From positions 54,426-118,425 of IMG/VR virus record IMGVR_UViG_3300005095_000072: a DNA stretch of 64,000 bases; one strand, 5' to 3'. The position numbers and the translations under genes were made by a program. The notes below the pieces were generated by a model. The model did no database searches, was not told the DNA's origin, and saw only the letters and a list, made by a program, of their open reading frames with translations. The stretch is from a virus. Shown here piece after piece: positions 1 to 64,000 of this stretch; positions within the stretch are counted from its first letter, which is position 1; each line of letters begins with the position of its first letter.

Positions 1-237
1 TTAAAGTTAGTAAATAAAATAAAAGAAACTTTATCCCAACCTAATATTTATAAAAAAGATTATATAATTCTTTATAGGAGTCAAAAATATATTATATACT
101 TAGATTTGTTCTCTTATAAATATATGAGAGTTGGGCTTAAAATAGGCGAACCTAAAAATGATGAGTTCTATGCAGATATATATTTAAACATTGCAGGAAA
201 TATAGTTATTGTTAGTAAGCAAACTGTGTATATTTAA
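1..237 (+). CDS. Hypothetical protein, 5'-truncated by window edge
   Basis: An open frame runs from the first base to a TAA at 235-237 (about 78 residues visible). The translation is Lys/Ile/Tyr-rich with alternating hydrophobic and charged residues (YIIYLDLFSYKYM, IVIVSKQTVYI), suggesting a small beta-rich fold. The start lies outside the window, so total length is unknown. No family is recognised. Confidence 0.55.
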   Translation, partial: LKLVNKIKETLSQPNIYKKDYIILYRSQKYIIYLDLFSYKYMRVGLKIGEPKNDEFYADIYLNIAGNIVIVSKQTVYI

Positions 238-269
238 TATGAAAATTCTATAAATTGTAAAGGTATAAA

Positions 270-737
270 ATGGATTATATAGTAGATGGAGTAAAGATTT
301 TAGAAATTATGAAGCACGAGCCTAAACCATTACCTTGTGAAAAATGTTATGGCTCATGTTGTGGTAAGAAAGTACATTTCTCTAAAAAAGATTTAAAGAG
401 GATACAAAAGAAATACACTTCTTTAATTGAGAAATTAAAAATATATGCAGTTCAATTAGATAAAAAGACTTTTCAGTTTGAATCAGATTTAGAGAGTTAT
501 AAAAAAGATTGGTATTGTATCTTTTATGATAAAAATAGTAACAAATGTTTGATATATGAGGAAAGACCTCAGGTATGTAGAATGTATGGAAAGTCTAAAC
601 TATTATTATGTCCTTTTGAAGGGATGGATTATGTACCTGAAAAAGGAAGTGCAGAAGAACAAGATTTAGTTATACAAACTCAGATTAAACAATCTCAAAC
701 TTTGTTAGGTAGTTTTAATAAACTAGCAAATATATAA
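270..737 (+). CDS. YkgJ-like cysteine-cluster (Zn/Fe-chelating) protein
   Basis: The 155-residue protein has the cysteine pattern of the YkgJ/UPF0153 zinc- or iron-chelating family: C23xxC26, the pair C30-C31, then C83, C93 in a CLIYEERP context, C103 in VCRMYG, and C114. The invariant 'iY..RP..CR' core is intact. In bacteria the family is linked to metal binding and, in some members, oxidation of Fe-S or flagellar substrates; the phage role is unknown. The ATG at 270 has only a weak AAAGG upstream. A second in-frame ATG at 309 still precedes the cysteine cluster and could be the true start. It begins a run of same-strand genes. Confidence 0.75.
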   Translation: MDYIVDGVKILEIMKHEPKPLPCEKCYGSCCGKKVHFSKKDLKRIQKKYTSLIEKLKIYAVQLDKKTFQFESDLESYKKDWYCIFYDKNSNKCLIYEERPQVCRMYGKSKLLLCPFEGMDYVPEKGSAEEQDLVIQTQIKQSQTLLGSFNKLANI

Positions 738-754
738 ATTCTAGGAGGAAAAAG

Positions 755-1096
755 ATGGGAGATTTTTTAAATATAAGACATTATTTAGAAAATATAATAG
801 ATAGAGTGGAGGATTTAAAAGCAGGTCTTGATGAAGAGAATTTAATAAAGATAAAATGTAGTGATATATGGGATGGGATAGCAGGTAATATTTATCTTGA
901 TAAAGATATGAGAATGATATATCTAACAAGTGAAACTACATTTAAAAGATTATATAAAGAAACTGAGTTCTCTAATATAAATGAAAGCTCTTGGTTAGTT
1001 TTTAAAATAGAAGATACTGAACTATTTGCAATAGATATAGATTATTCTATTGTCTTAGAAGATATTTACCAAAGATTTACAGAGGAAGAACTGTGA
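755..1096 (+). CDS. Hypothetical protein
   Basis: This 113-residue protein starts at ATG 755 behind a strong AGGAGG (about 743-748). It is acidic, with helical ends and a central stretch rich in beta-type residues (GNIYLDKDMRMIYLTSET). It overlaps the next gene by 4 bases (GTGA), indicating translational coupling to the methylase-like protein. No family recognised. Confidence 0.75.
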   Translation: MGDFLNIRHYLENIIDRVEDLKAGLDEENLIKIKCSDIWDGIAGNIYLDKDMRMIYLTSETTFKRLYKETEFSNINESSWLVFKIEDTELFAIDIDYSIVLEDIYQRFTEEEL

Positions 1097-1899
1097 GGCA
1101 AAGAACTATAAAAGATATGTTAGATATATTTCATCAGATAGCTAGTAATGGTTATTCTTTAAATCAAGTATATTCAGATTTTTTAGAGATAACTGCTATT
1201 TCTTTTAGAACTTCTGTTGTAGATGAAAAAACAAGAGAGAAGATAGAAGAACAATATAGTAGATTTTTAGATAAATATAAAGCAGATAATATGAAATTGT
1301 TTGCTAAAGTTTTAGCAGTACTAGTTGAGTTACAAGAACAAGAGTATAGAGATTATTTAGGAGAGTTAGCAAGTGAAGTTGCTATATTGAGTAATAAGAA
1401 AGGTCAAGTCTTTACACCTTTACATATTTCAGATATGATGGTAAAAATGACTTTAAATCAAGATAGTATTAAGAAAGCATATAAAGAACAGGGTTATATA
1501 ACTATTTTAGAACCCTCTGCAGGGACTGGTGCATTTTTAGTATCTATAGCTAGACAAGGAATAAAAGGGGAGTTACCTTGTAATTTTCAAAAGGAAATAA
1601 AGATTCAAGCTTGGGAACTAGATAGAACTGTTTTCTTTGGACTGTATATTCAAGCTTGTCTATTAGGGTTAGATGCTGAGATAATAAATGGAAACACTTT
1701 AACAAGAGAGGTTTATGAAAGATGGATAACTCCTGTATCTCATATAAATAGAATGGAAAGCATTATATCTAATATTTTTACTAAACCTAAAGAACAGGAT
1801 ATATTTAAAGATAGTGATGTTAAACTTGATAGGTCTATAAAAGATAGGATAGCAAAGATGAGTGAGAGACTAAAAAGAGGTGATTTTGATGAAGATTAA
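1093..1899 (+). CDS. N6-adenine DNA methylase-like protein with degenerate motif IV
   Basis: The 268-residue protein carries GQVFTP (104-109), the signature preceding the catalytic fold in HsdM/Mod-type N6 methylases, and a textbook SAM-binding motif I, EPSAGTGAF (140-148). The acidic loop that follows (WELDRT, 174-179) fits motif II. Where the catalytic (N/D)PP(Y/F) should be, the sequence reads SIISNIFTKP (about 223-232), so the di-proline is missing. The protein may bind SAM and DNA without methylating, or serve as a partner subunit. GTG start at 1093 overlaps the upstream stop. Confidence 0.7.
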   Translation: MRQRTIKDMLDIFHQIASNGYSLNQVYSDFLEITAISFRTSVVDEKTREKIEEQYSRFLDKYKADNMKLFAKVLAVLVELQEQEYRDYLGELASEVAILSNKKGQVFTPLHISDMMVKMTLNQDSIKKAYKEQGYITILEPSAGTGAFLVSIARQGIKGELPCNFQKEIKIQAWELDRTVFFGLYIQACLLGLDAEIINGNTLTREVYERWITPVSHINRMESIISNIFTKPKEQDIFKDSDVKLDRSIKDRIAKMSERLKRGDFDED

Positions 1900-2005
1900 A
1901 AATTATTCTCAAAATTGGATTTTAAGAGCTAAAGATAGTTATCATAAGTTAGAGAGTGTTTTAGATGTTTTCTTTCTTAAAATAGCTAATTTTGTTAAGT
2001 TGTAA
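1889..2005 (+). CDS. Small 38-residue hypothetical protein
   Basis: A short frame from ATG 1889 to TAA 2003-2005 overlaps the end of the methylase-like gene. It is preceded by a good AGAGGTGA ribosome binding site at 1875-1882, 7 bases from the ATG. The product is basic and aromatic at the N terminus (MKIKNYSQNWILR) and ends in a hydrophobic helix (VLDVFFLKIANFVKL) that could associate with a membrane. It fills an otherwise empty gap before the kinase gene. Function unknown; possibly not translated. Confidence 0.45.
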   Translation: MKIKNYSQNWILRAKDSYHKLESVLDVFFLKIANFVKL

Positions 2006-2014
2006 GGAAATAAG

Positions 2015-2710
2015 ATGAGTAAAGAGAAAAGAAAAAATTTATATATCAATACAGAGGGGTTAGATAAGTCAGGTAAATCAACTTTACTGAATCAAATAAA
2101 TGGTTACTTTAATAGTAAATTTTTTACAGTAGCAGAGGAACTAGAAATTGGTAAAGAGAGTCCATTTGACTTAAGTAGAGCTATAAGGTCTTATTTGTCT
2201 TTTAGCTCCGAAGAACTTGTCATAGATAAAGAATTATATAATAAGATGGCAGGGATTTTATTTACAGCAAATAGATTTAGGCTTGAAGCTTATGTAAAAT
2301 CTCAAACAACAGTTAAACATCTTATTATGGGTAGAGGTATAGTATCAACTTTAGTATATGCAGAGATAGATGATTTACATTATAATAATTTGATAAAAGA
2401 AATAAACTTAACTAAGCAGTTAATCACTCAACCTGATATTATATTTTACCTCGATATAGATATGAACACTTATATAAATAGATTAGGTAATAACTATTCT
2501 GAGTTAGAGAGCTATGAAGCAGATATACATAGTTTTAACAAATATAAAGCTCGTTATGCTAAATACCTTGATGTTATGGAGAAAAGTGGAGTACAGGTTA
2601 TTAAGTTAGATGGTAGGGATAAACCTGAAATTATCTATAACAATTTTGTTATAGAGATAATAAAAGCAAGACCAGATTTAAACAATAAAAATAGTATATA
2701 TTTTATATAA
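2015..2710 (+). CDS. Thymidylate/deoxynucleoside monophosphate kinase-like protein
   Basis: The 231-residue protein has a P-loop GLDKSGKST (15-23) right after the first beta strand, as in thymidylate kinases, followed by an RGIVSTLVY segment matching the family's substrate-binding 'DR(y/w)..S..ay' region, then PDIIFYLDI, the strand before the lid. The expected reaction is ATP + dTMP to ADP + dTDP. It sits upstream of thyX and the ribonucleotide reductase genes, which fits dTTP supply. ATG 2015 follows AAGGAAATAAG. The substrate could be another dNMP. Confidence 0.8.
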   Translation: MSKEKRKNLYINTEGLDKSGKSTLLNQINGYFNSKFFTVAEELEIGKESPFDLSRAIRSYLSFSSEELVIDKELYNKMAGILFTANRFRLEAYVKSQTTVKHLIMGRGIVSTLVYAEIDDLHYNNLIKEINLTKQLITQPDIIFYLDIDMNTYINRLGNNYSELESYEADIHSFNKYKARYAKYLDVMEKSGVQVIKLDGRDKPEIIYNNFVIEIIKARPDLNNKNSIYFI

Positions 2711-2722
2711 AGAGGATTAAAT

Positions 2723-2950
2723 ATGAGACTAGAGGGTATTAAAACAGGTAAAAGTTTTATGTTCGCTGAGATTGAGTTACTTGCAGATAAAATGAACTTT
2801 AAGTTAGAAGAGTTGGGGGGAAATATTATAGGTAAAAACTTTTTAGTATTGGAAAATCCTTATAAAAAAGATGAACTATATTCTTTTATTTTAACTGATG
2901 TTAATCCTGCTTACATTTATACTTGTATTTATGCAAATAGTAAGGATTAG
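2723..2950 (+). CDS. Hypothetical protein
   Basis: A 75-residue product starts at ATG 2723 behind AGAGGATTAA. It looks like one small alpha/beta domain (LVLENPYKKDELYSFILTD). It lies between the dNMP kinase and a DNA methyltransferase. No family recognised. Confidence 0.65.
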   Translation: MRLEGIKTGKSFMFAEIELLADKMNFKLEELGGNIIGKNFLVLENPYKKDELYSFILTDVNPAYIYTCIYANSKD

Positions 2951-2953
2951 TCT

Positions 2954-3562
2954 GTGAGTAAACACTTAAAAGGAACTTCTTTAGCAGGTGGTAGTAATAT
3001 ACACCAAAGGGTAGAAAATGATTTTTATGCAACTGACCCAAAATCTGTAGAAGATTTGCTTATAAATTATGATATTGATGGAAGTTCTTTTTATGAACCT
3101 TGTTGTGGGCAAGGTCATATATCTAAAGTGTTAGAATGGTATTATCCTAAAGCTAAACATTATGCATCTGATTTAGTATATAGAGGTTATGGACAGGGAA
3201 ATATAGATTTTTTAAATACAAGCATTAATAACTTACCTATTAAAGGTAAAAAAGTAGATTGGATAATAACTAACCCACCTTTTAAGTTAGCACAAGAGTT
3301 TATAGATAAAAGCTTACAACTTACAAATATTGGTGTAGCTATATTCTTGAAAATTCAGTTTTTAGAAGGACAAAAAAGAAAAGAATGGCATCAAAAATTA
3401 CCTTTGAACTTTGTATATGTTTTTAGCTCAAGGCAGTTAGTTCTTAATAATGGAGAGAGGATTAACCCTAAAACAGGAAAAGAATGGTCAAGTACTATGT
3501 GCTTTGCTTGGTTTATCTGGAAACATGGGTATAGTGGAGAACCAATAATAAGGTGGGTATGA
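2954..3562 (+). CDS. N6-adenine DNA methyltransferase
   Basis: The 202-residue protein has SAM motif I as YEPCCGQGH (47-55) and catalytic motif IV as ITNPPF (105-110), the arrangement of small phage Dam-like/N6 methylases. The N terminus (DFYATDP, 23-29) matches the region that opens this family. It should transfer a methyl group from SAM to adenine in DNA, perhaps protecting the phage from host restriction. GTG start at 2954 follows AAGGATTAG. No adjacent restriction gene is seen, so it is probably an orphan enzyme. Confidence 0.82.
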   Translation: MSKHLKGTSLAGGSNIHQRVENDFYATDPKSVEDLLINYDIDGSSFYEPCCGQGHISKVLEWYYPKAKHYASDLVYRGYGQGNIDFLNTSINNLPIKGKKVDWIITNPPFKLAQEFIDKSLQLTNIGVAIFLKIQFLEGQKRKEWHQKLPLNFVYVFSSRQLVLNNGERINPKTGKEWSSTMCFAWFIWKHGYSGEPIIRWV

Positions 3563-4035
3563 TGAAAAAAGAAATAGATGATAGCTTTGTAACAGCTTGG
3601 GGGCAGGTTACTTTAAAAACAGATGCTAGTGGCAGTAGGTTAAAAGATTTTAATTTCAGACAATTTATGGCAAAGTTTATGTATGAACCTATTTTTTCAA
3701 ATTTTGAAGAAACTTTTAAAAGTGCATTAGAGAAACAACTAGAGGGTTACATGCCTAACCACTTGAGAAAATATGTTAAATATGAGATAATACAAGATAA
3801 AAGTAATGTATCTATTGTACCTAAAAATGTATTTACAATTTTTCTTATGATGGGTAAAATACAATATGCTTTAGATAAAATCCCTGAACTTTATTATGAT
3901 AAAGAAAGATATGAAGATAACAAATTTCTTGTATATTATTTTAGAGATGAAAACAATGAAGGGTTTAATTTTATAAGAAAAGAAGAACTTGCTATAAAAA
4001 ATATAATTTTAAATGAAGATAAGAAAAAGGATTAA
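3562..4035 (+). CDS. Hypothetical protein
   Basis: About 157 residues from ATG 3562. This start gives the best spacing to AAGGTGGG (3550-3557) and overlaps the upstream TGA by one base; ATG 3559 and GTG 3553 are in-frame alternatives. The product mixes basic and aromatic stretches (FNFRQFMAKFMYEPIFSNF). It sits directly upstream of thyX. No domain recognised. Confidence 0.65.
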   Translation: MKKEIDDSFVTAWGQVTLKTDASGSRLKDFNFRQFMAKFMYEPIFSNFEETFKSALEKQLEGYMPNHLRKYVKYEIIQDKSNVSIVPKNVFTIFLMMGKIQYALDKIPELYYDKERYEDNKFLVYYFRDENNEGFNFIRKEELAIKNIILNEDKKKD

Positions 4036-4037
4036 AA

Positions 4038-4697
4038 ATGGAAGTAGAACTGTTACACAATACACCTTTACACATAGCGAGTAAAGCTATAAGAACTGCT
4101 TGGCAGAGTTTTGATAAAAGTGATAACGGAGGACAAAAAGATAAAGAGCTTATAGATAGAGTAGGGAATAAGTTTAAACATAGTTCAACTTTAGAGCATC
4201 TGGTTTATACTTTTTATATTAAAGGAATAAGTAGAGCATTATTACAGGAATTAGCAAGGCATAGGATAGCAAGTCTTACCGTAAAATCAACTAGATACAC
4301 ATTAAAAGAATTGAAAGAGGAAAAAATAAAGTGGTTTAATATAGCAGGTGAAGTTACAGATGAAGCATACAACCTTGTAGAGAAATATTGTGTATTACCT
4401 AAAGACTTAGATTTTGAAGATGAAGTTAAATTTAAAATTGCTTTAGCTAATTCTTTAGGAACAATAGCTAACTCTAAATTATCAAATGATAGGATAAAGT
4501 ATTTACTGCCTGAAAGTTATAAAACAGAGCTTACTTACACTATAAATGCTAGAAGCTTACAGAACTTTTTAAGTTTAAGAAGTGATAAATCGGCTTTATG
4601 GGAGATTAGGATATTAGCTCGTAAGTTGTATGAAGCTTTACCTAATGAACATAAATATTTATTTGGAGATTGTATGAAGGATATAAAAAGAACTTAA
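4038..4697 (+). CDS. thyX: Flavin-dependent thymidylate synthase ThyX
   Basis: The 219-residue protein carries the ThyX signature RHR(74-76)xxS79...S84-x-R86-Y87, matching RHRxxSxNxxSxRY except that Asn is Thr81. The downstream YLLPESYKTEL and NFLSLR segments fit the family's FAD/dUMP-binding core. It makes dTMP from dUMP using methylene-tetrahydrofolate, FAD and NADPH. Length is typical of the family. It forms a dTTP-supply group with the dNMP kinase upstream and nrdAB downstream. ATG 4038 follows AAAAAGGATT. Confidence 0.93.
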   Translation: MEVELLHNTPLHIASKAIRTAWQSFDKSDNGGQKDKELIDRVGNKFKHSSTLEHLVYTFYIKGISRALLQELARHRIASLTVKSTRYTLKELKEEKIKWFNIAGEVTDEAYNLVEKYCVLPKDLDFEDEVKFKIALANSLGTIANSKLSNDRIKYLLPESYKTELTYTINARSLQNFLSLRSDKSALWEIRILARKLYEALPNEHKYLFGDCMKDIKRT

Positions 4698-4748
4698 AAC
4701 ATATTTTGATGAGTATTTAAGTATAGTGTAAAAATAGGAACATATAAA

Positions 4749-5084
4749 ATGAGTAAAAATAAAGACTGGAGAAATAGTAGAATCTATAGAATATGGAAGA
4801 TAACTGTTATAAGAAGAGATAGAGTTTGTCAAGTATGTGGCAGTAGAAAAAAGAGACAAGCACATCATATAAATTCTGCCAGATATTTTCCTCATTTAAG
4901 GTTTATAGCAGACAATGGTATATGCTTATGTTATAGTTGTCATTTTCATTTTTATCATATATTATTTAAAGGCGGAACTAAAAAGAAAACAACTAAAGAG
5001 GATTTTGTTAAATTTATGGAGATAGCAAAACATTATATTGAAGTAGGTAAAGGATTAAAAGGTGAGTCAAAAGGAAATATCTAA
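4749..5084 (+). CDS. HNH endonuclease
   Basis: The 111-residue protein has a zinc-finger HNH layout: C27-x2-C30, the catalytic HH pair (39-40), an N at 56, then C61-x2-C64-H65 closing the metal site. It lacks an obvious DNA-specificity domain, so it may be a free-standing homing-type nuclease or a packaging-associated HNH. Its last 23 bases overlap the next gene, whose GTG start lies inside it. ATG 4749 has only a weak AGGAACAT upstream. Confidence 0.8.
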   Translation: MSKNKDWRNSRIYRIWKITVIRRDRVCQVCGSRKKRQAHHINSARYFPHLRFIADNGICLCYSCHFHFYHILFKGGTKKKTTKEDFVKFMEIAKHYIEVGKGLKGESKGNI

Positions 5085-6669
5085 AGAACAGGTAGATTTA
5101 TTTCATGTATCTAAGGTAAATAAGTTATCTAAAGCAAGACTTCATAAGTTAAGAGATATGGTGATATTTAAAAACTCTCCATATCTTAATAAAGAAACTT
5201 TTGAAAAAGCATATAACAAATATAAAAAATATGTTAATTATAAATGGAAGAACTTACTTCATAAATCAGATGAAGAGTTATCTCAAATAATGATGGCTTG
5301 TGCTTATAATTATTATCTCAACAAAGACCATTATTTAAAACAAAGACCAGATGCAAATACAAGAGATTTAACTTTATTCTTAGATACTAGATTATCTAAA
5401 GCCTATGATAGAAAAAATAAAATGTTATTGAAAAATAAGCTAGGTATAGTATTTCTTAATTATTTTGTTAAGGAATTTATCATAGCAACCAGGGTAGATG
5501 GTAAAGAAGATAAGTCAGTATTGAAAACATCTGAAAATTGGAAACAGTTGTATAGAACTACAATAAAAACAGTTTATCTTGGAGATGACCCAACCCCTGC
5601 AAATATATTTTCTACATTGAGGTTTAGTGATGGAGCACAGATACCATCTAATTTTAGACCTTTAAGTGCAGGTTGGATATTTTATAATTATGGTTTTTTA
5701 CCTAATAAAGATAAAACTAAAGATATATATTTGCATTGTAGCTCTGAAGGGTTTTTAGGAAGATTGTTGTCGACTTTTTATATAGCATACCATAATCCTA
5801 ATTATAATATACATTACTATACTATAGACCCAAATATTAATGTAGTAAAAGCTTTTGATGAAGTGGTAGAGTTTCTTAAAGATTATGGAAAAGTTAAGAA
5901 CTGGTTTCCTAAGATTTTTAATATAGGTTCTGAACAAGATGAAGCTGATTTTTATAAATTGTATGGTAAGAAGTTCCATGTATCATTCACAAGCCCACCT
6001 TATTTTAATTTAGAAAAATATGCAGAGACTTATACAATACAGGCAGTCTTAGACATTGAAAATAAAACCAAAAAAGAATACTATGTAATTGATGATAAAA
6101 AAGAAAATATTACTTATATAGAAGCATTGAAGTTATATAGAAAGGGCAACACTGTTTTGTATAAAGATAATAATTTTAATATAGAAGAGAAACATAGTGA
6201 GAGTGATAAAATAGAAATAATAGATAGAGGTCAATACAGACAAGAACTTGCTAGTAAGTTAAAAATAGGTGATAAGATAAAGAGAAACAACTTGGTATAT
6301 AAGATTATTAAAGTGAATAAAGTAGGTCAATCAATGAGATTTAAATCTTATGATGCTTGGAATGAGTATTTTTTGAGACCAACTGTAAAGAACATATATA
6401 ACTGTTTAAACGATAGTTGTTATTTGTTGTTAAATGTAGTTAATATAAAAACTCATCCAACTTTAGAAAATGATACCATTAGAATAGCAAAAGAGAATAA
6501 TTTTAAACATATAGATACATTGAAGTTCAAAATACAAAGAGTACCGGGTTCTGTTAAACTTAAAGATGGTAGCACAGTTCTCCTGAAAGAGTTTAAGAAA
6601 GATTGGGAACCGATATTTGTATTTCAAAAAGGAGAAGATAAAAATAAAGTTGTTAAATCTGACGAGTAA
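5062..6669 (+). CDS. DNA methyltransferase (SPPY type) with an inserted segment
   Basis: The 535-residue protein has catalytic motif TSPPYFNLEKY (310-320), typical of phage N4-cytosine/N6-adenine methylases. A likely SAM-binding element lies in DIYLHCSSEGFLGRLLS (about 221-237). In relatives as I recall them, the strand after 'SPPY..LE.Y' runs straight into 'SY..W...FL.PT..N'. Here about 90-100 residues (about 327-420) separate the two parts, including a basic piece KLKIGDKIKRNNLVYKIIKV. The first 180 residues are helical and basic, probably DNA-binding. GTG start at 5062 lies inside the HNH gene and follows AAAAGG closely. Confidence 0.75.
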   Translation: MSQKEISKEQVDLFHVSKVNKLSKARLHKLRDMVIFKNSPYLNKETFEKAYNKYKKYVNYKWKNLLHKSDEELSQIMMACAYNYYLNKDHYLKQRPDANTRDLTLFLDTRLSKAYDRKNKMLLKNKLGIVFLNYFVKEFIIATRVDGKEDKSVLKTSENWKQLYRTTIKTVYLGDDPTPANIFSTLRFSDGAQIPSNFRPLSAGWIFYNYGFLPNKDKTKDIYLHCSSEGFLGRLLSTFYIAYHNPNYNIHYYTIDPNINVVKAFDEVVEFLKDYGKVKNWFPKIFNIGSEQDEADFYKLYGKKFHVSFTSPPYFNLEKYAETYTIQAVLDIENKTKKEYYVIDDKKENITYIEALKLYRKGNTVLYKDNNFNIEEKHSESDKIEIIDRGQYRQELASKLKIGDKIKRNNLVYKIIKVNKVGQSMRFKSYDAWNEYFLRPTVKNIYNCLNDSCYLLLNVVNIKTHPTLENDTIRIAKENNFKHIDTLKFKIQRVPGSVKLKDGSTVLLKEFKKDWEPIFVFQKGEDKNKVVKSDE

Positions 6670-6779
6670 TGATTTAACAAAATCAGGATAGAGCTATCTT
6701 AAAGATAGAGGGGATTCGGGAGGGCGAAAAACAGTTGTATGACTTTGGACGGTTATATGACTTAGAAAAGGAGTCCATT
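6670..6779 (+). promoter_or_regulatory. Structured, G-rich leader upstream of the exported basic protein
   Basis: This intergenic leader contains two perfect inverted repeats: TGATTT/AAATCA (6670-6685) and CTATCTT/AAGATAG (6694-6708). A G-run segment (GGGG, GGG, GGG, about 6709-6725) follows and stands out in this AT-rich genome. TGGAC at 6746-6750 can pair with GTCCA at 6773-6777, which directly abuts the ribosome binding site (AAAAGGAG) of the next gene. It could be a terminator plus a translation-controlling leader; no known riboswitch is recognised. Confidence 0.45.
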
Positions 6780-7094
6780 ATGAAAAGATTTATGCTAATG
6801 CTTGTAGCAATGGTAGGTGCACTATTCAGTGCTAGTTTTGGTGGTAACAAAGGTGGTAAAGCTTCCGACCTAACTGCTGTTAAAAAAGGTAAAGCAAGTC
6901 CTCTAAGATTTACTAAAGGTAAAAAAGGAACACCTGAGTTGAAAGCAGGTAAAGGAAGACTTACAGAAACCACTAAAAAAGCTATGGATAGAAGAACCAA
7001 TGTAAAAGGTGGTGGAACTACAGCAAGAGGTAAAGTCGGAGGACCAAACACTCCTAAAGTAGCTCCTACAAGAAAACCTAGAAGAAAAAAGTAA
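6780..7094 (+). CDS. Small exported or membrane-anchored, highly basic protein
   Basis: A 104-residue product from ATG 6780, chosen because AAAAGGAG lies 7 bases upstream; the longer in-frame start at 6735 has no comparable site. Residues 1-20 look like a signal peptide or anchor (MKRFMLMLVAMVGALFSASF). The rest is Gly/Lys/Arg/Thr-rich with almost no acidic residues and ends in TRKPRRKK. It is a lone gene between a structured leader and a strong terminator. The role is unknown: possibilities include an exported cationic factor in lysis or envelope disruption, or a nucleic-acid-binding protein at the membrane. Confidence 0.65.
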   Translation: MKRFMLMLVAMVGALFSASFGGNKGGKASDLTAVKKGKASPLRFTKGKKGTPELKAGKGRLTETTKKAMDRRTNVKGGGTTARGKVGGPNTPKVAPTRKPRRKK

Positions 7095-7121
7095 TTTAGC
7101 TTTTAGGAAACCAACTTTTAG

Positions 7122-7158
7122 AAAGAGTAGTTAGAGTAAAACCTGCTACTCTTTTTCT
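7122..7158 (+). terminator. Rho-independent terminator
   Basis: A perfect 9-bp stem AAAGAGTAG (7122-7130) / CTACTCTTT (7146-7154) with a 15-base loop is followed by a T-rich tail (TTTCTATTT). It closes the transcript of the small basic-protein gene and isolates it from nrdA. Confidence 0.8.
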
Positions 7159-7234
7159 ATTTATAATAACTTCAATTAACTTACTTCAAACAATTTAATA
7201 CAACTTAATTTCCAAATCTTTTTAATTGTTAATA

Positions 7235-7265
7235 TTTAATAGAAAGTTTTTAGACTTGTATATAT
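7235..7265 (+). promoter_or_regulatory. Candidate promoter upstream of nrdA
   Basis: The gap 7159-7291 after the terminator is almost pure A/T. It contains TTTAAT (7235-7240) and, 18 bases on, an extended -10-like TTGTATATAT (7256-7265), about 26 bases before the nrdA ATG. A promoter is expected here because a terminator precedes it, but the match is weak in such AT-rich DNA. Confidence 0.4.
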
Positions 7266-7291
7266 TCAAATAGTAATATATAGGAGAAAAG

Positions 7292-10204
7292 ATGAAAAGA
7301 GATATAAGAGTCCAAAAGAGAAAAGGAAATCTTGAGCCTTTAGATATATCTAAAATTAGAAAGCAAACTAAAATAGCAGAGTTGTACGAAGATACAAGTT
7401 TGTCTGAGCTGGAGGTAGACTCACATTTACAATTTTATGATGGAATAAAAACAGAAGATATACAACAAACTCTTATAAAAACAGCAGTAGATAAAATAAG
7501 TATAAGAAGACCTAATTGGACATTTGTAGCTTCTAGGTTGTTTTTATCTGATTTATGGCATAAGTTTGGTTTAGTATATGGTAAAGATGAAAATGAAGTA
7601 ACTCTAAAAGATGTTATTGATTACGGTATCAAAAGAAAGAAATATATAAGAACTTTAAATATTGATTATACAGAAGAGCAAATAAATGAACTTCATAATT
7701 ATATGGATTTTGACAGAGACCATCAATTTACTTACTTAGGTATAAAAACTTTATATGACAGATATTTAGTAAAAGAAGATAACGGTTATCCTATTGAGAT
7801 GCCACAATATATGTTTATGTTGATAGCTATGTATCTTGCTGGTAAAGAACAAGATAAAATGAATTGGACTAAGAAGTTCTATGATATGATAAGTAAGTTT
7901 GAAGTAATGATGGCAACCCCAACTCTTTCAAATGCCAGAACATTAAGACATCAATTAAGCTCCTGCTATGTAGGTTCAACTCCTGATAATATAGAAGGTA
8001 TCTTTGATAGTTATAAAGAAATGGCACTGTTATCTAAATATGGTGGTGGTATCGGTTGGGACTGGTCTAAGGTAAGGGCTATGAAAGGAGAGATAGCTGG
8101 ATTTAAAGGGGTAGCAGGTGGTGTAGTTCCTTTTCTTAAAATTGCTAATGATTTAGCAGTAGCAGTAGACCAGTTAGGCACTCGTGCTGGGAGTATAGCA
8201 GTTTTTCTACCAACTTGGCATTTAGATTTAATGGATTTCCTAGACTTAAAAAAGAACTCAGGAGAAGAGAGAAGAAGAACACACGATTTATTTCCTGCTT
8301 TATGGATAGACGATTATTTTATGGAATGTGTAGAGCTTGATAAAGATTGGTATTTATATGACCCTCATTCTGTAAAACAAAGATATAATATAGAACTAGA
8401 CGAGTTACAAGGTAACGATTTAAAAAGAATGCTGGTTAAGTTAGCTAATGATGATAAAATCCTAAAAGAAAAATTTAAAGCCAAAGAGGTATGGAGAAAA
8501 GCACTAACCTCTTATTTTGAGTCAGGTAATCCTTTTTTAGCATTTAAGGATACAGCAAACAGAAGAAACCCAAATAAGCATAATGGTATTATACGGTCAT
8601 CCAATTTGTGTGTAACAGGTGATACGAAGATATTGACTAAAGAGTTCGGTGATATTGAGATAAATAAAGTAGTTAATCAATCTTTAACTGTTTGGAATGG
8701 AAAAGAGTGGTCTGAAAATGTTACAATAACTCAAACTGCAATAGACTATCCTAATCTGTATAAAGTGATTATAAGTAATTTTGAAGATGGAAGAGCAGTT
8801 GAAATAAAAGCCACAGATTATCATAAATGGTATAATTCTATAGGAGAAGAATTTAGAACTAAAGATTTAAAAAAAGGTATGATTTTAGAAAGCTTTATGT
8901 TGCCTGATGGAAAAATTGAAAATAAATATGTAATCACTTATATTGAGAAGTTACTTTTACCTGAAGACACTTATTGTGCTTTAGAACCTAAAAGAAACAG
9001 GTTAATGTTTAATGGAGTCTTAACTGGTAATTGTACTGAAATCTACCAAAATACCGAGCCAAATGATTATAAATATAACCTTTGGTTTAAAGGTTATGAA
9101 ACTGCTCCTATAACTTTACATGAAAATAAAATTGTTAGTGTTATAGACCAGTCTGATACTTTAGATGGATATGAAGTCTTATACACTATAACTGTTAAAG
9201 AGCTTACAGGTGGAGAACATATTCTTTTTAATATTGAAGAGAAAAATGTATCTTTCTTTGGACAAGTAACTTGTATAGAGAAAACACAAGGTCAAAATGG
9301 TAAAACTGCTGTTTGTAATCTTGCTAGTGTAAATCTATCTAAGATAAATACTAAAAAAGATTTTGAAAGAATTATCCCTATAGCTATAAGAGCTTTAGAT
9401 AATGTTATTGATTTGAATTATTACCCAACTAAAAAAGCTGAAAGAGCTAATAAAGAGAACAGAGCTATTGGTTTAGGTATGATGGGTGAAGCACAAATGT
9501 TAGCAGATAATAAGATAATGTTTGGAACTAAGCTACATCTTGAAAAGATAAATAGTATTTGTGAAATGTTTAGTTATAATGCAATTAAAGCATCATCTGA
9601 CTTAGCAAAAGAAAAAGGCTCATATTTTGGATTTAAAGGTTCTGAGTGGTCTAAAGGTATCTTTCCTATAGATAGCAGTATTTCGTTGCAGGAAATTGAT
9701 GACAGGCTTTCAGGGAAGTATGTTTATAATTGGGAGAAGTTGAGAAAGAAAGTCAAAGCAGATGGTATGAGAAATGGTTATCTTATGGCAATAGCACCTA
9801 CAAGTTCAATTTCTATATTAGTAGGAACTTCACAAGCAATAGAACCTATTTATAAAAGAAAGTGGTTTGAAGAGAATAAGTCAGGATTTATACCTGTAAC
9901 TGCTCCAAATATAAACCCTGAAAATATAAACTATTATATAAGTGCTTATGATGTAGAACAGAAAGATATTATTAAAGCAGGGGCTGTAAGGCAAAGGTGG
10001 ATAGACCAAGGGCAGAGTTTAAATATATTTGTTAAACCACAGGAGGTAACTGGAAGATATTTATCTGAGTTATATATGTTAGCTTGGAAATTAGGATTGA
10101 AATCAACTTACTACCTTAGAAGTCAGTCACCAGAAGCAGAAGACAAAGATGAAGAAGATTTTGATGTAATAGACAGGTCTTATGAGTGTGCAGGATGTCA
10201 ATAA
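7292..10204 (+). CDS. nrdA: Ribonucleotide reductase class Ia large subunit, intein-containing
   Basis: The 970-residue precursor spans the class Ia alpha subunit: an ATP-cone at the N terminus (VQKRKGNLEPLDISKI), LSSCYVGS with the first redox cysteine, SSNL-C with the thiyl-radical cysteine, AVCNLAS with the second, the APTSSIS motif, and a C-terminal YECAGCQ shuttle pair. It reduces ribonucleoside diphosphates with NrdB. Residues 440-580 are a mini-intein inserted directly before the catalytic cysteine, leaving about 829 residues after splicing. An insertion after CTEIYQNTEP resembles the T4-type NrdA. Start ATG 7292 follows AGGAGAAAAG. Confidence 0.92.
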   Translation: MKRDIRVQKRKGNLEPLDISKIRKQTKIAELYEDTSLSELEVDSHLQFYDGIKTEDIQQTLIKTAVDKISIRRPNWTFVASRLFLSDLWHKFGLVYGKDENEVTLKDVIDYGIKRKKYIRTLNIDYTEEQINELHNYMDFDRDHQFTYLGIKTLYDRYLVKEDNGYPIEMPQYMFMLIAMYLAGKEQDKMNWTKKFYDMISKFEVMMATPTLSNARTLRHQLSSCYVGSTPDNIEGIFDSYKEMALLSKYGGGIGWDWSKVRAMKGEIAGFKGVAGGVVPFLKIANDLAVAVDQLGTRAGSIAVFLPTWHLDLMDFLDLKKNSGEERRRTHDLFPALWIDDYFMECVELDKDWYLYDPHSVKQRYNIELDELQGNDLKRMLVKLANDDKILKEKFKAKEVWRKALTSYFESGNPFLAFKDTANRRNPNKHNGIIRSSNLCVTGDTKILTKEFGDIEINKVVNQSLTVWNGKEWSENVTITQTAIDYPNLYKVIISNFEDGRAVEIKATDYHKWYNSIGEEFRTKDLKKGMILESFMLPDGKIENKYVITYIEKLLLPEDTYCALEPKRNRLMFNGVLTGNCTEIYQNTEPNDYKYNLWFKGYETAPITLHENKIVSVIDQSDTLDGYEVLYTITVKELTGGEHILFNIEEKNVSFFGQVTCIEKTQGQNGKTAVCNLASVNLSKINTKKDFERIIPIAIRALDNVIDLNYYPTKKAERANKENRAIGLGMMGEAQMLADNKIMFGTKLHLEKINSICEMFSYNAIKASSDLAKEKGSYFGFKGSEWSKGIFPIDSSISLQEIDDRLSGKYVYNWEKLRKKVKADGMRNGYLMAIAPTSSISILVGTSQAIEPIYKRKWFEENKSGFIPVTAPNINPENINYYISAYDVEQKDIIKAGAVRQRWIDQGQSLNIFVKPQEVTGRYLSELYMLAWKLGLKSTYYLRSQSPEAEDKDEEDFDVIDRSYECAGCQ
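8609..9031 (+). mobile_element. Mini-intein in NrdA (141 residues, no homing endonuclease)
   Basis: Coding segment for NrdA residues 440-580. It begins with Cys440 (CVTGDTKILT, block A), has a TDYH quartet (block B TxxH) in EIKATDYHKWY, and ends in block F/G with EPKRNRLMFNGVLTGN followed by +1 Cys581. The penultimate residue is Gly instead of the usual His, as in other NrdA inteins I know of. It is too short to hold a homing endonuclease. Removal joins SSNL to CTEI, restoring the RNR active-site motif. Confidence 0.88.
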
Positions 10205-10241
10205 TCCTACACACTATATAATATAAAAGAAAAGGAACAAT

Positions 10242-10451
10242 ATGGTATTTACTTTTAGTTCTTATAGAGGAGAAAGAGAAGTGACTTTTCCTGCTAGTTC
10301 AGTTAGTCATATAATTACAGAAAGCTACAATGAAACATATAGAATAGTGTTTAAAACAGGAGATAACTTTGTAACTTATTGTAAAGAGAAAGATATTAAA
10401 CAATTAAAATCAAAACTAGGAGAAGATGATGGAAAGAAAGAGAGTATATAA
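10242..10451 (+). CDS. Hypothetical protein between nrdA and nrdB
   Basis: A 69-residue product from ATG 10242 (AAAGGAACAAT upstream), predicted mostly beta strand ([30 protein letters not shown]) with a charged tail. It overlaps the nrdB start. Its place inside the RNR operon hints at a link to RNR expression or activity, but no family is recognised. Confidence 0.65.
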
Positions 10452-11442
10452 CCCTGACTCAAATGAAACAGTTAGAGAGAGAAAGATTTTTGGAGGTAAT
10501 CCAACAGGTATATTTGAACTTAATAGCATTAAGTATCAATGGGCTTATAATTTATGGGATGTAATGTTAAATAACACTTGGTTTCCAAAAGAGGTTAATC
10601 TTACAGAAGATGTTAAAGACTATAAAAATTTAACTGAAATTGAAAAAGAAGCTTATGATAAAGCTTTATCTCAGCTTATCTTTATGGATAGTCTTCAAAC
10701 AAATAATCTTATTGATAATGTAAATCCTTTTATCACTGCACCTGAAATTAACTTAATATTGGTTAGACAAGCTTTCGAGGAGGCTCTACATAGTCAAAGT
10801 TATGCTGTAATGGTAGATAGTATATCTCCTAACTCTGCTGAAATATATGACAGGTGGAGAGTAGATGAAAAGCTGAAAAGAAAAAATGACGAAATAGCTA
10901 AGGTGTATGAAGACTTAGCTAAAAATCCAACAGATAAAGCTATTGTATTATCTATGTTTGCTAATCAAATATTGGAGGGGATATATTTCTACTCAGGTTT
11001 CACATTTTTCTACACTTTAGCTAGAAGTGGTAAAATGTTAGGCTCTGCACAAATGATAAGATTTATTCAAAGAGATGAAATAACACATTTATTGTTATTT
11101 CAAAATATGATAAATTCTACTAAGAAAGAAAGACCTGAACTATTTACTTCTGAACTTATAGATGAAGTATATTATATGTTTGAAAAGGCAGTAGAACTGG
11201 AAGTAATGTGGGGACAGTATATTACAGGTGGAAAGCTTTTAGGACTTACTGATGGTATCATAGACCAATATATAAAATATCTTGCAGATAAAAGATTGAC
11301 AGCAGTTGGCTTTAAAAAGCTTTATAATGTTAGTCATCCTATAAAATGGGTAGATAACTTTTCTAAGTTCAATGACCAAAAAACTAACTTCTTTGAGGGT
11401 AATGTAACGAACTATAGTAAAGGAAGTCTTGATGAGTGGTGA
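10429..11442 (+). CDS. nrdB: Ribonucleotide reductase class Ia small subunit
   Basis: About 337 residues. Iron ligands are in order: D in [10 protein letters not shown] and H in [10 protein letters not shown] in QILEGIYF, and E and H in [10 protein letters not shown]. The Tyr four residues after the first His (EALHSQSY) matches E. coli Y122, so this is a tyrosyl-radical class Ia subunit, not the Tyr-less class Ic. It supplies the radical to NrdA. ATG 10429 is favoured over ATG 10426 by spacing to AGGAGAA; both lie inside the upstream small gene. Confidence 0.93.
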
Positions 11443-11485
11443 GAAGAAAAATCAAGATAAATAGAAATTTTATAAATTTTTCCTA

Positions 11486-11519
11486 TTTAAGCTAGTTTTA
11501 AGGTTTTCTATGATATAAT
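11486..11519 (+). promoter_or_regulatory. Conserved phage promoter, copy 1
   Basis: TTTAAGCTAG (from 11486) is followed by TTTTAAG and, 28 bases from the first T, by an extended -10 TGATATAAT (TATAAT at 11514-11519). The same block recurs at 18769-18801. The TTTAAG upstream element resembles that reported for Campylobacter sigma70 promoters. It lies 36 bases before the ATG at 11555 and would drive the 11.5-18.7 kb gene run. An AT-only inverted repeat just upstream could end the nrdB transcript. Confidence 0.7.
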
Positions 11520-11554
11520 CTAAAATATATAAAAAATTATAGGAGGGTTATATC

Positions 11555-11833
11555 ATGGAGATAGCAGTAGTTAAAGGGGCAATATTAGTTCGAGAGATTT
11601 TAATTGAAGATATGTTTGAAGTGAAAGAACATAATGGAGAGTTAAAAGTTTTTGATAAGTATGGTAATTTATATAAAAGTCGTGGAATAGGTATATTAGA
11701 AAGGTTAGATGTTAAGTCTGATTTTAAAGCAGGAACTACAATAAGAAATAGTGAGCTTTATCATAAATTTATGGTAGCTAAAGAGGTTATAGTCCTTAAA
11801 GAGTGGCTAAAGTGTAAAGGTGAGGAGATATAA
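11555..11833 (+). CDS. Hypothetical protein, first gene after promoter 1
   Basis: A 92-residue acidic/basic mixed product from ATG 11555 behind a strong TAGGAGGG. Mostly short beta strands at the N terminus (IAVVKGAILVREILIEDMFEV), then KEWLKCKGEEI. Its stop overlaps the ligase start by one base, so the two are coupled. Function unknown. Confidence 0.75.
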   Translation: MEIAVVKGAILVREILIEDMFEVKEHNGELKVFDKYGNLYKSRGIGILERLDVKSDFKAGTTIRNSELYHKFMVAKEVIVLKEWLKCKGEEI

Positions 11834-13293
11834 TGTTTTCTTATATAAAAGAAACATCTAACAAAACAACTCACATAGAAATTTTAGATATTATTGATGA
11901 GTTGAGAGCTGAACCTAAAACTAACAATAAAAAGAAAATCTTAGAAGAGCATAGAGATAATGAACATTGGTTAGCAGTTCTTAAATATGCTTATGAACCT
12001 GAAATTAACTATGGTGTTATTTCATTAGACGAAGAGTGTTTTCAAAACCATCATAAGCATAATGCAGAACCATTTGGGTTAGAATATATGTATGCTCTGT
12101 TACAAAAGTTAGCTAATAGAGAGATAACAGGGAATAAAGCAAAAGATGAAATAAGAGATTTTTGTCGGAACTGCTATGATGGCTTACAAGATTTGTTACA
12201 ACTTATTTTATGGAGAGATTTAGATATTGGAGCTAGTATCAAAACTTTCAATAAAATTTATAGTAAAGAAGAACCATTCATATATGTCTTTGAAACTATG
12301 TCTGCTAGAGGTAAGACTATAAAATACCCTTGCATAGGTAATACTAAGCTTAATGGACAAAGACTTGTTATAGAAAAAGAAAATGGAGAAATAAAATTCA
12401 TATCAAGAAATGGTAAGGAATACACTCCTCATTATTTAATCAAACAAGCTGAGTTCTTGTTAGCAGAGAAAGATAACATTGTCTTAGATTGTGAAATAGA
12501 TGGTATTCCTAGTGAATATGGAGAAACTTCTTTATATAATAGTGATGCTGTTAGATTAAAAGTGAATGGACATATAAATCAATTCATAAGAGGAACTGCT
12601 CCTATGGGGCTAGATATGAAGTTCAGAGTGAATGTTTTTGATGTACTTTCTTTAGATGAGTTCAAAGGGAAAAAGAAATCGAAAATAATTCAAGAGAGAA
12701 TGGAAGACCTTGTAGCTTTATTTGATGGAGTTGAATTACATAATTTTAGATATGAAGAACCTGTCATTATAAATAATGCAGATGAAGCACAAGAGTTCTA
12801 TTATCATATAGTATCTAACAAAGGTGAAGGAGCTATTTTTAAGTTACTTGATAAACCTTATCAGTTAGGAGATAGTCAATATTGGGTAAAGGCTAAACAG
12901 GAAGTAGATGTTGATTTAGAAATTGTAGGCTTTTACAGAGGAGCTAAAGGTGGTAAAAGAGAGCATACTGTTGGTGGAGTTCATCTTAAAAGTTCTGACG
13001 ATTTGCTTTATGTAGATTGTGGCTCAGGATTAAAAGATAGTGATATAGAGTTCATTTTAGATAATCAAGATTGGTTAATAGGTAAAGTAGTTCAAGTGAG
13101 GTTTAACACTATTAGTAAAGATAAGAAAACTAAGATTAATTCTCTATTTTTACCTAGATTTGTAGGAGGTAATAAAAACATAGGTAATTTTGAAGCTAGT
13201 CTTAGATTAGATAAAGATATAGCTAATACATTTGAAGAGATTAAGCTTGAAGAATTAAATGCACAAAGATTTTTATTTAAAAAGGAGAATTAA
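11833..13293 (+). CDS. ATP-dependent DNA ligase
   Basis: The 486-residue protein has the nucleotidyltransferase motif I K172-L-N-G-Q-R (KxDG with Asn for Asp), motif III FISRNGKEY, a motif IIIa-like LDCEIDG, motif IV EGAIFKL and motif V YWVKAK, followed by a C-terminal OB-fold region (LEIVGFYRGAKGGKREHTVGG; VQVRFNTISK). Lys172 is the adenylated nucleophile. It seals nicks during replication and repair, as T4 gp30 does. Translationally coupled to the gene upstream. Confidence 0.9.
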   Translation: MFSYIKETSNKTTHIEILDIIDELRAEPKTNNKKKILEEHRDNEHWLAVLKYAYEPEINYGVISLDEECFQNHHKHNAEPFGLEYMYALLQKLANREITGNKAKDEIRDFCRNCYDGLQDLLQLILWRDLDIGASIKTFNKIYSKEEPFIYVFETMSARGKTIKYPCIGNTKLNGQRLVIEKENGEIKFISRNGKEYTPHYLIKQAEFLLAEKDNIVLDCEIDGIPSEYGETSLYNSDAVRLKVNGHINQFIRGTAPMGLDMKFRVNVFDVLSLDEFKGKKKSKIIQERMEDLVALFDGVELHNFRYEEPVIINNADEAQEFYYHIVSNKGEGAIFKLLDKPYQLGDSQYWVKAKQEVDVDLEIVGFYRGAKGGKREHTVGGVHLKSSDDLLYVDCGSGLKDSDIEFILDNQDWLIGKVVQVRFNTISKDKKTKINSLFLPRFVGGNKNIGNFEASLRLDKDIANTFEEIKLEELNAQRFLFKKEN

Positions 13294-13295
13294 AG

Positions 13296-13685
13296 ATGGA
13301 AAATAATAATTATGTTAAATTGAATAATGATATTATCATTGTTTTAAATGATAATATTTTAACCTTTAAAAATTTAAAAACAGGCTATTCTAGTAGTTTA
13401 GAAGTAAAATTATATAGTTGTTTTCGATTTCCTAGTGACTTTAATAGAAATATATTAGCTTATATAACTGCTTTTGAAAAAGAGCATTTATTGGATAGTT
13501 TTAATCTTACTTATATGCATCTGTTTGATGGTATACATTGCTTTAAAAAGTTAAATGATAAAGAAATAGTAATTTTTGCAAAAGAGGAGTATATCCCTCA
13601 TATTATAGGTTATAAAGGTAGAAATATTATGAAATTAAAATGGATTTATAATTTAAGAAAAATTACTGTAAAAAAGGAGAAATGA
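13296..13685 (+). CDS. Hypothetical protein with KH-like RNA-binding motif
   Basis: The 129-residue protein ends with YIPHIIGYKGRNIMKLK (about 99-115), followed by a strand ITVKK. This resembles a KH domain GxxG loop (G105-Y-K-G108) flanked by the expected helix and strand. The first 95 residues are beta-rich and unassigned. If real, the KH element would bind single-stranded RNA or DNA. ATG 13296 follows AAAGGAGAATTAAAG. Confidence 0.6.
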   Translation: MENNNYVKLNNDIIIVLNDNILTFKNLKTGYSSSLEVKLYSCFRFPSDFNRNILAYITAFEKEHLLDSFNLTYMHLFDGIHCFKKLNDKEIVIFAKEEYIPHIIGYKGRNIMKLKWIYNLRKITVKKEK

Positions 13686-14413
13686 TGAGATTAGAAGATA
13701 AGAACTTTGCAGATACATTAAAATTGTATAAGAAAGTAAAGGATGATATAGAAGAGAAAGGCTATAAATCAAAATACACTAGAGTTCAATTAAAACAACT
13801 TGAAATGCAAGTTATCAAAAAACAAAAAGAGATATTACAAAAGAAGTCTAAAGAAGAGTTAAGAAAAAAATATATAGCAAGGCAGGTCAATATTAAGCTG
13901 TGTGAAAAGAAAATTGATTCTTTGATGCAGAAGTTAAGGAGATATAAAAATCACCTTAGATACCAAAATATGAAAAAAGATATAATTTTAGATATTGAAC
14001 CTAGCCTTGAGTATGCTTTAGTAAAAGAGGAAATTCAGGCTTTAGTATCTATGCTTTTACTAGATTGTAAAGACTTTAATTATAAGGTATTTTATTATAA
14101 GCTGAACTTCTCTAATTTCACAGATAGTATAGACACTTTAGTAGATGTCTTTACATTTTTGAAAGTGTCTTTAAAGCTAGACTATGATGATATAAGAATA
14201 TTATTTTATAGAACTTGTAATAATGGAAACAAGGTTATGACTTATGAGATGGTAAATGAAAAATTAGAAAATCCATATAAAGACCATTTTTCAGTATCTA
14301 AGCGATACAACTCTATATTACAAAAAATAGGTAAGTTATTTCTTAAAAATAGAATTACAAATTATGAAGATATAAAGGATTTGCTATGGGTAAAGAACAA
14401 GAAAAAAGATTAG
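13682..14413 (+). CDS. Hypothetical coiled-coil protein
   Basis: The 243-residue protein has a long charged helical N-terminal half (about 15-115, many K/E/Q heptads, e.g. QLKQLEMQVIKKQKEILQKK) and a more globular C-terminal half. The start is ATG 13682 or 13685, both close to AAAAGGAG and overlapping the upstream stop. No family recognised; a structural or DNA-associated role is possible. Confidence 0.65.
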   Translation: MMRLEDKNFADTLKLYKKVKDDIEEKGYKSKYTRVQLKQLEMQVIKKQKEILQKKSKEELRKKYIARQVNIKLCEKKIDSLMQKLRRYKNHLRYQNMKKDIILDIEPSLEYALVKEEIQALVSMLLLDCKDFNYKVFYYKLNFSNFTDSIDTLVDVFTFLKVSLKLDYDDIRILFYRTCNNGNKVMTYEMVNEKLENPYKDHFSVSKRYNSILQKIGKLFLKNRITNYEDIKDLLWVKNKKKD

Positions 14414-14640
14414 TCAGTTTCTTTGAATCTTGCAGTATAGATGAAGGTGTTTTATATGAAACCTCAACTGTAAAGGTATATAAATCTAATATGTCTAAGC
14501 TGTTTGCTAATCTTGATGTAAGAGAGATTATAGAAGAGACTGATGATTATATAGTTTTTAATGGAAGAACTTTTCATGGTGCTAAAAATGTAGATTTTTA
14601 TAAGTCTAGTGAATATGATTATGTGGCTGCACCTAGATGA
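14386..14640 (+). CDS. Hypothetical protein
   Basis: An 84-residue product whose ATG at 14386 lies inside the end of the coiled-coil gene, and whose stop overlaps the next ATG (ATGA at 14637). The coupled layout supports translation. Sequence is mixed with no recognisable motif. Confidence 0.6.
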   Translation: MGKEQEKRLVSFFESCSIDEGVLYETSTVKVYKSNMSKLFANLDVREIIEETDDYIVFNGRTFHGAKNVDFYKSSEYDYVAAPR

Positions 14641-15047
14641 AGTTTTATAAGATGGAGTGGGTGTATAAGTTTATACCTGTTCCTGTGTTTTTATCTGATA
14701 AGATAAGAGAACCTTTTAGTGGGTATTCAAGATTTGTATATATAGTTATTAAACCTAATTGTATTGATGATTTAGGATTAATAGAGCATGAGCTAACTCA
14801 TATAAGGCAATTTTATAGAACTTTAGGTTTAATGGATTTGTTGAAACATTTTAGTAAAAGGATAAAGTTAAATAGAGAATTAGAAGCTTATATTAATCAA
14901 GCTAACGAGTATGGTTATTCTAGTTACTATGAAGTGTCTTGGATTGTAGATAGTTTGATATATGATTATGAACTAGGTATATATGATGAAGAGGATATAT
15001 ATGCTAGTATTTTAGTGAATTTAAAAAAGAGAAAGGAAAAAGAATGA
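14637..15047 (+). CDS. Putative zinc metallopeptidase-like protein (HELTH)
   Basis: The 136-residue protein contains H51-E52-L53-T54-H55 (IEHELTHIRQ), the HExxH zinc-peptidase signature, with a nearby acidic group E81/E83 (RELEAY) as a possible third ligand. The size is that of minimal metallopeptidase domains found in phages and toxins. The substrate is unknown; a host protein or a phage precursor are both possible. Overlaps both neighbours by 4 bases. Confidence 0.65.
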   Translation: MKFYKMEWVYKFIPVPVFLSDKIREPFSGYSRFVYIVIKPNCIDDLGLIEHELTHIRQFYRTLGLMDLLKHFSKRIKLNRELEAYINQANEYGYSSYYEVSWIVDSLIYDYELGIYDEEDIYASILVNLKKRKEKE

Positions 15048-15850
15048 AAAAGTTATTATCAACTTACACAATAAAAATAGGAGATGTAGGAAATCCTATA
15101 GATATAGAGAAAGGAAAAACTGCTATACCTGTTACAAATACAAATAAAATAGAGTATAAACCGAATGAGTATGGATTTTTTACAATAGATATTCCAACTG
15201 GTTTATATATAGATTTACATCCAAACAAATGTTTGCAGGTAGAGTTAGATATAACTTTACCTAATCCTGAACACTATGTAATGAATTACAAAAGGATATA
15301 CACTAGAGAAGAGTTGTTAAATAAAGAACTTATAATAAAAGCTGTTTGTATAGCTGACGATACAGAGTATTGGTCTGCTGAAACAAAAGAAGCACAAATT
15401 ATAGATTCTTATACTAAACTAGGTTATCTTTATGTTACAAATGTAGATACATTAAACATTTTCTACCAAAAAAGAGATAGTAATAATAAAACAGTAGATG
15501 AAGTTCTTGAAGAAGTTAAGGCATCAACTTTAGCTGATTTAGATTTACAACAGGTTAAGGTGGTATCTGTAGATGAGAATAAAATTGCTGAATTGTTATA
15601 TAATCTTGAAAAATATAATGGATTGAGTATAGAAAATATCTTAGATAGTAAATATGCACCTGAAAAGAAAATCATAGTTATATATGATGTATATGAGTTC
15701 ATGGAAGAGAAGCAAAATATATCTAAAGAGATAAACAGAGTCCTTAAGGTTTTAGATAAAGATAAAGTTATTGAACTTTATAAAAAGATGAAAGAAGATA
15801 AAAGTAAAAACAAAGATAGCAACTCATTATCTTATTTTGTAGGAGAGTGA
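15044..15850 (+). CDS. Hypothetical protein
   Basis: The 268-residue protein has a beta-rich N-terminal half (NEYGFFTIDIPTGLYIDLH) and a helical, Lys-rich C-terminal third (VLKVLDKDKVIELYKKMKEDK). The N-terminal part could be a binding or cement-like domain, but no family is recognised. Starts at ATG 15044, overlapping the upstream TGA. Confidence 0.65.
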   Translation: MKKLLSTYTIKIGDVGNPIDIEKGKTAIPVTNTNKIEYKPNEYGFFTIDIPTGLYIDLHPNKCLQVELDITLPNPEHYVMNYKRIYTREELLNKELIIKAVCIADDTEYWSAETKEAQIIDSYTKLGYLYVTNVDTLNIFYQKRDSNNKTVDEVLEEVKASTLADLDLQQVKVVSVDENKIAELLYNLEKYNGLSIENILDSKYAPEKKIIVIYDVYEFMEEKQNISKEINRVLKVLDKDKVIELYKKMKEDKSKNKDSNSLSYFVGE

Positions 15851-15852
15851 AT

Positions 15853-16119
15853 ATGAATAAAAATAGTTTAGATAATCTGTTAAGTATTTTACTTGTATTA
15901 TCAGCAATTATACTATTAGTAGTATGGGCTTATTTAGGTAGATATACTTATGATAATCCTAGTAAAACAAGTGCAACAGGGGGAGTGTTTTTTAAAAGAA
16001 CTTTAGATTTAACTAAATATGTTAAAAATTCTTCAGGCAAAGGATTATTTGGAAAATATGATACATATAACATAGGTGGAACTAAATCTAAAGTTATTTA
16101 CTACAAAGATGAGGAGTAG
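15853..16119 (+). CDS. Small single-pass membrane protein
   Basis: An 88-residue product from ATG 15853, preferred over GTG 15847 because AGGAGA (15841-15846) lies 6 bases upstream of 15853. A hydrophobic segment (LLSILLVLSAIILLVVWAYL, about 9-28) forms one membrane helix, followed by a polar Gly/Lys/Tyr-rich domain of about 55 residues, probably exposed. With the multi-pass protein at 16610 it suggests a membrane-directed operon section. Function unknown. Confidence 0.65.
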   Translation: MNKNSLDNLLSILLVLSAIILLVVWAYLGRYTYDNPSKTSATGGVFFKRTLDLTKYVKNSSGKGLFGKYDTYNIGGTKSKVIYYKDEE

Positions 16120-16121
16120 AT

Positions 16122-16580
16122 ATGACTTCTGAAAACATAGAAAAATTTGTAAAAGAGGAATTTATTTTCCTTAAAGACTTAAAGCATATAAAAAGCGAGT
16201 TCAATCAAATAAACAAATATAAGGAAGATGATTTATCTTTGTATCAAATAAAGAAAGGTAAAGCAGTTTTAACTATTGTACCTCATCTACAAGCACAAAA
16301 ATTTTTAATAAGAGTTAAAGGTGGAGAAGTCTTTGATTTAGTTCCTAACTTTGAAGAAGACAGCTATATTATATCCCCTAGAAATATAGCTATATATGAT
16401 AAACAAGATGACAGTTTTGATATGCATGAGGTGGCTAGTTATATTTTAGATAGCTTAGTAATGTATAAAGATATGTTTATCGAAGGTATTAAATATTCAA
16501 CTCAAACAATACATAATGTAAAAACAAAGAACTTAACAATATTTGATTTTTATAACTATAAGGTTTATCTAAATATATAG
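16122..16580 (+). CDS. Hypothetical protein
   Basis: A 152-residue acidic/basic alpha-beta protein starting at ATG 16122, two bases after the previous stop and behind GAGGAGTAG. No recognisable motif. It lies between two membrane-protein genes. Confidence 0.65.
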   Translation: MTSENIEKFVKEEFIFLKDLKHIKSEFNQINKYKEDDLSLYQIKKGKAVLTIVPHLQAQKFLIRVKGGEVFDLVPNFEEDSYIISPRNIAIYDKQDDSFDMHEVASYILDSLVMYKDMFIEGIKYSTQTIHNVKTKNLTIFDFYNYKVYLNI

Positions 16581-16609
16581 AGCTGTAGTTCAAGAACGAG
16601 GAGTATTTT

Positions 16610-17671
16610 ATGAATTATGTATTGTTATCTGTAAGTGCAGTAGTTTTGTTTATAGTATCTGCTACACTTAACATAAGTGGATACACTCAGCTATTTCCTA
16701 AATCTGTTATAGTAGTATCTATAGTCTTAGCAGGGTTGGAGTTAGCTAAATTTACGATTGTAGGTGTAGTATTCAACTTAGGAGATTTGGTATCTAAAAA
16801 ACTAAAAGTCATTTTATCTTTGTTTATTGTAGTTTTGATATTTATATCAACTGTAGGGCATTATGCAGTATTGACTTCTTATTATGTAAAGAGTTATCAA
16901 AACAAAGATATATTAGTTAAGGATACTAAGTATTTAGATAATCAAATTGTTTATATTAAAGAACAGATAAAAGATTTAAAAGCTATATATCAAGACTATC
17001 CTAAAGGTCATTCTACAAAAAGATTAATAGCTTATAAGAAAGTTAAACCTGATATAGATAGATTGCAAAAAGAATTAAATGAACTTCAAAAACAAAAATA
17101 TCAAACAATAAAAGAAACTAACAATGAAGATAAAAAGAACACAAATATATTTCAAGCTAGTGCCGATTTGTTAGGTATCAATGCTAATAAGTTAGCTAGT
17201 CTTATAATATTTATCTTATCTTTGATTATAGACCCTATGACTTTATTAATGGTATATACAGCAGGAGCAGTTAAAAAGAATATAGAAAAAAGAAAAGAGC
17301 AACAGAGATTAAAAGAGGAAGAACTTAAACAGAAAGAACTAGAAAATAAACAAATAGAAGAGGATTTACATCTGTTTAGAAAATTGACAGAAGCAAGAGA
17401 TTATAATGTCAATAATACAACTATAGATGATATTGTAGAGTTCAACGATGATGAGGTTATAGATTTCTTTCCTCATCTTGATACAAAAGAAAAGCAGGAA
17501 TGGTTTAAGTTAGCTTTAGTGTGGCGAGAGTACGGTTTTATGAATGATAAAGATATATTGACCATAGATTTTGATAAGATAAGGGATTTAGATATAGACA
17601 ATATATATGATAAATATAAGGATATGTATTTAAGTAAATCTAAAGAGATAGAGGAAAAGAAAATTGAGTGA
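16610..17671 (+). CDS. Multi-pass membrane protein with coiled coil
   Basis: The 353-residue protein has four hydrophobic helices: about 3-21, 33-56, 66-88 and 196-217. Between helices 3 and 4 lies a soluble charged coiled coil (about 115-180), and after helix 4 a long KEE-rich coiled coil (about 225-260) and an acidic C-terminal domain. The layout suggests an inner-membrane protein with large soluble parts, perhaps anchoring a phage complex or taking part in lysis timing or superinfection control. ATG 16610 follows AACGAGGAG. Confidence 0.65.
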   Translation: MNYVLLSVSAVVLFIVSATLNISGYTQLFPKSVIVVSIVLAGLELAKFTIVGVVFNLGDLVSKKLKVILSLFIVVLIFISTVGHYAVLTSYYVKSYQNKDILVKDTKYLDNQIVYIKEQIKDLKAIYQDYPKGHSTKRLIAYKKVKPDIDRLQKELNELQKQKYQTIKETNNEDKKNTNIFQASADLLGINANKLASLIIFILSLIIDPMTLLMVYTAGAVKKNIEKRKEQQRLKEEELKQKELENKQIEEDLHLFRKLTEARDYNVNNTTIDDIVEFNDDEVIDFFPHLDTKEKQEWFKLALVWREYGFMNDKDILTIDFDKIRDLDIDNIYDKYKDMYLSKSKEIEEKKIE

Positions 17672-17870
17672 AGATAACAGAACTGAAGAATTAGATAAAG
17701 AAACTATAAAAGAGGTCAAGGTAAATGCTAAGATAGCATCCTTAATCTTGAAATATAAAAGAAGTAAATCTAATCAATTTAATTTATTGAAAACAACTAT
17801 AAGTTATATAGAAGGATTGACTGGAGTTACTACAGATAAGTTCAACGATTATAAAAAGGTAGAGGTATAG
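17664..17870 (+). CDS. Hypothetical protein (TTG start)
   Basis: A 68-residue product from TTG 17664, supported by GAGGAAAAGAAA upstream and an 8-base overlap with the preceding stop. Lys/Glu/Thr-rich and helical. No alternative in-frame ATG precedes most of the protein. Function unknown. Confidence 0.55.
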   Translation: MSEDNRTEELDKETIKEVKVNAKIASLILKYKRSKSNQFNLLKTTISYIEGLTGVTTDKFNDYKKVEV

Positions 17871-17874
17871 ATAT

Positions 17875-18744
17875 ATGAGTAAAGGAAGTCCTTTAAGATT
17901 TGTAGAAAAAGAAAAGAAGATATCTAAGTCTAAAACAGTAAAAAAGAAAAGACTTGTTAAATCTTCTAAAACTAATAAAGCAAAAGAACTTAAGAGGGTT
18001 TATATTATAGAACCTGAAAAGAATTGCTGTGTAATCTCTAAATCAGACTTCTTAACTAATTTAATAGTTTCTCATATAGTAGCTATCAATAATTATATAG
18101 GGTATGATTTAGAGGCATCTATCTTAGGAAAATATATTGTCATTGATGATGAAGCAGAACCTATAGAAAATACTAAGCTTGTAGTATCTAAAGTAAGACG
18201 AAAAGATAGTAGATTTTTAGAGATTAACTTAGATGAAGATTATATAAAGATATTTGCTTATTTGTTATTAGATGAACCTGATAAAAAATTCTTAAGATAT
18301 TGTGATAAGTATTTTAAGAAGCTAAGACCTGAACTCGTATTCTATTATATGTATGCTATAGTAGAAACAGCTTTTGATAGTGATGGAGAGTTCAACATTA
18401 TTCAAGCTGATTTAGTTAGAGAAACTTATAACTATAAAGGAGAACATACATATTTAGAGAAGTTCAGAACTGTAGTCAATTTTGTTAAGAGTCCTAGTGA
18501 GAAGACTTTACATAAATTGTTATTGATTGTAGATGGTAAAGATGAGAATTATCGAGGTATTGTAAGGATTATTGATAATATAGCAAATAAGAGCTATCCT
18601 AGTTATATAGAGAGTAAATTTAAAGATGTCTTAGAAGGTGTTAGCTTTCAAAAGAATTTACTAAAGATATTGGTTAATATGTTACAAGCTGATTCAAAAG
18701 AGGATTTTATCTTAATGTGTCTTAAGAATATAGTTTATATATAA
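17875..18744 (+). CDS. Hypothetical protein with basic N-terminal tail
   Basis: The 289-residue protein opens with SKGSPLRFVEKEKK and a Lys/Ser-rich stretch to about residue 45, then a globular alpha/beta domain. The SPLRF element also occurs in the basic protein at 6780 (KASPLRFTKGKK). It is the last gene before the second conserved promoter. No family recognised. Confidence 0.65.
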   Translation: MSKGSPLRFVEKEKKISKSKTVKKKRLVKSSKTNKAKELKRVYIIEPEKNCCVISKSDFLTNLIVSHIVAINNYIGYDLEASILGKYIVIDDEAEPIENTKLVVSKVRRKDSRFLEINLDEDYIKIFAYLLLDEPDKKFLRYCDKYFKKLRPELVFYYMYAIVETAFDSDGEFNIIQADLVRETYNYKGEHTYLEKFRTVVNFVKSPSEKTLHKLLLIVDGKDENYRGIVRIIDNIANKSYPSYIESKFKDVLEGVSFQKNLLKILVNMLQADSKEDFILMCLKNIVYI

Positions 18745-18768
18745 TGGTAAGAAAATAATTATTTTTCA

Positions 18769-18801
18769 TTTAAGCTAGTTTTAAGTTTATTATGATATAA
18801 T
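18769..18801 (+). promoter_or_regulatory. Conserved phage promoter, copy 2
   Basis: TTTAAGCTAG (from 18769), then TTTTAAG, then TGATATAAT with TATAAT at 18796-18801, 27 bases from the first T. It is near-identical to the copy at 11486. The transcript would start with an imperfect hairpin (GAAGTTGAG / CTCATCTTC, 18809-18833) before the AAGGAG of the next gene. Confidence 0.72.
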
Positions 18802-18862
18802 TATAATAGAAGTTGAGATAAAAGCTCATCTTCAAATTCTATAAATTTTAAGGAGAAAAGTT

Positions 18863-19081
18863 ATGAATAAAATTGAAGCATATAAAAGCTTAGTTAGAGA
18901 TGATGGAAATGTAGGTAAAGCTGTTATGTCTGTATCTGATTTAATAGAAGCATTAGAGAGGATAGAGGATAAAGATAGTATTCCTGTATCAATTATAGAT
19001 ACAGAAGGTGAAGCATGGTTTATAGATAAAATTCTTTTTCAAGATGAAGATGGAGAAAAGTATCTATATTTTAAGCCTTAA
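18863..19081 (+). CDS. Small hypothetical protein
   Basis: A 72-residue acidic product from ATG 18863 behind TAAGGAGAAAAG. It contains VSDLIEALERIED and two strand-like runs (IPVSIIDTEGEAWFIDKI), the layout of common small phage proteins of unknown function. It forms its own unit between promoter copy 2 and a hairpin whose stem contains its stop codon. Confidence 0.75.
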   Translation: MNKIEAYKSLVRDDGNVGKAVMSVSDLIEALERIEDKDSIPVSIIDTEGEAWFIDKILFQDEDGEKYLYFKP

Positions 19082-19098
19082 GAGATTATCTCTTAAGG
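19076..19098 (+). terminator. Hairpin overlapping a stop codon, probable terminator or attenuator
   Basis: Perfect 10-bp inverted repeat CCTTAAGAGA / TCTCTTAAGG with a 3-base loop, followed by TCATTTTA. The TAA stop of the upstream gene is inside the left arm, so a terminating ribosome would melt the stem. This suggests translation-linked termination, though the T-tail is weak. Confidence 0.6.
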
Positions 19099-19130
19099 TC
19101 ATTTTATAAAATTCTAAAAGGATAAAAAAG

Positions 19131-19553
19131 ATGTTAGTATTAAATAATAGAATAAAAGCAAGAAGAGATTTTTTAAAGGATTGGTATAAATCAAAGAACG
19201 GAAATAAAGATATAAAAATTATTAACGATAATAATTTTTTTACAATAAAAGATGGCAATGAGGAAAGAAATTTTGTCGTATTGTTTGAGGTAGAGTTGGA
19301 GATACAGGCTAAAGATGTATTTAAGCAAAATTTTTATGATTATTATTTAGAAAAAATGAAAAGCAGTTTAAGTGAAGATTCTTTTAAATATATCTCTGAA
19401 AATATGCTAAAGAGTGTTGAAGAAGCTTTTAAAAGCTCAAATTACCTTGATACCTATAAAAAGAGCTTTAATATATATCAAGTTGAAGGTTATAATAAAT
19501 ATTTTAATGAAAATTATATGCTCAATATATTTATAAAAGAGATAGAGGAATAA
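19131..19553 (+). CDS. Hypothetical protein
   Basis: A 140-residue helical, Lys/Asp/Phe-rich product starting at ATG 19131 after AAAAGGATAAAAAAG. Ends in FIKEIEE. The gap to the next gene (19554-19638) holds a small hairpin AAAGTT/AACTTT (19584-19599) and a TATATAT run. No family recognised. Confidence 0.6.
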   Translation: MLVLNNRIKARRDFLKDWYKSKNGNKDIKIINDNNFFTIKDGNEERNFVVLFEVELEIQAKDVFKQNFYDYYLEKMKSSLSEDSFKYISENMLKSVEEAFKSSNYLDTYKKSFNIYQVEGYNKYFNENYMLNIFIKEIEE

Positions 19554-19638
19554 TATATCCTTTATCTTTAAATTATTCGCCGTAAAGTTGTAGAACTTTG
19601 TATATATAAAATAATCAAATTTAATAAAAAGGAAAAAT

Positions 19639-20295
19639 ATGAAAAAGTTAGAAGTTAGCACGGATAAAGTTAATTATTATGCTTTAGAAGAAGAGGATAT
19701 AAAAAAGTTGTTTAAAATAGAAGCACAAGAGCAAGTGCTATCTATTTTAAAAGGTAAGTATGGGTTTAACCATATTTTAGGAATAGAATCTAAAGACCCA
19801 ATCTCTGTTATAGAGATATTAAAAGCTATGACAGGTATAATCCATACAGATTGTTTGCTATTTCCTGATGAAGAGGTAGAAACAGATTTTGAAGAGGGTG
19901 ATATAACTTATATTGCACAAGTAACAAAAGAGTATCAATTTGACTTAGAGTATATATTTAGTGCAGATAAAGATATTGCTAAAGAGTTCAACATACCTGA
20001 AGAGACTCCATTAGTGGTAGATACTAACTATGGCTTTAATCCTCTTATGAGATTTAAAGTAGATGGTAAAGTAGTAACTGAAGACTATTTACTAGCTATG
20101 GGTTATGCAGATAAAGAACTTATAAAGTCTTATAGAGAGTATGCATCTGCTTTTGTTAAGGTCTTAAGAGGTTATTTCATGGGTAAAGGTTATAAGCTTA
20201 TAAAAGGAACTGTAAAGTTAGGTGTAGATGTTGGAAATAGGCTTAGACTAGTGCAAGGTTTCTATCCTCATCAATACTATGTAATATCTTTATAG
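19639..20295 (+). CDS. Hypothetical protein (distant SAICAR-synthetase-like look)
   Basis: The 218-residue protein has a C-terminal pattern, helix then GYKLIKGTVKLGVDVGNRLRLV, loosely like the 'D.K.EFG.d..g' end of PurC, and an N-terminal half with acidic strands. The catalytic residues of PurC are not convincingly present, so I leave it unassigned. It lies just upstream of the clamp-loader gene. ATG 19639 follows AAAAAGGAAAAAT. Confidence 0.65.
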   Translation: MKKLEVSTDKVNYYALEEEDIKKLFKIEAQEQVLSILKGKYGFNHILGIESKDPISVIEILKAMTGIIHTDCLLFPDEEVETDFEEGDITYIAQVTKEYQFDLEYIFSADKDIAKEFNIPEETPLVVDTNYGFNPLMRFKVDGKVVTEDYLLAMGYADKELIKSYREYASAFVKVLRGYFMGKGYKLIKGTVKLGVDVGNRLRLVQGFYPHQYYVISL

Positions 20296-20318
20296 ATTAT
20301 TAAGTAGGAAAGGCAAAG

Positions 20319-21527
20319 ATGAGTTTATTTACGAAATACAGACCTAATAGTTGGGAAGATGTTAAAGGGCAAGACCATATAATATCTATCTTAAAGGGTA
20401 TTCTTAAGAGAGGAACATACAAGGAGATGAACTCATTAGTGCTTGGAGGGGGAGCAGGTAGTGGTAAAACAACTATAAGTCGCTTGTTTGCTAAAGCTGT
20501 GAATTGTTTAGATAAAAATAACAAACCTTGTAACAAATGTAAGCACTGTCAAATGTTTAATGCAGGTGAATATCCTGACTATATAGAAGAAGATGGTGCT
20601 ACATACAATAAAAAAGAAGATATACAACAATTAAAAGATTTAGCAAATATGTATGCTAATGTGCCTAATGGACTTCGTATCATTTACATTGATGAAGCTC
20701 ATGCACTTTCTAATCAAGCTTGGGATATATTGTTAAAGTTATTAGAAGAAGGAGAAACAAGAACTATATGGATATTTGCTACTACAGAACCTGAAAAGAT
20801 TAGACCTGCAATTATAAGTCGTTCTATGGTATTTTCTGTTAGACCTTTAGGGGTAGAAGATATTAAAGAAGAACTTATAAATATTTGTAAAAAAGAAAAA
20901 ATAAAATACGACAATCAGTCTATAACTAAGATAGCAACAATGTATTCAGGGAAAACTAGAGACGCTATAAAAACTTTAGATATGTATTATAAGTCTAAAG
21001 GTGATATTGTAGATATTGAGTTATCTTCAAGTGAAGAAGATATGCTTGATATTCTTAAGTTAGCTTATTTTAACAAAATTGATGAAGCATATAAATTATT
21101 AGAGAAGATGATAGTTATTAAGAACAGTGATTATCAAAGAATACTATCTAATGTTTTGATGAGTGCTTACTCTTTTGGCAAGTTCGATATATCCTTTAGT
21201 ATAGACAGTAAAAGATTGGATAAATTTAAAGAAGTAGTTCAAAATGATATAAAGAATCTAATTAATTTATATCTACAAAATAAGCCTAACTCTTTAGAAG
21301 ATATGAAATTATATTTGTTGTTAGTATCTGAGTTAGGTATTGGTTTATCTAATAAAGCAGATGGAGAAGAAAATTCTAAAACTGTTAAAAGGAAGTTTGT
21401 ACCCAATGTAGATAAACATTTAGGAGTTGATAACAAATATAAAGAGAAGTTACAACCTAAAAAAGTTATAAGAGTAACAGAAAAAGAGAGGAAAATAAAT
21501 AAGTTTAAAGAACTTGGTTTTAGTTAG
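20319..21527 (+). CDS. DnaX-like clamp loader subunit
   Basis: The 402-residue AAA+ protein has the bacterial DNA polymerase III gamma/tau layout: SLFTKYRPNSWEDVKGQ at the N terminus, Walker A GGGAGSGKT (43-51), a zinc module C63/C71/C74/C77, Walker B-type DEAH (125-128), a sensor ATTEPEKI, and SRS where DnaX has SRC. The arginine finger of SRx is kept. It should load a sliding clamp at primer ends. T4-like phages use gp44/62, so a DnaX-type loader points to capture of a bacterial gene. ATG 20319 follows AGGAAAGGCAAAG. Confidence 0.88.
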   Translation: MSLFTKYRPNSWEDVKGQDHIISILKGILKRGTYKEMNSLVLGGGAGSGKTTISRLFAKAVNCLDKNNKPCNKCKHCQMFNAGEYPDYIEEDGATYNKKEDIQQLKDLANMYANVPNGLRIIYIDEAHALSNQAWDILLKLLEEGETRTIWIFATTEPEKIRPAIISRSMVFSVRPLGVEDIKEELINICKKEKIKYDNQSITKIATMYSGKTRDAIKTLDMYYKSKGDIVDIELSSSEEDMLDILKLAYFNKIDEAYKLLEKMIVIKNSDYQRILSNVLMSAYSFGKFDISFSIDSKRLDKFKEVVQNDIKNLINLYLQNKPNSLEDMKLYLLLVSELGIGLSNKADGEENSKTVKRKFVPNVDKHLGVDNKYKEKLQPKKVIRVTEKERKINKFKELGFS

Positions 21528-21618
21528 TTAAGACTGTATAGTTAAATATGTATATATGTAAAATATTAAATTTGTGGGCTGTTTGGGTGGGTAAAGAATT
21601 TTGAAAAAGGAGAGTGTT

Positions 21619-22089
21619 ATGCCAAAGAAAAAAGCAAAAGACACTAAGAAAGTAGAACAAGAGGTGGCTGATTATACAGCTAAAAATCAAGAGGTTATAG
21701 AAGCTGAGAGTGGTAAGTCTGCAAATGATATATTTTATAGAAGACTTGCTAAGAGGTTAGGAGTTCCTATTAAGGATAGAAAAACTCTTGAAGATGTTAT
21801 GCTTACAATAGCTTTAACAGTTCAAGAGACAGTAGCTATTAAAGGCTCATTTACAATGCCAGGACTATGCACAGTAAAAGCTACAGAAGTTGGAGAAAGA
21901 GAGGGAACAATACAATTCGGACCTAAAAAAGGTGAGAAGTATGTTACTCCTGCACATATTGCTCCTAAGTTTGTTAAACCTGATGGCTCTTTTAAAGATT
22001 TATTAAATGGAAAAGAGGAGCTATTAGCAGAGGATGAAGTTGTTACACTTGAGGATGAAGAGTCTGATGTAGAAGAGACTGAAGAGTAG
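21619..22089 (+). CDS. HU/IHF-like DNA-binding protein with acidic tail
   Basis: About 156 residues from ATG 21619, preferred over TTG 21601 because AAAGGAGA lies about 7 bases upstream. Core: DIFYRRLAKRLG, then a helix, then GSFTMPGLCTVKATEVGEREG, a beta-arm region and THIAPKF-like ending (PAHIAPKFVKP), the order of the HU/IHF fold. The last 25 residues are strongly acidic (DEESDVEETEE), unusual for HU. It probably bends or condenses DNA. The upstream gap 21528-21618 has three G-runs (about 21576-21591). Confidence 0.72.
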   Translation: MPKKKAKDTKKVEQEVADYTAKNQEVIEAESGKSANDIFYRRLAKRLGVPIKDRKTLEDVMLTIALTVQETVAIKGSFTMPGLCTVKATEVGEREGTIQFGPKKGEKYVTPAHIAPKFVKPDGSFKDLLNGKEELLAEDEVVTLEDEESDVEETEE

Positions 22090-22098
22090 GAAAAGCTA

Positions 22099-23217
22099 AT
22101 GCAATATAAGGTACTTTTATCTTCACAACCTTTTACTTATGAGGTTTATCAAGAGTTAGAAAAAAGAGGGTTAAAAGTACCTTATGACCCTAAAGTTCAA
22201 GATATAAATATATATGCTTATCTCCCTTTATCATTAGAGGGGGAGATAAGCAGTATATTAAAAAGATTTAACTTACAAGACCTTAATTGGTTGGTAAATG
22301 AATATGAAGTAAATAAGAACTTAAAAAAAGTTGAGATAGTAAATACACCTAAAATAAATGATTATGTATATTTACTGTCTGAATTTAAAGAGTTACCCTT
22401 TCAAGTAATAGATATAAAAAACGATGTAGCAACTATAAAAGCTATAATGAAAAATATAGATATTGTTGTTGAAGAACCTTTAGATAATTTAGTCTTAGTA
22501 GATTATGAAAAAGTAAAAGAAAAAATATACACTTCAAACAAGTTACCTGAAAATTTAAGTAATTCTATTTATATAGATTGTGATAGCATCGAAAACGATA
22601 TAAGATATTTATTTAGCTTGATATTAAGATTAAAGTTACAATATCAAGATTATGAAATCGTATTGTTAAATCCTTTACCTAGTTTTAACTCTTTAATAAA
22701 TGAACTGAAATTAGCTTGTATATATGGTGATATTAGGTTTGTTGCTAAAAATATAAACTATAAAGATTATATTTATTCTAACAACTTAAATTTATATATG
22801 TTTAAAGAGGATTTAGTGTTATTATATGAGGTCGTAGAAGGAGAGATATATCAGTATATAGAGGAGATAACTTATAACACTTTAGGATTTAGTAGCTTTG
22901 ATAGTTATCTATATTTTCAAGTTATTAAAAATCTGTATCATAGTGATATTATAGATAAAGATATAGATTTTAACATACTAAAAGTTAAGCTAAATCAAGA
23001 TATAAATTTAGTTAAAATGCTTTTTATCAAATATTGGAAAGATATTGAGAATAAATACAATCTATTAAGAGATAATATAAAAGTAGAAGAACCTTATCAC
23101 ATTATAGAATCAAGTAATGAAATAAACTACAATTCTTTAATAAATCTCTTAGAAAATCATAAACTACATAAATATATAGATAATATTGAATATTTTGTAT
23201 ATATGATAAAGTCATAG
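22099..23217 (+). CDS. Protein with a KOW/NusG-like domain, possible transcription factor
   Basis: The 372-residue protein has a segment at about 86-134 (NDYVYLLSEFKELPFQVIDI..., then VVEEPLDNLVLV) that looks like the five-strand KOW domain of NusG/Spt5. The first 70 residues could be an NGN-like alpha/beta part, though this is weaker. The C-terminal 230 residues are helical and unassigned. A NusG-like factor next to a sigma-like HTH gene would suit late-gene control, but the match is by eye only. Confidence 0.5.
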   Translation: MQYKVLLSSQPFTYEVYQELEKRGLKVPYDPKVQDINIYAYLPLSLEGEISSILKRFNLQDLNWLVNEYEVNKNLKKVEIVNTPKINDYVYLLSEFKELPFQVIDIKNDVATIKAIMKNIDIVVEEPLDNLVLVDYEKVKEKIYTSNKLPENLSNSIYIDCDSIENDIRYLFSLILRLKLQYQDYEIVLLNPLPSFNSLINELKLACIYGDIRFVAKNINYKDYIYSNNLNLYMFKEDLVLLYEVVEGEIYQYIEEITYNTLGFSSFDSYLYFQVIKNLYHSDIIDKDIDFNILKVKLNQDINLVKMLFIKYWKDIENKYNLLRDNIKVEEPYHIIESSNEINYNSLINLLENHKLHKYIDNIEYFVYMIKS

Positions 23218-23227
23218 GAGATAAAGA

Positions 23228-23911
23228 ATGGAAGTGAATAATAACTATTGGGATTATATATCAACTTTAGACACTAGAGAGAGTGAAGAAGATATAAGGG
23301 AACTTATAAAAGAGAACTTTCAATTTTTAAAACCTTATCTCAATGAACTGTTTTATGTAGAAGCAAATTATATTTATCTGAATTATGTGTTTGATATACC
23401 TCAAGCTAAGATAGCAGAACTGTTTGGAGTTAGTCAGTATGGGGTGTCTAAAAGGATTAAGTCAGCTTTAGAGAAGATAAATAATTTATTTAAAAGACCT
23501 GAAAATAATAGAAACATAGTTAGACAAGATTTTAAAAATTTATTACCTAATTATCTTGTTGAAATAGCAGTTATATATTATTTTATGAAAACTTTTAGTA
23601 TAACAAGTGAGATAACAGGGTTTACTTATGGTAATCTTAGAAATAAATTATATGATGTTATAAACTTATTAGATAAATACTCTAAAGTTAAAACACATCA
23701 AGAGTTTGTTAAGCTTTATAAAAGAACTAAAAAAGAAAAGAACCAAAATATATATTATATGAACTCTTTGAAAGATAAATCTATATTTGAGTTAGAGGTT
23801 ACAAAAGCAAAAAGATATTATGATTATCTTAATAAGTTAATAAAGTCGAGTAACTATGGTGATTATACTTTCAAAAGAGATGATAAAAAGAGATTAGAAA
23901 GACTTAAATGA
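23228..23911 (+). CDS. Sigma-70 region 4-like HTH regulator
   Basis: The 227-residue protein contains a helix-turn-helix typical of sigma region 4: DIPQAKIAELFGVSQYGVSKRIKSALEKI, about residues 56-84. A second possible HTH lies further on (TSEITGFTYGNLRNKL). No region 2 is visible, so it may be an atypical sigma, a co-activator like T4 gp33/gp55, or a repressor. ATG 23228 follows AGGAGATAAAG; the stop overlaps the next ATG. Confidence 0.65.
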   Translation: MEVNNNYWDYISTLDTRESEEDIRELIKENFQFLKPYLNELFYVEANYIYLNYVFDIPQAKIAELFGVSQYGVSKRIKSALEKINNLFKRPENNRNIVRQDFKNLLPNYLVEIAVIYYFMKTFSITSEITGFTYGNLRNKLYDVINLLDKYSKVKTHQEFVKLYKRTKKEKNQNIYYMNSLKDKSIFELEVTKAKRYYDYLNKLIKSSNYGDYTFKRDDKKRLERLK

Positions 23912-24579
23912 AAAAAGAAACTTTGCTAGATGTTTATAATACAAAGAACTTAGATATAGCTAACGGATCTTTATCTTCTTTAGTAGAATATCTTATAAGC
24001 AATCCTGATTTAGATTATAAAACTGTTTATATAGATTTATGGAGTGATGATACAACTATAAAATCTATTTTTGGTGGTATTAAAGAGTGCAATCATAAGT
24101 ATATAAACGAAGATAACAATTTATGTAAGTGTGGAGCTTGGGTAGGAAATATTGGAGAAGAACAAGATGTTTGTTTATATTATAAACATTTGTTTAATTT
24201 ATATAATAATATTGATGTAGATGAAATCTTTATACGGTTAGATAGATATTACCCTATTGATTTTAATTTCTCTCTATTTGGTTTAGAGGTCAAAAAGCTA
24301 TATAGGTATGCTAAGATATATGTTATATATAATAATGCTCTTAGATTCAATTCTCGTAATGATATAGCTAATAAATGTAATTACTTTTTTCTGTTACATT
24401 TATCTAAGAAGAAAAAATATCTATGGAAAAATGAAATACTGTTAAATAAGAGTTTTAATCCAATTTATCTGTTTAAAGGAAAGACATTATTTGTTAATCC
24501 TTATTATGATGATATTAGTCTGCATAACATTGACTATTACATTTGTAATACTGATGTTTTAAAATATCTTCATAAATAA
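23908..24579 (+). CDS. Hypothetical protein with small Cys/His cluster
   Basis: A 223-residue Tyr/Asn/Leu-rich product starting at ATG 23908 (overlap ATGA). A cluster ECNHKYINEDNNLCKCGAW (about 59-77) with C60, H62, C72 and C74 might bind zinc. No family recognised. Confidence 0.6.
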   Translation: MKKETLLDVYNTKNLDIANGSLSSLVEYLISNPDLDYKTVYIDLWSDDTTIKSIFGGIKECNHKYINEDNNLCKCGAWVGNIGEEQDVCLYYKHLFNLYNNIDVDEIFIRLDRYYPIDFNFSLFGLEVKKLYRYAKIYVIYNNALRFNSRNDIANKCNYFFLLHLSKKKKYLWKNEILLNKSFNPIYLFKGKTLFVNPYYDDISLHNIDYYICNTDVLKYLHK

Positions 24580-24598
24580 AATAGATAAAGGAATTAAA

Positions 24599-24985
24599 AT
24601 GAAAGCTAATATAAAAGGCTTAGATAGGGTTATGTGTGATGAACCTATGACTTCAGTAGCTTGTAAAAGCTCTGTAGATGGTTTTTTTAAATGTGAAACA
24701 ACTAAAAGTATGGGAGCAAAAGCATCTAGCTGCACTTTATGTCTTACTAAGATAAAGTCATTAGGAGGACAGGTCAATTCAATAGGAGATAAAGGTTATA
24801 AGATTAAAGGACTTGGGAGATTATCTGTAGTAGCTTTTACTAATCTATTGAAACAAAACAATGATATAGATGTTAGATACCCTGATGGTATTGATAATAA
24901 TGAAATGATAGAGAAGACTAAAGAACCTTTATGGAATGTATCTAAAGATATAAATGGTGATTTTGTTCTTCAAAGAAATTTTTAA
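24599..24985 (+). CDS. Cys-rich hypothetical protein
   Basis: A 128-residue product with five cysteines (C13, C22, C32, C45, C48) in the first 50 residues, including a CTLC pair, suggesting a metal-binding head. The C-terminal half is alpha/beta with no motif. It starts the packaging-region gene run, at ATG 24599 behind AAAGGAATTAAA. Confidence 0.65.
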   Translation: MKANIKGLDRVMCDEPMTSVACKSSVDGFFKCETTKSMGAKASSCTLCLTKIKSLGGQVNSIGDKGYKIKGLGRLSVVAFTNLLKQNNDIDVRYPDGIDNNEMIEKTKEPLWNVSKDINGDFVLQRNF

Positions 24986-24999
24986 AGTAAGGGGTTATT

Positions 25000-25827
25000 A
25001 TGGGAGTTATGGATAGACTTATGAAACAAGATACAACTTCTATGAGAGTAGAAGATAAGATATCACTCAAACAAAGAGATTATGGAAGAGTTAGTGTCGC
25101 TAGAAATGAAATATTAGCTAAAGAACAAAATATGAAAACAACTGCAAGTCAAGAAGTAGTATATAAATCTCTATTTGATATTATGGATGATACTTTGTCT
25201 TTATTTGATAGTAGAGATAGACAGTCAATAAATGTATTGAGAGCTTTAAGTGCAAATATAGATGATGAACATAACATAACTTCTTTAGCTAGTTTATTTC
25301 AAAAGAAAAATGGATATAGCTTTGATGTTAAAAGTGAAATAGCAAAAAGAGGACTTTATAGTTCATTTTTAAATATGTTAGCAGATGGAAAGCTAGTTAC
25401 AAAAGAGATAAGAGATGTTATACCTAGTAGCATAAAGATAGCTATTGTTAAAAGAAAAGACTATAATAGCACTGATTTATTAAATAGAAATGGTGTTACT
25501 TTTTTAGGAACTTTACCTGCTGTAAAAGTAGATGATTTTTCAGAAGATAGCATAAATTACATAGGAGATAAGCTAAAGATTGTTAATGGTAAAAACCTAT
25601 GGAACTTTATGAACTCTCAAAGAAAAACATATTTAACAGAAACTAAAAAAGATATGATAGAGGATACACTTTTACAAAATGCAGATGCAAAGACATTAGC
25701 AGATATTGTATATAGAAAGTTCAGAAATGACATAGACAGTGGTCTTAACTTTCTAAGGAACCATAACATACCAACTCAAAAGATAAAAAAGGTATCTATG
25801 TTGCTAAAGGTATATCAAGATTATTAA
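25000..25827 (+). CDS. Hypothetical protein upstream of terminase
   Basis: A 275-residue, mostly helical product starting at ATG 25000 after AAGGGGTTATT. Charged N terminus (KQRDYGRVSVARNEI). Position two genes before the large terminase suggests a packaging or structural role, but nothing in the sequence proves it. Confidence 0.6.
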   Translation: MGVMDRLMKQDTTSMRVEDKISLKQRDYGRVSVARNEILAKEQNMKTTASQEVVYKSLFDIMDDTLSLFDSRDRQSINVLRALSANIDDEHNITSLASLFQKKNGYSFDVKSEIAKRGLYSSFLNMLADGKLVTKEIRDVIPSSIKIAIVKRKDYNSTDLLNRNGVTFLGTLPAVKVDDFSEDSINYIGDKLKIVNGKNLWNFMNSQRKTYLTETKKDMIEDTLLQNADAKTLADIVYRKFRNDIDSGLNFLRNHNIPTQKIKKVSMLLKVYQDY

Positions 25828-25834
25828 AAATGAA

Positions 25835-25860
25835 TACAACTATATGGGTAAGTAGTTGTA
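25835..25860 (+). other. Intergenic hairpin
   Basis: Perfect 8-bp inverted repeat TACAACTA (25835-25842) / TAGTTGTA (25853-25860) with a 10-base loop, between the helical protein and the gene before terminase. No T-tail, so an RNA-processing or stability element is more likely than a terminator. Confidence 0.4.
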
Positions 25861-25875
25861 ACAAAAGGAAATAAG

Positions 25876-26721
25876 ATGAGTGAAATAGAAGTAAAACTTA
25901 AAAGACTACGACCTATTAAAGGTGAATATATAAAAGATTATTTAGATAACTTAGATGTATATAAAAATTTATCAAGTAGTCATGAGTTCCAAAATCAAAC
26001 TAATGTAGGTCAAGGTGGAATAAATTTAGAAAGTATGCTTGAAACTGCAAAGAAACAACTATCTTTTGTATATGATAACCTAACTGATAATTCTAAGTCT
26101 TTTGGGGCTAAGATGGATAGTATATTATCTTTACAGATGTTAGCATTACAACCTATAATACAAAACCTTGATGAAACCTTATATGATGAGAGGAAAGCTC
26201 ATAGTGCCTCTCGTTTGAATGGTATGATAACTCATTTAAAAGATAGCTTAATACAAAAACAACAGTTTGAGTTAAAAGAAGAGATAGATTTATTGCACCC
26301 TAAAATACAAAAAGCTTTTAGTTTTTTAGTTGAGTCATTTATATATGTACTTACAGAGGTAGGGGTAGATGCTTCAACTAAAGCTATGATTGTTAATTCT
26401 CTATCTCTTAAAATAATGGGATTTGAAGAGGAAATGAATAATAGACTTAAAGGGCTATCATTCTCTATGCTTGATAATCTTGAAAATCCTATACTGGAGG
26501 GATTACCTAATATTAAACAGTTAGAGTTAATCAATCAACAAAAGAATACCGTAAAACCTATAGATAAAGATGATGACGAAGATATTGAAACTGTAGAAGA
26601 TATATCAAATAATATTAACCAACAAGAACAATATAAAAAAGTTAATTTAGATAATCTTAATATAGATGAAGATAAAAAGAAAGCTATATTAGAGAAGATA
26701 AAGCAAAGGAAAGGTGAGTAA
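25876..26721 (+). CDS. Hypothetical protein, small-terminase candidate by position
   Basis: A 281-residue helical protein with an acidic linker (DKDDDEDIETVED, about 231-243) and a short C-terminal helix rich in Lys (DEDKKKAILEKIKQRK). It overlaps the terminase start by one base. Small terminases are helical oligomers encoded just upstream of the large subunit, so this is a candidate. No DNA-binding HTH is evident. Confidence 0.55.
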   Translation: MSEIEVKLKRLRPIKGEYIKDYLDNLDVYKNLSSSHEFQNQTNVGQGGINLESMLETAKKQLSFVYDNLTDNSKSFGAKMDSILSLQMLALQPIIQNLDETLYDERKAHSASRLNGMITHLKDSLIQKQQFELKEEIDLLHPKIQKAFSFLVESFIYVLTEVGVDASTKAMIVNSLSLKIMGFEEEMNNRLKGLSFSMLDNLENPILEGLPNIKQLELINQQKNTVKPIDKDDDEDIETVEDISNNINQQEQYKKVNLDNLNIDEDKKKAILEKIKQRKGE

Positions 26722-28586
26722 TGGCTTTATCTGACTTTCTAAGAGATATAGTTAAGCAAGTCGAAAAGGAAGCTAGAGTTAAACCTATGACTATAATAGA
26801 GTTTGCAGAAGCTCCATCAGGGCTTAACTATACTCTTTATCCTGTGCAGAAATTTATATTTAAAGTATTTTATAAAATTCCTCTGTCTAGTGATATAAAT
26901 GAAAATAGAATTATAGTAAAAGACCAATTCAATGAAAAAACTTTATATGAGTTCGACGAGGTATCTTTTTTTAAATTTTTAGAAAGAGAAGGACGAATAA
27001 ACTTATCTTTCCAAGATTGGGAAGAGATGGAAGACACTATTGATGAAATTATTTTTGTTATAGGGAGAAGAGGGAGTAAAACTACTATGACTTCTATAAT
27101 CTCTGCATATACAGTTTATTTATTATTACTTATGGAAGACCCTCATAGCTATTTTGGTATAGTTCCTAACGAACCTATTGGTATTGCTTTATGTTCTAAT
27201 AGTTCTGAAGGGGCTGAAAGACAATTAAGAAACCTGATACAGCTTATTAATCCCTCTCGTTTCTTCCAACCTTATATTTATGGAACTAAAGGTGGGAAGT
27301 ACTGGTTAAGAACAGTTAAGTTTAAAGAAAAAGAAGAGCTAGGATTAACTACATCGCCGGGTGATATTCTTATTGAAGCCTACGCCGCTAGTCCATCTGT
27401 TAGAGGTGCTAGTAATATTGTTGTAGTAATGGATGAGTTCGGACACTTTAATGATGCAGATGTTACAAACAAGAAAAAACCACTAGACGAGAAGTTATAT
27501 GAAGCTTTAACCCCCTCTGTTGCAGGTTTCACAGACGATGATGGAGTAGCTTATGGTAAATCCTTTATAATGAGTTCTCCTAATGGTAAAAAAGGAGCTT
27601 TGTATAAGTTCTATAAGAACTCTTTCAATGATAAAACATATTTAGCACTAAATATGCCTAGTAACTGGGTTAATTATAAAATATCTTCTAAGAGATTGAG
27701 AAATGCTTATAATAAATCTGAGTTATCATTTAGACAAGAATACTTAGGAGAATTTGTTGATTCTGCAGGAGGTTGGATAAGCAATAAAGATAAAATAAAA
27801 GCTATGATTAATATGAATATGGTCAATACTTTAAGAAATGGTGTAAGAGGTAAGAAGTACTTCTTAGGTATTGACCTTGCTATGAGTGGGGATGGTTTCT
27901 CTCTCTGTGTAGCTCATAAGGAAGCTAGAAGGGTTAATCATAAAACAGAAGATGAAAAACTTGAAATATTATTGAATGAAAAGAATATAATTGTAATTGA
28001 TTATATTGAATACCATTTACCTGAAGAGGGAGAGGTTTTAGACTATGAGTTCATAATACAACGAATAAAAAATGTTTATAGGTATTTTAATATAAGTAGA
28101 GGGTATTATGACCAATGGGCAGGTCAAGTATTTACTCAATTATTTGCTAAACATAAAGTACCTAGATTAGAGATGATACCATCTACTCAAAAACTAAATA
28201 GTGAAGTAGCTAAATTGTTTAGACAGTTAATTATGGAAGGTCGTTTAATGTGTCCTAGTGATGTAGATTATTTTATTGATGAGATTTCTAACTTACAAGA
28301 AACAGTATCAAGGAATAATTATGTTAAAGTAGAAGCTAACTCAGGAGAACACGATGATGTTTTTGATGCAGTTAGTAGAGCTGTTTATATGGCTTATAGG
28401 TTAGGAGAGTATGAACCTTATATCCCTAATAGTGCTAAGAATAACAAAGTTTTAGAAGAGAAGATTAAGCAACAAATAAAAGACAATGCAAGTAAAGTTA
28501 AGAAAAATTTTGGTGGTATGGAGCTACCTAGTAGTATAAAGATAAAAAGGAAAGCACCTTCTTATTTAATAAATAAAAGAAGATAA
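26721..28586 (+). CDS. terL: Terminase large subunit
   Basis: The 621-residue protein has the packaging ATPase Walker A GRRGSKTT (115-122), Walker B VVVMDEF with D238-E239, coupling motif SSPNGKKG, and a C-terminal RNase H-like nuclease with D385 in GIDLA and H544-D545-D546 in GEHDDVFDAV. It cuts concatemeric DNA and drives it into proheads through the portal. The length is normal for myovirus terminases. No intein or intron interrupts it. Confidence 0.93.
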   Translation: MALSDFLRDIVKQVEKEARVKPMTIIEFAEAPSGLNYTLYPVQKFIFKVFYKIPLSSDINENRIIVKDQFNEKTLYEFDEVSFFKFLEREGRINLSFQDWEEMEDTIDEIIFVIGRRGSKTTMTSIISAYTVYLLLLMEDPHSYFGIVPNEPIGIALCSNSSEGAERQLRNLIQLINPSRFFQPYIYGTKGGKYWLRTVKFKEKEELGLTTSPGDILIEAYAASPSVRGASNIVVVMDEFGHFNDADVTNKKKPLDEKLYEALTPSVAGFTDDDGVAYGKSFIMSSPNGKKGALYKFYKNSFNDKTYLALNMPSNWVNYKISSKRLRNAYNKSELSFRQEYLGEFVDSAGGWISNKDKIKAMINMNMVNTLRNGVRGKKYFLGIDLAMSGDGFSLCVAHKEARRVNHKTEDEKLEILLNEKNIIVIDYIEYHLPEEGEVLDYEFIIQRIKNVYRYFNISRGYYDQWAGQVFTQLFAKHKVPRLEMIPSTQKLNSEVAKLFRQLIMEGRLMCPSDVDYFIDEISNLQETVSRNNYVKVEANSGEHDDVFDAVSRAVYMAYRLGEYEPYIPNSAKNNKVLEEKIKQQIKDNASKVKKNFGGMELPSSIKIKRKAPSYLINKRR

Positions 28587-28597
28587 AAGGCTAAAAT

Positions 28598-30478
28598 ATG
28601 GTAAAAATTGGTAACAGTTTAACAGAGTCAGAACAAATAAAATTAAAAGCAAGAGCATCTGCAGGGGATGTTAAATCTATTAATGTCTTAAAGATAAACT
28701 CTGCAAAAAGAAATTTATCTACTACAAGTTCATTAAGCTTTGGTAGTGGAAATTTAACTTCATTAAGACAGGCTGTTGATAAAATGAGTTTAGAGGATAA
28801 TTATATTTATATAAGAGCTGAGTTATTAATGGAGTTAGTTATTTCAGGTGGGCTAACTATCTCAAGATTAACTTTAGAACAAAAGATTATTATATTTGCT
28901 TGGCTGTATAAGTATGATAAAAAGATAGGTAGAATCATAGATATATTTGTTAATTTACCTTTAAGCACTTTGAGATTACAAAAACCAACTCAAACTAAAA
29001 ATGATATACTTCAAGATTATGTGTATGCTTATTTTGAAAGATTTTGGAATAAAGTATCTTTTAAGAAAAAACTAAAAAAAGTATTTTTATACACTAAGTT
29101 ATTTGGGGTGGGGGCTTTACTGTTAAGCGATGATTATAATGAAAAGTCAGATACAGTTATAGACTTTACTAATTTAAAAACTCTTATTCAAGATGAGATA
29201 ACAGAAGAAGAATGGGAAGAGATAGACAAGATAACAAAGGAATATAATAACAACCCTGATAAAGTTTCATTAGAAGATAAAAATAAAGTTATATCTAAAC
29301 TTGTTAGAGGTGTTAATAATCAATATAAAGGGGTGGAGTTCGCTAAAGTTGTAAATCCTTTTGAAGTTATTAAAAGAAAATCAAATAAAGATATTGATTA
29401 TCATATATACAATATAAGTGAAGATACTCATATTAAAAAGTTCTTAGAAAGTGAGATGGGGGTTAAACTTAAAAGAAACCCTGATGATATAGTAAATATG
29501 TTAAAAAAGATAAACTATTCTGAAAGTTATATAAAATTATTTCTTAATAGCAATGGTATGGATGGAGTACAAGTTGATTCTAACCCTTATTATTCTTCTT
29601 GTTATATAGTATCTATGGAAGAAGAAGGACTATCTAACTTGGATAATTCTAACTTTAATAGAGTATTACAAAGTGCTATTGATTTAAAGATGGTTAGAGA
29701 TAGAGAAAGAATGAAATCAAATGAAGCTTATAAAGTTATAAGGCTTGTTACTATCCCTGAGGGAGAACTCACACCTGACCAAGTAGCTGAGTTTGAAGCT
29801 AAAGTATTAGACGCCGCTGAATCACCTGAAGGTAGTGTTATTACAACTAACTATAATGTTAATTGGCAAGAGTTTCGTTTGGATGCTAGAGAACAGATAG
29901 ATTTACAAGGAGTAGAACTTAAAGCAGAACAAGATATAAATTCAACTTTTGGTATAGCAGATGTACTCGTTGGAGGAGAAGATAGTTATGCTAATTCTTT
30001 TATGAAAACTGAAATGATGGTAAATGAGTTCAATGCTAGTAGAATGGAACTAAAAGAATTTGTAGAAGAGAAGATATTTAAACCTATAGCTATTAAGGCA
30101 GGATTTGTTGTTAAAGATGAATGGGGAGAACCTAAACCTGTTTATCCTAGCTTGAAGTTCGACAGAATATCTATTGCCAGAGGTTCAGAAGATTTTGCAC
30201 TATTACAAGAACTAGCTAGTGCAGGTAAGTTGCCTTGGGAGACAATTATAAATGCTCTCAATTTTGATTATGAGGAAGTACAAACTAAGTTGAGAAATGA
30301 AAAAATGAGTATTTTAAATGATAACATAGGTGCTGTAATAGATAACTCTGCTGGAGGTTTAGCTGAACAATTATCTTCTAACCCTGAGTTTTTAGAGAAG
30401 ATAGCAGATATATTACAGTTAAAGATAGATATAAATAAAGAACCAAACACAGATGAAGAATCACAGGGAGATGAATAA
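28598..30478 (+). CDS. Portal protein
   Basis: The 626-residue protein follows terL and has portal features: a basic N terminus, an alpha/beta wing, and a stem/clip region with MVRDRERMKSNEAYKVIRLVTIPEGELTPDQ, then QDINSTFGIADVLVGGEDSYANSFMKTEMMVNEFNASR as in gp20-like portals. It forms the dodecameric DNA channel. ATG 28598 after AAAAGGCTAAAAT; the stop overlaps the next start by one base. Confidence 0.85.
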   Translation: MVKIGNSLTESEQIKLKARASAGDVKSINVLKINSAKRNLSTTSSLSFGSGNLTSLRQAVDKMSLEDNYIYIRAELLMELVISGGLTISRLTLEQKIIIFAWLYKYDKKIGRIIDIFVNLPLSTLRLQKPTQTKNDILQDYVYAYFERFWNKVSFKKKLKKVFLYTKLFGVGALLLSDDYNEKSDTVIDFTNLKTLIQDEITEEEWEEIDKITKEYNNNPDKVSLEDKNKVISKLVRGVNNQYKGVEFAKVVNPFEVIKRKSNKDIDYHIYNISEDTHIKKFLESEMGVKLKRNPDDIVNMLKKINYSESYIKLFLNSNGMDGVQVDSNPYYSSCYIVSMEEEGLSNLDNSNFNRVLQSAIDLKMVRDRERMKSNEAYKVIRLVTIPEGELTPDQVAEFEAKVLDAAESPEGSVITTNYNVNWQEFRLDAREQIDLQGVELKAEQDINSTFGIADVLVGGEDSYANSFMKTEMMVNEFNASRMELKEFVEEKIFKPIAIKAGFVVKDEWGEPKPVYPSLKFDRISIARGSEDFALLQELASAGKLPWETIINALNFDYEEVQTKLRNEKMSILNDNIGAVIDNSAGGLAEQLSSNPEFLEKIADILQLKIDINKEPNTDEESQGDE

Positions 30479-31749
30479 TGGTAAAAGTTAAAAGAAGATT
30501 AAAAAGATTTAATACAAGTGCTTTAGATAAAATCATAGATTTACATGAAAAAACAGCAAGAGAGATATTTGATATACCTAATCTTAAGAAAATATCTAAA
30601 GGTGGCTCAGATAGACAAGTCTTTGATTTGGGTGGAAATAAAGTCTTAAAGGTAGCTAAGACGGCAAGAGGTTTAGCTCAAAATGAAGCTGAGTGGGATT
30701 TTAATTTAGCAGGAGGTATTTTACCACAGGTATTCTATAAAGGAAAGAACTTCTTAATAGTGGAGAAAGTTTATTTTGATAAGAAAAGACCTTTAATAAA
30801 TGCTCTCTGTAAATATTTGAAAAACCAAGATACATATACTCCAAGTGCTTATGAAAGAAAATATAATATGGATAGAGCTTTAGAAAATGCAGAAGAACAA
30901 TTTAAAATACCTTATTTAACTAATTTAAGAGATTATGATTATCTTATCGGAGATTTAACAGCACCTAGAAATTGGGGAGTTACAGGTAGAGGAAGAGTTG
31001 TACTTGCTGATGGAGGAACTGTTAGTTCTGATAGTATAATGAGTCCTCCTCAATGGGTTAAAGGAGAGTGGGAGGAAGTTAAACAAAAGAATAGAGAACT
31101 AAAAAAGTTATACGGAGATACAGATAAAATTATAGCTAGTAGTTTAGTAACTAAAGCAAAGATTGAAAAAGAGTTCCTAGAGAAGAACAAAGATTTACCT
31201 GAAACTGTTGTATATCAAACCCCACCTATAAAAGGTGGAAAGAAATTTCTATCTGTTATAAGAAGAGGGGATAAACCTAGTAATTATTACTATTATTCTC
31301 AAAGAGTAGGAAAAGATAGCATAAGATTTTTGTTATATGATGCAAATAAAAAAGATAAACCTTTTGGAGTTTTAGAACAGTTTGAAGCTAGTCAAAACAG
31401 AACTACAGTTGGAGCTTTTAGTGGCTCAATGGATAAACCTAATTTAACTCCAAAAGAGATATGTAGAGAAGAAGTCAATGAAGAGAGTGAATACACTGTA
31501 ACAAAAGCTGAGATGAACGATAGGATATTTCATCTTAAAAATATGAGAGTAGGGAGTCAAACAAATGAAGTAGCATATCTTTATATTGTAAATGTTACAG
31601 GCTTAAAAACAACTCCTAAAAAACCTGAGAATGAGTGGGAGGAGAACACAGATACTCACTGGCTATCTTTAGAAGAGATAAAAGATTATTGTAATTGGGA
31701 AGCTTTTATTATAGCAGACAGAGCTAAAGCAATATTTAAGGAATTATAA
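30478..31749 (+). CDS. Kinase-like domain fused to Nudix-like domain (candidate injected effector)
   Basis: The 423-residue protein has an N-terminal kinase-like lobe: glycine-rich GGSDRQVFDLGG (42-53), Lys58 in VLKVAK, then NWGVTGRGRVVLADGG (about 164-179), like the 'NWG...D.G' catalytic region of phage polyvalent-type kinases. From about 310, GAFSGSMDKPNLTPKEICREE followed by VNEES resembles a Nudix box, with the final Gly replaced, and ends with the Nudix-typical WLSLEEI. The gene is directly after the portal, in a set of enzyme-like genes. Substrate unknown; it may act on host proteins and nucleotides after ejection. Confidence 0.6.
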   Translation: MVKVKRRLKRFNTSALDKIIDLHEKTAREIFDIPNLKKISKGGSDRQVFDLGGNKVLKVAKTARGLAQNEAEWDFNLAGGILPQVFYKGKNFLIVEKVYFDKKRPLINALCKYLKNQDTYTPSAYERKYNMDRALENAEEQFKIPYLTNLRDYDYLIGDLTAPRNWGVTGRGRVVLADGGTVSSDSIMSPPQWVKGEWEEVKQKNRELKKLYGDTDKIIASSLVTKAKIEKEFLEKNKDLPETVVYQTPPIKGGKKFLSVIRRGDKPSNYYYYSQRVGKDSIRFLLYDANKKDKPFGVLEQFEASQNRTTVGAFSGSMDKPNLTPKEICREEVNEESEYTVTKAEMNDRIFHLKNMRVGSQTNEVAYLYIVNVTGLKTTPKKPENEWEENTDTHWLSLEEIKDYCNWEAFIIADRAKAIFKEL

Positions 31750-31752
31750 AAA

Positions 31753-32139
31753 ATGAAGATTATAGCTTTTGAGATTAAAACATCAACTTTAGAAAAAATG
31801 TTAAAAAAGTATCTTAAAAGCATTTTTGAGAAAGATATTGAATATAAGATAAGTATCTATAAAGATGAAAAAACTAAAGAACCTTATATCTATATAAATG
31901 AAATTTATGTTTATCCTGATAAAAGAGGTCAAGGTTTAGGAACTAGATTCCTCAAAGAGGTTATTAAGTTCGCAGATATTCATAAGTTAAATATAGCTTT
32001 GTTATCAACTTTAATAAACAATAAAAAACAGAATAGCTTTTATTATAGACAAGGTTTTGTTAGATTAAAATGTAAAAATTGTAAATACAATATGAGAAGA
32101 TATTATAAAAGGAAGAACAATGAAGATAATAGCATATAA
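31753..32139 (+). CDS. GNAT acetyltransferase with MKIIA leader
   Basis: The 128-residue protein has GNAT motif A: INEIYVYPDKRGQGLGTRFL, with R58-G-Q-G-L-G63 forming the acetyl-CoA pyrophosphate loop, and a C-terminal YYRQGF (motif B). Cys108 and Cys111 follow in a basic tail. Target unknown. It begins MKIIAFEIKTS, the leader shared with several genes here. It ends inside the next gene's start. Confidence 0.78.
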   Translation: MKIIAFEIKTSTLEKMLKKYLKSIFEKDIEYKISIYKDEKTKEPYIYINEIYVYPDKRGQGLGTRFLKEVIKFADIHKLNIALLSTLINNKKQNSFYYRQGFVRLKCKNCKYNMRRYYKRKNNEDNSI

Positions 32140-33553
32140 CAGTAATCCCAAGAACTTTAGAAGATACCATCAAAGTAAAGGACTGTTTAATAAAAGGTCT
32201 ATGAGAATAGCTAAGAGAAATCAAAAGACACATAAAAAATCAGCTTTAAAAAGATTTTGTGGAGATAAAATAGACACTAATTGTATTACTAGAGCTTTGA
32301 GAAGTAATAAAAAAGAACTTAGAAAGTCTGCTAATTTTGCCTTAACTTTAAAAAAGATAGCTAGTCGTAGAAAGGGTATAAGAAATAAATTTGATATAGC
32401 AACTAGAAAGAAAAACGATGCTATTTATAATAGAAAACATAAAACTGAACTACAAAAGGTTAATAGAGCTAGATTACAAAGTAAAGCTAGTTCAAAGATA
32501 AACTTCGATAAGATACAAAATTACTTCACAAATGATATTTTAGAAACAGTAGCACCTAAAGAAAACAATTCTAACCTTTGGTTAGGTGGAAGTTTTATAG
32601 GAAGACCTTTAGAGTATTTACCTTATGTTTATAGAGGTATTTCAAATGAAGAGTGGAACAATATTCAAAAGAAAAAATATATCAAAAGTGATGGAAGATT
32701 AAATTTATCAAATGAAAAAGGACTGACTGTTTATAGTATCAATCCCAACACTGCTTTAAATTATGCTAATGATTTTATTCCTGATAGTAAAAAAGAGTTG
32801 AAACCTACAAAAGATAAGCCTAATTACATAGTTCAAGTAGATATTAGAGATATAAAAGATAAATTTTTTATAGATAAAGCTGATGGTTATGTTAAGACTA
32901 AAAGTAAAGTACCTATAAAATATATAACTAGAGTGTGGGAGGTATATCCTAATAACAAAACTAAGTTAATTTTCAAAAGAAGCAATTTAGACGAAACTTT
33001 TAACTCTAAGGCTAGTAACAAAACTATTGTTTATCATGGAAGTAATGCTAATATATCTAAGCTAGAACCTAAATATATGATGTTAGACCATGCAAACTCA
33101 CAAGAGGGTGTAGGTATTTATTTTACAACTGAAATATCAACTGCTAAAAGATATGGTAAAAACATTTACACAACAGAAGTAGAACATACAAATTTTATAT
33201 CTTCAAGAACTAAAGTATCTGCTTTAGGTAAGCAAAAAGTAATTAAATTGTTAAAAGAGTTAGGAAAGTTAGACCGTGAGAGTGCTTTTTATCTTGTGAC
33301 TGATTATGGTGTTTATATTACTGAACCTGAAGAGTATGAAGATTATATGATGGAAGATGTTTATAACAGTATGAGAACAGAGCAAATAAGAAATTTTCAA
33401 ATAGAACTATCTGAGAGATTTAGTGTAGTAGATTTTGTTAATGTATGGAATAAAGTATTGCCTAAAGTTCATGGAACTTATATTTTACAAAAAGGTAACG
33501 AGATTTGGTATTCCATTATAAACACAAAATACAAAATTAAAAGAGTTAATTAA
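32120..33553 (+). CDS. Protein with tandem ADP-ribosyltransferase-like domains
   Basis: The 477-residue protein begins MKIIAYNSNP, then a very basic helical region to about 130. Two ART-like units follow: Y171-R-G173 with LTVYSINPNTALNYAN (about 203-218), and Y305-H-G-S308 with GVGIYFTT (330-337) and AKRYGKNIYT. These match the 'H/YxG ... S/Y..a..A..Y' pattern of NAD-dependent ADP-ribosyltransferases; the catalytic Glu is not certain for either. Both are preceded by SKAS-type linkers (LQSKASSK, FNSKASNK). T4 Alt is a packaged ART, making injection plausible. Confidence 0.65.
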   Translation: MKIIAYNSNPKNFRRYHQSKGLFNKRSMRIAKRNQKTHKKSALKRFCGDKIDTNCITRALRSNKKELRKSANFALTLKKIASRRKGIRNKFDIATRKKNDAIYNRKHKTELQKVNRARLQSKASSKINFDKIQNYFTNDILETVAPKENNSNLWLGGSFIGRPLEYLPYVYRGISNEEWNNIQKKKYIKSDGRLNLSNEKGLTVYSINPNTALNYANDFIPDSKKELKPTKDKPNYIVQVDIRDIKDKFFIDKADGYVKTKSKVPIKYITRVWEVYPNNKTKLIFKRSNLDETFNSKASNKTIVYHGSNANISKLEPKYMMLDHANSQEGVGIYFTTEISTAKRYGKNIYTTEVEHTNFISSRTKVSALGKQKVIKLLKELGKLDRESAFYLVTDYGVYITEPEEYEDYMMEDVYNSMRTEQIRNFQIELSERFSVVDFVNVWNKVLPKVHGTYILQKGNEIWYSIINTKYKIKRVN

Positions 33554-33554
33554 T

Positions 33555-34184
33555 ATGTTTGATTTAGAGAAAGCAGTAGAAGATTTTAAAACAAAAGGTG
33601 CAAAGTATTTTATTAGTACTTATGAGAAAGATTTTGAGAGATTGTTAAATCAAGCTCCTAAAGGAAAGCTAAGAAGCTATTTAAAGTCTAATTTTGGAGT
33701 ATATGCTCTTTCAAAGCTTAGGAATATATTATCATTAAATAAAAAAGATTTTCTTTATAATCCTATTTTTAGGCTTGTATTAGATGAATTTTATTTGCTT
33801 GATAAATATAGTCAAAAAGATTTAGATAAAGAGAAGATTATTTTAGATAGAACTCTTTCTAAATATCTTACAGATATGGGATACACTTATTCTATGGAAA
33901 TATTGAATGGTGATAAAGTTCTTAATATAAACTCAATATATGTAGATAAAGATAAAAGAGGTCAAGGTATAGGAACTAAATTTTTAGAAGATTTGATTAG
34001 ATTTGCAGATAAATATAATTATATTTTAACATTAACACCTAGTTCAGATTTTGGAAGTGATGTTAATAAACTTAAAAAATTTTATTTTAAATTTAAGTTT
34101 CAATCAAATAAAGGTAGTAAAGCAATAAATCAATTAAGAAACTCTATGTTTAGACTACCTAAGAATTATAAAAAGGATAGATAA
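33555..34184 (+). CDS. GNAT acetyltransferase with N-terminal extension
   Basis: The 209-residue protein has a helical basic N-terminal part (1-95) and a C-terminal GNAT domain with INSIYVDKDKRGQGIGTKFL (127-144; R135-G-Q-G-I-G140). The motif is close to that of the GNAT at 31753, suggesting duplication and divergence. It lacks the MKIIA leader. Target unknown. Confidence 0.75.
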   Translation: MFDLEKAVEDFKTKGAKYFISTYEKDFERLLNQAPKGKLRSYLKSNFGVYALSKLRNILSLNKKDFLYNPIFRLVLDEFYLLDKYSQKDLDKEKIILDRTLSKYLTDMGYTYSMEILNGDKVLNINSIYVDKDKRGQGIGTKFLEDLIRFADKYNYILTLTPSSDFGSDVNKLKKFYFKFKFQSNKGSKAINQLRNSMFRLPKNYKKDR

Positions 34185-34579
34185 TGAGAATAATATCAAT
34201 GGATGTTAAAGCAGATTATAGTAAGATGACACCTAACAACACTAAAATAGTTATACCTTATATAAAAGTTAAATTGATTAAAAATTCAAAAGATAAAAAA
34301 GACTTTGAAACTTTTTTAAAATACTTTATAGATAAAGGTTATTATATAGTTATAAACAACGGTAGCTATGAAATTTCTCAAAAAGAACTTAGAGATTTAA
34401 AAATAAAACCTAGTTTATTAAAGAAGATACACACTTATGACTCTCCTAAATATAATCCTTATGTAGTGAGAGATTACAGTTCTTTTCCTGTCGAAGATTG
34501 GTTACAGCAAATAAAAGCCTTTGAATACATTAATAATGAAACAGATGAAGGAACTGGATTTTATGGTGATTGGAGCTAA
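34184..34579 (+). CDS. Hypothetical protein with MRIIS leader
   Basis: A 131-residue product starting MRIISMDVKA, a variant of the local leader, behind AAAAAGGATAGATA. The rest is alpha/beta and unassigned (VIPYIKVKLIKNSKDKKDFETF). It is one of the head-cluster accessory genes by position and leader. Confidence 0.6.
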   Translation: MRIISMDVKADYSKMTPNNTKIVIPYIKVKLIKNSKDKKDFETFLKYFIDKGYYIVINNGSYEISQKELRDLKIKPSLLKKIHTYDSPKYNPYVVRDYSSFPVEDWLQQIKAFEYINNETDEGTGFYGDWS

Positions 34580-34583
34580 AAGT

Positions 34584-34961
34584 ATGAAAATTATAGCATT
34601 AACTAAAGGGCAAACAGAAGATAAAGGAACTATTGCTATTGATTTTGATGGAGTTATTCATAAGTATTCTAAAGGTTATGCTGATGGTAGTATTTATGAC
34701 GAGCCTATGACAGGTGCAGAAGAAGCAATGATAGAACTTCTTGATAAAGGTCATAAAATATTTATATTTACTGCTAGAAAAGATAAGAAAGCGATTAAAC
34801 AATGGTTAAAAGATAACTTTAATGATAAGAGATTACATAATTTGCTTATAACAAATGAGAAACTACCTGCACAAGTTTATATTGATGATAGAGGGTATAG
34901 GTTTAAAGGTTGGGGTGGTGCTATGAACTTCATAGAAAAATTGGACGAGGAAATAATATGA
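34584..34961 (+). CDS. HAD-superfamily phosphatase-like protein with MKIIA leader
   Basis: About 125 residues from ATG 34584, chosen over the longer frame at 34521 because TGGAG precedes it and the product then starts MKIIALTKGQ. HAD motifs: D20-F-D22-G-V (nucleophile and acid/base), T63-A-R65 (motif II), and D101-D102-R-G (motif IV). It is a short cap-less HAD, likely acting on a small phosphate ester or nucleotide. The stop overlaps the protease start. Confidence 0.8.
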   Translation: MKIIALTKGQTEDKGTIAIDFDGVIHKYSKGYADGSIYDEPMTGAEEAMIELLDKGHKIFIFTARKDKKAIKQWLKDNFNDKRLHNLLITNEKLPAQVYIDDRGYRFKGWGGAMNFIEKLDEEII

Positions 34962-36076
34962 AAGAAAATAAAATCATCAGTTTAGATAAAATACCTAATA
35001 AGGTAAATCCCCCTAATCCTATGAGAAGAGGTGTTAAAAGAACTGCAAGAAACTATTTCAAACAACCTCATATTCCAAAGAAAATGCTAAATCCTAATGC
35101 TGAAAATCTTAGTATTACTTCTGATAGTATAGAAGATGAAGCAAACACTAATAGGAACTTAGAGGGAGAAGAGATAATAAATCATTTTGATAAAGTAAAG
35201 TGCGACAATTATTCTTGTTATATTGAAAATGATAACTATTTTATATATCCTAGAACAGGTATAAAAGTGGATTTAGATGATACTGTAGAGTTGGCTTTTA
35301 ATTCTAATGATTGGATATTCACTCAAATAACAGGGTTAGCTAGTGTAAATATATTTGATAATTATAAGATAACTCCTGCAACTACAAAATTTGTCAATAA
35401 TAACGGTAATGCTTTTAGTGATAGAATATTAAAAAAATATTATAAAACTTTTATAGGAGCACATAATTTTAGAAATCATAAACAAGTTATTGATGAGTCT
35501 TATGGTATTATCTTAGATGCAGTATTAAGAGAAATACCTGTAAATAATGAAGAGTCTGTCTATTATGTAGATTTACTTATTGCTACAAATAAAGTTAGAC
35601 ACCCTGAATGGACTCAAAAGATAGAAAATAAAATTGTTAGATTTGGTAGTATGGGAGCTGAGTCATCTTCTTTTAAATGCACTTACTGTGGTAATATTCC
35701 AACTTCTTATGATGAGTTCTGCGACCATTTTAAGTTATATAAAGGTAAATATTATATAGACCCTGCTAGTGGTAAAAAGTTAAGGATAGCTCATCTTGTA
35801 GAAGACTATAAAAACAAAGAAGGTAAAGGATATGTAGAATTTGTAGAGTATTCCTTTTTGGATATACCCCCTGCTTTTGAGGGAGCTTCAATGGCTCATG
35901 TTATTAAAGTACCTCAAAATACAAATGTTAAGTTTAGTATTCCCAGACAGTTATTAACTAAATCTGCTTTTAATGTCTGGAAAGAATTTTATAAAATAAA
36001 TGATAATGGTAATAATGTAGGTTATGATGAACTTACAGAGAAACTACCTGCAATATCTGAGTTTAAAGGAGACTAG
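34958..36076 (+). CDS. Putative prohead maturation protease with zinc-finger-like insert
   Basis: About 372 residues from ATG 34958 (GACGAGGAAATAAT upstream; longer start 34910 lies inside the HAD gene). The middle has EESYGIIL-type strands, a 'vYYVDLLIATN' strand, then FGSMGAESSSFKCTYCGN and a downstream CDHF, matching the Ser-Met-Gly plus CxxC...CxH pattern I associate with protease-type head proteins of large phages. Position before scaffold and capsid genes fits. The catalytic triad is not proven; it may instead be a structural head protein. Confidence 0.6.
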   Translation: MKENKIISLDKIPNKVNPPNPMRRGVKRTARNYFKQPHIPKKMLNPNAENLSITSDSIEDEANTNRNLEGEEIINHFDKVKCDNYSCYIENDNYFIYPRTGIKVDLDDTVELAFNSNDWIFTQITGLASVNIFDNYKITPATTKFVNNNGNAFSDRILKKYYKTFIGAHNFRNHKQVIDESYGIILDAVLREIPVNNEESVYYVDLLIATNKVRHPEWTQKIENKIVRFGSMGAESSSFKCTYCGNIPTSYDEFCDHFKLYKGKYYIDPASGKKLRIAHLVEDYKNKEGKGYVEFVEYSFLDIPPAFEGASMAHVIKVPQNTNVKFSIPRQLLTKSAFNVWKEFYKINDNGNNVGYDELTEKLPAISEFKGD

Positions 36077-36081
36077 ATACT

Positions 36082-36114
36082 TTTAAAGTAGGTTAAGTTT
36101 GTTAGTTGTATCTT
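36082..36114 (+). promoter_or_regulatory. Degenerate copy of the conserved promoter
   Basis: TTTAAAGTAG, then GTTAAGTTTG, then TATCTT at 36109-36114, exactly 27 bases from the first T as in the 18769 copy. The upstream half matches well, the -10 is weak. It precedes the decayed homing endonuclease and split polymerase. Confidence 0.4.
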
Positions 36115-36163
36115 GTAGATATGGTTAGTAATTAGCTTATTAAGTTAGCTTAAAAGGAAAAAG

Positions 36164-36899
36164 ATGGGTAAAGTAAAAGCTACAGATGATTTAAAAATAT
36201 TAGAAAATCTTAAAAAAGGTATATACACTGAAGAGTATGTACAAAAATTAAAATTAAAAGATACATTTAGTTTTAAAATAAAAGCTTATTATATTCATAA
36301 AGATAGATATAACTTTGAGGAAAGTAATTATATTTCAAAAGAGAGTAAGGTTAAAGTATTTTGTAATAAGTGTAAAGAATATTTTAATGTAAGAGTAGAC
36401 ACTGTAATAAGAACTAACTCTAAAGGAGGGTGTCCTAATAGATGTTGGAGAGAACCTTTTAGAGGTTATTCTATAGGTAATTTACACCAAAAAGAAAAAA
36501 CTTTAAAAGAATTTAAAGAGTATGTTAAGATTTCAGGGTTAGATAAATTTTTTAAATATGATTTTTCAAGTTATAAAAGTGCAAATGAAGGTATTGTAAC
36601 TACCTGTCTATTACATAATGAAACTTTTAAAAAACCTTTACATAAGTTACGAAAAGGGGTGGAGTTTAGGCAATGTTTATAAGAAAAATGGATTTAAAGA
36701 ACATCATAAAACTCCTCCTAATTATTTTTATATAAAAGGGCAAGATAAATACAATAAAAAAAATTTTACAAAAAGTAAAATATCAAAAAGATATAATATA
36801 CCTATTAATGAGATAAAATCTGAAAAAGCTGTAATGTATGAATTAGGTTATAAAAGGGTATATGATAGTGGATTAACTTGTTATATGAAAGTAAATTAA
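36164..36899 (+). pseudogene. Decayed homing endonuclease (internal deletion plus frameshift)
   Basis: The first frame (36164-36682) starts like the family (zinc-ribbon-type CNKCKEYF, then a second Cys/His region) and stops abruptly. The +1 frame (to 36899) continues with WSLGNVYKKNGF...TPPNYFYIKG...YDSG. This matches the C-terminal end of the intact endonuclease at 40669 (WSKGEVYYKNGF...PSYNYY...YDSG). The EFDGVFWH-type nuclease core is missing. The junction is near 36652-36665. A deletion has therefore fused the ends out of frame. Transcription may persist, but nuclease function is very unlikely. Confidence 0.75.
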
Positions 36900-36912
36900 T
36901 TAAAGGAAATAA

Positions 36913-37674
36913 ATGAGTAATAACACACTAGATAAAATAAAAATTTATAATATTTCTAGTAATGAACAAAAATACCCTGAGATAGGCGATTGGCATAGTA
37001 TTAATACATCTGCATTGTTTGGCTACAATGAGATGAAAGAGCTTTATTTTAAAGATAAAGTTACTTATGAAAAGAAGTATAGGAAAAAAGGAAAGTTCAT
37101 AGGGTTAGGGCTGAATTATGGAGGAACTTGGAAAGTAGTTCAAGATAATACAGGTTTCTCTGAAAGTAAATCTATAAAGTTATTTGCTAATTATTTTAAA
37201 AATCTGAAAGTGTTTAAGAAGTACTTAGATAAAATAGTTGCAAAGGCAATGAAAGTTAAGTATGTAGAAACTTTTTTAGGAAGACGGTTATTTTTACCTC
37301 AGTTAGATAGTGATGAATGGTGGATAAGAAACAAAGGAAAGAATAAGATATACAACTCCCCTATTCAAGCTATGGGGGCTGAGATGGTTAAGCTGATAAC
37401 TTTAAAAGTGGGAGAGTACTTAGAAAGATATGATATTTATTCTTGGCAATTCAATAATATTACTAAAAGCTATCATAAAAGAATTGTAGGTATCAATTAT
37501 ATTTATTATAAAAAGCATAAGAAAGAAATTGAAAAAAGATTTAATGATGCACCTGATGGGCATACAAAAGTCTTAGTAATAGGAAAAGATAAAGAAGTTA
37601 AGTTCGAGTATCAAAGGAACTTAAAAATATCTATGAAAGATATACGAGATTTTAAAATGTTTATAATATGGTAA
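36913..37674 (+). CDS. Family-A DNA polymerase fragment: fingers/motif B
   Basis: The 253-residue protein starts just before D26-W-H28-S (PolA 'D.Hs.TA'), then motif B R57...K61...L65...Y69-G70, equivalent to E. coli R754/K758/F762/Y766-G767, with Leu at 762. The ETFLGRRLFLP and NSPIQAMGAEMVKL segments follow. Motif A (DYSQIELR) and all upstream polymerase/exonuclease parts are absent. The C-terminal 80 residues (basic, from about YSWQFNNI) do not look like polymerase. Own RBS AAAGGAAAT before ATG 36913. Confidence 0.82.
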   Translation: MSNNTLDKIKIYNISSNEQKYPEIGDWHSINTSALFGYNEMKELYFKDKVTYEKKYRKKGKFIGLGLNYGGTWKVVQDNTGFSESKSIKLFANYFKNLKVFKKYLDKIVAKAMKVKYVETFLGRRLFLPQLDSDEWWIRNKGKNKIYNSPIQAMGAEMVKLITLKVGEYLERYDIYSWQFNNITKSYHKRIVGINYIYYKKHKKEIEKRFNDAPDGHTKVLVIGKDKEVKFEYQRNLKISMKDIRDFKMFIIW

Positions 37675-37685
37675 AGGAAAAGATA

Positions 37686-38255
37686 ATGTTTGTTAAAGCT
37701 AAATATAATGATATAGATATGTATAAAAGAGATGTACAGCAAGATTTATTTATTCCGTTCAATACAGTCCATGATGAGATTGATTATCTTATAGATTCAA
37801 ATATGTTTAAACCACTTCTAAAAAAGATTATAAATATATCTGCACTTAAAAAAGTTATGGGTAAGTTGAAATTACCTTATATTAATATATTGTTTGATGT
37901 AGAATACGATGAGTATAATAGTTGGACTGCTAAAAAAGATATAGATATATATCAAGTAGCTTTACATGAGGAAGAACATAAGTGGAGAAAAAAGTATCAA
38001 GATTTGTATAGTAAGCTCAGTCAAAAGAGAAGTGATACAAATAAAAAAGAACCTTTAAAATCAAGTAGTAAAGAAAATCAAGTATCTTCTAACATAATAG
38101 AGCTGGTGTTACCTGAGAAAGAGATGACAGAAGAACTTTTAGAAAAGATACAAAAGTCATCAGAGGGTAATATTCGCTTAGGTGTTAATGTCAATGGAGA
38201 TATAATGTGGTACTCTAAGCTTATCAACGAAAAGGTAGTGAAAGAGTATCTATAA
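37686..38255 (+). CDS. Family-A DNA polymerase fragment: motif C
   Basis: About 189 residues from ATG 37686, chosen because AAAGGAAAAGATA precedes it; ATG 37668 overlaps the upstream gene. It contains FNTVHDEIDYLI, with the H29-D30-E31 motif C holding the second catalytic Asp (D882 in E. coli), then INILFDVEYDEYNSWT, the polymerase C-terminal end. After about 100 a Lys/Ser/Glu-rich tail is added. It must pair with the 36913 product and a motif-A polypeptide to work. Confidence 0.8.
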   Translation: MFVKAKYNDIDMYKRDVQQDLFIPFNTVHDEIDYLIDSNMFKPLLKKIINISALKKVMGKLKLPYINILFDVEYDEYNSWTAKKDIDIYQVALHEEEHKWRKKYQDLYSKLSQKRSDTNKKEPLKSSSKENQVSSNIIELVLPEKEMTEELLEKIQKSSEGNIRLGVNVNGDIMWYSKLINEKVVKEYL

Positions 38256-38291
38256 AATAAATGGCATTAGCCAATATCTAAGGAGATACTT

Positions 38292-39176
38292 ATGGATAGA
38301 GAGAAAGAGATACTATCTGTTGTGTCTGCACAATCAAGAGCTATGGACACTATAGCTTCAAGATTAGTAGCAGGTGAATACACAGATGAGGACATTCAAA
38401 GCAAGTTAGAGTCTGTTGCAAGAGTTCTTGAAACAACTGCAAGTGCACAAGATTACCTATATAGTCAAATACAAGATGCAAGTTCGTTTAGTGTTATGGC
38501 AAATGATGAGTTCGACTCAGTATTGAGTAAAGTTCTAGCAACTCAAGCTCAAGCAGAACTACTAACACAAGCATTAGAGGGAGAGCTTGTTACTATTGCA
38601 GGTGATGAAGAGAGCGACGAAGATGAACTTGATGCAGAAGCTTGTGGAGTACAAGATGATGAGATATTAGAAGCTAAGTCTTTTGATATGTATGCAGGTG
38701 ATGAAGAAGGAAATGACGAGCCTAGTGATGAGGACGATGATGTTCTTGAAACTGATGCAGTAGCAGTAAGGCATAATCCAGAGACTGGAGATATAGAGGC
38801 TTATAGTGCTAAACCTAGTAAGCCTAAAATGATGTATATTAAAAAACAAAATGCAACTCCTCTAAGAAAACCTGCAGGTAGATTAAAAGTTAAACCTACA
38901 TCAAGAGGTAAAAAACCTTTCGGAAAACCAACTGCAAGTGCAGAGGAGCTTATGGCACAAGCACAAGAGCTTATAGCAATGGCACAAGAGATAGGGCAAG
39001 GTGATAATCATGGAGAGATAAATCCTCAAGTGAAGCAAAGAGAACCTAAGTCTTTAAATAAAATGGTAAATGATAGTGCAAATGGAGTTCCTGCTGTAAA
39101 AACTGTAGCAAGTGAAACTACTATGCAATCAACTGCAAATGATAGCTCATCTATGATTAGATGGGACTTTGTGTAA
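38292..39176 (+). CDS. Putative scaffold/prohead core protein
   Basis: The 294-residue protein is Ala/Gln/Glu-rich and helical at the N terminus, strongly acidic in the middle (GDEESDEDELDAE; NDEPSDEDDDVLE), then basic (RLKVKPTSRGKKPFGKP) and again helical Ala-rich (AQAQELIAMAQEI). This composition and its place between protease and capsid genes fit an assembly core. ATG 38292 follows AAGGAGATACTT. Codon choice here uses more GCA than flanking genes. Confidence 0.65.
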   Translation: MDREKEILSVVSAQSRAMDTIASRLVAGEYTDEDIQSKLESVARVLETTASAQDYLYSQIQDASSFSVMANDEFDSVLSKVLATQAQAELLTQALEGELVTIAGDEESDEDELDAEACGVQDDEILEAKSFDMYAGDEEGNDEPSDEDDDVLETDAVAVRHNPETGDIEAYSAKPSKPKMMYIKKQNATPLRKPAGRLKVKPTSRGKKPFGKPTASAEELMAQAQELIAMAQEIGQGDNHGEINPQVKQREPKSLNKMVNDSANGVPAVKTVASETTMQSTANDSSSMIRWDFV

Positions 39177-39185
39177 GGAGCAAAT

Positions 39186-39644
39186 ATGTTGAAAATACTT
39201 TATAAAAATGGATGTATAGACGGAAATACATTTGAGCTAGACCCTGATATTTATCTAGGTCAGGATGCACTTGAAGCAAGTGATAATGAAGAAGTCCAAG
39301 CTCTAGTAGCAGGTAGATTAGCTACTATAGGAACTGATGGTTATGTAGAACTAGCAGATGGTAATCCTCTAGGTGTTATTGTAAATGATGCAGAGGGTAG
39401 AGACCTATATAACAAACCTGCTTTAGCAAGTGGTAAAGTTCCTGTTATGTTTGGAGGAGGTCTTGTAGAAACTGACCAAGTAGTCGAGGATAATATAGCT
39501 ATAGGTGATAAACTATATTGTGGAACTGGTGATAATAAAGGTCTATGGACAAAAACTGCTTCTGATGGTGCAGAAGTAATAGGTGTTGCTGTAAGTGCAA
39601 ACTCAGCATCAGACAAAACTGTTAAAATACAGTCAAGAGTATAA
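39186..39644 (+). CDS. Putative capsid decoration/cement protein
   Basis: The 152-residue protein is beta- and Gly-rich with the repeated 'GD.v...G.~iGva' look of head decoration proteins (NPLGVIVNDAEGRDL; GDKLYCGTGDNKGLWTKTASDGAEVIGVAVSANSA). It sits directly upstream of the major capsid gene behind AAGGAGCAAAT. It would stabilise the expanded capsid shell. Confidence 0.68.
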   Translation: MLKILYKNGCIDGNTFELDPDIYLGQDALEASDNEEVQALVAGRLATIGTDGYVELADGNPLGVIVNDAEGRDLYNKPALASGKVPVMFGGGLVETDQVVEDNIAIGDKLYCGTGDNKGLWTKTASDGAEVIGVAVSANSASDKTVKIQSRV

Positions 39645-39654
39645 GGAGAGTCGG

Positions 39655-40578
39655 ATGGAAAGATTTATCCCAACAAGTGTAGCTCAATCAACTAGCTCAC
39701 TACAAGATATAACAACTAGAAACGAGCTGACTGCAAAGCTTATGGTAACTGCCGCAGGTAGAGAAGAATTGGCTGTGTCAATGGTAGAACCTCTAAGAGA
39801 GATGAGAGACTATCGTGCAGTAGGTAGAAGAGCATTTAGAGTATATCCTCTAGGACAAGGTGCTATTCCTGAGTTTCCTAAAGATGTAGATGTACCTGCT
39901 TATGTAATAGGTGAAGAAGGTGATGAAGTTCAAGCTAAAATAAAAGGAAAGAAAGTACTTGTACCTCTTTTCAAAATAACTTCAAACCCTATGATACCTA
40001 TAACTGAAATCAAACAAGCAAGATTTGACTTAAATGATAGAGTTAGAGAGAAAGTTAAATCAGAGATTGTTAAAGTAGAGGATGGTAAAATCTTTGAGCT
40101 TATGAAGATAGTAGCAGAGAGAAGCACAGATATAAATGCACTAACAACTGTAAATGAGTCAGAGCTAACAGTTAAGCACTTTAGCGAAGCACAAGCAGAG
40201 ATAGAGAAGTGGGGAGAGCTTGATGCAGTAAATATCTTCATGAACCCTTATTGGAAACAAACTCTAAGAGAGATGAACAATGTTCAAACAGGGTACTATG
40301 TAGATTTTGAAACAGCAAGAGAGCTTATAACAGCAGGTTATGTTGCAAGAATCAATGGAACTCAAATTCATACTTCAAGTATGGTACCGAAAGATATGAT
40401 ATTCATAACAGCTGACCCTGAGTTCTTAGGAAGACTGGTTATTTCATTCGATTTAACAGTCATCGAATCAGAAGATGCAAAGGCTCTCGAAGTCGGGTAT
40501 AGTATCTTTGAAGAGATAGGTATCTTGATACACAACCCTAAAGCACTTAGTGCAATCAAAATCAATCTAGGACAGTAG
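39655..40578 (+). CDS. Major capsid protein
   Basis: About 307 residues from ATG 39655, chosen for AAGGAGAG upstream; the longer start at 39595 lies in the decoration gene. It has an HK97-like plan: N-arm, a basic E-loop region (RRAFRVYPLGQGAIPEF), a long spine helix (KQARFDLNDRVREKVKSEI), and A-domain strands. It is bounded by decoration protein and a strong terminator, as expected for the most expressed late gene. No obvious cleavage site is identified. Confidence 0.8.
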   Translation: MERFIPTSVAQSTSSLQDITTRNELTAKLMVTAAGREELAVSMVEPLREMRDYRAVGRRAFRVYPLGQGAIPEFPKDVDVPAYVIGEEGDEVQAKIKGKKVLVPLFKITSNPMIPITEIKQARFDLNDRVREKVKSEIVKVEDGKIFELMKIVAERSTDINALTTVNESELTVKHFSEAQAEIEKWGELDAVNIFMNPYWKQTLREMNNVQTGYYVDFETARELITAGYVARINGTQIHTSSMVPKDMIFITADPEFLGRLVISFDLTVIESEDAKALEVGYSIFEEIGILIHNPKALSAIKINLGQ

Positions 40579-40593
40579 TCTTAGTTTGTTAAG

Positions 40594-40625
40594 GTAGTTG
40601 AGGGAGGTTATCCCTCTCTACTTTT
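40594..40625 (+). terminator. Strong rho-independent terminator after major capsid gene
   Basis: GTAG-TT-GAGGGA (40594-40605), a 5-base loop GGTTA, TCCCTC-T-CTAC (40611-40621), then TTTTG. The 6-bp GC-rich stem plus outer 4-bp stem is one of the most stable hairpins in the window. It closes the capsid transcript. Confidence 0.85.
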
Positions 40626-40668
40626 GTATAAGTAGTCAAGAGGACTTTTTATATAAGGGTAGAAAAAG

Positions 40669-42246
40669 ATGGGTAAAGATAAAATTAGAATAAGAACAGC
40701 TCAAGGTGTATTTTACATAGAACCTACTAATCATAAATTTTCTTACAATACAAAGCAATACCTTGAAAAGCTTTTCTATAGGTATCCTGATAAATTTAAA
40801 CCTAGACAATTTAGAAAATTTGCTTGGTTTAGTGCAAAGACTTTAACTAAAGTATATTGTTATGGCTGTAAAAAATATATAGAGCAAACTCCTGAAAGAT
40901 TACTAGGAGGTAAATTTTGTAAAGTATGTGCAGGTAATGTACAATACACAGATAAACAATTTAAAGAAAAACTAAAAGAAATTTATAAAGATAAACCTCA
41001 TCTTGATTTTTCACAAGGGATTTACACTAAAGCAAGAGAGCCTTATAAGATGGTTTGTAAGTATCATGGAGAGTATATTGTAAAATATGCATCTACTTTG
41101 TTAAAAGGGTATAATTGTTATAAATGCACTAGAAAATCAACTGCTGAAAATATGAATAAAGTAATGAAAGAAAAGTTTAAAAATGGTTATAAACCTGATA
41201 GAATTAAGATGAGGAAAACTTCATTTAAAGATAGATTAGATAAAGAGTTCGAGTTCGTAGAACCTATTGAAGTTGTAGACCAATATTATGCTACAGATAG
41301 AGTAGAGATACGACATAAGAAATGTGGCTCTATCAGAACTGTAAATCTTGATAATTGTTCTAGGTTAAAATGCTTTAAGTGTCATAGGGTAGGAACTTCA
41401 AAAGGGGAGCAAGAAGTAGCAGAGTTTTTAAAACAGTATGTAGATATTGAAGAACATATTAAACCTTTTGGAGATAAAAGAGAGATAGATATTTATATAC
41501 CTAGTAAAGATTTGTTTATTGAGTTCGATGGTGTATTTTGGCATAGTGATAAGTATAAAGGAGTTAAGGCTCAACAAGAAAAAACTTTAGAGAGTTTAAA
41601 TAATGGATATGATATTATTCATATAACAGATAGTCAATGGTTAAACAATAGAAGTACTATTAAATCTATCTTGTTAAATAAGTTAGGATTAACTCCATTT
41701 AAAATAGGAGCAAGAAAATGCACTGTAAAAGAGATAGATTACAAAACTGCTAGAAATTTCGTAGATAAAAATCATTTGCAGGGTTATGCTAGAAGTTCTA
41801 TAATTTTAGGATTGTATTTTGAAGATGAACTTTTATCTGTAATGTCTTTTTCTGTATTAAAGAAAGACTATGAAGTAAATCTTAATAGATTTGTGAATAA
41901 GAACTTCACTTTAGTTCAAGGTGGGTTTAGTAAGTTGTTGAGATATTTTATAGAAAATTACAAAGACAGATATAAGGTTATAACTTCATTTGCAGATTTA
42001 CAATGGTCTAAAGGTGAAGTATATTATAAAAATGGATTTAGATATTTATACACAACTGTTCCTAGTTATAATTATTATACAAAAACTGATTTTAAGATGT
42101 ATCATAAGTCCTATTTTAGAAAAAGAAGGCTCATGAGAATATTAGGATTAAAAAGAACTAATATGACAGAGTTTCAGATGGCAGATAAGTTAGGCTTGAT
42201 TAGGTATTATGATAGCGGTAAGATGAAGTTTCAGCTTAACATATAA
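40669..42246 (+). CDS. Homing endonuclease, Vsr-like, with zinc fingers
   Basis: The 525-residue protein has several CxxC pairs in the first half (CYGCKKYI, CKVCAG, CYKC, CFKC), probably zinc-binding DNA-recognition units. Its nuclease core is of the Vsr/EDxHD type: REIDIYIPSKDLFIEFDGVFWHSDKY (about 270-296; E272 and D290 region). The C-terminal DNA-binding tail is WSKGEVYYKNGF...PSYNYY...YDSG. It is a free-standing selfish gene between the capsid terminator and the neck genes, with its own weak RBS (GGGTAGAAAAAG). It looks intact and is the complete relative of the relic at 36164. Confidence 0.85.
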   Translation: MGKDKIRIRTAQGVFYIEPTNHKFSYNTKQYLEKLFYRYPDKFKPRQFRKFAWFSAKTLTKVYCYGCKKYIEQTPERLLGGKFCKVCAGNVQYTDKQFKEKLKEIYKDKPHLDFSQGIYTKAREPYKMVCKYHGEYIVKYASTLLKGYNCYKCTRKSTAENMNKVMKEKFKNGYKPDRIKMRKTSFKDRLDKEFEFVEPIEVVDQYYATDRVEIRHKKCGSIRTVNLDNCSRLKCFKCHRVGTSKGEQEVAEFLKQYVDIEEHIKPFGDKREIDIYIPSKDLFIEFDGVFWHSDKYKGVKAQQEKTLESLNNGYDIIHITDSQWLNNRSTIKSILLNKLGLTPFKIGARKCTVKEIDYKTARNFVDKNHLQGYARSSIILGLYFEDELLSVMSFSVLKKDYEVNLNRFVNKNFTLVQGGFSKLLRYFIENYKDRYKVITSFADLQWSKGEVYYKNGFRYLYTTVPSYNYYTKTDFKMYHKSYFRKRRLMRILGLKRTNMTEFQMADKLGLIRYYDSGKMKFQLNI

Positions 42247-42329
42247 CAACACATATAATCTTTCAATTAATCTTAATTATAAAAGTTTTACTATTTGTAA
42301 TCATTAAATCTTAAAGAAAAGGAAATGAT

Positions 42330-42866
42330 ATGAAAGTCATAGCAAATATAACAATGAATGCACGAAACAATGGAGTTAAATTCCCACTTGTTAAAGGTAA
42401 AGAAGTTGAGTCAACTGTAGTGGAAGCTTTAGGGGATAAATATTTAGAGTTCCTTAAAGAGAACAAGTATGTTACTATTGTTAAGGATACAAATGAAGAT
42501 ATAGTAAATGAGGAACTAACAGATATAGATGAAGGTAATGATGATACAAAAGAACCTGAAACTAATGAAAACACAGATGAAACAACTGAAAACAATACTA
42601 ATGAAAACACAGACACAGATAACCAAGATGAAAATAATCTTATAGTTGTTGAAATAGATGGAGAAGAGTACGAGCTAACAGAAGAGGAGTATCAAGAGTA
42701 TCTAGCTTCATTAGAAGCAGAAGAGAACGAAGATACAACTGAAGTAGCAGATGAGCCTGAGATAGTGGAAGATGTTATAGAAGAACCAAAAGAAACTAAA
42801 ACAAAATCAAAAAGCACTAAAAAAACTTCTAAGAGAAGAACAAGTAAAAATACAAAAAAGCTGTAA
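42330..42866 (+). CDS. Acidic structural or neck-region protein
   Basis: The 178-residue protein begins MKVIANITMNARNNG (a variant of the local leader), then a central very acidic Asn/Thr/Glu stretch, and a basic C-terminal tail of Lys/Ser/Thr (KTKSKSTKKTSKRRTSKNTKK). Low complexity suggests a flexible linker between two charged ends. First gene after the homing endonuclease; function unknown. Confidence 0.6.
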   Translation: MKVIANITMNARNNGVKFPLVKGKEVESTVVEALGDKYLEFLKENKYVTIVKDTNEDIVNEELTDIDEGNDDTKEPETNENTDETTENNTNENTDTDNQDENNLIVVEIDGEEYELTEEEYQEYLASLEAEENEDTTEVADEPEIVEDVIEEPKETKTKSKSTKKTSKRRTSKNTKKL

Positions 42867-42876
42867 AAGATAGATA

Positions 42877-43512
42877 ATGGAAAACCTAAGCACCTTAGCA
42901 GTTACCTTGTTGGAGTTATATAGGGAAAATGATATAAAACCAAATAAAAGGTCTAACAACTGCAGGGTGTATAGGATTAAGTATAAAGTCCAAGACTCAA
43001 AAAGATATATCTTCCTTGTTAAGTGCAAAGAAAGCTGGTCTAGTCCTGATGGACATATTGTTTCTATTTATTTTGAAGATAAAGGCAACAAGGTAAATAG
43101 AAGGAATATAATACCTCTTAACTCTAATATAAGAACTAGATGTCATTGTCCTGCTTTTGTTTATTGGGGTAGTGCTTATAATGCTACAATAAACAAATAT
43201 ATCTTAGATAAGAAAGAAAATAGACCTCCTGATATAAGAGACCCTTTTAGAGTAAATAAAGTTTGTAAGCATATAGTAGCAGTTACTAAAAGTTTATCAC
43301 ATAAGAATTTTAAAGCTTTACAACGAGGTCGTATTTACTCTAGTATCAATATGCTAGATTTTGCAGATATAAGTAATCTACCTGAAGTATCTATACAAGA
43401 AACTTTATCTGTTATTTCTCAGTATATAAAAGAAAATAATATAAGAACAGATAACTGTATAGATTTTGATAACTTCGAGAGCTATTTGCTAAATATAGGG
43501 ATGATAATATGA
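42877..43512 (+). CDS. Protein with SWIM-type zinc finger
   Basis: The 211-residue protein has RCHCPAFVYWG ... VCKHIVAV, matching the SWIM pattern CxCx(n)CxH (Cys pair about 88-90, then C129xH131). A SWIM protein at this place, between capsid and tail genes, occurs in other large phages and is usually annotated as a structural protein. It may bind DNA or another head protein. The ATG 42877 follows weak AAAGATAGATA. Confidence 0.68.
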   Translation: MENLSTLAVTLLELYRENDIKPNKRSNNCRVYRIKYKVQDSKRYIFLVKCKESWSSPDGHIVSIYFEDKGNKVNRRNIIPLNSNIRTRCHCPAFVYWGSAYNATINKYILDKKENRPPDIRDPFRVNKVCKHIVAVTKSLSHKNFKALQRGRIYSSINMLDFADISNLPEVSIQETLSVISQYIKENNIRTDNCIDFDNFESYLLNIGMII

Positions 43513-44135
43513 GTGATACAACTGAAAATACTGAAACTGTAATTCAAAAGAAAAAACATAAAATCCTAAGAAGGAACTTACCTCGTATTTTTAGATTAAT
43601 GAAAAAGATACATGGGTTTGAAGTAGATATATATAAATTAGTCGATTTTGAAAGTCCAGACATCGGTTTAGAGGATAGTTCTAAGCTTAAGTATAGTGAG
43701 AGTCCTGTTTATAGTGGAAAGGCTGTTATTCCTGCTTTAAATAGAGATAAGTATCAAGATAGTTATGGTATTTTAGATATGGAAGATGATGACGATATAA
43801 TTTTATATTCTGATGAAGATTTACAAATACCTAAAAAATCCTTAGTTATAGTTAAGACAGCAAACACAATGGGAGAAACTAGGCTCATTGTAAATAATAT
43901 AAAATCTATTAAGGACGATGATGGTTATCTTTATTTTAGATATTATTTAACTTCAGATAGTTCTAGTAATTTAGAAGATATAAGTAATGAAAGCTTGTTT
44001 GATGCTATAGTTAAAGAAACTGAAAGTATTAATAATGGAACTATCTTAGAAGATACCTCTGTAGTTAAAGACGAAGAAACTGATAATATTATTCCTGAGT
44101 ATGTAGAAGATGATATTATATTTATGGAGGATTAG
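43509..44135 (+). CDS. Head-tail connector candidate
   Basis: A 208-residue acidic product, ATG 43509 overlapping the upstream stop. Basic N-terminal segment (KKKHKILRRNLPRIFRLMKKI), then acidic loops (DMEDDDDIILYSDED) and a beta strand VIVKTANTMGETRLIVNN, ending acidic. Position between capsid and sheath suggests neck function; no family match. Confidence 0.55.
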   Translation: MSDTTENTETVIQKKKHKILRRNLPRIFRLMKKIHGFEVDIYKLVDFESPDIGLEDSSKLKYSESPVYSGKAVIPALNRDKYQDSYGILDMEDDDDIILYSDEDLQIPKKSLVIVKTANTMGETRLIVNNIKSIKDDDGYLYFRYYLTSDSSSNLEDISNESLFDAIVKETESINNGTILEDTSVVKDEETDNIIPEYVEDDIIFMED

Positions 44136-44894
44136 ATGATAGGTAAAGTTATTCACAATTTTGTTAAGTTCATAGAAGAACAGTTTAAAGTTTATGATAT
44201 AGATATGAACAGTAAGTATAATTCTGATATAAATAATATATCTGAGTATTCATCTTCTCTTAGACTTAGAAAACTTTTTAAAGATGATATAGATAATATT
44301 ATAAGCCCAGACGATATTAAGAATTTAAAAAAGCAAAATTATGTACTTATGTTATATAATTTTAATGCTATTGAGAAAGACCAAGAAGCTTTTAATAATA
44401 TCAACTTAGAAGCTGTGTTTTTACCTAGTGAAAGTTCTCCTTTTACCTATGATAGAACTGAAAAAACAGATATAGATACAGACCTTATTCATTATATTAG
44501 AAGTGTTAATGAGTATTGTAGTCAAGAGGATTTAACTGTTAGAGATGTTATATATGGTAGGATACCTTTTGACTTTAAGATAATAGTCAATGATATTGAT
44601 TTAGCTTATAATTTACAAATGGCTTATTTGTCTAAGCTAGTAAATGAAAGGTCTTTTGGTATATCTATCAAGTTTGCTAGTTATCAAGAACCTTTAGATA
44701 TTACATATAAACTAAAATTAAATAATATTAGTAATTTTAGTCAAATAGACCCTATCAAATATGGAAATTTATGGCAAATAGATTTCAATGGAACTTTAGA
44801 GGGTTATTTTCTTTCTGTTTATTCTAAAAAGATTAAAGGATTATGTAACATTGATGTTACTCTTAAAGTATGTAATGATTTAGAGAACTGTTAA
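44136..44894 (+). CDS. Neck/tail-terminator candidate
   Basis: A 252-residue alpha/beta protein directly abutting the upstream gene. It contains DYNLQMAYLSKLVNERSFGISIK-like alpha/beta stretches and ends CNIDVTLKVCNDLENC. Location just before the sheath is where tail terminators and neck proteins lie; assignment is positional only. Confidence 0.5.
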   Translation: MIGKVIHNFVKFIEEQFKVYDIDMNSKYNSDINNISEYSSSLRLRKLFKDDIDNIISPDDIKNLKKQNYVLMLYNFNAIEKDQEAFNNINLEAVFLPSESSPFTYDRTEKTDIDTDLIHYIRSVNEYCSQEDLTVRDVIYGRIPFDFKIIVNDIDLAYNLQMAYLSKLVNERSFGISIKFASYQEPLDITYKLKLNNISNFSQIDPIKYGNLWQIDFNGTLEGYFLSVYSKKIKGLCNIDVTLKVCNDLENC

Positions 44895-44925
44895 AAATAT
44901 AACTAAGTTTTAAAAGCTCTTAGTG

Positions 44926-44943
44926 AGCCTTTATGTAAAGGCT
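44926..44943 (+). terminator. Intergenic hairpin before the tail operon
   Basis: Perfect 7-bp repeat AGCCTTT (44926-44932) / AAAGGCT (44937-44943) with loop ATGT, followed by ACATTTAT. It could end the neck transcript or be a processing site. The T-tail is poor. Confidence 0.45.
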
Positions 44944-44965
44944 ACATTTATACTAGGAGTTATAT

Positions 44966-45154
44966 ATGATTAATGTTATCATTGTCAATAAGACAGGCAT
45001 GAATCAATATGTAGATGTAGATGGTAACGACAAAACAGAAGATACTGTTATAGTCGGACCTCACGAAAGAGTACAGGTATCTCTCCCAAATGAGAAGAGA
45101 TTTTTAGAGATTAGCAAACAATTTGCTAAATCACTTATAGTAAGAAAAAGATAA
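44966..45154 (+). CDS. Small hypothetical protein before sheath gene
   Basis: A 62-residue product from ATG 44966 behind CTAGGAGTTAT. It is one small beta-rich domain (MINVIIVNKTGMNQYVDVDGND). A minor tail or neck component by location only. Confidence 0.6.
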   Translation: MINVIIVNKTGMNQYVDVDGNDKTEDTVIVGPHERVQVSLPNEKRFLEISKQFAKSLIVRKR

Positions 45155-45164
45155 GGAGTAGTTT

Positions 45165-47726
45165 ATGGGTAGTGCAAAAGTAACGATAAGACAGCAAGAT
45201 AGAACATTAACTATTCCTAGTCTATCATCTGTTTATGGTGGTATAGCTATTAGAGCTAATAAAGGTAAAATAGGAGAACCTTTCCTTGTAACAGGTGAAG
45301 ATGAACTGATAGATAATTTTGGTGAGCCTTTGTTGGCTTCAACTGGGTATTACTCTGCTATGACTTATCTTGGTGAGTCAAATAAGTTGTGGGTAGTGAG
45401 AGCCGCACACGAAGATGTTAAGTATTCTGTGGCTTTAGTTAGAAGTAAAGTAAGCAATATTCCAACAGACCCTATCATAGATGGGTATATCCCTGACCCT
45501 ATTGTTAAACCTTTAGATGGTGGAATGACACAAGAAGAGTTAGATAGTTATATCTTCCCACTGTACAGCACAGATAGAATATATGAGTTAGCAGAAAATA
45601 CAATCTTTGCAAATGCAGATGATACAACTAAAGTTAGATTAAATAACCTTGATGGTCTTAAAGTTGGTGATAAGCTAGTATTTAACACAGGAGATATAAA
45701 TTCTCTTAATAATGATAATATAGCTTATGGTATAGTTGATTTATATACTCAAGATTTAACTTATGATAAAATAACAGTAGATACAGCTATAAGTGGGGGT
45801 GAAGGTGTTGAGGTATTTAAAGATGATGGAGAGGGGAACCTAACAGCTTATCCAAACCATCCTAAAGTAGTTAGAGATTTTACTAGTTCTAAAGAGATTT
45901 TAGTAGATAATGCAGACTATATAGCAAATGGAGATTTAATCTCTATAGGTGGAGCAACTGCTACTTTCGAAAGCAAAGAAGTATATCAAGAAGTAGGTAG
46001 CTTTGTAGAGCTTGACAATAAAGTTACTTTAACAAAAGACTATAAGGTATATAAAATCTTACAAGATAAAATGGAAGACAGAGATGCTTTCTTGGTTGCT
46101 AGTGCAAATCAAGGTAAATGGGGTAATAAAATCTCTATAGGTATAGCACCTGCAAAAGATGATATAGAACTAGGAGCTTTCTTAGTCTTAGTTTATTATG
46201 ATGGGGTACAGGTTGAAACTTGGAAAGTATCAAGAAAACAAGTTATCAATGGTAATGGAGACCAGTTATATTTAGAAGATGTTATCAATGGTAAATCTAA
46301 ATACATCTTAGTTAAAAACAATGTAGCAGATGTTAGCTATATTGATGGAGAACCTGAGTTACCTTTATTTACTAATTATAGTTTATGGTTACAAAATCCA
46401 ACTGATTTATTCCAAAAACAAAGTATAACTTTAGAAGAGAACTTACTTCAAGGTCATACAGAGGTTAAGTTAAATTCAGTTGCAGGTTTAGCTGTAGGGA
46501 ATAGAATCAAGTTCGAGATAGACATCAATGATAAACTATCTTCTGAGTATAAAATCTTGTCTATAGATAGTAATAACAACACTATTATCTTAGATAGACC
46601 TATAGTTGAGGTAGAGATAAACAAAGAGATTATAGATGAAAATGGAAGTACTTATACTGCAAGTCTATATAAATTTGATGATACTGTAACAGATTTAGCA
46701 AATGGTATCAAAAATGGAGTGCAGTATTATCCATTAACTAAACTAGATAAAGTTTATTATAACTATCCTATGGGTGTTAGCTTTAGTATAAGTGGCATTG
46801 ATGGTAAACTTGTTGATGCAGGTGCAAACCTTATGAAAGGTGGGGATGACGGAAGTCCTGTTACTGTTTCTGATATGGTAAATGCTATTAAACTGTTATC
46901 CAATAGAGAAGAAACTCCTGTAACATTGTTACTTGATGGAGGATACACTGTTCCTGCTTATGCACAAGCTCTTTATGAAGTGGCTAAAAATCACGATTTA
47001 ACTCATGTGTATTTATCTTCTGATATAAATGCTGAGTTAAGTGCTAACTATAAAAATGAGATAGTTGATTATAAAGCAAGTCTTAACTTAAACACTGAAA
47101 AAGCAAGTGTATTTACAGGTTGGTTAAAAGTTTTAGATGAATATAATCAAAAAGAACTTTATATTGCACCAGACGGTTTCGCCGCCGCTTCACAAGTATT
47201 TACAACAGATAACTATGCTATGTGGTATCCAGCCGCAGGTTGGAAACGAGGTAAAATCGTTGCTCTTGATATAACTAGAAAATTCTCTGAGGGAGATAGA
47301 GACTGGTTTGTAGATAATAGAATAAACCCTATTAGATATAAAAAAGGTTCAGGCTTAGTTATATGGGGTAATGAAACTCTTATCAGTAACCCATCTCCAT
47401 TACAACTTAGAAGTGTAGCTATGCTGTTAATCTATATCAAATATGGATTATATGAAGCACTTGAAAATGTAGAGTTCGACTTAAATGATGAAACAACTTG
47501 GAGCTTAGTTGAAGGCTCTATAGATGGCTTTATGAGAGATGATGTACAAGCTAAAAGAGGTGTTTATAGTTATAGAGTAGCTGTTAAAGATGTTATAACT
47601 GATACAGATATAGCAAATAGAAGGATGCCTGTATTCTTAGGTATTCAACCAACTATGGATATAAAAGAGATACCTGTTACCCTTGCTATATATAACAAGG
47701 GACAAAAAATAGAAGTAAGTGTGTAA
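45165..47726 (+). CDS. Contractile tail sheath protein
   Basis: The 853-residue protein has a typical sheath C-terminal domain: LDITRKFSEGDRDWFVDNRINPIRYKKGSG, GNETLISNPSPLQLRSVAMLLIYIKYGLYEALENVEFD, and a final strand with IKEIPVTLAIYNKGQKIEV. The N terminus IRANKGKIGEP fits the family's first strand exchange arm. The length exceeds T4 gp18 (659), from extra outward domains around 80-500. It contracts to drive the tube through the envelope. Confidence 0.92.
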   Translation: MGSAKVTIRQQDRTLTIPSLSSVYGGIAIRANKGKIGEPFLVTGEDELIDNFGEPLLASTGYYSAMTYLGESNKLWVVRAAHEDVKYSVALVRSKVSNIPTDPIIDGYIPDPIVKPLDGGMTQEELDSYIFPLYSTDRIYELAENTIFANADDTTKVRLNNLDGLKVGDKLVFNTGDINSLNNDNIAYGIVDLYTQDLTYDKITVDTAISGGEGVEVFKDDGEGNLTAYPNHPKVVRDFTSSKEILVDNADYIANGDLISIGGATATFESKEVYQEVGSFVELDNKVTLTKDYKVYKILQDKMEDRDAFLVASANQGKWGNKISIGIAPAKDDIELGAFLVLVYYDGVQVETWKVSRKQVINGNGDQLYLEDVINGKSKYILVKNNVADVSYIDGEPELPLFTNYSLWLQNPTDLFQKQSITLEENLLQGHTEVKLNSVAGLAVGNRIKFEIDINDKLSSEYKILSIDSNNNTIILDRPIVEVEINKEIIDENGSTYTASLYKFDDTVTDLANGIKNGVQYYPLTKLDKVYYNYPMGVSFSISGIDGKLVDAGANLMKGGDDGSPVTVSDMVNAIKLLSNREETPVTLLLDGGYTVPAYAQALYEVAKNHDLTHVYLSSDINAELSANYKNEIVDYKASLNLNTEKASVFTGWLKVLDEYNQKELYIAPDGFAAASQVFTTDNYAMWYPAAGWKRGKIVALDITRKFSEGDRDWFVDNRINPIRYKKGSGLVIWGNETLISNPSPLQLRSVAMLLIYIKYGLYEALENVEFDLNDETTWSLVEGSIDGFMRDDVQAKRGVYSYRVAVKDVITDTDIANRRMPVFLGIQPTMDIKEIPVTLAIYNKGQKIEVSV

Positions 47727-47736
47727 GGAGAACGGT

Positions 47737-48279
47737 ATGCAAATAGGTATAAATAAAAGAAAAGCATTGTTAGGCGAAGCTCAATCACTCTTACATTGGG
47801 ATGTCGAGATCGTTAATCCTCCAAAGGCAATAGGAGCACCTCCAAAAGGTTTTCCTATTAGGATAACAACTTCTGATATGCCGATAGAACAAGAAGAGTA
47901 TCAAGATGTAGAGCTTGGAGGTCATTCTTGGACTGGCTCAGTTAAAGTGATAAAAGCAGGAGAAATTAACTTCGAGCTATTTGAAGGAACTGACCAAGTA
48001 GTAAAAGACTATTTCTTGAAATTGCTAAATGCTAAATGGTCAGGAGATGGAAAAGAGACTTATGGTATTCAGCACACTATGGCTGATTTAAAATGTGATG
48101 TTAAAATTACATTGAGAGGACCTGATGATAAACCTACAAGAACTTATCTTTTAATAGGAACACTAATAAGGAGAACAAGTGTAGGTAGCTTAGGTCAAAC
48201 AGCAGAGTTGCAAAGAATAGGTGGTGCTATGAAGTATGATGACTTCCACGAAGGCACTGGAGGAAATGTAGTTTATTAA
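47737..48279 (+). CDS. Tail tube protein
   Basis: About 180 residues from ATG 47737 (AAGGAGAACGGT upstream; the longer start 47719 overlaps the sheath stop). It lies right after the sheath. The beta-rich sequence (EIVNPPKAIGAPPKGFPIRITTSDMP; GTLIRRTSVGSLGQT) is compatible with a gp19-type tube subunit. A perfect hairpin follows. Confidence 0.75.
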   Translation: MQIGINKRKALLGEAQSLLHWDVEIVNPPKAIGAPPKGFPIRITTSDMPIEQEEYQDVELGGHSWTGSVKVIKAGEINFELFEGTDQVVKDYFLKLLNAKWSGDGKETYGIQHTMADLKCDVKITLRGPDDKPTRTYLLIGTLIRRTSVGSLGQTAELQRIGGAMKYDDFHEGTGGNVVY

Positions 48280-48292
48280 GCTACTAAAGAAA

Positions 48293-48317
48293 AGTTAAGA
48301 GGAAAAACCTCTTAACT
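48293..48317 (+). other. Strong hairpin downstream of tail tube gene
   Basis: Perfect 10-bp inverted repeat AGTTAAGAGG / CCTCTTAACT with loop AAAAA, immediately after the tube stop. There is no T-run after it (AATATT), so an mRNA 3'-end stabiliser or processing site for the highly expressed tube transcript is more likely than a terminator. Confidence 0.6.
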
Positions 48318-48340
48318 AATATTATAAGGAGAAAAGAACA

Positions 48341-48868
48341 ATGAAGATAATTGCAGGACTAAAAAATTTAGATGGGGTAAGTGGATATACTGTAGTTATA
48401 ACTTTATATTCAGAAACAGAACCTATAAAAGGTGTGATAAATAAAAAAGCAGTAGAAAAACTTTATCAAAAAATAGATATTATTTTAAAAGATAAAATGT
48501 TTAAAGGCATGAAAGTTGGTCGTATTCCTAAACCAAAAGAAAGTAATGGCGAAATAAGGCAAGGTATTATTGTAATAAATATTAAAGGAGTGGGTTCTAG
48601 TGTAGATTTACAGAAAAAAAGTGAAGAATTTATAAATAAACTAAAAACTATTTTAGGGGTGAAATCTCAAAAAGGATACAATAATAGTTTAACTGCTATA
48701 TCTATACATATAAGAAGTTTATATTCAGGATTTGAAAAAAGAGCAGACAAACTTTTTGATAAAAAACCGACAGGATTATATAAGGCAGAAGCTTTTGCAG
48801 GATATATAAAATCTTCTAAGGCTATTATTTTAGATAAAAAGAAGTTTGAAAATATGCTAATAGGTTAA
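48341..48868 (+). CDS. Hypothetical tail-region protein with MKIIAGL leader
   Basis: The 175-residue basic protein starts MKIIAGLKNLDGVSGYTV; the gene at 49438 starts MKIIAGLQSKANIAVYTV, so their N termini share a module. The 5' side is also shared (AAGAACAATGAARATAATTGCAG). The rest is alpha/beta with a LRKKxK-type basic end. Function unknown; may be another leader-carrying accessory protein. Confidence 0.65.
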   Translation: MKIIAGLKNLDGVSGYTVVITLYSETEPIKGVINKKAVEKLYQKIDIILKDKMFKGMKVGRIPKPKESNGEIRQGIIVINIKGVGSSVDLQKKSEEFINKLKTILGVKSQKGYNNSLTAISIHIRSLYSGFEKRADKLFDKKPTGLYKAEAFAGYIKSSKAIILDKKKFENMLIG

Positions 48869-48881
48869 AAGGAACTAAAAG

Positions 48882-49412
48882 ATGAAGATAGGTTTAAATC
48901 AATTAAAAAAAATAGGAGAAATTGGAAATAACTCAAATTGGTTAGTCAGATTTAGTAAACCATCTTCATCTTCTGTTTCTGTGTCAAATACTTTAAATGC
49001 TATTGATAATAAATGGTTTCCTGCTATGAGTGTAGATTATAACCAACTTTCTGTTACAAAGGTTGATGTAACAATAGGACCTGATTTAGTTATTCCTATA
49101 CCTGTAAAAGCTGAGAAAGCTAGTAAGGTATCTATAGGGTTTTATGATAAAGATTTAAAAACTTTAAGATTAGCTTTAATCTCTTGGGTAGAAAATAACA
49201 CTAAATTGTATAATAAGCATCTTGCACCAGATATATCTAAATTGAAAAGTATTGCTTTACAGTTAGATATTATTCACACAACTAAGCAAAAACAAGAGGT
49301 GTATAAAGATTCTTATTATGTAATATTAGATGAAGATATATCTTTTCATGGAGATTATCAATTTTTACTAGACACTAATACAGTAAGTTTTATGATTGTA
49401 GGGTATAATTAA
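48882..49412 (+). CDS. Second tube-like/baseplate-proximal tail protein
   Basis: The 176-residue protein reads MKIGLNQLKKIGEIGNNSNWLVRF and ends with DEDISFHGDYQFLLDTNTVSFMIVGYN, a beta-sandwich style pattern similar to gp19/gp54-type tube-initiator proteins. It sits between two leader-carrying genes downstream of the true tube gene. The assignment rests on position and general strand pattern. Confidence 0.5.
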   Translation: MKIGLNQLKKIGEIGNNSNWLVRFSKPSSSSVSVSNTLNAIDNKWFPAMSVDYNQLSVTKVDVTIGPDLVIPIPVKAEKASKVSIGFYDKDLKTLRLALISWVENNTKLYNKHLAPDISKLKSIALQLDIIHTTKQKQEVYKDSYYVILDEDISFHGDYQFLLDTNTVSFMIVGYN

Positions 49413-49437
49413 AAATAAAAAACAAAAAGGAAGAACA

Positions 49438-49698
49438 ATGAAAATAATTGCAGGGTTACAAAGTAAAGCAAATATTGCAGTTTATACTGTATTTTTTAAA
49501 AACAATGAAGATATGAATAAAGCTTTAAAATTAAATGATAAACTAAAAATAGTTCCTGATAGTGAAATTGAAAATATAGAAAAAGAGTCAAACGATAGAT
49601 TAGCACATTTTGATTTTTCTTCTAAATATGCATCTCAGTTTGATATAGAGATAGCAAAGAAGTTAAAATTAAAAGTGGGTTATGCTCTATCAAAATAA
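49438..49698 (+). CDS. Small hypothetical protein with MKIIAGL leader
   Basis: The 86-residue protein starts MKIIAGLQSKANIAVYTV behind AAAAAGGAAGAACA, a translation-start cassette almost identical to that of the ART-like gene at 32120. The rest is charged and helical. It may be a remnant or small cousin of the gene at 48341. Confidence 0.62.
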   Translation: MKIIAGLQSKANIAVYTVFFKNNEDMNKALKLNDKLKIVPDSEIENIEKESNDRLAHFDFSSKYASQFDIEIAKKLKLKVGYALSK

Positions 49699-49715
49699 AA
49701 ATAAGGAACTAAAAG

Positions 49716-50588
49716 ATGAGTGAGAATATAAATAGTTCAGACTATATAGTTATTGCTAAGGAAGACTTTCCTACAAAGTTTAGAAGTTATACTCATGTAA
49801 AAGAGATATACACTAGAGGATTATATTATAGTGAAGCAAACACTTTAGCAAAATATATAGGAACTGAATTAGTTTTATATTCTCAATTAGCTAAGTTATA
49901 TGAAAATGTAATTAAGTTCCCTGAAGACTCAAATCTTACTATATATGATATGGAGATAGGAGATTTTATTATAGCTATGATAATCTCTTCTATCTATACT
50001 AAAAAACATTTTGGATGGATACCTAGTGTTGATTGTCCTCATGTGATTAAGAACCCTGAAATAGGTGCTACAATAAAAGATATTGAAAAGCTACAGAATT
50101 TACCTATTTTAAGTGAAGAAGAACAGAAAGAGCTAGAAGAACTTAAAAAGAAATTAGGTATATTACCTGAAGAAGTTCCATGTAAAGGTAAAGTGAAAGA
50201 ATTGATAACTTTAGATGATTTAGATATAGAAACTTTTGTTAATCTTGAGGTACCTAAAAAAGTTATATTGCAAAACGGTAAAATAGAAAAAAACATAAGA
50301 CCTTTAACTGTTAGAGATTTAATTATTTTAAATGAAAAAGATTTTAGTGATATAGAAAAAATAGACAAGAACTTAATGTCTTATGCTTTACTTATAGATG
50401 ATAAGGATATATCTTATAAGGAAAAATACAATATAGTTATAAAAAGCTTATATGGAGAGTTGATAGACTTAATAGAATACAATAAAAGATGTGAGTTACA
50501 TATTAATCCTATATATAAAAGATGCGAGTATTGTAGAAAAGAAGTTAAGCTTAAACTAGGATTGATGTCATTAAAGGCTTATCCCTAA
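49716..50588 (+). CDS. Tail assembly chaperone, short (unshifted) form
   Basis: The 290-residue protein lies just before the tape measure, where myoviruses encode the chaperones that coat it. It has helical N-terminal and middle regions, a Lys/Glu helix (SEEEQKELEELKKKLG) and a Cys-pair near the end (KRCEYCRKEVKLK). Ends at CCC-TAA (50583-50588). A +1 frameshift on this site yields a longer product. ATG 49716 follows AAGGAACTAAAAG. Confidence 0.7.
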   Translation: MSENINSSDYIVIAKEDFPTKFRSYTHVKEIYTRGLYYSEANTLAKYIGTELVLYSQLAKLYENVIKFPEDSNLTIYDMEIGDFIIAMIISSIYTKKHFGWIPSVDCPHVIKNPEIGATIKDIEKLQNLPILSEEEQKELEELKKKLGILPEEVPCKGKVKELITLDDLDIETFVNLEVPKKVILQNGKIEKNIRPLTVRDLIILNEKDFSDIEKIDKNLMSYALLIDDKDISYKEKYNIVIKSLYGELIDLIEYNKRCELHINPIYKRCEYCRKEVKLKLGLMSLKAYP

Positions 50589-50736
50589 CTTTAAGTATTC
50601 AAGTATTATTCAAAACAGATTAACATATATGAAATGGTTTAATATGGACATTTCTGAAAATGCTTTCTATGAAGATGTTATTAATTTATTAGAGCTTGAA
50701 AAAGAAAAACGAGAAAAAGAGAAGAACAAGTCATAA
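49716..50736 (+). CDS. Tail assembly chaperone, long form via +1 frameshift
   Basis: Zero frame stops at TAA 50586-50588. The +1 frame (entered after CCC slips to CCT) is open from 50575 to a TAA at 50734-50736 and adds 49 residues: NFKYSSIIQNRLTYMKWFNM, then a charged helical tail ending KEKNKS. It has no good RBS of its own. In lambda (G/GT), Listeria PSA (CCC-TGA, +1) and others, tail chaperones use just such a shift. The stem or Shine-Dalgarno stimulators are not obvious. Confidence 0.7.
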
Positions 50737-50745
50737 GGACTTATA

Positions 50746-53700
50746 ATGGCAAAGAAAAAACAAGAAGAGTTACTTTATGTGTGGGATAGTGATGGAGGTT
50801 TTTATAGACCTGTTGCACCTAATGATAAAGTTTATTACGATGAAAAAGATATAATAAGAACTATTCCTAAAAACAATACAGTAAATAAAGCTAATCTTTA
50901 TATTAAAGGAAAGGATTATTTTACTGAACCTAAAGTTAATAAAACAAGTAAGACAAATAAGCAAGATAAAGATTTAGTATCCCTAAAAGATTTAAATTTA
51001 TTGAAGAGAAATATAGAGAACTCTGATTTAACTAAAATTGTGAAAGAGTTAAACGAAATATTAAATAAAATTTCTAATGAAGAAATACAGCAAAAAAGTA
51101 AAAAAGCTTTAGATACCTTAAAAGAATTACAAAAAGTAAAAAATAAAAAAGTCTTACCTGATAACCCTAAATATAATGAACTGAAAAAAGAGAAGTTATT
51201 ATTGAACACTAAATTAGTAAATGAATTAACTTCAATTCAAGATTATATAGACAATTTAACAGATAAAATAGAAGGTATAGAACACCGAATAAATAGCTCT
51301 AAGTATATATCTAAAAAATCTAAGAGAAGTTATGAAAGTGTATTAAATCATATTGAGAAAAAAGAAGACTTACAAAAGCTTGAAAAGATAATAACTAAAG
51401 AGTCTCTATCTAGCGAATTGTTGATAAAAATGTTATCTAGTATTAAGCAGGACATAGAAGCTAAAAAAGAAGACTTTGAAAAAGAGGGAATAGATTATCA
51501 AAAAGAATATTTATCTAAGATTGATGAAATAGCAATTAATTATCAAAAAACAGGATTACTAGACACTTCTGAGATAAAGAAGATAATTAAGTCATTAGAC
51601 GAGTCATCTGTAGATGTTAATATTAGAGTAGATATAAAAGATAGTTTAAGAAAACTTGAAGAGAGTACTTACATTAAAACTATTCAAAATTTATTAAGTG
51701 AGCAGGTAGATATTTTTACTAAAACTTTAAGTAAAGATGAAGAGAAAAAGATAGAACCTATTAAAAAAGAATATCAAGCCGGAAGCTTGTCTTTTAAAGA
51801 TTTTACTAAAAAGGTATCTGAGGTAGGGATTAATATAGAACGGCTCTCTAAAGTCATTGACAGTCTTTCTGAAAGTAATAGATTAAAAGATAATCTTATT
51901 CAGTCTTATATGGAGAAAATTAAGGATAATTTTAGTTCTGAAAAAGATAAAAAAGAGTTATTTTACCTCGAAGAGTTATACAGACAGAATAAAATAACTA
52001 CAGAAGAGATAACTAATCAAATAAAAGCTCTCTCTAAAGGGTTAGATAATAAATCCCAAAGTAAAGTAGAAGAGTATCTGTATGAATTAAAGACTACAAA
52101 TGAGGTCTTAGTCGAGAACTCTAAAGAAACTAACCTTGATAAGATAGCAGAACAGAATAAGTTAGAAAGAGAAGAGAAACTTATTGAAACATTAGAAGAT
52201 GCTACTAATTCTTTGAAAGATATAAAAGCAGATAGAAATATTATGGGTAAAGTACTTGGCTCTTCTAGTGCAGAGGAGTTAGGAGAGAATTTAACTGATA
52301 CAGTTTTAGACCAAATAGGTGATGCATTAGATTTAGATTTTTTGAGAGATGAAGATAATCCAAATAAAGGTAAAAGAAGAAAAGGACGAAGAACTACAAG
52401 AGGTAAATCCAAAGGTAGATTTAAGTCTTTAAAAAATATCACTAAAAGATTTGGTAAGAAAGGTAAATTTTTATCTAAGCTTGGTGTGGTGTCTAAGATA
52501 CCAACTGTTGCTAAAGGTGCAGGTTTAATATCTGCAGGAGTAGGGTTATATAATTACACAACTGCTGAAAATGAAGAAGAACAAAAAGATGCAATAGGTA
52601 GTACTGTAGGTAGTTTTATAGGAGGGGGTTTAGGAACTTTCTTTGGACCTGCAGGGACAGTAATTGGAGCTTCTTTAGGTAGTATGGCAGGGAGCTATGT
52701 ATCAGGCTTATTTACAGATATTGATGACTATATACCTAATGATATAAAAGAAAAAGGGGTTATAGATGAATTAATGTACATTGATGAAGTCTTAGAACCT
52801 CAAGTAGAGCAGTCAATTCAAAATAAAGATGGTAGCTTTGAAAAAGATGATTTAGATGAACTTAGAAAATATAGAAAAGAGTTAGAGAGTGAAAAGTTAC
52901 CAAATTATCTTAAAAGTTTAGTTAATAAACAAAACAACTACCAAGATGATAAAGTAAAAGCTAGAGGATTATTGAAAAAGCTATCTAATATACCTGATAA
53001 AAAGTTATACACCGAAATTGCTTCTATTCTTGATAAAGAGTATAAATTAAGTAAAAAAACAGATAGTAAGAACAATATAAAAGTAAAATCTCCTAAGATG
53101 TCTGTTGTAGCTAGTTATGCTTTAGGTGAAGATAAAGAGCTAACTAAAGAACAGAAAGAAGAAGCACAAAAAGGTAATAATACAGATATATTACCTAAGA
53201 TAAAAGATGAAGAACAGAAAAAAGAGAGTAAATCTTGGTTTAGTAGTGCTGTAGATAGCATTAAATCTTTCTTTGGGATAGGTGATGATAAACCTATAAC
53301 AACTTCTATGGATAGTAAATCCACAATGACACCGCAAGAGATGGCTAAGTATGCTCCTAGTTCAAGGATTACTTTACCATCAACTTCTAATTATGGATTT
53401 AACACTAAGCAGTTAATATCTGATTTAAGAAGAGATGAGGGGGTTATACTTCACAAATATAAAGACCATTTAGGCTATGACACTATAGGTGTAGGTCATC
53501 TTATCGATAAAAGAGCTGGTATTCCTCTTAGATATATCATAGGAGAAGATAAAAATAGGATAACTTCAAGTGAAGCAGATTTTATATTGCAGTATGATAT
53601 TAATAGAACAGCTAAATCTTTGTATAGCAGGTTGCCTTGGCTGAAACAACAACCTGAAAATATACAAAGAGATTTATTGAATATGGCTTTTAATATGGGA

Positions 53701-54363
53701 GTACCAGGGCTTTTAGGGTTTAAGAATACATTAAAGAAAATAAAAGAAGGTAAATACACTGAAGCTAGTTACGGATTACAAGATTCTTTATGGTATAAGC
53801 AAGTAGGTAAAAGAGCTAAAAGAATTGTAGCAGATGTTTATTACACTGGTTTAAGATTAGCTAATAAAAAGAAAAACACTACAAATGTTAAAGAACCTAA
53901 TGTTGCTATTGTTAAGGCAGGAGAAAAAACAGAAGCTAATAAAGTTAATACGCCTATAAACACTAAAGTAGCTAACCAAGATAATAATTGGATATTACCT
54001 AAAGATAAAGATAGTTCTAAGGTATCTGATAGTGTTGATATACCGGAAAGTAAGACTAGAATTATAGATGGATTGTTAGAGCAAGGTATTAGTAACCCTG
54101 TAACCTTGTCTCTAGGTGCAGATGTATCTGTAGAGCAGGTTAATAAATATTTAGAAAATAGAGGTAAAGTTAAATCTAGTAAATATGAAACAACTGGAGA
54201 TAAAGTTATTACAGCTAAAAACAACGAAGATAAATCAAGTAGTAAAGATAAAGTAGATAGTTCAAATAATACAGTCGTTAATAACACAACTGTATTTACT
54301 TCTAGTGGAGATGATTTTAGAATATCTAATCATGGTTTGGAGATTATGGCTAATGTAATATAG
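50746..54363 (+). CDS. Tape measure protein with C-terminal T4-type lysozyme domain
   Basis: The 1205-residue protein is long and helical up to about 560, has a Gly/Ala-rich hydrophobic zone (about 578-655; VGSFIGGGLGTFFGPAGTVIG), then at about 890-1030 a GH24 lysozyme. E898, D907 and T913 have exactly the spacing of T4 lysozyme E11/D20/T26. The tape measure sets tail length, and the hydrophobic zone probably inserts in the inner membrane. The lysozyme would open peptidoglycan during ejection. ATG 50746 follows AAGGACTTATA. Confidence 0.88.
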   Translation: MAKKKQEELLYVWDSDGGFYRPVAPNDKVYYDEKDIIRTIPKNNTVNKANLYIKGKDYFTEPKVNKTSKTNKQDKDLVSLKDLNLLKRNIENSDLTKIVKELNEILNKISNEEIQQKSKKALDTLKELQKVKNKKVLPDNPKYNELKKEKLLLNTKLVNELTSIQDYIDNLTDKIEGIEHRINSSKYISKKSKRSYESVLNHIEKKEDLQKLEKIITKESLSSELLIKMLSSIKQDIEAKKEDFEKEGIDYQKEYLSKIDEIAINYQKTGLLDTSEIKKIIKSLDESSVDVNIRVDIKDSLRKLEESTYIKTIQNLLSEQVDIFTKTLSKDEEKKIEPIKKEYQAGSLSFKDFTKKVSEVGINIERLSKVIDSLSESNRLKDNLIQSYMEKIKDNFSSEKDKKELFYLEELYRQNKITTEEITNQIKALSKGLDNKSQSKVEEYLYELKTTNEVLVENSKETNLDKIAEQNKLEREEKLIETLEDATNSLKDIKADRNIMGKVLGSSSAEELGENLTDTVLDQIGDALDLDFLRDEDNPNKGKRRKGRRTTRGKSKGRFKSLKNITKRFGKKGKFLSKLGVVSKIPTVAKGAGLISAGVGLYNYTTAENEEEQKDAIGSTVGSFIGGGLGTFFGPAGTVIGASLGSMAGSYVSGLFTDIDDYIPNDIKEKGVIDELMYIDEVLEPQVEQSIQNKDGSFEKDDLDELRKYRKELESEKLPNYLKSLVNKQNNYQDDKVKARGLLKKLSNIPDKKLYTEIASILDKEYKLSKKTDSKNNIKVKSPKMSVVASYALGEDKELTKEQKEEAQKGNNTDILPKIKDEEQKKESKSWFSSAVDSIKSFFGIGDDKPITTSMDSKSTMTPQEMAKYAPSSRITLPSTSNYGFNTKQLISDLRRDEGVILHKYKDHLGYDTIGVGHLIDKRAGIPLRYIIGEDKNRITSSEADFILQYDINRTAKSLYSRLPWLKQQPENIQRDLLNMAFNMGVPGLLGFKNTLKKIKEGKYTEASYGLQDSLWYKQVGKRAKRIVADVYYTGLRLANKKKNTTNVKEPNVAIVKAGEKTEANKVNTPINTKVANQDNNWILPKDKDSSKVSDSVDIPESKTRIIDGLLEQGISNPVTLSLGADVSVEQVNKYLENRGKVKSSKYETTGDKVITAKNNEDKSSSKDKVDSSNNTVVNNTTVFTSSGDDFRISNHGLEIMANVI

Positions 54364-54377
54364 AGTAGGAGAGGATA

Positions 54378-55067
54378 ATGTTATTATATGATAAGCTTGA
54401 TGATTTATTAGACAATTATGGAGTTTCTATTATATCAGAAAAAGCAGATATAAGACTTACAGGACTTATAAACAATCCTAGTTTCTCTTATTCAAATTCA
54501 GCTAGTTTAAGCAATAATACTGCTGTTGCTATGACGGAAAATTTAGTTAAAGGTAGTATAAATTCTATAACTAAAAGAACAGGAACTAAAGCTTTGTGGG
54601 ATGCTATTAAAGGTAACTTTCAAACACTGAGAAGCACTTATAGAGGTTATGATAGTGCAGATATAACCTCTTTTTCTATCACAATGCACTTATTTCCTAA
54701 TAAATTTAGAAACGGTAGTGTCAAAGACATTGAATATCAATTAAGTAAATTAACCCAACCTGATACTAAGTTTGGAGATAAAGATAGAGACGGAAAAATA
54801 ACAGATTATATGAAAAGCTATCTTTATGATGTAAACACCTTTGAAGGTTTAGAACAAGGTAAAGATGTGTTTAAAGGTCAATTATTGTCTTTATATATTG
54901 GAAAGCACTTTAGAATTGATGGAGATTTATTCTGTGATAGTGTCAGCAGAGATGTATCTAAGTGGGTAACTGTTGATGGAACTCCTATTTATAAAGAAGT
55001 TACTTTTAATTTATCAACTTATAGGGTGATGAACGCAGAAGAACAAGCAAGTTGGGTATTAAGATAA
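54378..55067 (+). CDS. Baseplate tube-cap protein (gp48/gp54-like)
   Basis: The 229-residue protein has a C-terminal half matching gp54/gp48-like tube caps: LSLYIGKHFRIDGDLFCDSVSRDVSKW, then GTPIYKEVTFNLSTYRVMNAEEQASW. The N-terminal region is unassigned. It probably joins tube to baseplate. ATG 54378 follows TAGGAGAGGATA. Confidence 0.65.
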   Translation: MLLYDKLDDLLDNYGVSIISEKADIRLTGLINNPSFSYSNSASLSNNTAVAMTENLVKGSINSITKRTGTKALWDAIKGNFQTLRSTYRGYDSADITSFSITMHLFPNKFRNGSVKDIEYQLSKLTQPDTKFGDKDRDGKITDYMKSYLYDVNTFEGLEQGKDVFKGQLLSLYIGKHFRIDGDLFCDSVSRDVSKWVTVDGTPIYKEVTFNLSTYRVMNAEEQASWVLR

Positions 55068-55077
55068 AGGATAATTT

Positions 55078-55464
55078 ATGATAGATTCAAGCTTACCTAG
55101 TCAATTTAAAGAAATATACAACCAAGAGAATTATCTACCTGTTGTTAATGGCATTACAGATATTAACAATTCTCAATTCATAAAAGATTTAATGGAATTA
55201 CCTTTTAAATTAGTAACAGTTGAAATGAGAGAGCTTGATGAGTTAGCACTTATTTATTTAGGAAGTGAACAATTATGGTGGGTAATTTCTTATTTTAATA
55301 AAGTAGTAGAACCTATAGATTTTATAAAAGACTATACAAATGTTAAGATACCTTATAGTGCAGAACTAGAAGAGTTAATGTTATTATATATCAATGAAGA
55401 AAAAAGTTTATATATAAATGATAAATATAATGAAGATTTAGATGAAGGTTTAGAGTATGTATAG
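55078..55464 (+). CDS. Baseplate wedge protein (gp53-like)
   Basis: The 128-residue protein reads VEMRELDELALIYLGSEQLWWVISYFNKVVEP, the characteristic 'R..D.LA..YLG...LWW.I...N' stretch of gp53/LysM-like wedge proteins, ending with IPYSAELEELM. It helps connect wedges in the baseplate. It overlaps the next gene's start. Confidence 0.78.
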   Translation: MIDSSLPSQFKEIYNQENYLPVVNGITDINNSQFIKDLMELPFKLVTVEMRELDELALIYLGSEQLWWVISYFNKVVEPIDFIKDYTNVKIPYSAELEELMLLYINEEKSLYINDKYNEDLDEGLEYV

Positions 55465-56515
55465 CTTAGGTGGTAAAGGTTATATAGATATTAAAATTGA
55501 TAATTTCTTTACTAACACTTTTACTTTTAATTATTTTAAAGCGAACTCTTATGCGGATTTAAGATTACCTATTGCTGAGGTTTCTATAAACACTACAACT
55601 TTAAAACCTATTGCAGGTATTAAAAAGAACAATACAAAAATAGTTATTAGTTATGGAAGAGATACAACTAATAATGAAACATACAACTATTTAATAAAAG
55701 ACTTTTTAGTGAAGCAAGATAAAAATAAATATAATGTTATTTTGTATTTAGTAGCTGATTATTCTAATATATTGTATAACTTCAAACAAGATATATATGA
55801 CACTTTAACATCTGATTTAGTTCTAAAAGCTTTAAGCATAAATAAATCTATTGATTATATTGGAGCAGACCAACAAATATGGATTAGACATTTTCAGTCT
55901 GATTATGAATGGATAAGAAGAGTATTGAAAAATAGCTATATAGCTAACTCTTTGGCTATAGGAGCTTACAGTAATAAAACTAAGTTAATTGTAAAAGATA
56001 TTAAGAAAGAACTTGATAAGTCTGAAAAACATACTTTTAGTAACACTTCCAAAGAGGGTGTAGATTATATATTCGACAGTTATCAAATAGAATCTAATTT
56101 TGCTTTAGCAGGTGATTTAGTAACTAATGGTAAAGAGTACACTTTCTTAAATTTAGTAGATAGTGAGTATTACAGCTATAAAGCTGATAGTATATATGAT
56201 GAAAAAAATACAAATAACTTCAATAATGTTATATTTGATAATGATAATACTTATAAAGATTACTATAAGTCTGAAATATCTAATTTAACAACTAAGATAG
56301 ATTTCTTTTCAATGAATGTTTATGGGGAGTTAAAAAACACTTTTTTTAAAAGCTCTGAACTAGATTTATTAGATGTTGTAAGAGTAAATATCCATGAGTT
56401 CGTAGATAATATTGACTCTCAATTTTCAGGTAAATATCTAGTTACTGAGAAATCTATTTATATCTCTAAGGAAGATAACATTATAAAAAATCGTTTTAGG
56501 TTTAATAGATTATGA
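55457..56515 (+). CDS. Baseplate hub protein (gp27/gpD-like)
   Basis: The 352-residue protein has an N-terminal beta-domain pattern and a middle DYIGADQQIWIRHFQSDYEWIRRVLKNSYIANSLAIGAYSN, consistent with hub proteins that encircle the spike (gp27, late control gpD). Ends FRFNRL. It lies directly upstream of the spike OB-domain gene, overlapping it (ATGA). Confidence 0.62.
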   Translation: MYSLGGKGYIDIKIDNFFTNTFTFNYFKANSYADLRLPIAEVSINTTTLKPIAGIKKNNTKIVISYGRDTTNNETYNYLIKDFLVKQDKNKYNVILYLVADYSNILYNFKQDIYDTLTSDLVLKALSINKSIDYIGADQQIWIRHFQSDYEWIRRVLKNSYIANSLAIGAYSNKTKLIVKDIKKELDKSEKHTFSNTSKEGVDYIFDSYQIESNFALAGDLVTNGKEYTFLNLVDSEYYSYKADSIYDEKNTNNFNNVIFDNDNTYKDYYKSEISNLTTKIDFFSMNVYGELKNTFFKSSELDLLDVVRVNIHEFVDNIDSQFSGKYLVTEKSIYISKEDNIIKNRFRFNRL

Positions 56516-56826
56516 ATAATATAGTATTAAAGAACTATTTTGATAGTAAATCATTAAAAGGCAAAGATTGGATAGGAATTGTCGTTGCTGTTAATGACCC
56601 TAAGAAAGATTTTAGAGTCAAAGTGCAAATAGATAATTTAACAGATAAAATTGATAAGAAGTTCTTGCCGTGGTATGTAGTTCCCCATCAAGCGGGGGAT
56701 ATGGGAAATGCACAAGGAAAGAAACCACCTGTTAATTCAAGAGTTATAGTTTCATTTTATACTGATGATATTTATAACGGATATGTGAAAGAGGTAATAC
56801 CTAGTATTGTACCTGTAAAAGCTTAA
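56512..56826 (+). CDS. Spike OB-fold protein (gp5 N-terminal module)
   Basis: The 104-residue protein is WIGIVVAVNDPKKDFRVKVQ ... LPWYVVPHQAGDMGN ... NSRVIVSFYTDDIYNGYVKE, the gp5/gpV-type OB fold that caps the spike and binds the hub. Here it is a stand-alone gene. Start ATG 56512 overlaps the upstream stop. Confidence 0.8.
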   Translation: MNNIVLKNYFDSKSLKGKDWIGIVVAVNDPKKDFRVKVQIDNLTDKIDKKFLPWYVVPHQAGDMGNAQGKKPPVNSRVIVSFYTDDIYNGYVKEVIPSIVPVKA

Positions 56827-56836
56827 GGAGAGATAA

Positions 56837-58831
56837 ATGAACTTAATGGATAATAGTTATTATAATAGTAATGTTTATCACTCTAAAGGTAAAGAAGTAG
56901 GATACTTAAATTTATTAAAAGATTTGTCAGAAATAACATCTATTAATACTACAACAATAGAAGAACCTAAAGAAGTAACAACTTTAAAAAACTTTATAGA
57001 TAAATATAAATATCCTAAAGAAAATGTTAAATCTTATCTGTTAGATAGAGAAACATTATTGAAGATGAAACCTACATTAGACACTATTTTACTAAATATA
57101 CAAGATAATCTTTATTTTGTAGAAAATATTTTAGATGATTTAGTTGAAATTACAATGCTTATATATTTAAAGGAAGAACTTAATTATCATCACAGTTATA
57201 TCTATCAAAATATGATAATAGAATACACTTCTAAGACAATCTTTAGTAAAGCAAAAGAAATAGCAGAACAATCTTTGTTAATGATTGTAGATAAAAGTTT
57301 ATTAGATAGTCAAGATAGTTTAAATAAAGTTATACAAGATAGAAATTATGAAGACAATTATTTTAAATCAAATATAAATATAGCAGATATTGATTTATCT
57401 TTTTTAGATATAGTATTAAACGACACATACACTGAAGATTTGATAACAGATTCAATGCTTAGTTTATCCAACGGTTATTTTATTTTAAATCATTTAATAT
57501 CTTCTAGTATTAGTTCTAAGCAAAATAATAATGCAAGTATGCTAAGAGATAGGGTAATAGATTATCTTTCAAATGAAGCTAATCTCAGCTCATTACAAAG
57601 AGATTATTTATATCTATTGCAGTCGAGTAAAAATCAAAGCTCCTCTAAATACTTCTTAGCAGATATTGTTTTATATTTTAGGGTTATTAGAGAGATGACT
57701 TCAAGAATGTATTATTTACATCAAATTGTTTATATGAAATCTGAAAGACCTATGCTAGTAAGCATTGAAGATAGAAAAGATATTTTAATCTCAACTTATT
57801 CTACTCAAAAAGCTATTGCTAATCTCAATATGAGTATTAAGTATCAAGATATTAGTGAAGATGATATTAATTATATAAAAGAATACACTCTTGAATTTGA
57901 TGAGTTGTATCTGCAAAAAGAAACTGTAAATATAGCTAATGACACCATTAGAGCTGAAACTAATAAAGGTTTATTAAATGTTTATATAGCTAAAAATTAC
58001 ATATATGAAGATAAGATAAACTCTTTCAATTATAGGTATGAAGATTATCATCCAAATATATGGAGTGAGTTAGTTAAATTTGATAAGCTAGAATTTTATG
58101 ATTACACTTTAGAGTTTATATACTCTGATTATATTGAAAAAATAAAATCAGATTTAGTAACTTTTTCAGCTAACTTACAAAACAATTATGATAATCAAAT
58201 AAATATAGAGAACTTAAAAAATGATTATCTTTTTGATTGGGATGAAAATAATAAATCTAATTATTGTAATAGTGTTTATTTAGAAGATAATATACTTAAA
58301 TTAAATCAAGTTATAGAATTTGTTGATAGTGTTTTTTCAATTTTCAATTTATATGAAGCACCTTTTCAAACAGATATAAACAATAAAATCACAGATTTAA
58401 CAAATGCTTTGAATGATTTACCTAGTAAAGTTCTTGAAAGTGCTATCCAAGATATAACTAATCAATTAACAGAAAAGTTGAACAGTTTAATAAATATACC
58501 AGATATTCAAGCAGTTTTAGGTGATGATATTTTAGTAGATAAATATATAAACTCTTTAAAACAAACTCTAAATGATTTGTTATCTTCTATACCTAATTTA
58601 GATAGTATATTAGATGATATGAAAGCTAGTTGTAATTCTGCAGGGTTAAGTTCTAATGTAGGAACTTCAATAGACCAGATAGTAGATAATATCTTAAAAG
58701 ATGTATTATTGGATAATGAAGGATTAAGTAATGATATTTTTATAAATGGTATTATTGATGAAAATGGAAAGATAGTGAATATCAATAATTCTATAGATAT
58801 ACAACTAGGTGGAGGTTTAGAATTATGTTAG
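56837..58831 (+). CDS. Large baseplate or hub-associated protein, unassigned
   Basis: The 664-residue protein lies between OB and spike genes. It is alpha-helical with many Leu/Ile/Asn. The C-terminal third has a coiled-coil-like series (LTNALNDLPSKVLESAIQDITNQLTEKL) and ends ISLDIQLGGGLELC-like (NSIDIQLGGGLELC). It might bridge the two spike modules or be a tail-hub component. No family recognised. The stop overlaps the next ATG. Confidence 0.6.
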   Translation: MNLMDNSYYNSNVYHSKGKEVGYLNLLKDLSEITSINTTTIEEPKEVTTLKNFIDKYKYPKENVKSYLLDRETLLKMKPTLDTILLNIQDNLYFVENILDDLVEITMLIYLKEELNYHHSYIYQNMIIEYTSKTIFSKAKEIAEQSLLMIVDKSLLDSQDSLNKVIQDRNYEDNYFKSNINIADIDLSFLDIVLNDTYTEDLITDSMLSLSNGYFILNHLISSSISSKQNNNASMLRDRVIDYLSNEANLSSLQRDYLYLLQSSKNQSSSKYFLADIVLYFRVIREMTSRMYYLHQIVYMKSERPMLVSIEDRKDILISTYSTQKAIANLNMSIKYQDISEDDINYIKEYTLEFDELYLQKETVNIANDTIRAETNKGLLNVYIAKNYIYEDKINSFNYRYEDYHPNIWSELVKFDKLEFYDYTLEFIYSDYIEKIKSDLVTFSANLQNNYDNQINIENLKNDYLFDWDENNKSNYCNSVYLEDNILKLNQVIEFVDSVFSIFNLYEAPFQTDINNKITDLTNALNDLPSKVLESAIQDITNQLTEKLNSLINIPDIQAVLGDDILVDKYINSLKQTLNDLLSSIPNLDSILDDMKASCNSAGLSSNVGTSIDQIVDNILKDVLLDNEGLSNDIFINGIIDENGKIVNINNSIDIQLGGGLELC

Positions 58832-59709
58832 ATAATCTGCTTAGTAGTGTCAATTCTCATATAGAAACTAATTTCGTAAGCACTTTAAATAATAATCTAA
58901 GAACTTTAGATTTTGAAGATGATGTAATTGATAGTTTAAATGATATATCCAACTCTATTTCAGATGGATTAAGGGTAGATAGTTTTACTTCAAACGATAT
59001 ACTTGAAGCTTTGTGTTTAGATAATCTTTTAGATTTATTTGATTTACTAAAAAGACTGTTTAATTTTAGAATATTTGATGATTTATTACAATTTCTTTTA
59101 TCTTTATTAGCTATGTTACAAGCTATTTTAAATATGAAGATACAACTAAATGAAGAGTTACTATCAAAGGTGCATGATACTCAAGATAATAAAGTAGCTT
59201 TCAAAAGGTTAGATTTTAGTATAGATGATAAGGTAACCACCTCTCCCCCTAAAGTAACTAATCCTGATTATTCTTTAGATGAAGACTATCCTGACAGTTA
59301 TGGCTATGTAGATAGAGTATTGAATTGGTTTAAAGTTAATAAGAAACAAAAGACGGCTGAGGTAGTTCATCCTAGTGGCTCTTTTGTTAAGATAGATAAA
59401 GTAGGTAATTTTGTAAAGAAGATAACAGGGGCTTTTAAACAAATAGTAATGAAAGATTTTACTACAAAAGTTTTAGGTAGCTATGATTTGATTATAGATG
59501 GAAGTCAGTACATTAAAGTGAATAGTAATATACAGATTATTTCAGGTAAAAAAATAACTATGAAAGCACCTTTAATAATATTAGACACTCCTTTAACACA
59601 ATGTACTGGTAGTTTAAAAGTAGCTAAAGAAATTGATGATATGTTAGGAACTGTAACTCATCACGAGCATAGTGTTAAAGACCATTCTGTGGCAGTTAAG
59701 AGAGGTTAG
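58825..59709 (+). CDS. Central spike beta-helix protein (gp5 C-terminal/gpV-like)
   Basis: The 294-residue protein has helical first 135 residues, then a beta-helix stretch: HPSGSFVKIDKVGNFVKKITG, DLIIDGSQYIKVNSNIQIISGKKITMKAPLIILDTP and CTGSLKVAKEIDDMLGTVTHHEHSV. The last pattern ('..v.G.~~d..gt~~~H.H') is typical of the trimeric spike tip region. It punctures the outer membrane. It lacks its own OB and lysozyme, which sit elsewhere. Confidence 0.8.
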   Translation: MLDNLLSSVNSHIETNFVSTLNNNLRTLDFEDDVIDSLNDISNSISDGLRVDSFTSNDILEALCLDNLLDLFDLLKRLFNFRIFDDLLQFLLSLLAMLQAILNMKIQLNEELLSKVHDTQDNKVAFKRLDFSIDDKVTTSPPKVTNPDYSLDEDYPDSYGYVDRVLNWFKVNKKQKTAEVVHPSGSFVKIDKVGNFVKKITGAFKQIVMKDFTTKVLGSYDLIIDGSQYIKVNSNIQIISGKKITMKAPLIILDTPLTQCTGSLKVAKEIDDMLGTVTHHEHSVKDHSVAVKRG

Positions 59710-59712
59710 AAA

Positions 59713-60093
59713 ATGACTTATGATAATATTATAATTTACTCAGATATAGCAAAGAGTAATGATAAGTCTTTATATAATTATAAATCGGTTTTGGATGCTG
59801 TAGAAAATGTTTTATATACTAGAGTAGGAGAAAGACCTCATAATAGGCTATTTGGCTCTAAGATAGAAGATTATCTATTCGATTTATGTACTGAATTAAA
59901 TGCAAGATTTATACTGTCAAATATTATCTATTCTTTAAGTGTATGGGAGAAGAGAGTAACTGTTTTACCTGAGTCAGAGGTAATAGCTGATTGTGAGAAC
60001 AGAAGGTATATAATTAATCTATACTTAAAAATAAAAGGTTTAGAAGATATAGTTAATTATTCTAAAGATTTATATTTAAAGACTAAAAAGTAA
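59713..60093 (+). CDS. Baseplate wedge protein (gp25-like)
   Basis: The 126-residue protein has VENVLYTRVGERPHNRLFGSKIEDYLFDL, then SVWEKRVTVLP, the 'il.T..GeR...P.fG..l..~lFe' and 'wE.Ri.l' signatures of gp25/W-type wedge proteins, which nucleate sheath contraction. Length is normal. Confidence 0.9.
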   Translation: MTYDNIIIYSDIAKSNDKSLYNYKSVLDAVENVLYTRVGERPHNRLFGSKIEDYLFDLCTELNARFILSNIIYSLSVWEKRVTVLPESEVIADCENRRYIINLYLKIKGLEDIVNYSKDLYLKTKK

Positions 60094-60102
60094 GGAAAAG
60101 AA

Positions 60103-61728
60103 GTGGCAACTGAAATAATATCATCTAATAATATATCTTTTGTCAATATTAAGCAAGATATTGATAATTTTTTAAAGAACTCTTCTAACTATCAAGACAT
60201 ACAAGATAGCTTACCTGCAAGTAATATAACTTTAATTGAAGAGTTGATGGCTAGTTTAGGAACTTATTTAGATTATAAATACACTAGAAATAGAGAAGAA
60301 ACTTATTTATCAAAAGCTTCTTTACCTAGTTCTATTTACACTATAAGTTCAGTATTTGGTTATAATATAAATAGAGTGTCTGCACCTGTTATTTTAGTTA
60401 GATACAATGATGTTCCTACTTTACCTATAAAGAACTTAGATGTTTTTGGAGAATATCAAGGTTATAAATTAATTTATTTTGGAGAAGATAAACTAATAGA
60501 AAAAGGAGACTTTTTACAACTATATATTGGAGAACCTATTAAAGAGACTGTAAAAATAGTGTTAGATGAAGAAGGTTTTTTTAGTTATAATGTAATTCCT
60601 AATACACTTCAAGCAGTAGATAAAATATTATACAAATATGGAAACACTATAAAAGAACCAACTCCAAATATAGAAGATTTTGTTGTTTTTAATGAGGTTA
60701 TACAGTTATCTAAAGATATATTTTCTTTGGAGCTTTTTATAACAGATAAAAATAATCGTTATGGTATAGATATACAAACAAATGATGAATTGTATATTGA
60801 GTATATAGAAACAGATGGGTATATTGACACTATAAACACTAAAGATATTAAGTTAAATGAAAATTTTATATATTATCAGTTATCTTCAAAAGGAACTAAA
60901 GGAGATAGTTTATCTAAAATAAAAAGATTAGCTCCTTTACTTTATTCTACAATGAGAAGAATGGTTACTAATAAAGACCATAGTTTTTTGATTAATGCTA
61001 ATAAGTATATAAAATCTTGTTATGTAGAGAGTGATAAAGGTGAACCCATAAAATATCAACTAACAATTAGTGATGCAAGTAGAACTGAAATAACTATAAA
61101 CGGGTTTACATTTGTTAGTATTGAAACTATAGCAAGTGAAATAGCAAGAGATTTATACCAACAGATAGACCATTCTTATTTAAAAGTAAATGTTAGTTAT
61201 ATTGATAATAATTTATATTTAGAAGGACTTAGTGGATTTGATGAATACACTTTTATTTTGCCTGATAATATAGAAAGCTCTATTATTAAACAACCTGTGA
61301 AACCTTTATGTTGTACTAATTTAGTATATTATATAAAATACAACACAGTTGATACGCCTATAAGTTTAACAGATTATGAAATGACTTCTATTTCTAGTTA
61401 TTGTGATATGTATAAGTTAGGGGGAGTTAGATTAATATTTGTTACAGCTCAAAAGATAAATGCTTATTTAGATATAAAAATAAGTTTATATGATAACCAA
61501 AAGCAAGAAATAATTATAGATAAAATAAAAGACTATATGAAACAATATGAATTAATTTTAGGTGTTGATTTTAGTTATACAAAAGTTTTAGCAGATATAG
61601 CAAATATTGAAGATGAAAATGGAAGACTTATCTCAAATATATACCCTAATCAAGATGAATTTAATTATAATACAGAAGATACAAAAGATAAATATTTAAA
61701 GTTCAGTTATAATATTATTTTTATTTAG
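60103..61728 (+). CDS. Baseplate wedge protein (gp6/J-like)
   Basis: The 541-residue protein from GTG 60103 (AAGGAAAAGAAG upstream) has the gp6/J middle motif RMVTNKDHSFLINANKYIKSC ('R.VT..D~~~li') and, further on, LGGVRLIFVTAQKINAYLDIKISLY with the C-terminal QYELILGVDFSYTKVLADI, as in gp6-like wedge proteins. It pairs with gp25-like and forms the inner wedge. Confidence 0.85.
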   Translation: MATEIISSNNISFVNIKQDIDNFLKNSSNYQDIQDSLPASNITLIEELMASLGTYLDYKYTRNREETYLSKASLPSSIYTISSVFGYNINRVSAPVILVRYNDVPTLPIKNLDVFGEYQGYKLIYFGEDKLIEKGDFLQLYIGEPIKETVKIVLDEEGFFSYNVIPNTLQAVDKILYKYGNTIKEPTPNIEDFVVFNEVIQLSKDIFSLELFITDKNNRYGIDIQTNDELYIEYIETDGYIDTINTKDIKLNENFIYYQLSSKGTKGDSLSKIKRLAPLLYSTMRRMVTNKDHSFLINANKYIKSCYVESDKGEPIKYQLTISDASRTEITINGFTFVSIETIASEIARDLYQQIDHSYLKVNVSYIDNNLYLEGLSGFDEYTFILPDNIESSIIKQPVKPLCCTNLVYYIKYNTVDTPISLTDYEMTSISSYCDMYKLGGVRLIFVTAQKINAYLDIKISLYDNQKQEIIIDKIKDYMKQYELILGVDFSYTKVLADIANIEDENGRLISNIYPNQDEFNYNTEDTKDKYLKFSYNIIFI

Positions 61729-61797
61729 ATAGGTATTGATAAATCTTCTAAGAGGTTATAAAAGATGTTATAGAGAAGAAAATTAAGGGCAAATGAA

Positions 61798-62640
61798 ATG
61801 GACATAAAAGAATATATACCTGAGTATCTATTAAAAGAGTATAAAGATGTATCAAGCCCAAATTTTATAGAGAACTATGAACCAAATATAATAACTATAT
61901 CTGCTGGTATATTAGAGTATTTATTTAAGAAAAATCCTAATATAAATACTTGGTCTGATGAGAACTTTGAAAATTATATTAAAGAGTTTAAAATTGATGA
62001 AGTTTTTTCTCAACCTGATTTAATTTACTCTATGAGAAACCCAAAATTATTAGAAGGGTTTTTTAAATTTAAAGGAACTAAATTAGATATCAATTTTCTT
62101 TCTAAGCTATGGAAAGATTATTTTTTAAATATAAATTCTGTGGAAAATCAATTTATATCTTCTATTACTGATTTAAACAGAGAAGAACTCTCATCAGAAG
62201 ACTGTTTATTATCTATCGATTCATTTATGAAGTTAGAGGCAAATACTATAAATGATATGCTGGATAGTGGAAATTTTGAAGAAATAATATTGTATATGCT
62301 ACAGAGCAGACTATCTAGTTGTGTAAATTATAATATTAAACCTTTTATATTAAACACTTCTGATAGTTATGATTTTTTATTAGATGATAGTAATTTATCC
62401 ACTACTGTTAAAGAAAATGCAGAGGATAAGTTATGTTATGAAGAGATATATCCTATAAAATATGGAGGAGTACCTAACTATTACTCTAAAGACACTAATT
62501 TCAAATACTCAAAAAATACAGATTTAAAATATTTGAAAACTGGTAAAGTACCTGTAAAATATTCTAAGAATACAATTTATAAATATACTAAAGGAAGAGG
62601 TATTTTTGAAGACACTTTAAAAATTAAAGTTTTATCTTAA
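61798..62640 (+). CDS. Baseplate/tail protein with Tyr-Lys repeats
   Basis: The 280-residue protein follows the gp6-like gene, where tail protein I/gp7-type wedge proteins often lie. Its C-terminal 65 residues contain repeated Y-S-K/Y-L-K elements (YSKDTNFKYSK, LKYLKTGK, KYSKNTIYKYTK), each spaced by about 8-10 residues, probably a beta-repeat. Start ATG 61798 follows AAGGGCAAATGAA. Family uncertain. Confidence 0.6.
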   Translation: MDIKEYIPEYLLKEYKDVSSPNFIENYEPNIITISAGILEYLFKKNPNINTWSDENFENYIKEFKIDEVFSQPDLIYSMRNPKLLEGFFKFKGTKLDINFLSKLWKDYFLNINSVENQFISSITDLNREELSSEDCLLSIDSFMKLEANTINDMLDSGNFEEIILYMLQSRLSSCVNYNIKPFILNTSDSYDFLLDDSNLSTTVKENAEDKLCYEEIYPIKYGGVPNYYSKDTNFKYSKNTDLKYLKTGKVPVKYSKNTIYKYTKGRGIFEDTLKIKVLS

Positions 62641-62670
62641 TATCTATAAGAATAAGAAATAGGACTTAAA

Positions 62671-63144
62671 ATGAAAGATAAATATCCTTTTAACCTACAA
62701 GGTTTTTTTAAAATATATGATTTATCTAATAAAAAACAAATATTATATGAAAGTAATTTAGTTGTAACTAAAGCTAGATATATTTTAAGAGATTTAATGT
62801 TTGAGGCTAATGAAGACATTATTATATCTAAAATAAAGTTTGGAGATAAAGGTTGTAGTGAAGAAGATAACATACTTCCTATACCTCCTATGCTTACAGA
62901 TATAGGTTTAAATGCAAATGAAAATATATATGAAAAGGTTGTAAATAAATCTATATTAGATGCTAATAAAATTGTTTATTCTGTTATACTGGAGAAAGAC
63001 GAAGCAAATATAGGTGGAAGTTTTAGTATAACAGAAGCAGGTTTATTTAACAATAGGGGTGAAATGTTTGCTAGAAAAACATTTCCTGTAGTGTCTAAAA
63101 CTCAAGATAGGGCTTATGAGTTTGAATGGACAATATTATTTTAA
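62671..63144 (+). CDS. Tail-fibre base or collar protein
   Basis: The 157-residue protein has NLVVTKARYILRDLMF and SITEAGLFNNRGEMFARKTFPVVSKTQDRAYEFEWTI, the latter typical of baseplate/fibre proteins that contain 'iTEaGLf...g.lfAR..F....K......~.WtI'. It probably anchors fibres. ATG 62671 after AGGACTTAAA. Confidence 0.7.
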   Translation: MKDKYPFNLQGFFKIYDLSNKKQILYESNLVVTKARYILRDLMFEANEDIIISKIKFGDKGCSEEDNILPIPPMLTDIGLNANENIYEKVVNKSILDANKIVYSVILEKDEANIGGSFSITEAGLFNNRGEMFARKTFPVVSKTQDRAYEFEWTILF

Positions 63145-63155
63145 AAGGATAATAA

Positions 63156-63794
63156 ATGAGTGATATAGTTTTACCATATGAAGAACCTCAATTTATTTAT
63201 GATGGAGATGATCCTTCTCAAGAAGAGTATGTTACACCTGATGTGGCAAATAGAGCTGGTAAGCAAATACAAGAAAATGTAAAATTTCTAAAAGATATAT
63301 TAAAACAAGTATCGTCTTCTGCAAAAGATTTAGTAGATGATGAAGTTTCATCTGATTTAGTAGATGGAGATTTCGTTTATAAAAACTCTGATGGTAAGTA
63401 TTATAAAGCTATAGACGATGGAACTTTAGCTAAAAATGTAATTGGTGTATATAGAGAAGATTCAAACGGAAATAAATCTATTGTTTTAGGTGGTTTTATA
63501 CCAATGTCTGGTTTGCAGGTTGGAATGAGATACTATCTTTCTGATGAAGAGGCAGGTAAAATATCAACTGAAGGTAGTATCCCTATTGGTATAGCAATAG
63601 ATGAAAATAATTTACTATTAGATATAGACACTTCTTCTGTAGAAAAAACAGAGGGTATGGTTATCCATCCTAATGTAATAACTAAAGATTATGCTATACC
63701 TGAAGGGTATAACGCTATAAGTGCAGGACCAATAACTATAGAAGATGATGTAACTGTAACAATACCAGAAGATAGTACTTGGGTAATAGTATAA
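63156..63794 (+). CDS. Tail-fibre-associated structural protein
   Basis: The 212-residue protein has a Gly-rich beta middle (NVIGVYREDSNGNKSIVLGGFIPMSGLQVGMRYYL) and ends DYAIPEGYNAISAGPITIEDDVTVTIPEDSTWVIV, the 'ip.gyNa.s.GpitI..g.tvtIp..s.W.iv' ending found in several phage tail fibres. Start ATG 63156 behind AAAAGGATAATAA. Confidence 0.72.
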   Translation: MSDIVLPYEEPQFIYDGDDPSQEEYVTPDVANRAGKQIQENVKFLKDILKQVSSSAKDLVDDEVSSDLVDGDFVYKNSDGKYYKAIDDGTLAKNVIGVYREDSNGNKSIVLGGFIPMSGLQVGMRYYLSDEEAGKISTEGSIPIGIAIDENNLLLDIDTSSVEKTEGMVIHPNVITKDYAIPEGYNAISAGPITIEDDVTVTIPEDSTWVIV

Positions 63795-63807
63795 AGGAGA
63801 TTAAAAA

Positions 63808-64000
63808 ATGAGTAAATTAGTTTTAGGAAATACAACTATAACAAATGATAGTAATAGTAGTCCTAGTAACGATATAATTATACCACCTAGTGGTATAGCT
63901 AGTCAAGAAGATATTTTAACTTTAAATAATACTATTACTGAAAAGATAAATGGATTAAATATTAGAAATAATAACGGGATTATCGAAGATTTAAATGGTA
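63808..64000 (+). CDS. Tail fibre protein, 3'-truncated by window edge
   Basis: From ATG 63808 (AAAGGAGATTAAAAA upstream) 64 codons are visible, Ser/Thr/Asn/Ile-rich (MSKLVLGNTTITNDSNSSPSND), consistent with the start of a fibre. The frame is still open at the window end. Confidence 0.6.
   Translation, partial: MSKLVLGNTTITNDSNSSPSNDIIIPPSGIASQEDILTLNNTITEKINGLNIRNNNGIIEDLNG

Follow-up and report, generated by a model that had tools for sequence, protein, structure and literature searches.

A conserved proline-stop site points to programmed +1 frameshifting in a gp26/gp51-like tail assembly chaperone gene

Does the tail assembly chaperone gene found in front of a viral tape-measure gene end where its reading frame stops, or is it continued in the +1 frame up to the tape measure? 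The gene lies in a stretch of 64,000 nucleotides, here called the window, which is part of the 118,425-base IMG/VR virus record IMGVR_UViG_3300005095_000072; all coordinates are window positions. Reading of the sequence and comparison with relatives lead us to conclude that positions 49716-50736 very probably form one recoded gene with a programmed +1 shift at a proline codon followed by a stop codon. The features concerned are the following.

49716 to 50588, plus strand: core of the tail assembly chaperone, 0-frame product of 290 aa (open reading frame with the RBS TAAGGA, homologues with the same gene order, hhalign, Foldseek)
50572 to 50574, plus strand: upstream stop codon TAA of the +1 frame (sequence)
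50574 to 50579, plus strand: weak Shine-Dalgarno-like AAGGCT (duplex -3.2 kcal/mol, codon-usage-weighted P 0.26)
50580 to 50589, plus strand: putative shift site TAT CCC TAA C (sequence; Tyr-Pro-stop conserved in five lineages)
50587 to 50736, plus strand: +1-frame tail of 49 aa plus stop, predicted helical, a GT-like extension (conserved across lineages; low-confidence helices in the model)
50746 to 54363, plus strand: tape-measure protein of 1205 aa with a phage lysozyme domain (open reading frame and domain match)

The 290-residue frame ends in TAT CCC TAA, exactly as the initial annotation had stated; the codon in front is GCT and the stop codon lies at 50586-50588. Its further claim of a +1 frame open from 50575 to the TAA at 50734-50736 and adding 49 residues was equally exact, the last upstream stop occupying 50572-50574 and the residues past the shift being encoded at 50587-50733. 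The +1 frame closes 9 nt upstream of the tape-measure ATG at 50746, and the tape-measure RBS overlaps the 3' end of the tail. Over the 43 codons past the chaperone stop there are 6 stops in the 0 frame and 3 in the -1 frame, and under a first-order Markov model of the region a 49-codon opening in the +1 frame has a probability of 0.008. The codon in front of the stop is itself unusual: proline is the last codon of the chaperone alone among the 71 open reading frames of the window, and CCC is rare there (16 of 547 proline codons, 3%). CCC followed by a stop, with the +1 frame open beyond it, is the arrangement that marks Pro-stop shifts of the SPP1/PSA type. No tRNA genes were found within the window.

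Searching annotated phages with tblastn, we found that only Yersinia YerA41, GN1 and Cobetia Carin-5 matched the chaperone (28-31% identity); their homologues all end exactly at query residue 290, leaving about 140-150 nt unannotated before the tape measure. IMG/VR supplied two further lineages, contigs L006 and L007, in both of which the tblastn matches to core and tail lie in different frames, that of the tail being +1 relative to that of the core; genome contigs, plasmids and further viral scans yielded no relatives beyond these two. The four homologue lineages (YerA41/GN1, Carin-5, L006 and L007) are 33-37% identical to the window protein, and in all five lineages, the window included, Tyr-Pro-stop falls in the same alignment column while the stop itself varies between TAA, TAG and TGA:

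Window: GCT TAT CCC TAA C
L006: GGG TAT CCC TAA C
YerA41 and GN1: AGT TAT CCC TAG C
L007: GCT TAC CCC TAG T
Carin-5: GGG TAC CCT TGA C

The slip codon is CCC in four of the five lineages and CCT in Carin-5; the base 3' of the stop is C in four, among them the window, and T in L007. Each of the four relatives encodes a homologous tail of 43-45 residues reaching the tape-measure gene, and the 43-residue alignment of the tails is free of gaps and has invariant Y, F, I, Y and L positions. The +1 openings of these relatives have probabilities of 0.017-0.036 each under the first-order Markov model. Past the chaperone stop, the +1 frame is free of stops in all five lineages, against 3-9 stops per lineage in the remaining frames; the +1 tails had a mean pairwise BLOSUM62 score of +70.8, compared with -35 ± 4.6 for shuffled residues. 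The other two frames scored -20 and -17, a z of about 10 over their own shuffles, because codons of related DNA correlate in every frame; what discriminates the +1 frame in these alignments is therefore the lack of stops together with its far higher score. The conservation check proposed in the initial annotation was thus positive and supports its interpretation of a programmed +1 shift. On the evidence of these alignments the shift site and the tail are real and conserved, and a slippery site and tail protein kept across five lineages are as expected of a G/GT-type gene. None of the annotated relative records carries a frameshift annotation, and in all annotated records examined the tail was either overlooked or split off as a stray ORF.

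These comparisons also bear on whether the two frames are separated simply by a frame-disrupting indel, either a sequencing or assembly error or the mark of a decaying gene. A one-base change would join the frames and the virus record that holds the window is of metagenomic origin, but the same break occurs at the same codon, with differing stops, in five lineages from separate sequencing projects, and the independently sequenced YerA41 and GN1 agree with each other. The shared break refutes an indel as a general explanation, and for the window itself we regard it as extremely unlikely. Somewhat less remote, though still very improbable, is production of the tail by another kind of recoding: slippage during transcription, a -2 shift, or a change of frame at an earlier point within the 12-nt overlap. 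An opening that reaches back to 50575 formally allows the frame to be changed elsewhere; there is, however, no homopolymer run suited to RNA polymerase slippage, nothing in the overlap other than Pro-stop is both slippery and conserved and, as we read the sequence, a -2 shift would lack a pairing partner at TAT CCC.

The alternative to which we give most room, while still holding it improbable, is that the +1 frame constitutes a small gene of its own, translated from an internal ATG or by reinitiation past the chaperone stop. The initial annotation had named an in-frame ATG near 50632 as the possible start; such an ATG exists, its true position being 50629, and another is found at 50644. Annotated cyanophage relatives, discussed below, do carry a separate small 'gp51' ORF. 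Neither window ATG has an RBS, however (anti-SD duplexes of +0.4 and -2.7 kcal/mol, respectively, compared with -3.6 to -9.3 kcal/mol for 14 neighbouring starts), which also bears out the claim that the tail runs up to the tape-measure start without an RBS of its own. The tails share no conserved start codon, and that of L006 has no Met at all; conservation of the tail sets in within a few residues of the stop codon, before any ATG. A separate gene would moreover require some other reason for the proline codon at the stop.

The position of the gene is likewise that of a recoded chaperone. In the window, the tail sheath gene (a match to PHROG 23, E 4e-46) is followed by a tube-like gene and, after two or three small genes, by the chaperone and the tape measure with its lysozyme domain. 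The order sheath-tube-chaperone-tape measure is common to the annotated relatives, so that the position before the tape measure on which the initial annotation relied was upheld in both. A chaperone directly 5' of the tape measure within the tail module, with an out-of-frame tail that has no RBS and ends at the tape-measure start, is the G/GT-type layout. The YerA41 homologue, 187c, is annotated as hypothetical while its neighbours are annotated as structural, which fits, if weakly, with absence of the chaperone from the virion. As to the small genes of the window, those at 48341-48868 and 49438-49698 have similar starts, MKIIAGLKNLDGVSGYTVVI and MKIIAGLQSKANIAVYTVFF, a likeness that suggests a partial duplication; YerA41 has just one gene between tube and chaperone. 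The lysozyme domain of the window tape measure (50746-54363) is PF00959 (3.4e-9), compared with the chitosanase-like fold annotated in the YerA41 and Carin-5 tape measures.

Bacterial +1 shifts may be stimulated by a Shine-Dalgarno-like run upstream of the slip codon, with a known spacing rule of 3 nt (PMC5009743). Immediately 5' of the Tyr codon stands the hexamer AGGGGG in Carin-5, CGGGGG in L006 and AGGAGT in YerA41, with 16S anti-SD duplexes of -8.7, -8.0 and -6.9 kcal/mol and codon-usage-weighted P values of 0.0019, 0.023 and 0.018, respectively. In Carin-5 and L006 the run keeps the 3-nt distance to the slip codon, and in YerA41 it is in register; lying about 150 nt upstream of the following start codon, these runs are not the RBS of the next gene. 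For the SD-like AAGGCT, significance was reached neither in the window (-3.2 kcal/mol, P 0.26) nor in L007 (P 0.30). Of the elements of a prfB-like site, the putative stimulator 3 nt before the slip codon is thus borne out in Carin-5 and L006 but not in the window, which does have the C after the stop (TAA C). Downstream RNA structure stood out only in YerA41 (z of -2.9), with nothing notable in the other lineages (z of 0 to +0.6).

From this arrangement we infer that the shift occurs, how efficient it is and what the two forms do, as follows. The majority of ribosomes would terminate at the TAA at 50586 and release the 290-aa chaperone. A minority would be held up by the slow stop in the A site while peptidyl-tRNA(Pro) is still paired with CCC; the tRNA(Pro) could then re-pair one base forward on CCT (CCU in the mRNA) and translation would continue in the +1 frame, giving a product of 339 aa that includes the charged helical tail of 49 aa. 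A point against this is that in Carin-5 re-pairing at CCT TGA (CCU to CUU) is poorer than at CCC TAA. If the two forms act as lambda gpG and gpGT do, coating of the tape-measure protein would fall to the short form, and the long one, made rarely, would join the tape measure to tail tube or hub subunits.

To which family the chaperone belongs was less evident from the window alone. The protein carries a CxxC...CxxC zinc-ribbon-like element and had no match in Pfam or PHROGs, including no direct match to the PF12322 HMM. Its Carin-5 homologue matched PHROG 150 at 3.6e-4 and PF12322 at 0.068, and hhalign joined the window family to six chaperones of other large myophages (98.9%, E 3.5e-17), three of which match T4_baseplate (PF12322), the best at 9.2e-7. 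A structure model of the 339-aa fusion (mean pLDDT of 72.6, low in the tail) matched predicted T4-like baseplate hub assembly proteins (Foldseek, BFVD, E to 1e-6) and matched no solved structure. The charged helical tail of the initial annotation appears in the model as two predicted helices, at 294-307 and 314-338 of the fusion, both of low confidence. Through the intermediates and the modelled fold, we assign the window chaperone as a distant member of the T4 gp26/gp51 superfamily (T4_baseplate, PF12322).

Out-of-frame tails are found elsewhere in this superfamily. In eight of nine further chaperone lineages (Vibrio GR7B, GR11A, Va2, 150E35-1 and 1.031.O, Pseudomonas Peetri, Escherichia EP_H11/IME392 and Rhizobium RHph_TM; Thermus phiLo is not counted among them) we found a single in-frame TTT GGC, located 2-7 codons ahead of the stop, from which the +1 frame is open for 32-63 residues, to or near the next gene. 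Acinetobacter Ab1-TPeters has a +1-open tail without TTTGGC. Some of the TTT GGC tails are annotated as ORFs of their own (GR11A_00114, VP150E351_P0023, NVP1031O_169 and EVB96_365). These chaperones, and the gp26-like genes of cyanophage-type phages and their relatives considered below, are located as follows.

TTT GGC chaperones: L029:13596, L031:12640, L032:11793, L036:11326, L037:11113, L041:2278, L042:2584, L044:2182
gp26-like genes: L135:701-1414 (as an example from L058-L137), L056:371-1269, L057:453-1339

In T4, PF12322 covers residues 1-206 of the 208 of gp26 and 1-201 of the 249 of gp51, and the two proteins are homologous over this core (hhalign 98.5%); gp51 is therefore the core plus about 48 residues. 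In KBS-M-1A and S-SCSM1, both cyanophages, the ORF after a gp26-like gene has 45-54 aa and is annotated as 'baseplate hub assembly catalyst' (gp51). The small ORF of S-SCSM1 is homologous to the gp51 tail (PHROG 634, 2.6e-24; hhalign E 3.6e-10, reached by 0 of 60 shuffles). KBS-M-1A and a Desulfovibrio phage carry an in-frame T_TTT_TTC with the gp51-like tail in the -1 frame, S-SCSM1 being exceptional in having its tail in the +1 frame. Among 80 related cyanophage-type IMG/VR contigs (L058-L137), which were picked by similarity and are not independent, T_TTT_TTC lies exactly 10 nt before the stop of the gp26-like gene in all 80; in 79 of them a tail of 38 residues or more follows in full in the -1 frame, the 80th running off the contig end. 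Apparently, then, the cyanophage-type gp26-like gene undergoes a -1 programmed frameshift unrecognised so far, and the 'short gp51' would be the tail of gp26. An earlier paper (PMC3037559) gives cyanophage gp51 only about 20% of its usual length, what is kept being the C-terminal part; its text does not mention frameshifting, and we found no description of frameshifting in gp26/gp51-like chaperones in the open-licence literature. Comparison of the window tail with the gp51 tail or with those of the UUUGGC group gave no signal above column-shuffled controls; the tails are therefore compared by position and length only.

Recoding is thus found within the T4 gp26/gp51 chaperone superfamily, while the 2016 review describes the tail chaperone shift as widely conserved, nearly universally so in long-tailed phages, 'except T4' (PMC5009743). 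We lean towards the reading that a short and a long chaperone are a general property of this superfamily, reached by different routes: in the window clade by a +1 shift at Pro-stop with a prfB-like cassette, in several large myophages by a +1-frame tail from a UUUGGC site, in cyanophage-type T4 relatives by a -1 shift at U_UUU_UUC, and in T4 itself by gene duplication, with gp26 as the short form and gp51 as the long one. This would also explain the shortness of cyanophage gp51 (about 20% of the usual length, PMC3037559). The idea that gp26 and gp51 correspond to G and GT draws on the common core, on where the tails lie and how long they are, and on the cyanophage example, and suggests that T4 swapped recoding for duplication; if true, T4 would be no real exception to the G/GT rule.

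Among known systems, lambda gpG/gpGT, the Xu, Hendrix and Duda type, yields a short and an extended chaperone by a -1 shift at a heptamer. The window gene resembles it in lying just 5' of the tape measure, in being one gene with two putative forms and in having a tail frame that extends to the tape-measure start; it differs in that the shift would be +1 at Pro-stop and in that its chaperone is assigned to the T4 gp26/gp51 superfamily. The E. coli prfB site reads AGGGGG TAT CTT TGA C, and Carin-5, with AGGGGG TAC CCT TGA C, has the same succession of SD-like run, Tyr, slip codon, stop and C. Unlike the prfB motif, CTT_TGA_C with an upstream SD (PMC3711429), the chaperone sites have CCC or CCT as slip codon, any of the stop codons and, in the window, a weak SD, and release-factor autoregulation is not implied for the chaperone. 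The hexamer of the window is identical to the +1 site CCCUAA of SPP1 gp17.1*, a tail tube protein, and the direction is the same; the SPP1 chaperone itself has a putative -1 shift (PMC6316719). The initial annotation had likened the site to that of PSA, and PSA and other Listeria phages indeed shift +1 at a slippery proline codon before a stop, CCC_UGA, but in the tail shaft (major tail protein) gene tsh and not in a chaperone (PMC5009743). At E. coli pheL, CCC_UGA gives a 15% shift (PMC6316719; PMC5009743). The SPP1 and PSA shifts add a surface domain to a major tail or tube protein, whereas that of the window would add a helical tail to a non-structural chaperone. T4 comes closest in its products, gp26 stopping at the end of the core and gp51 being about 48 residues longer, like the two predicted products of the window, with the difference that T4 has two paralogous genes where the window has what is very probably one recoded gene.
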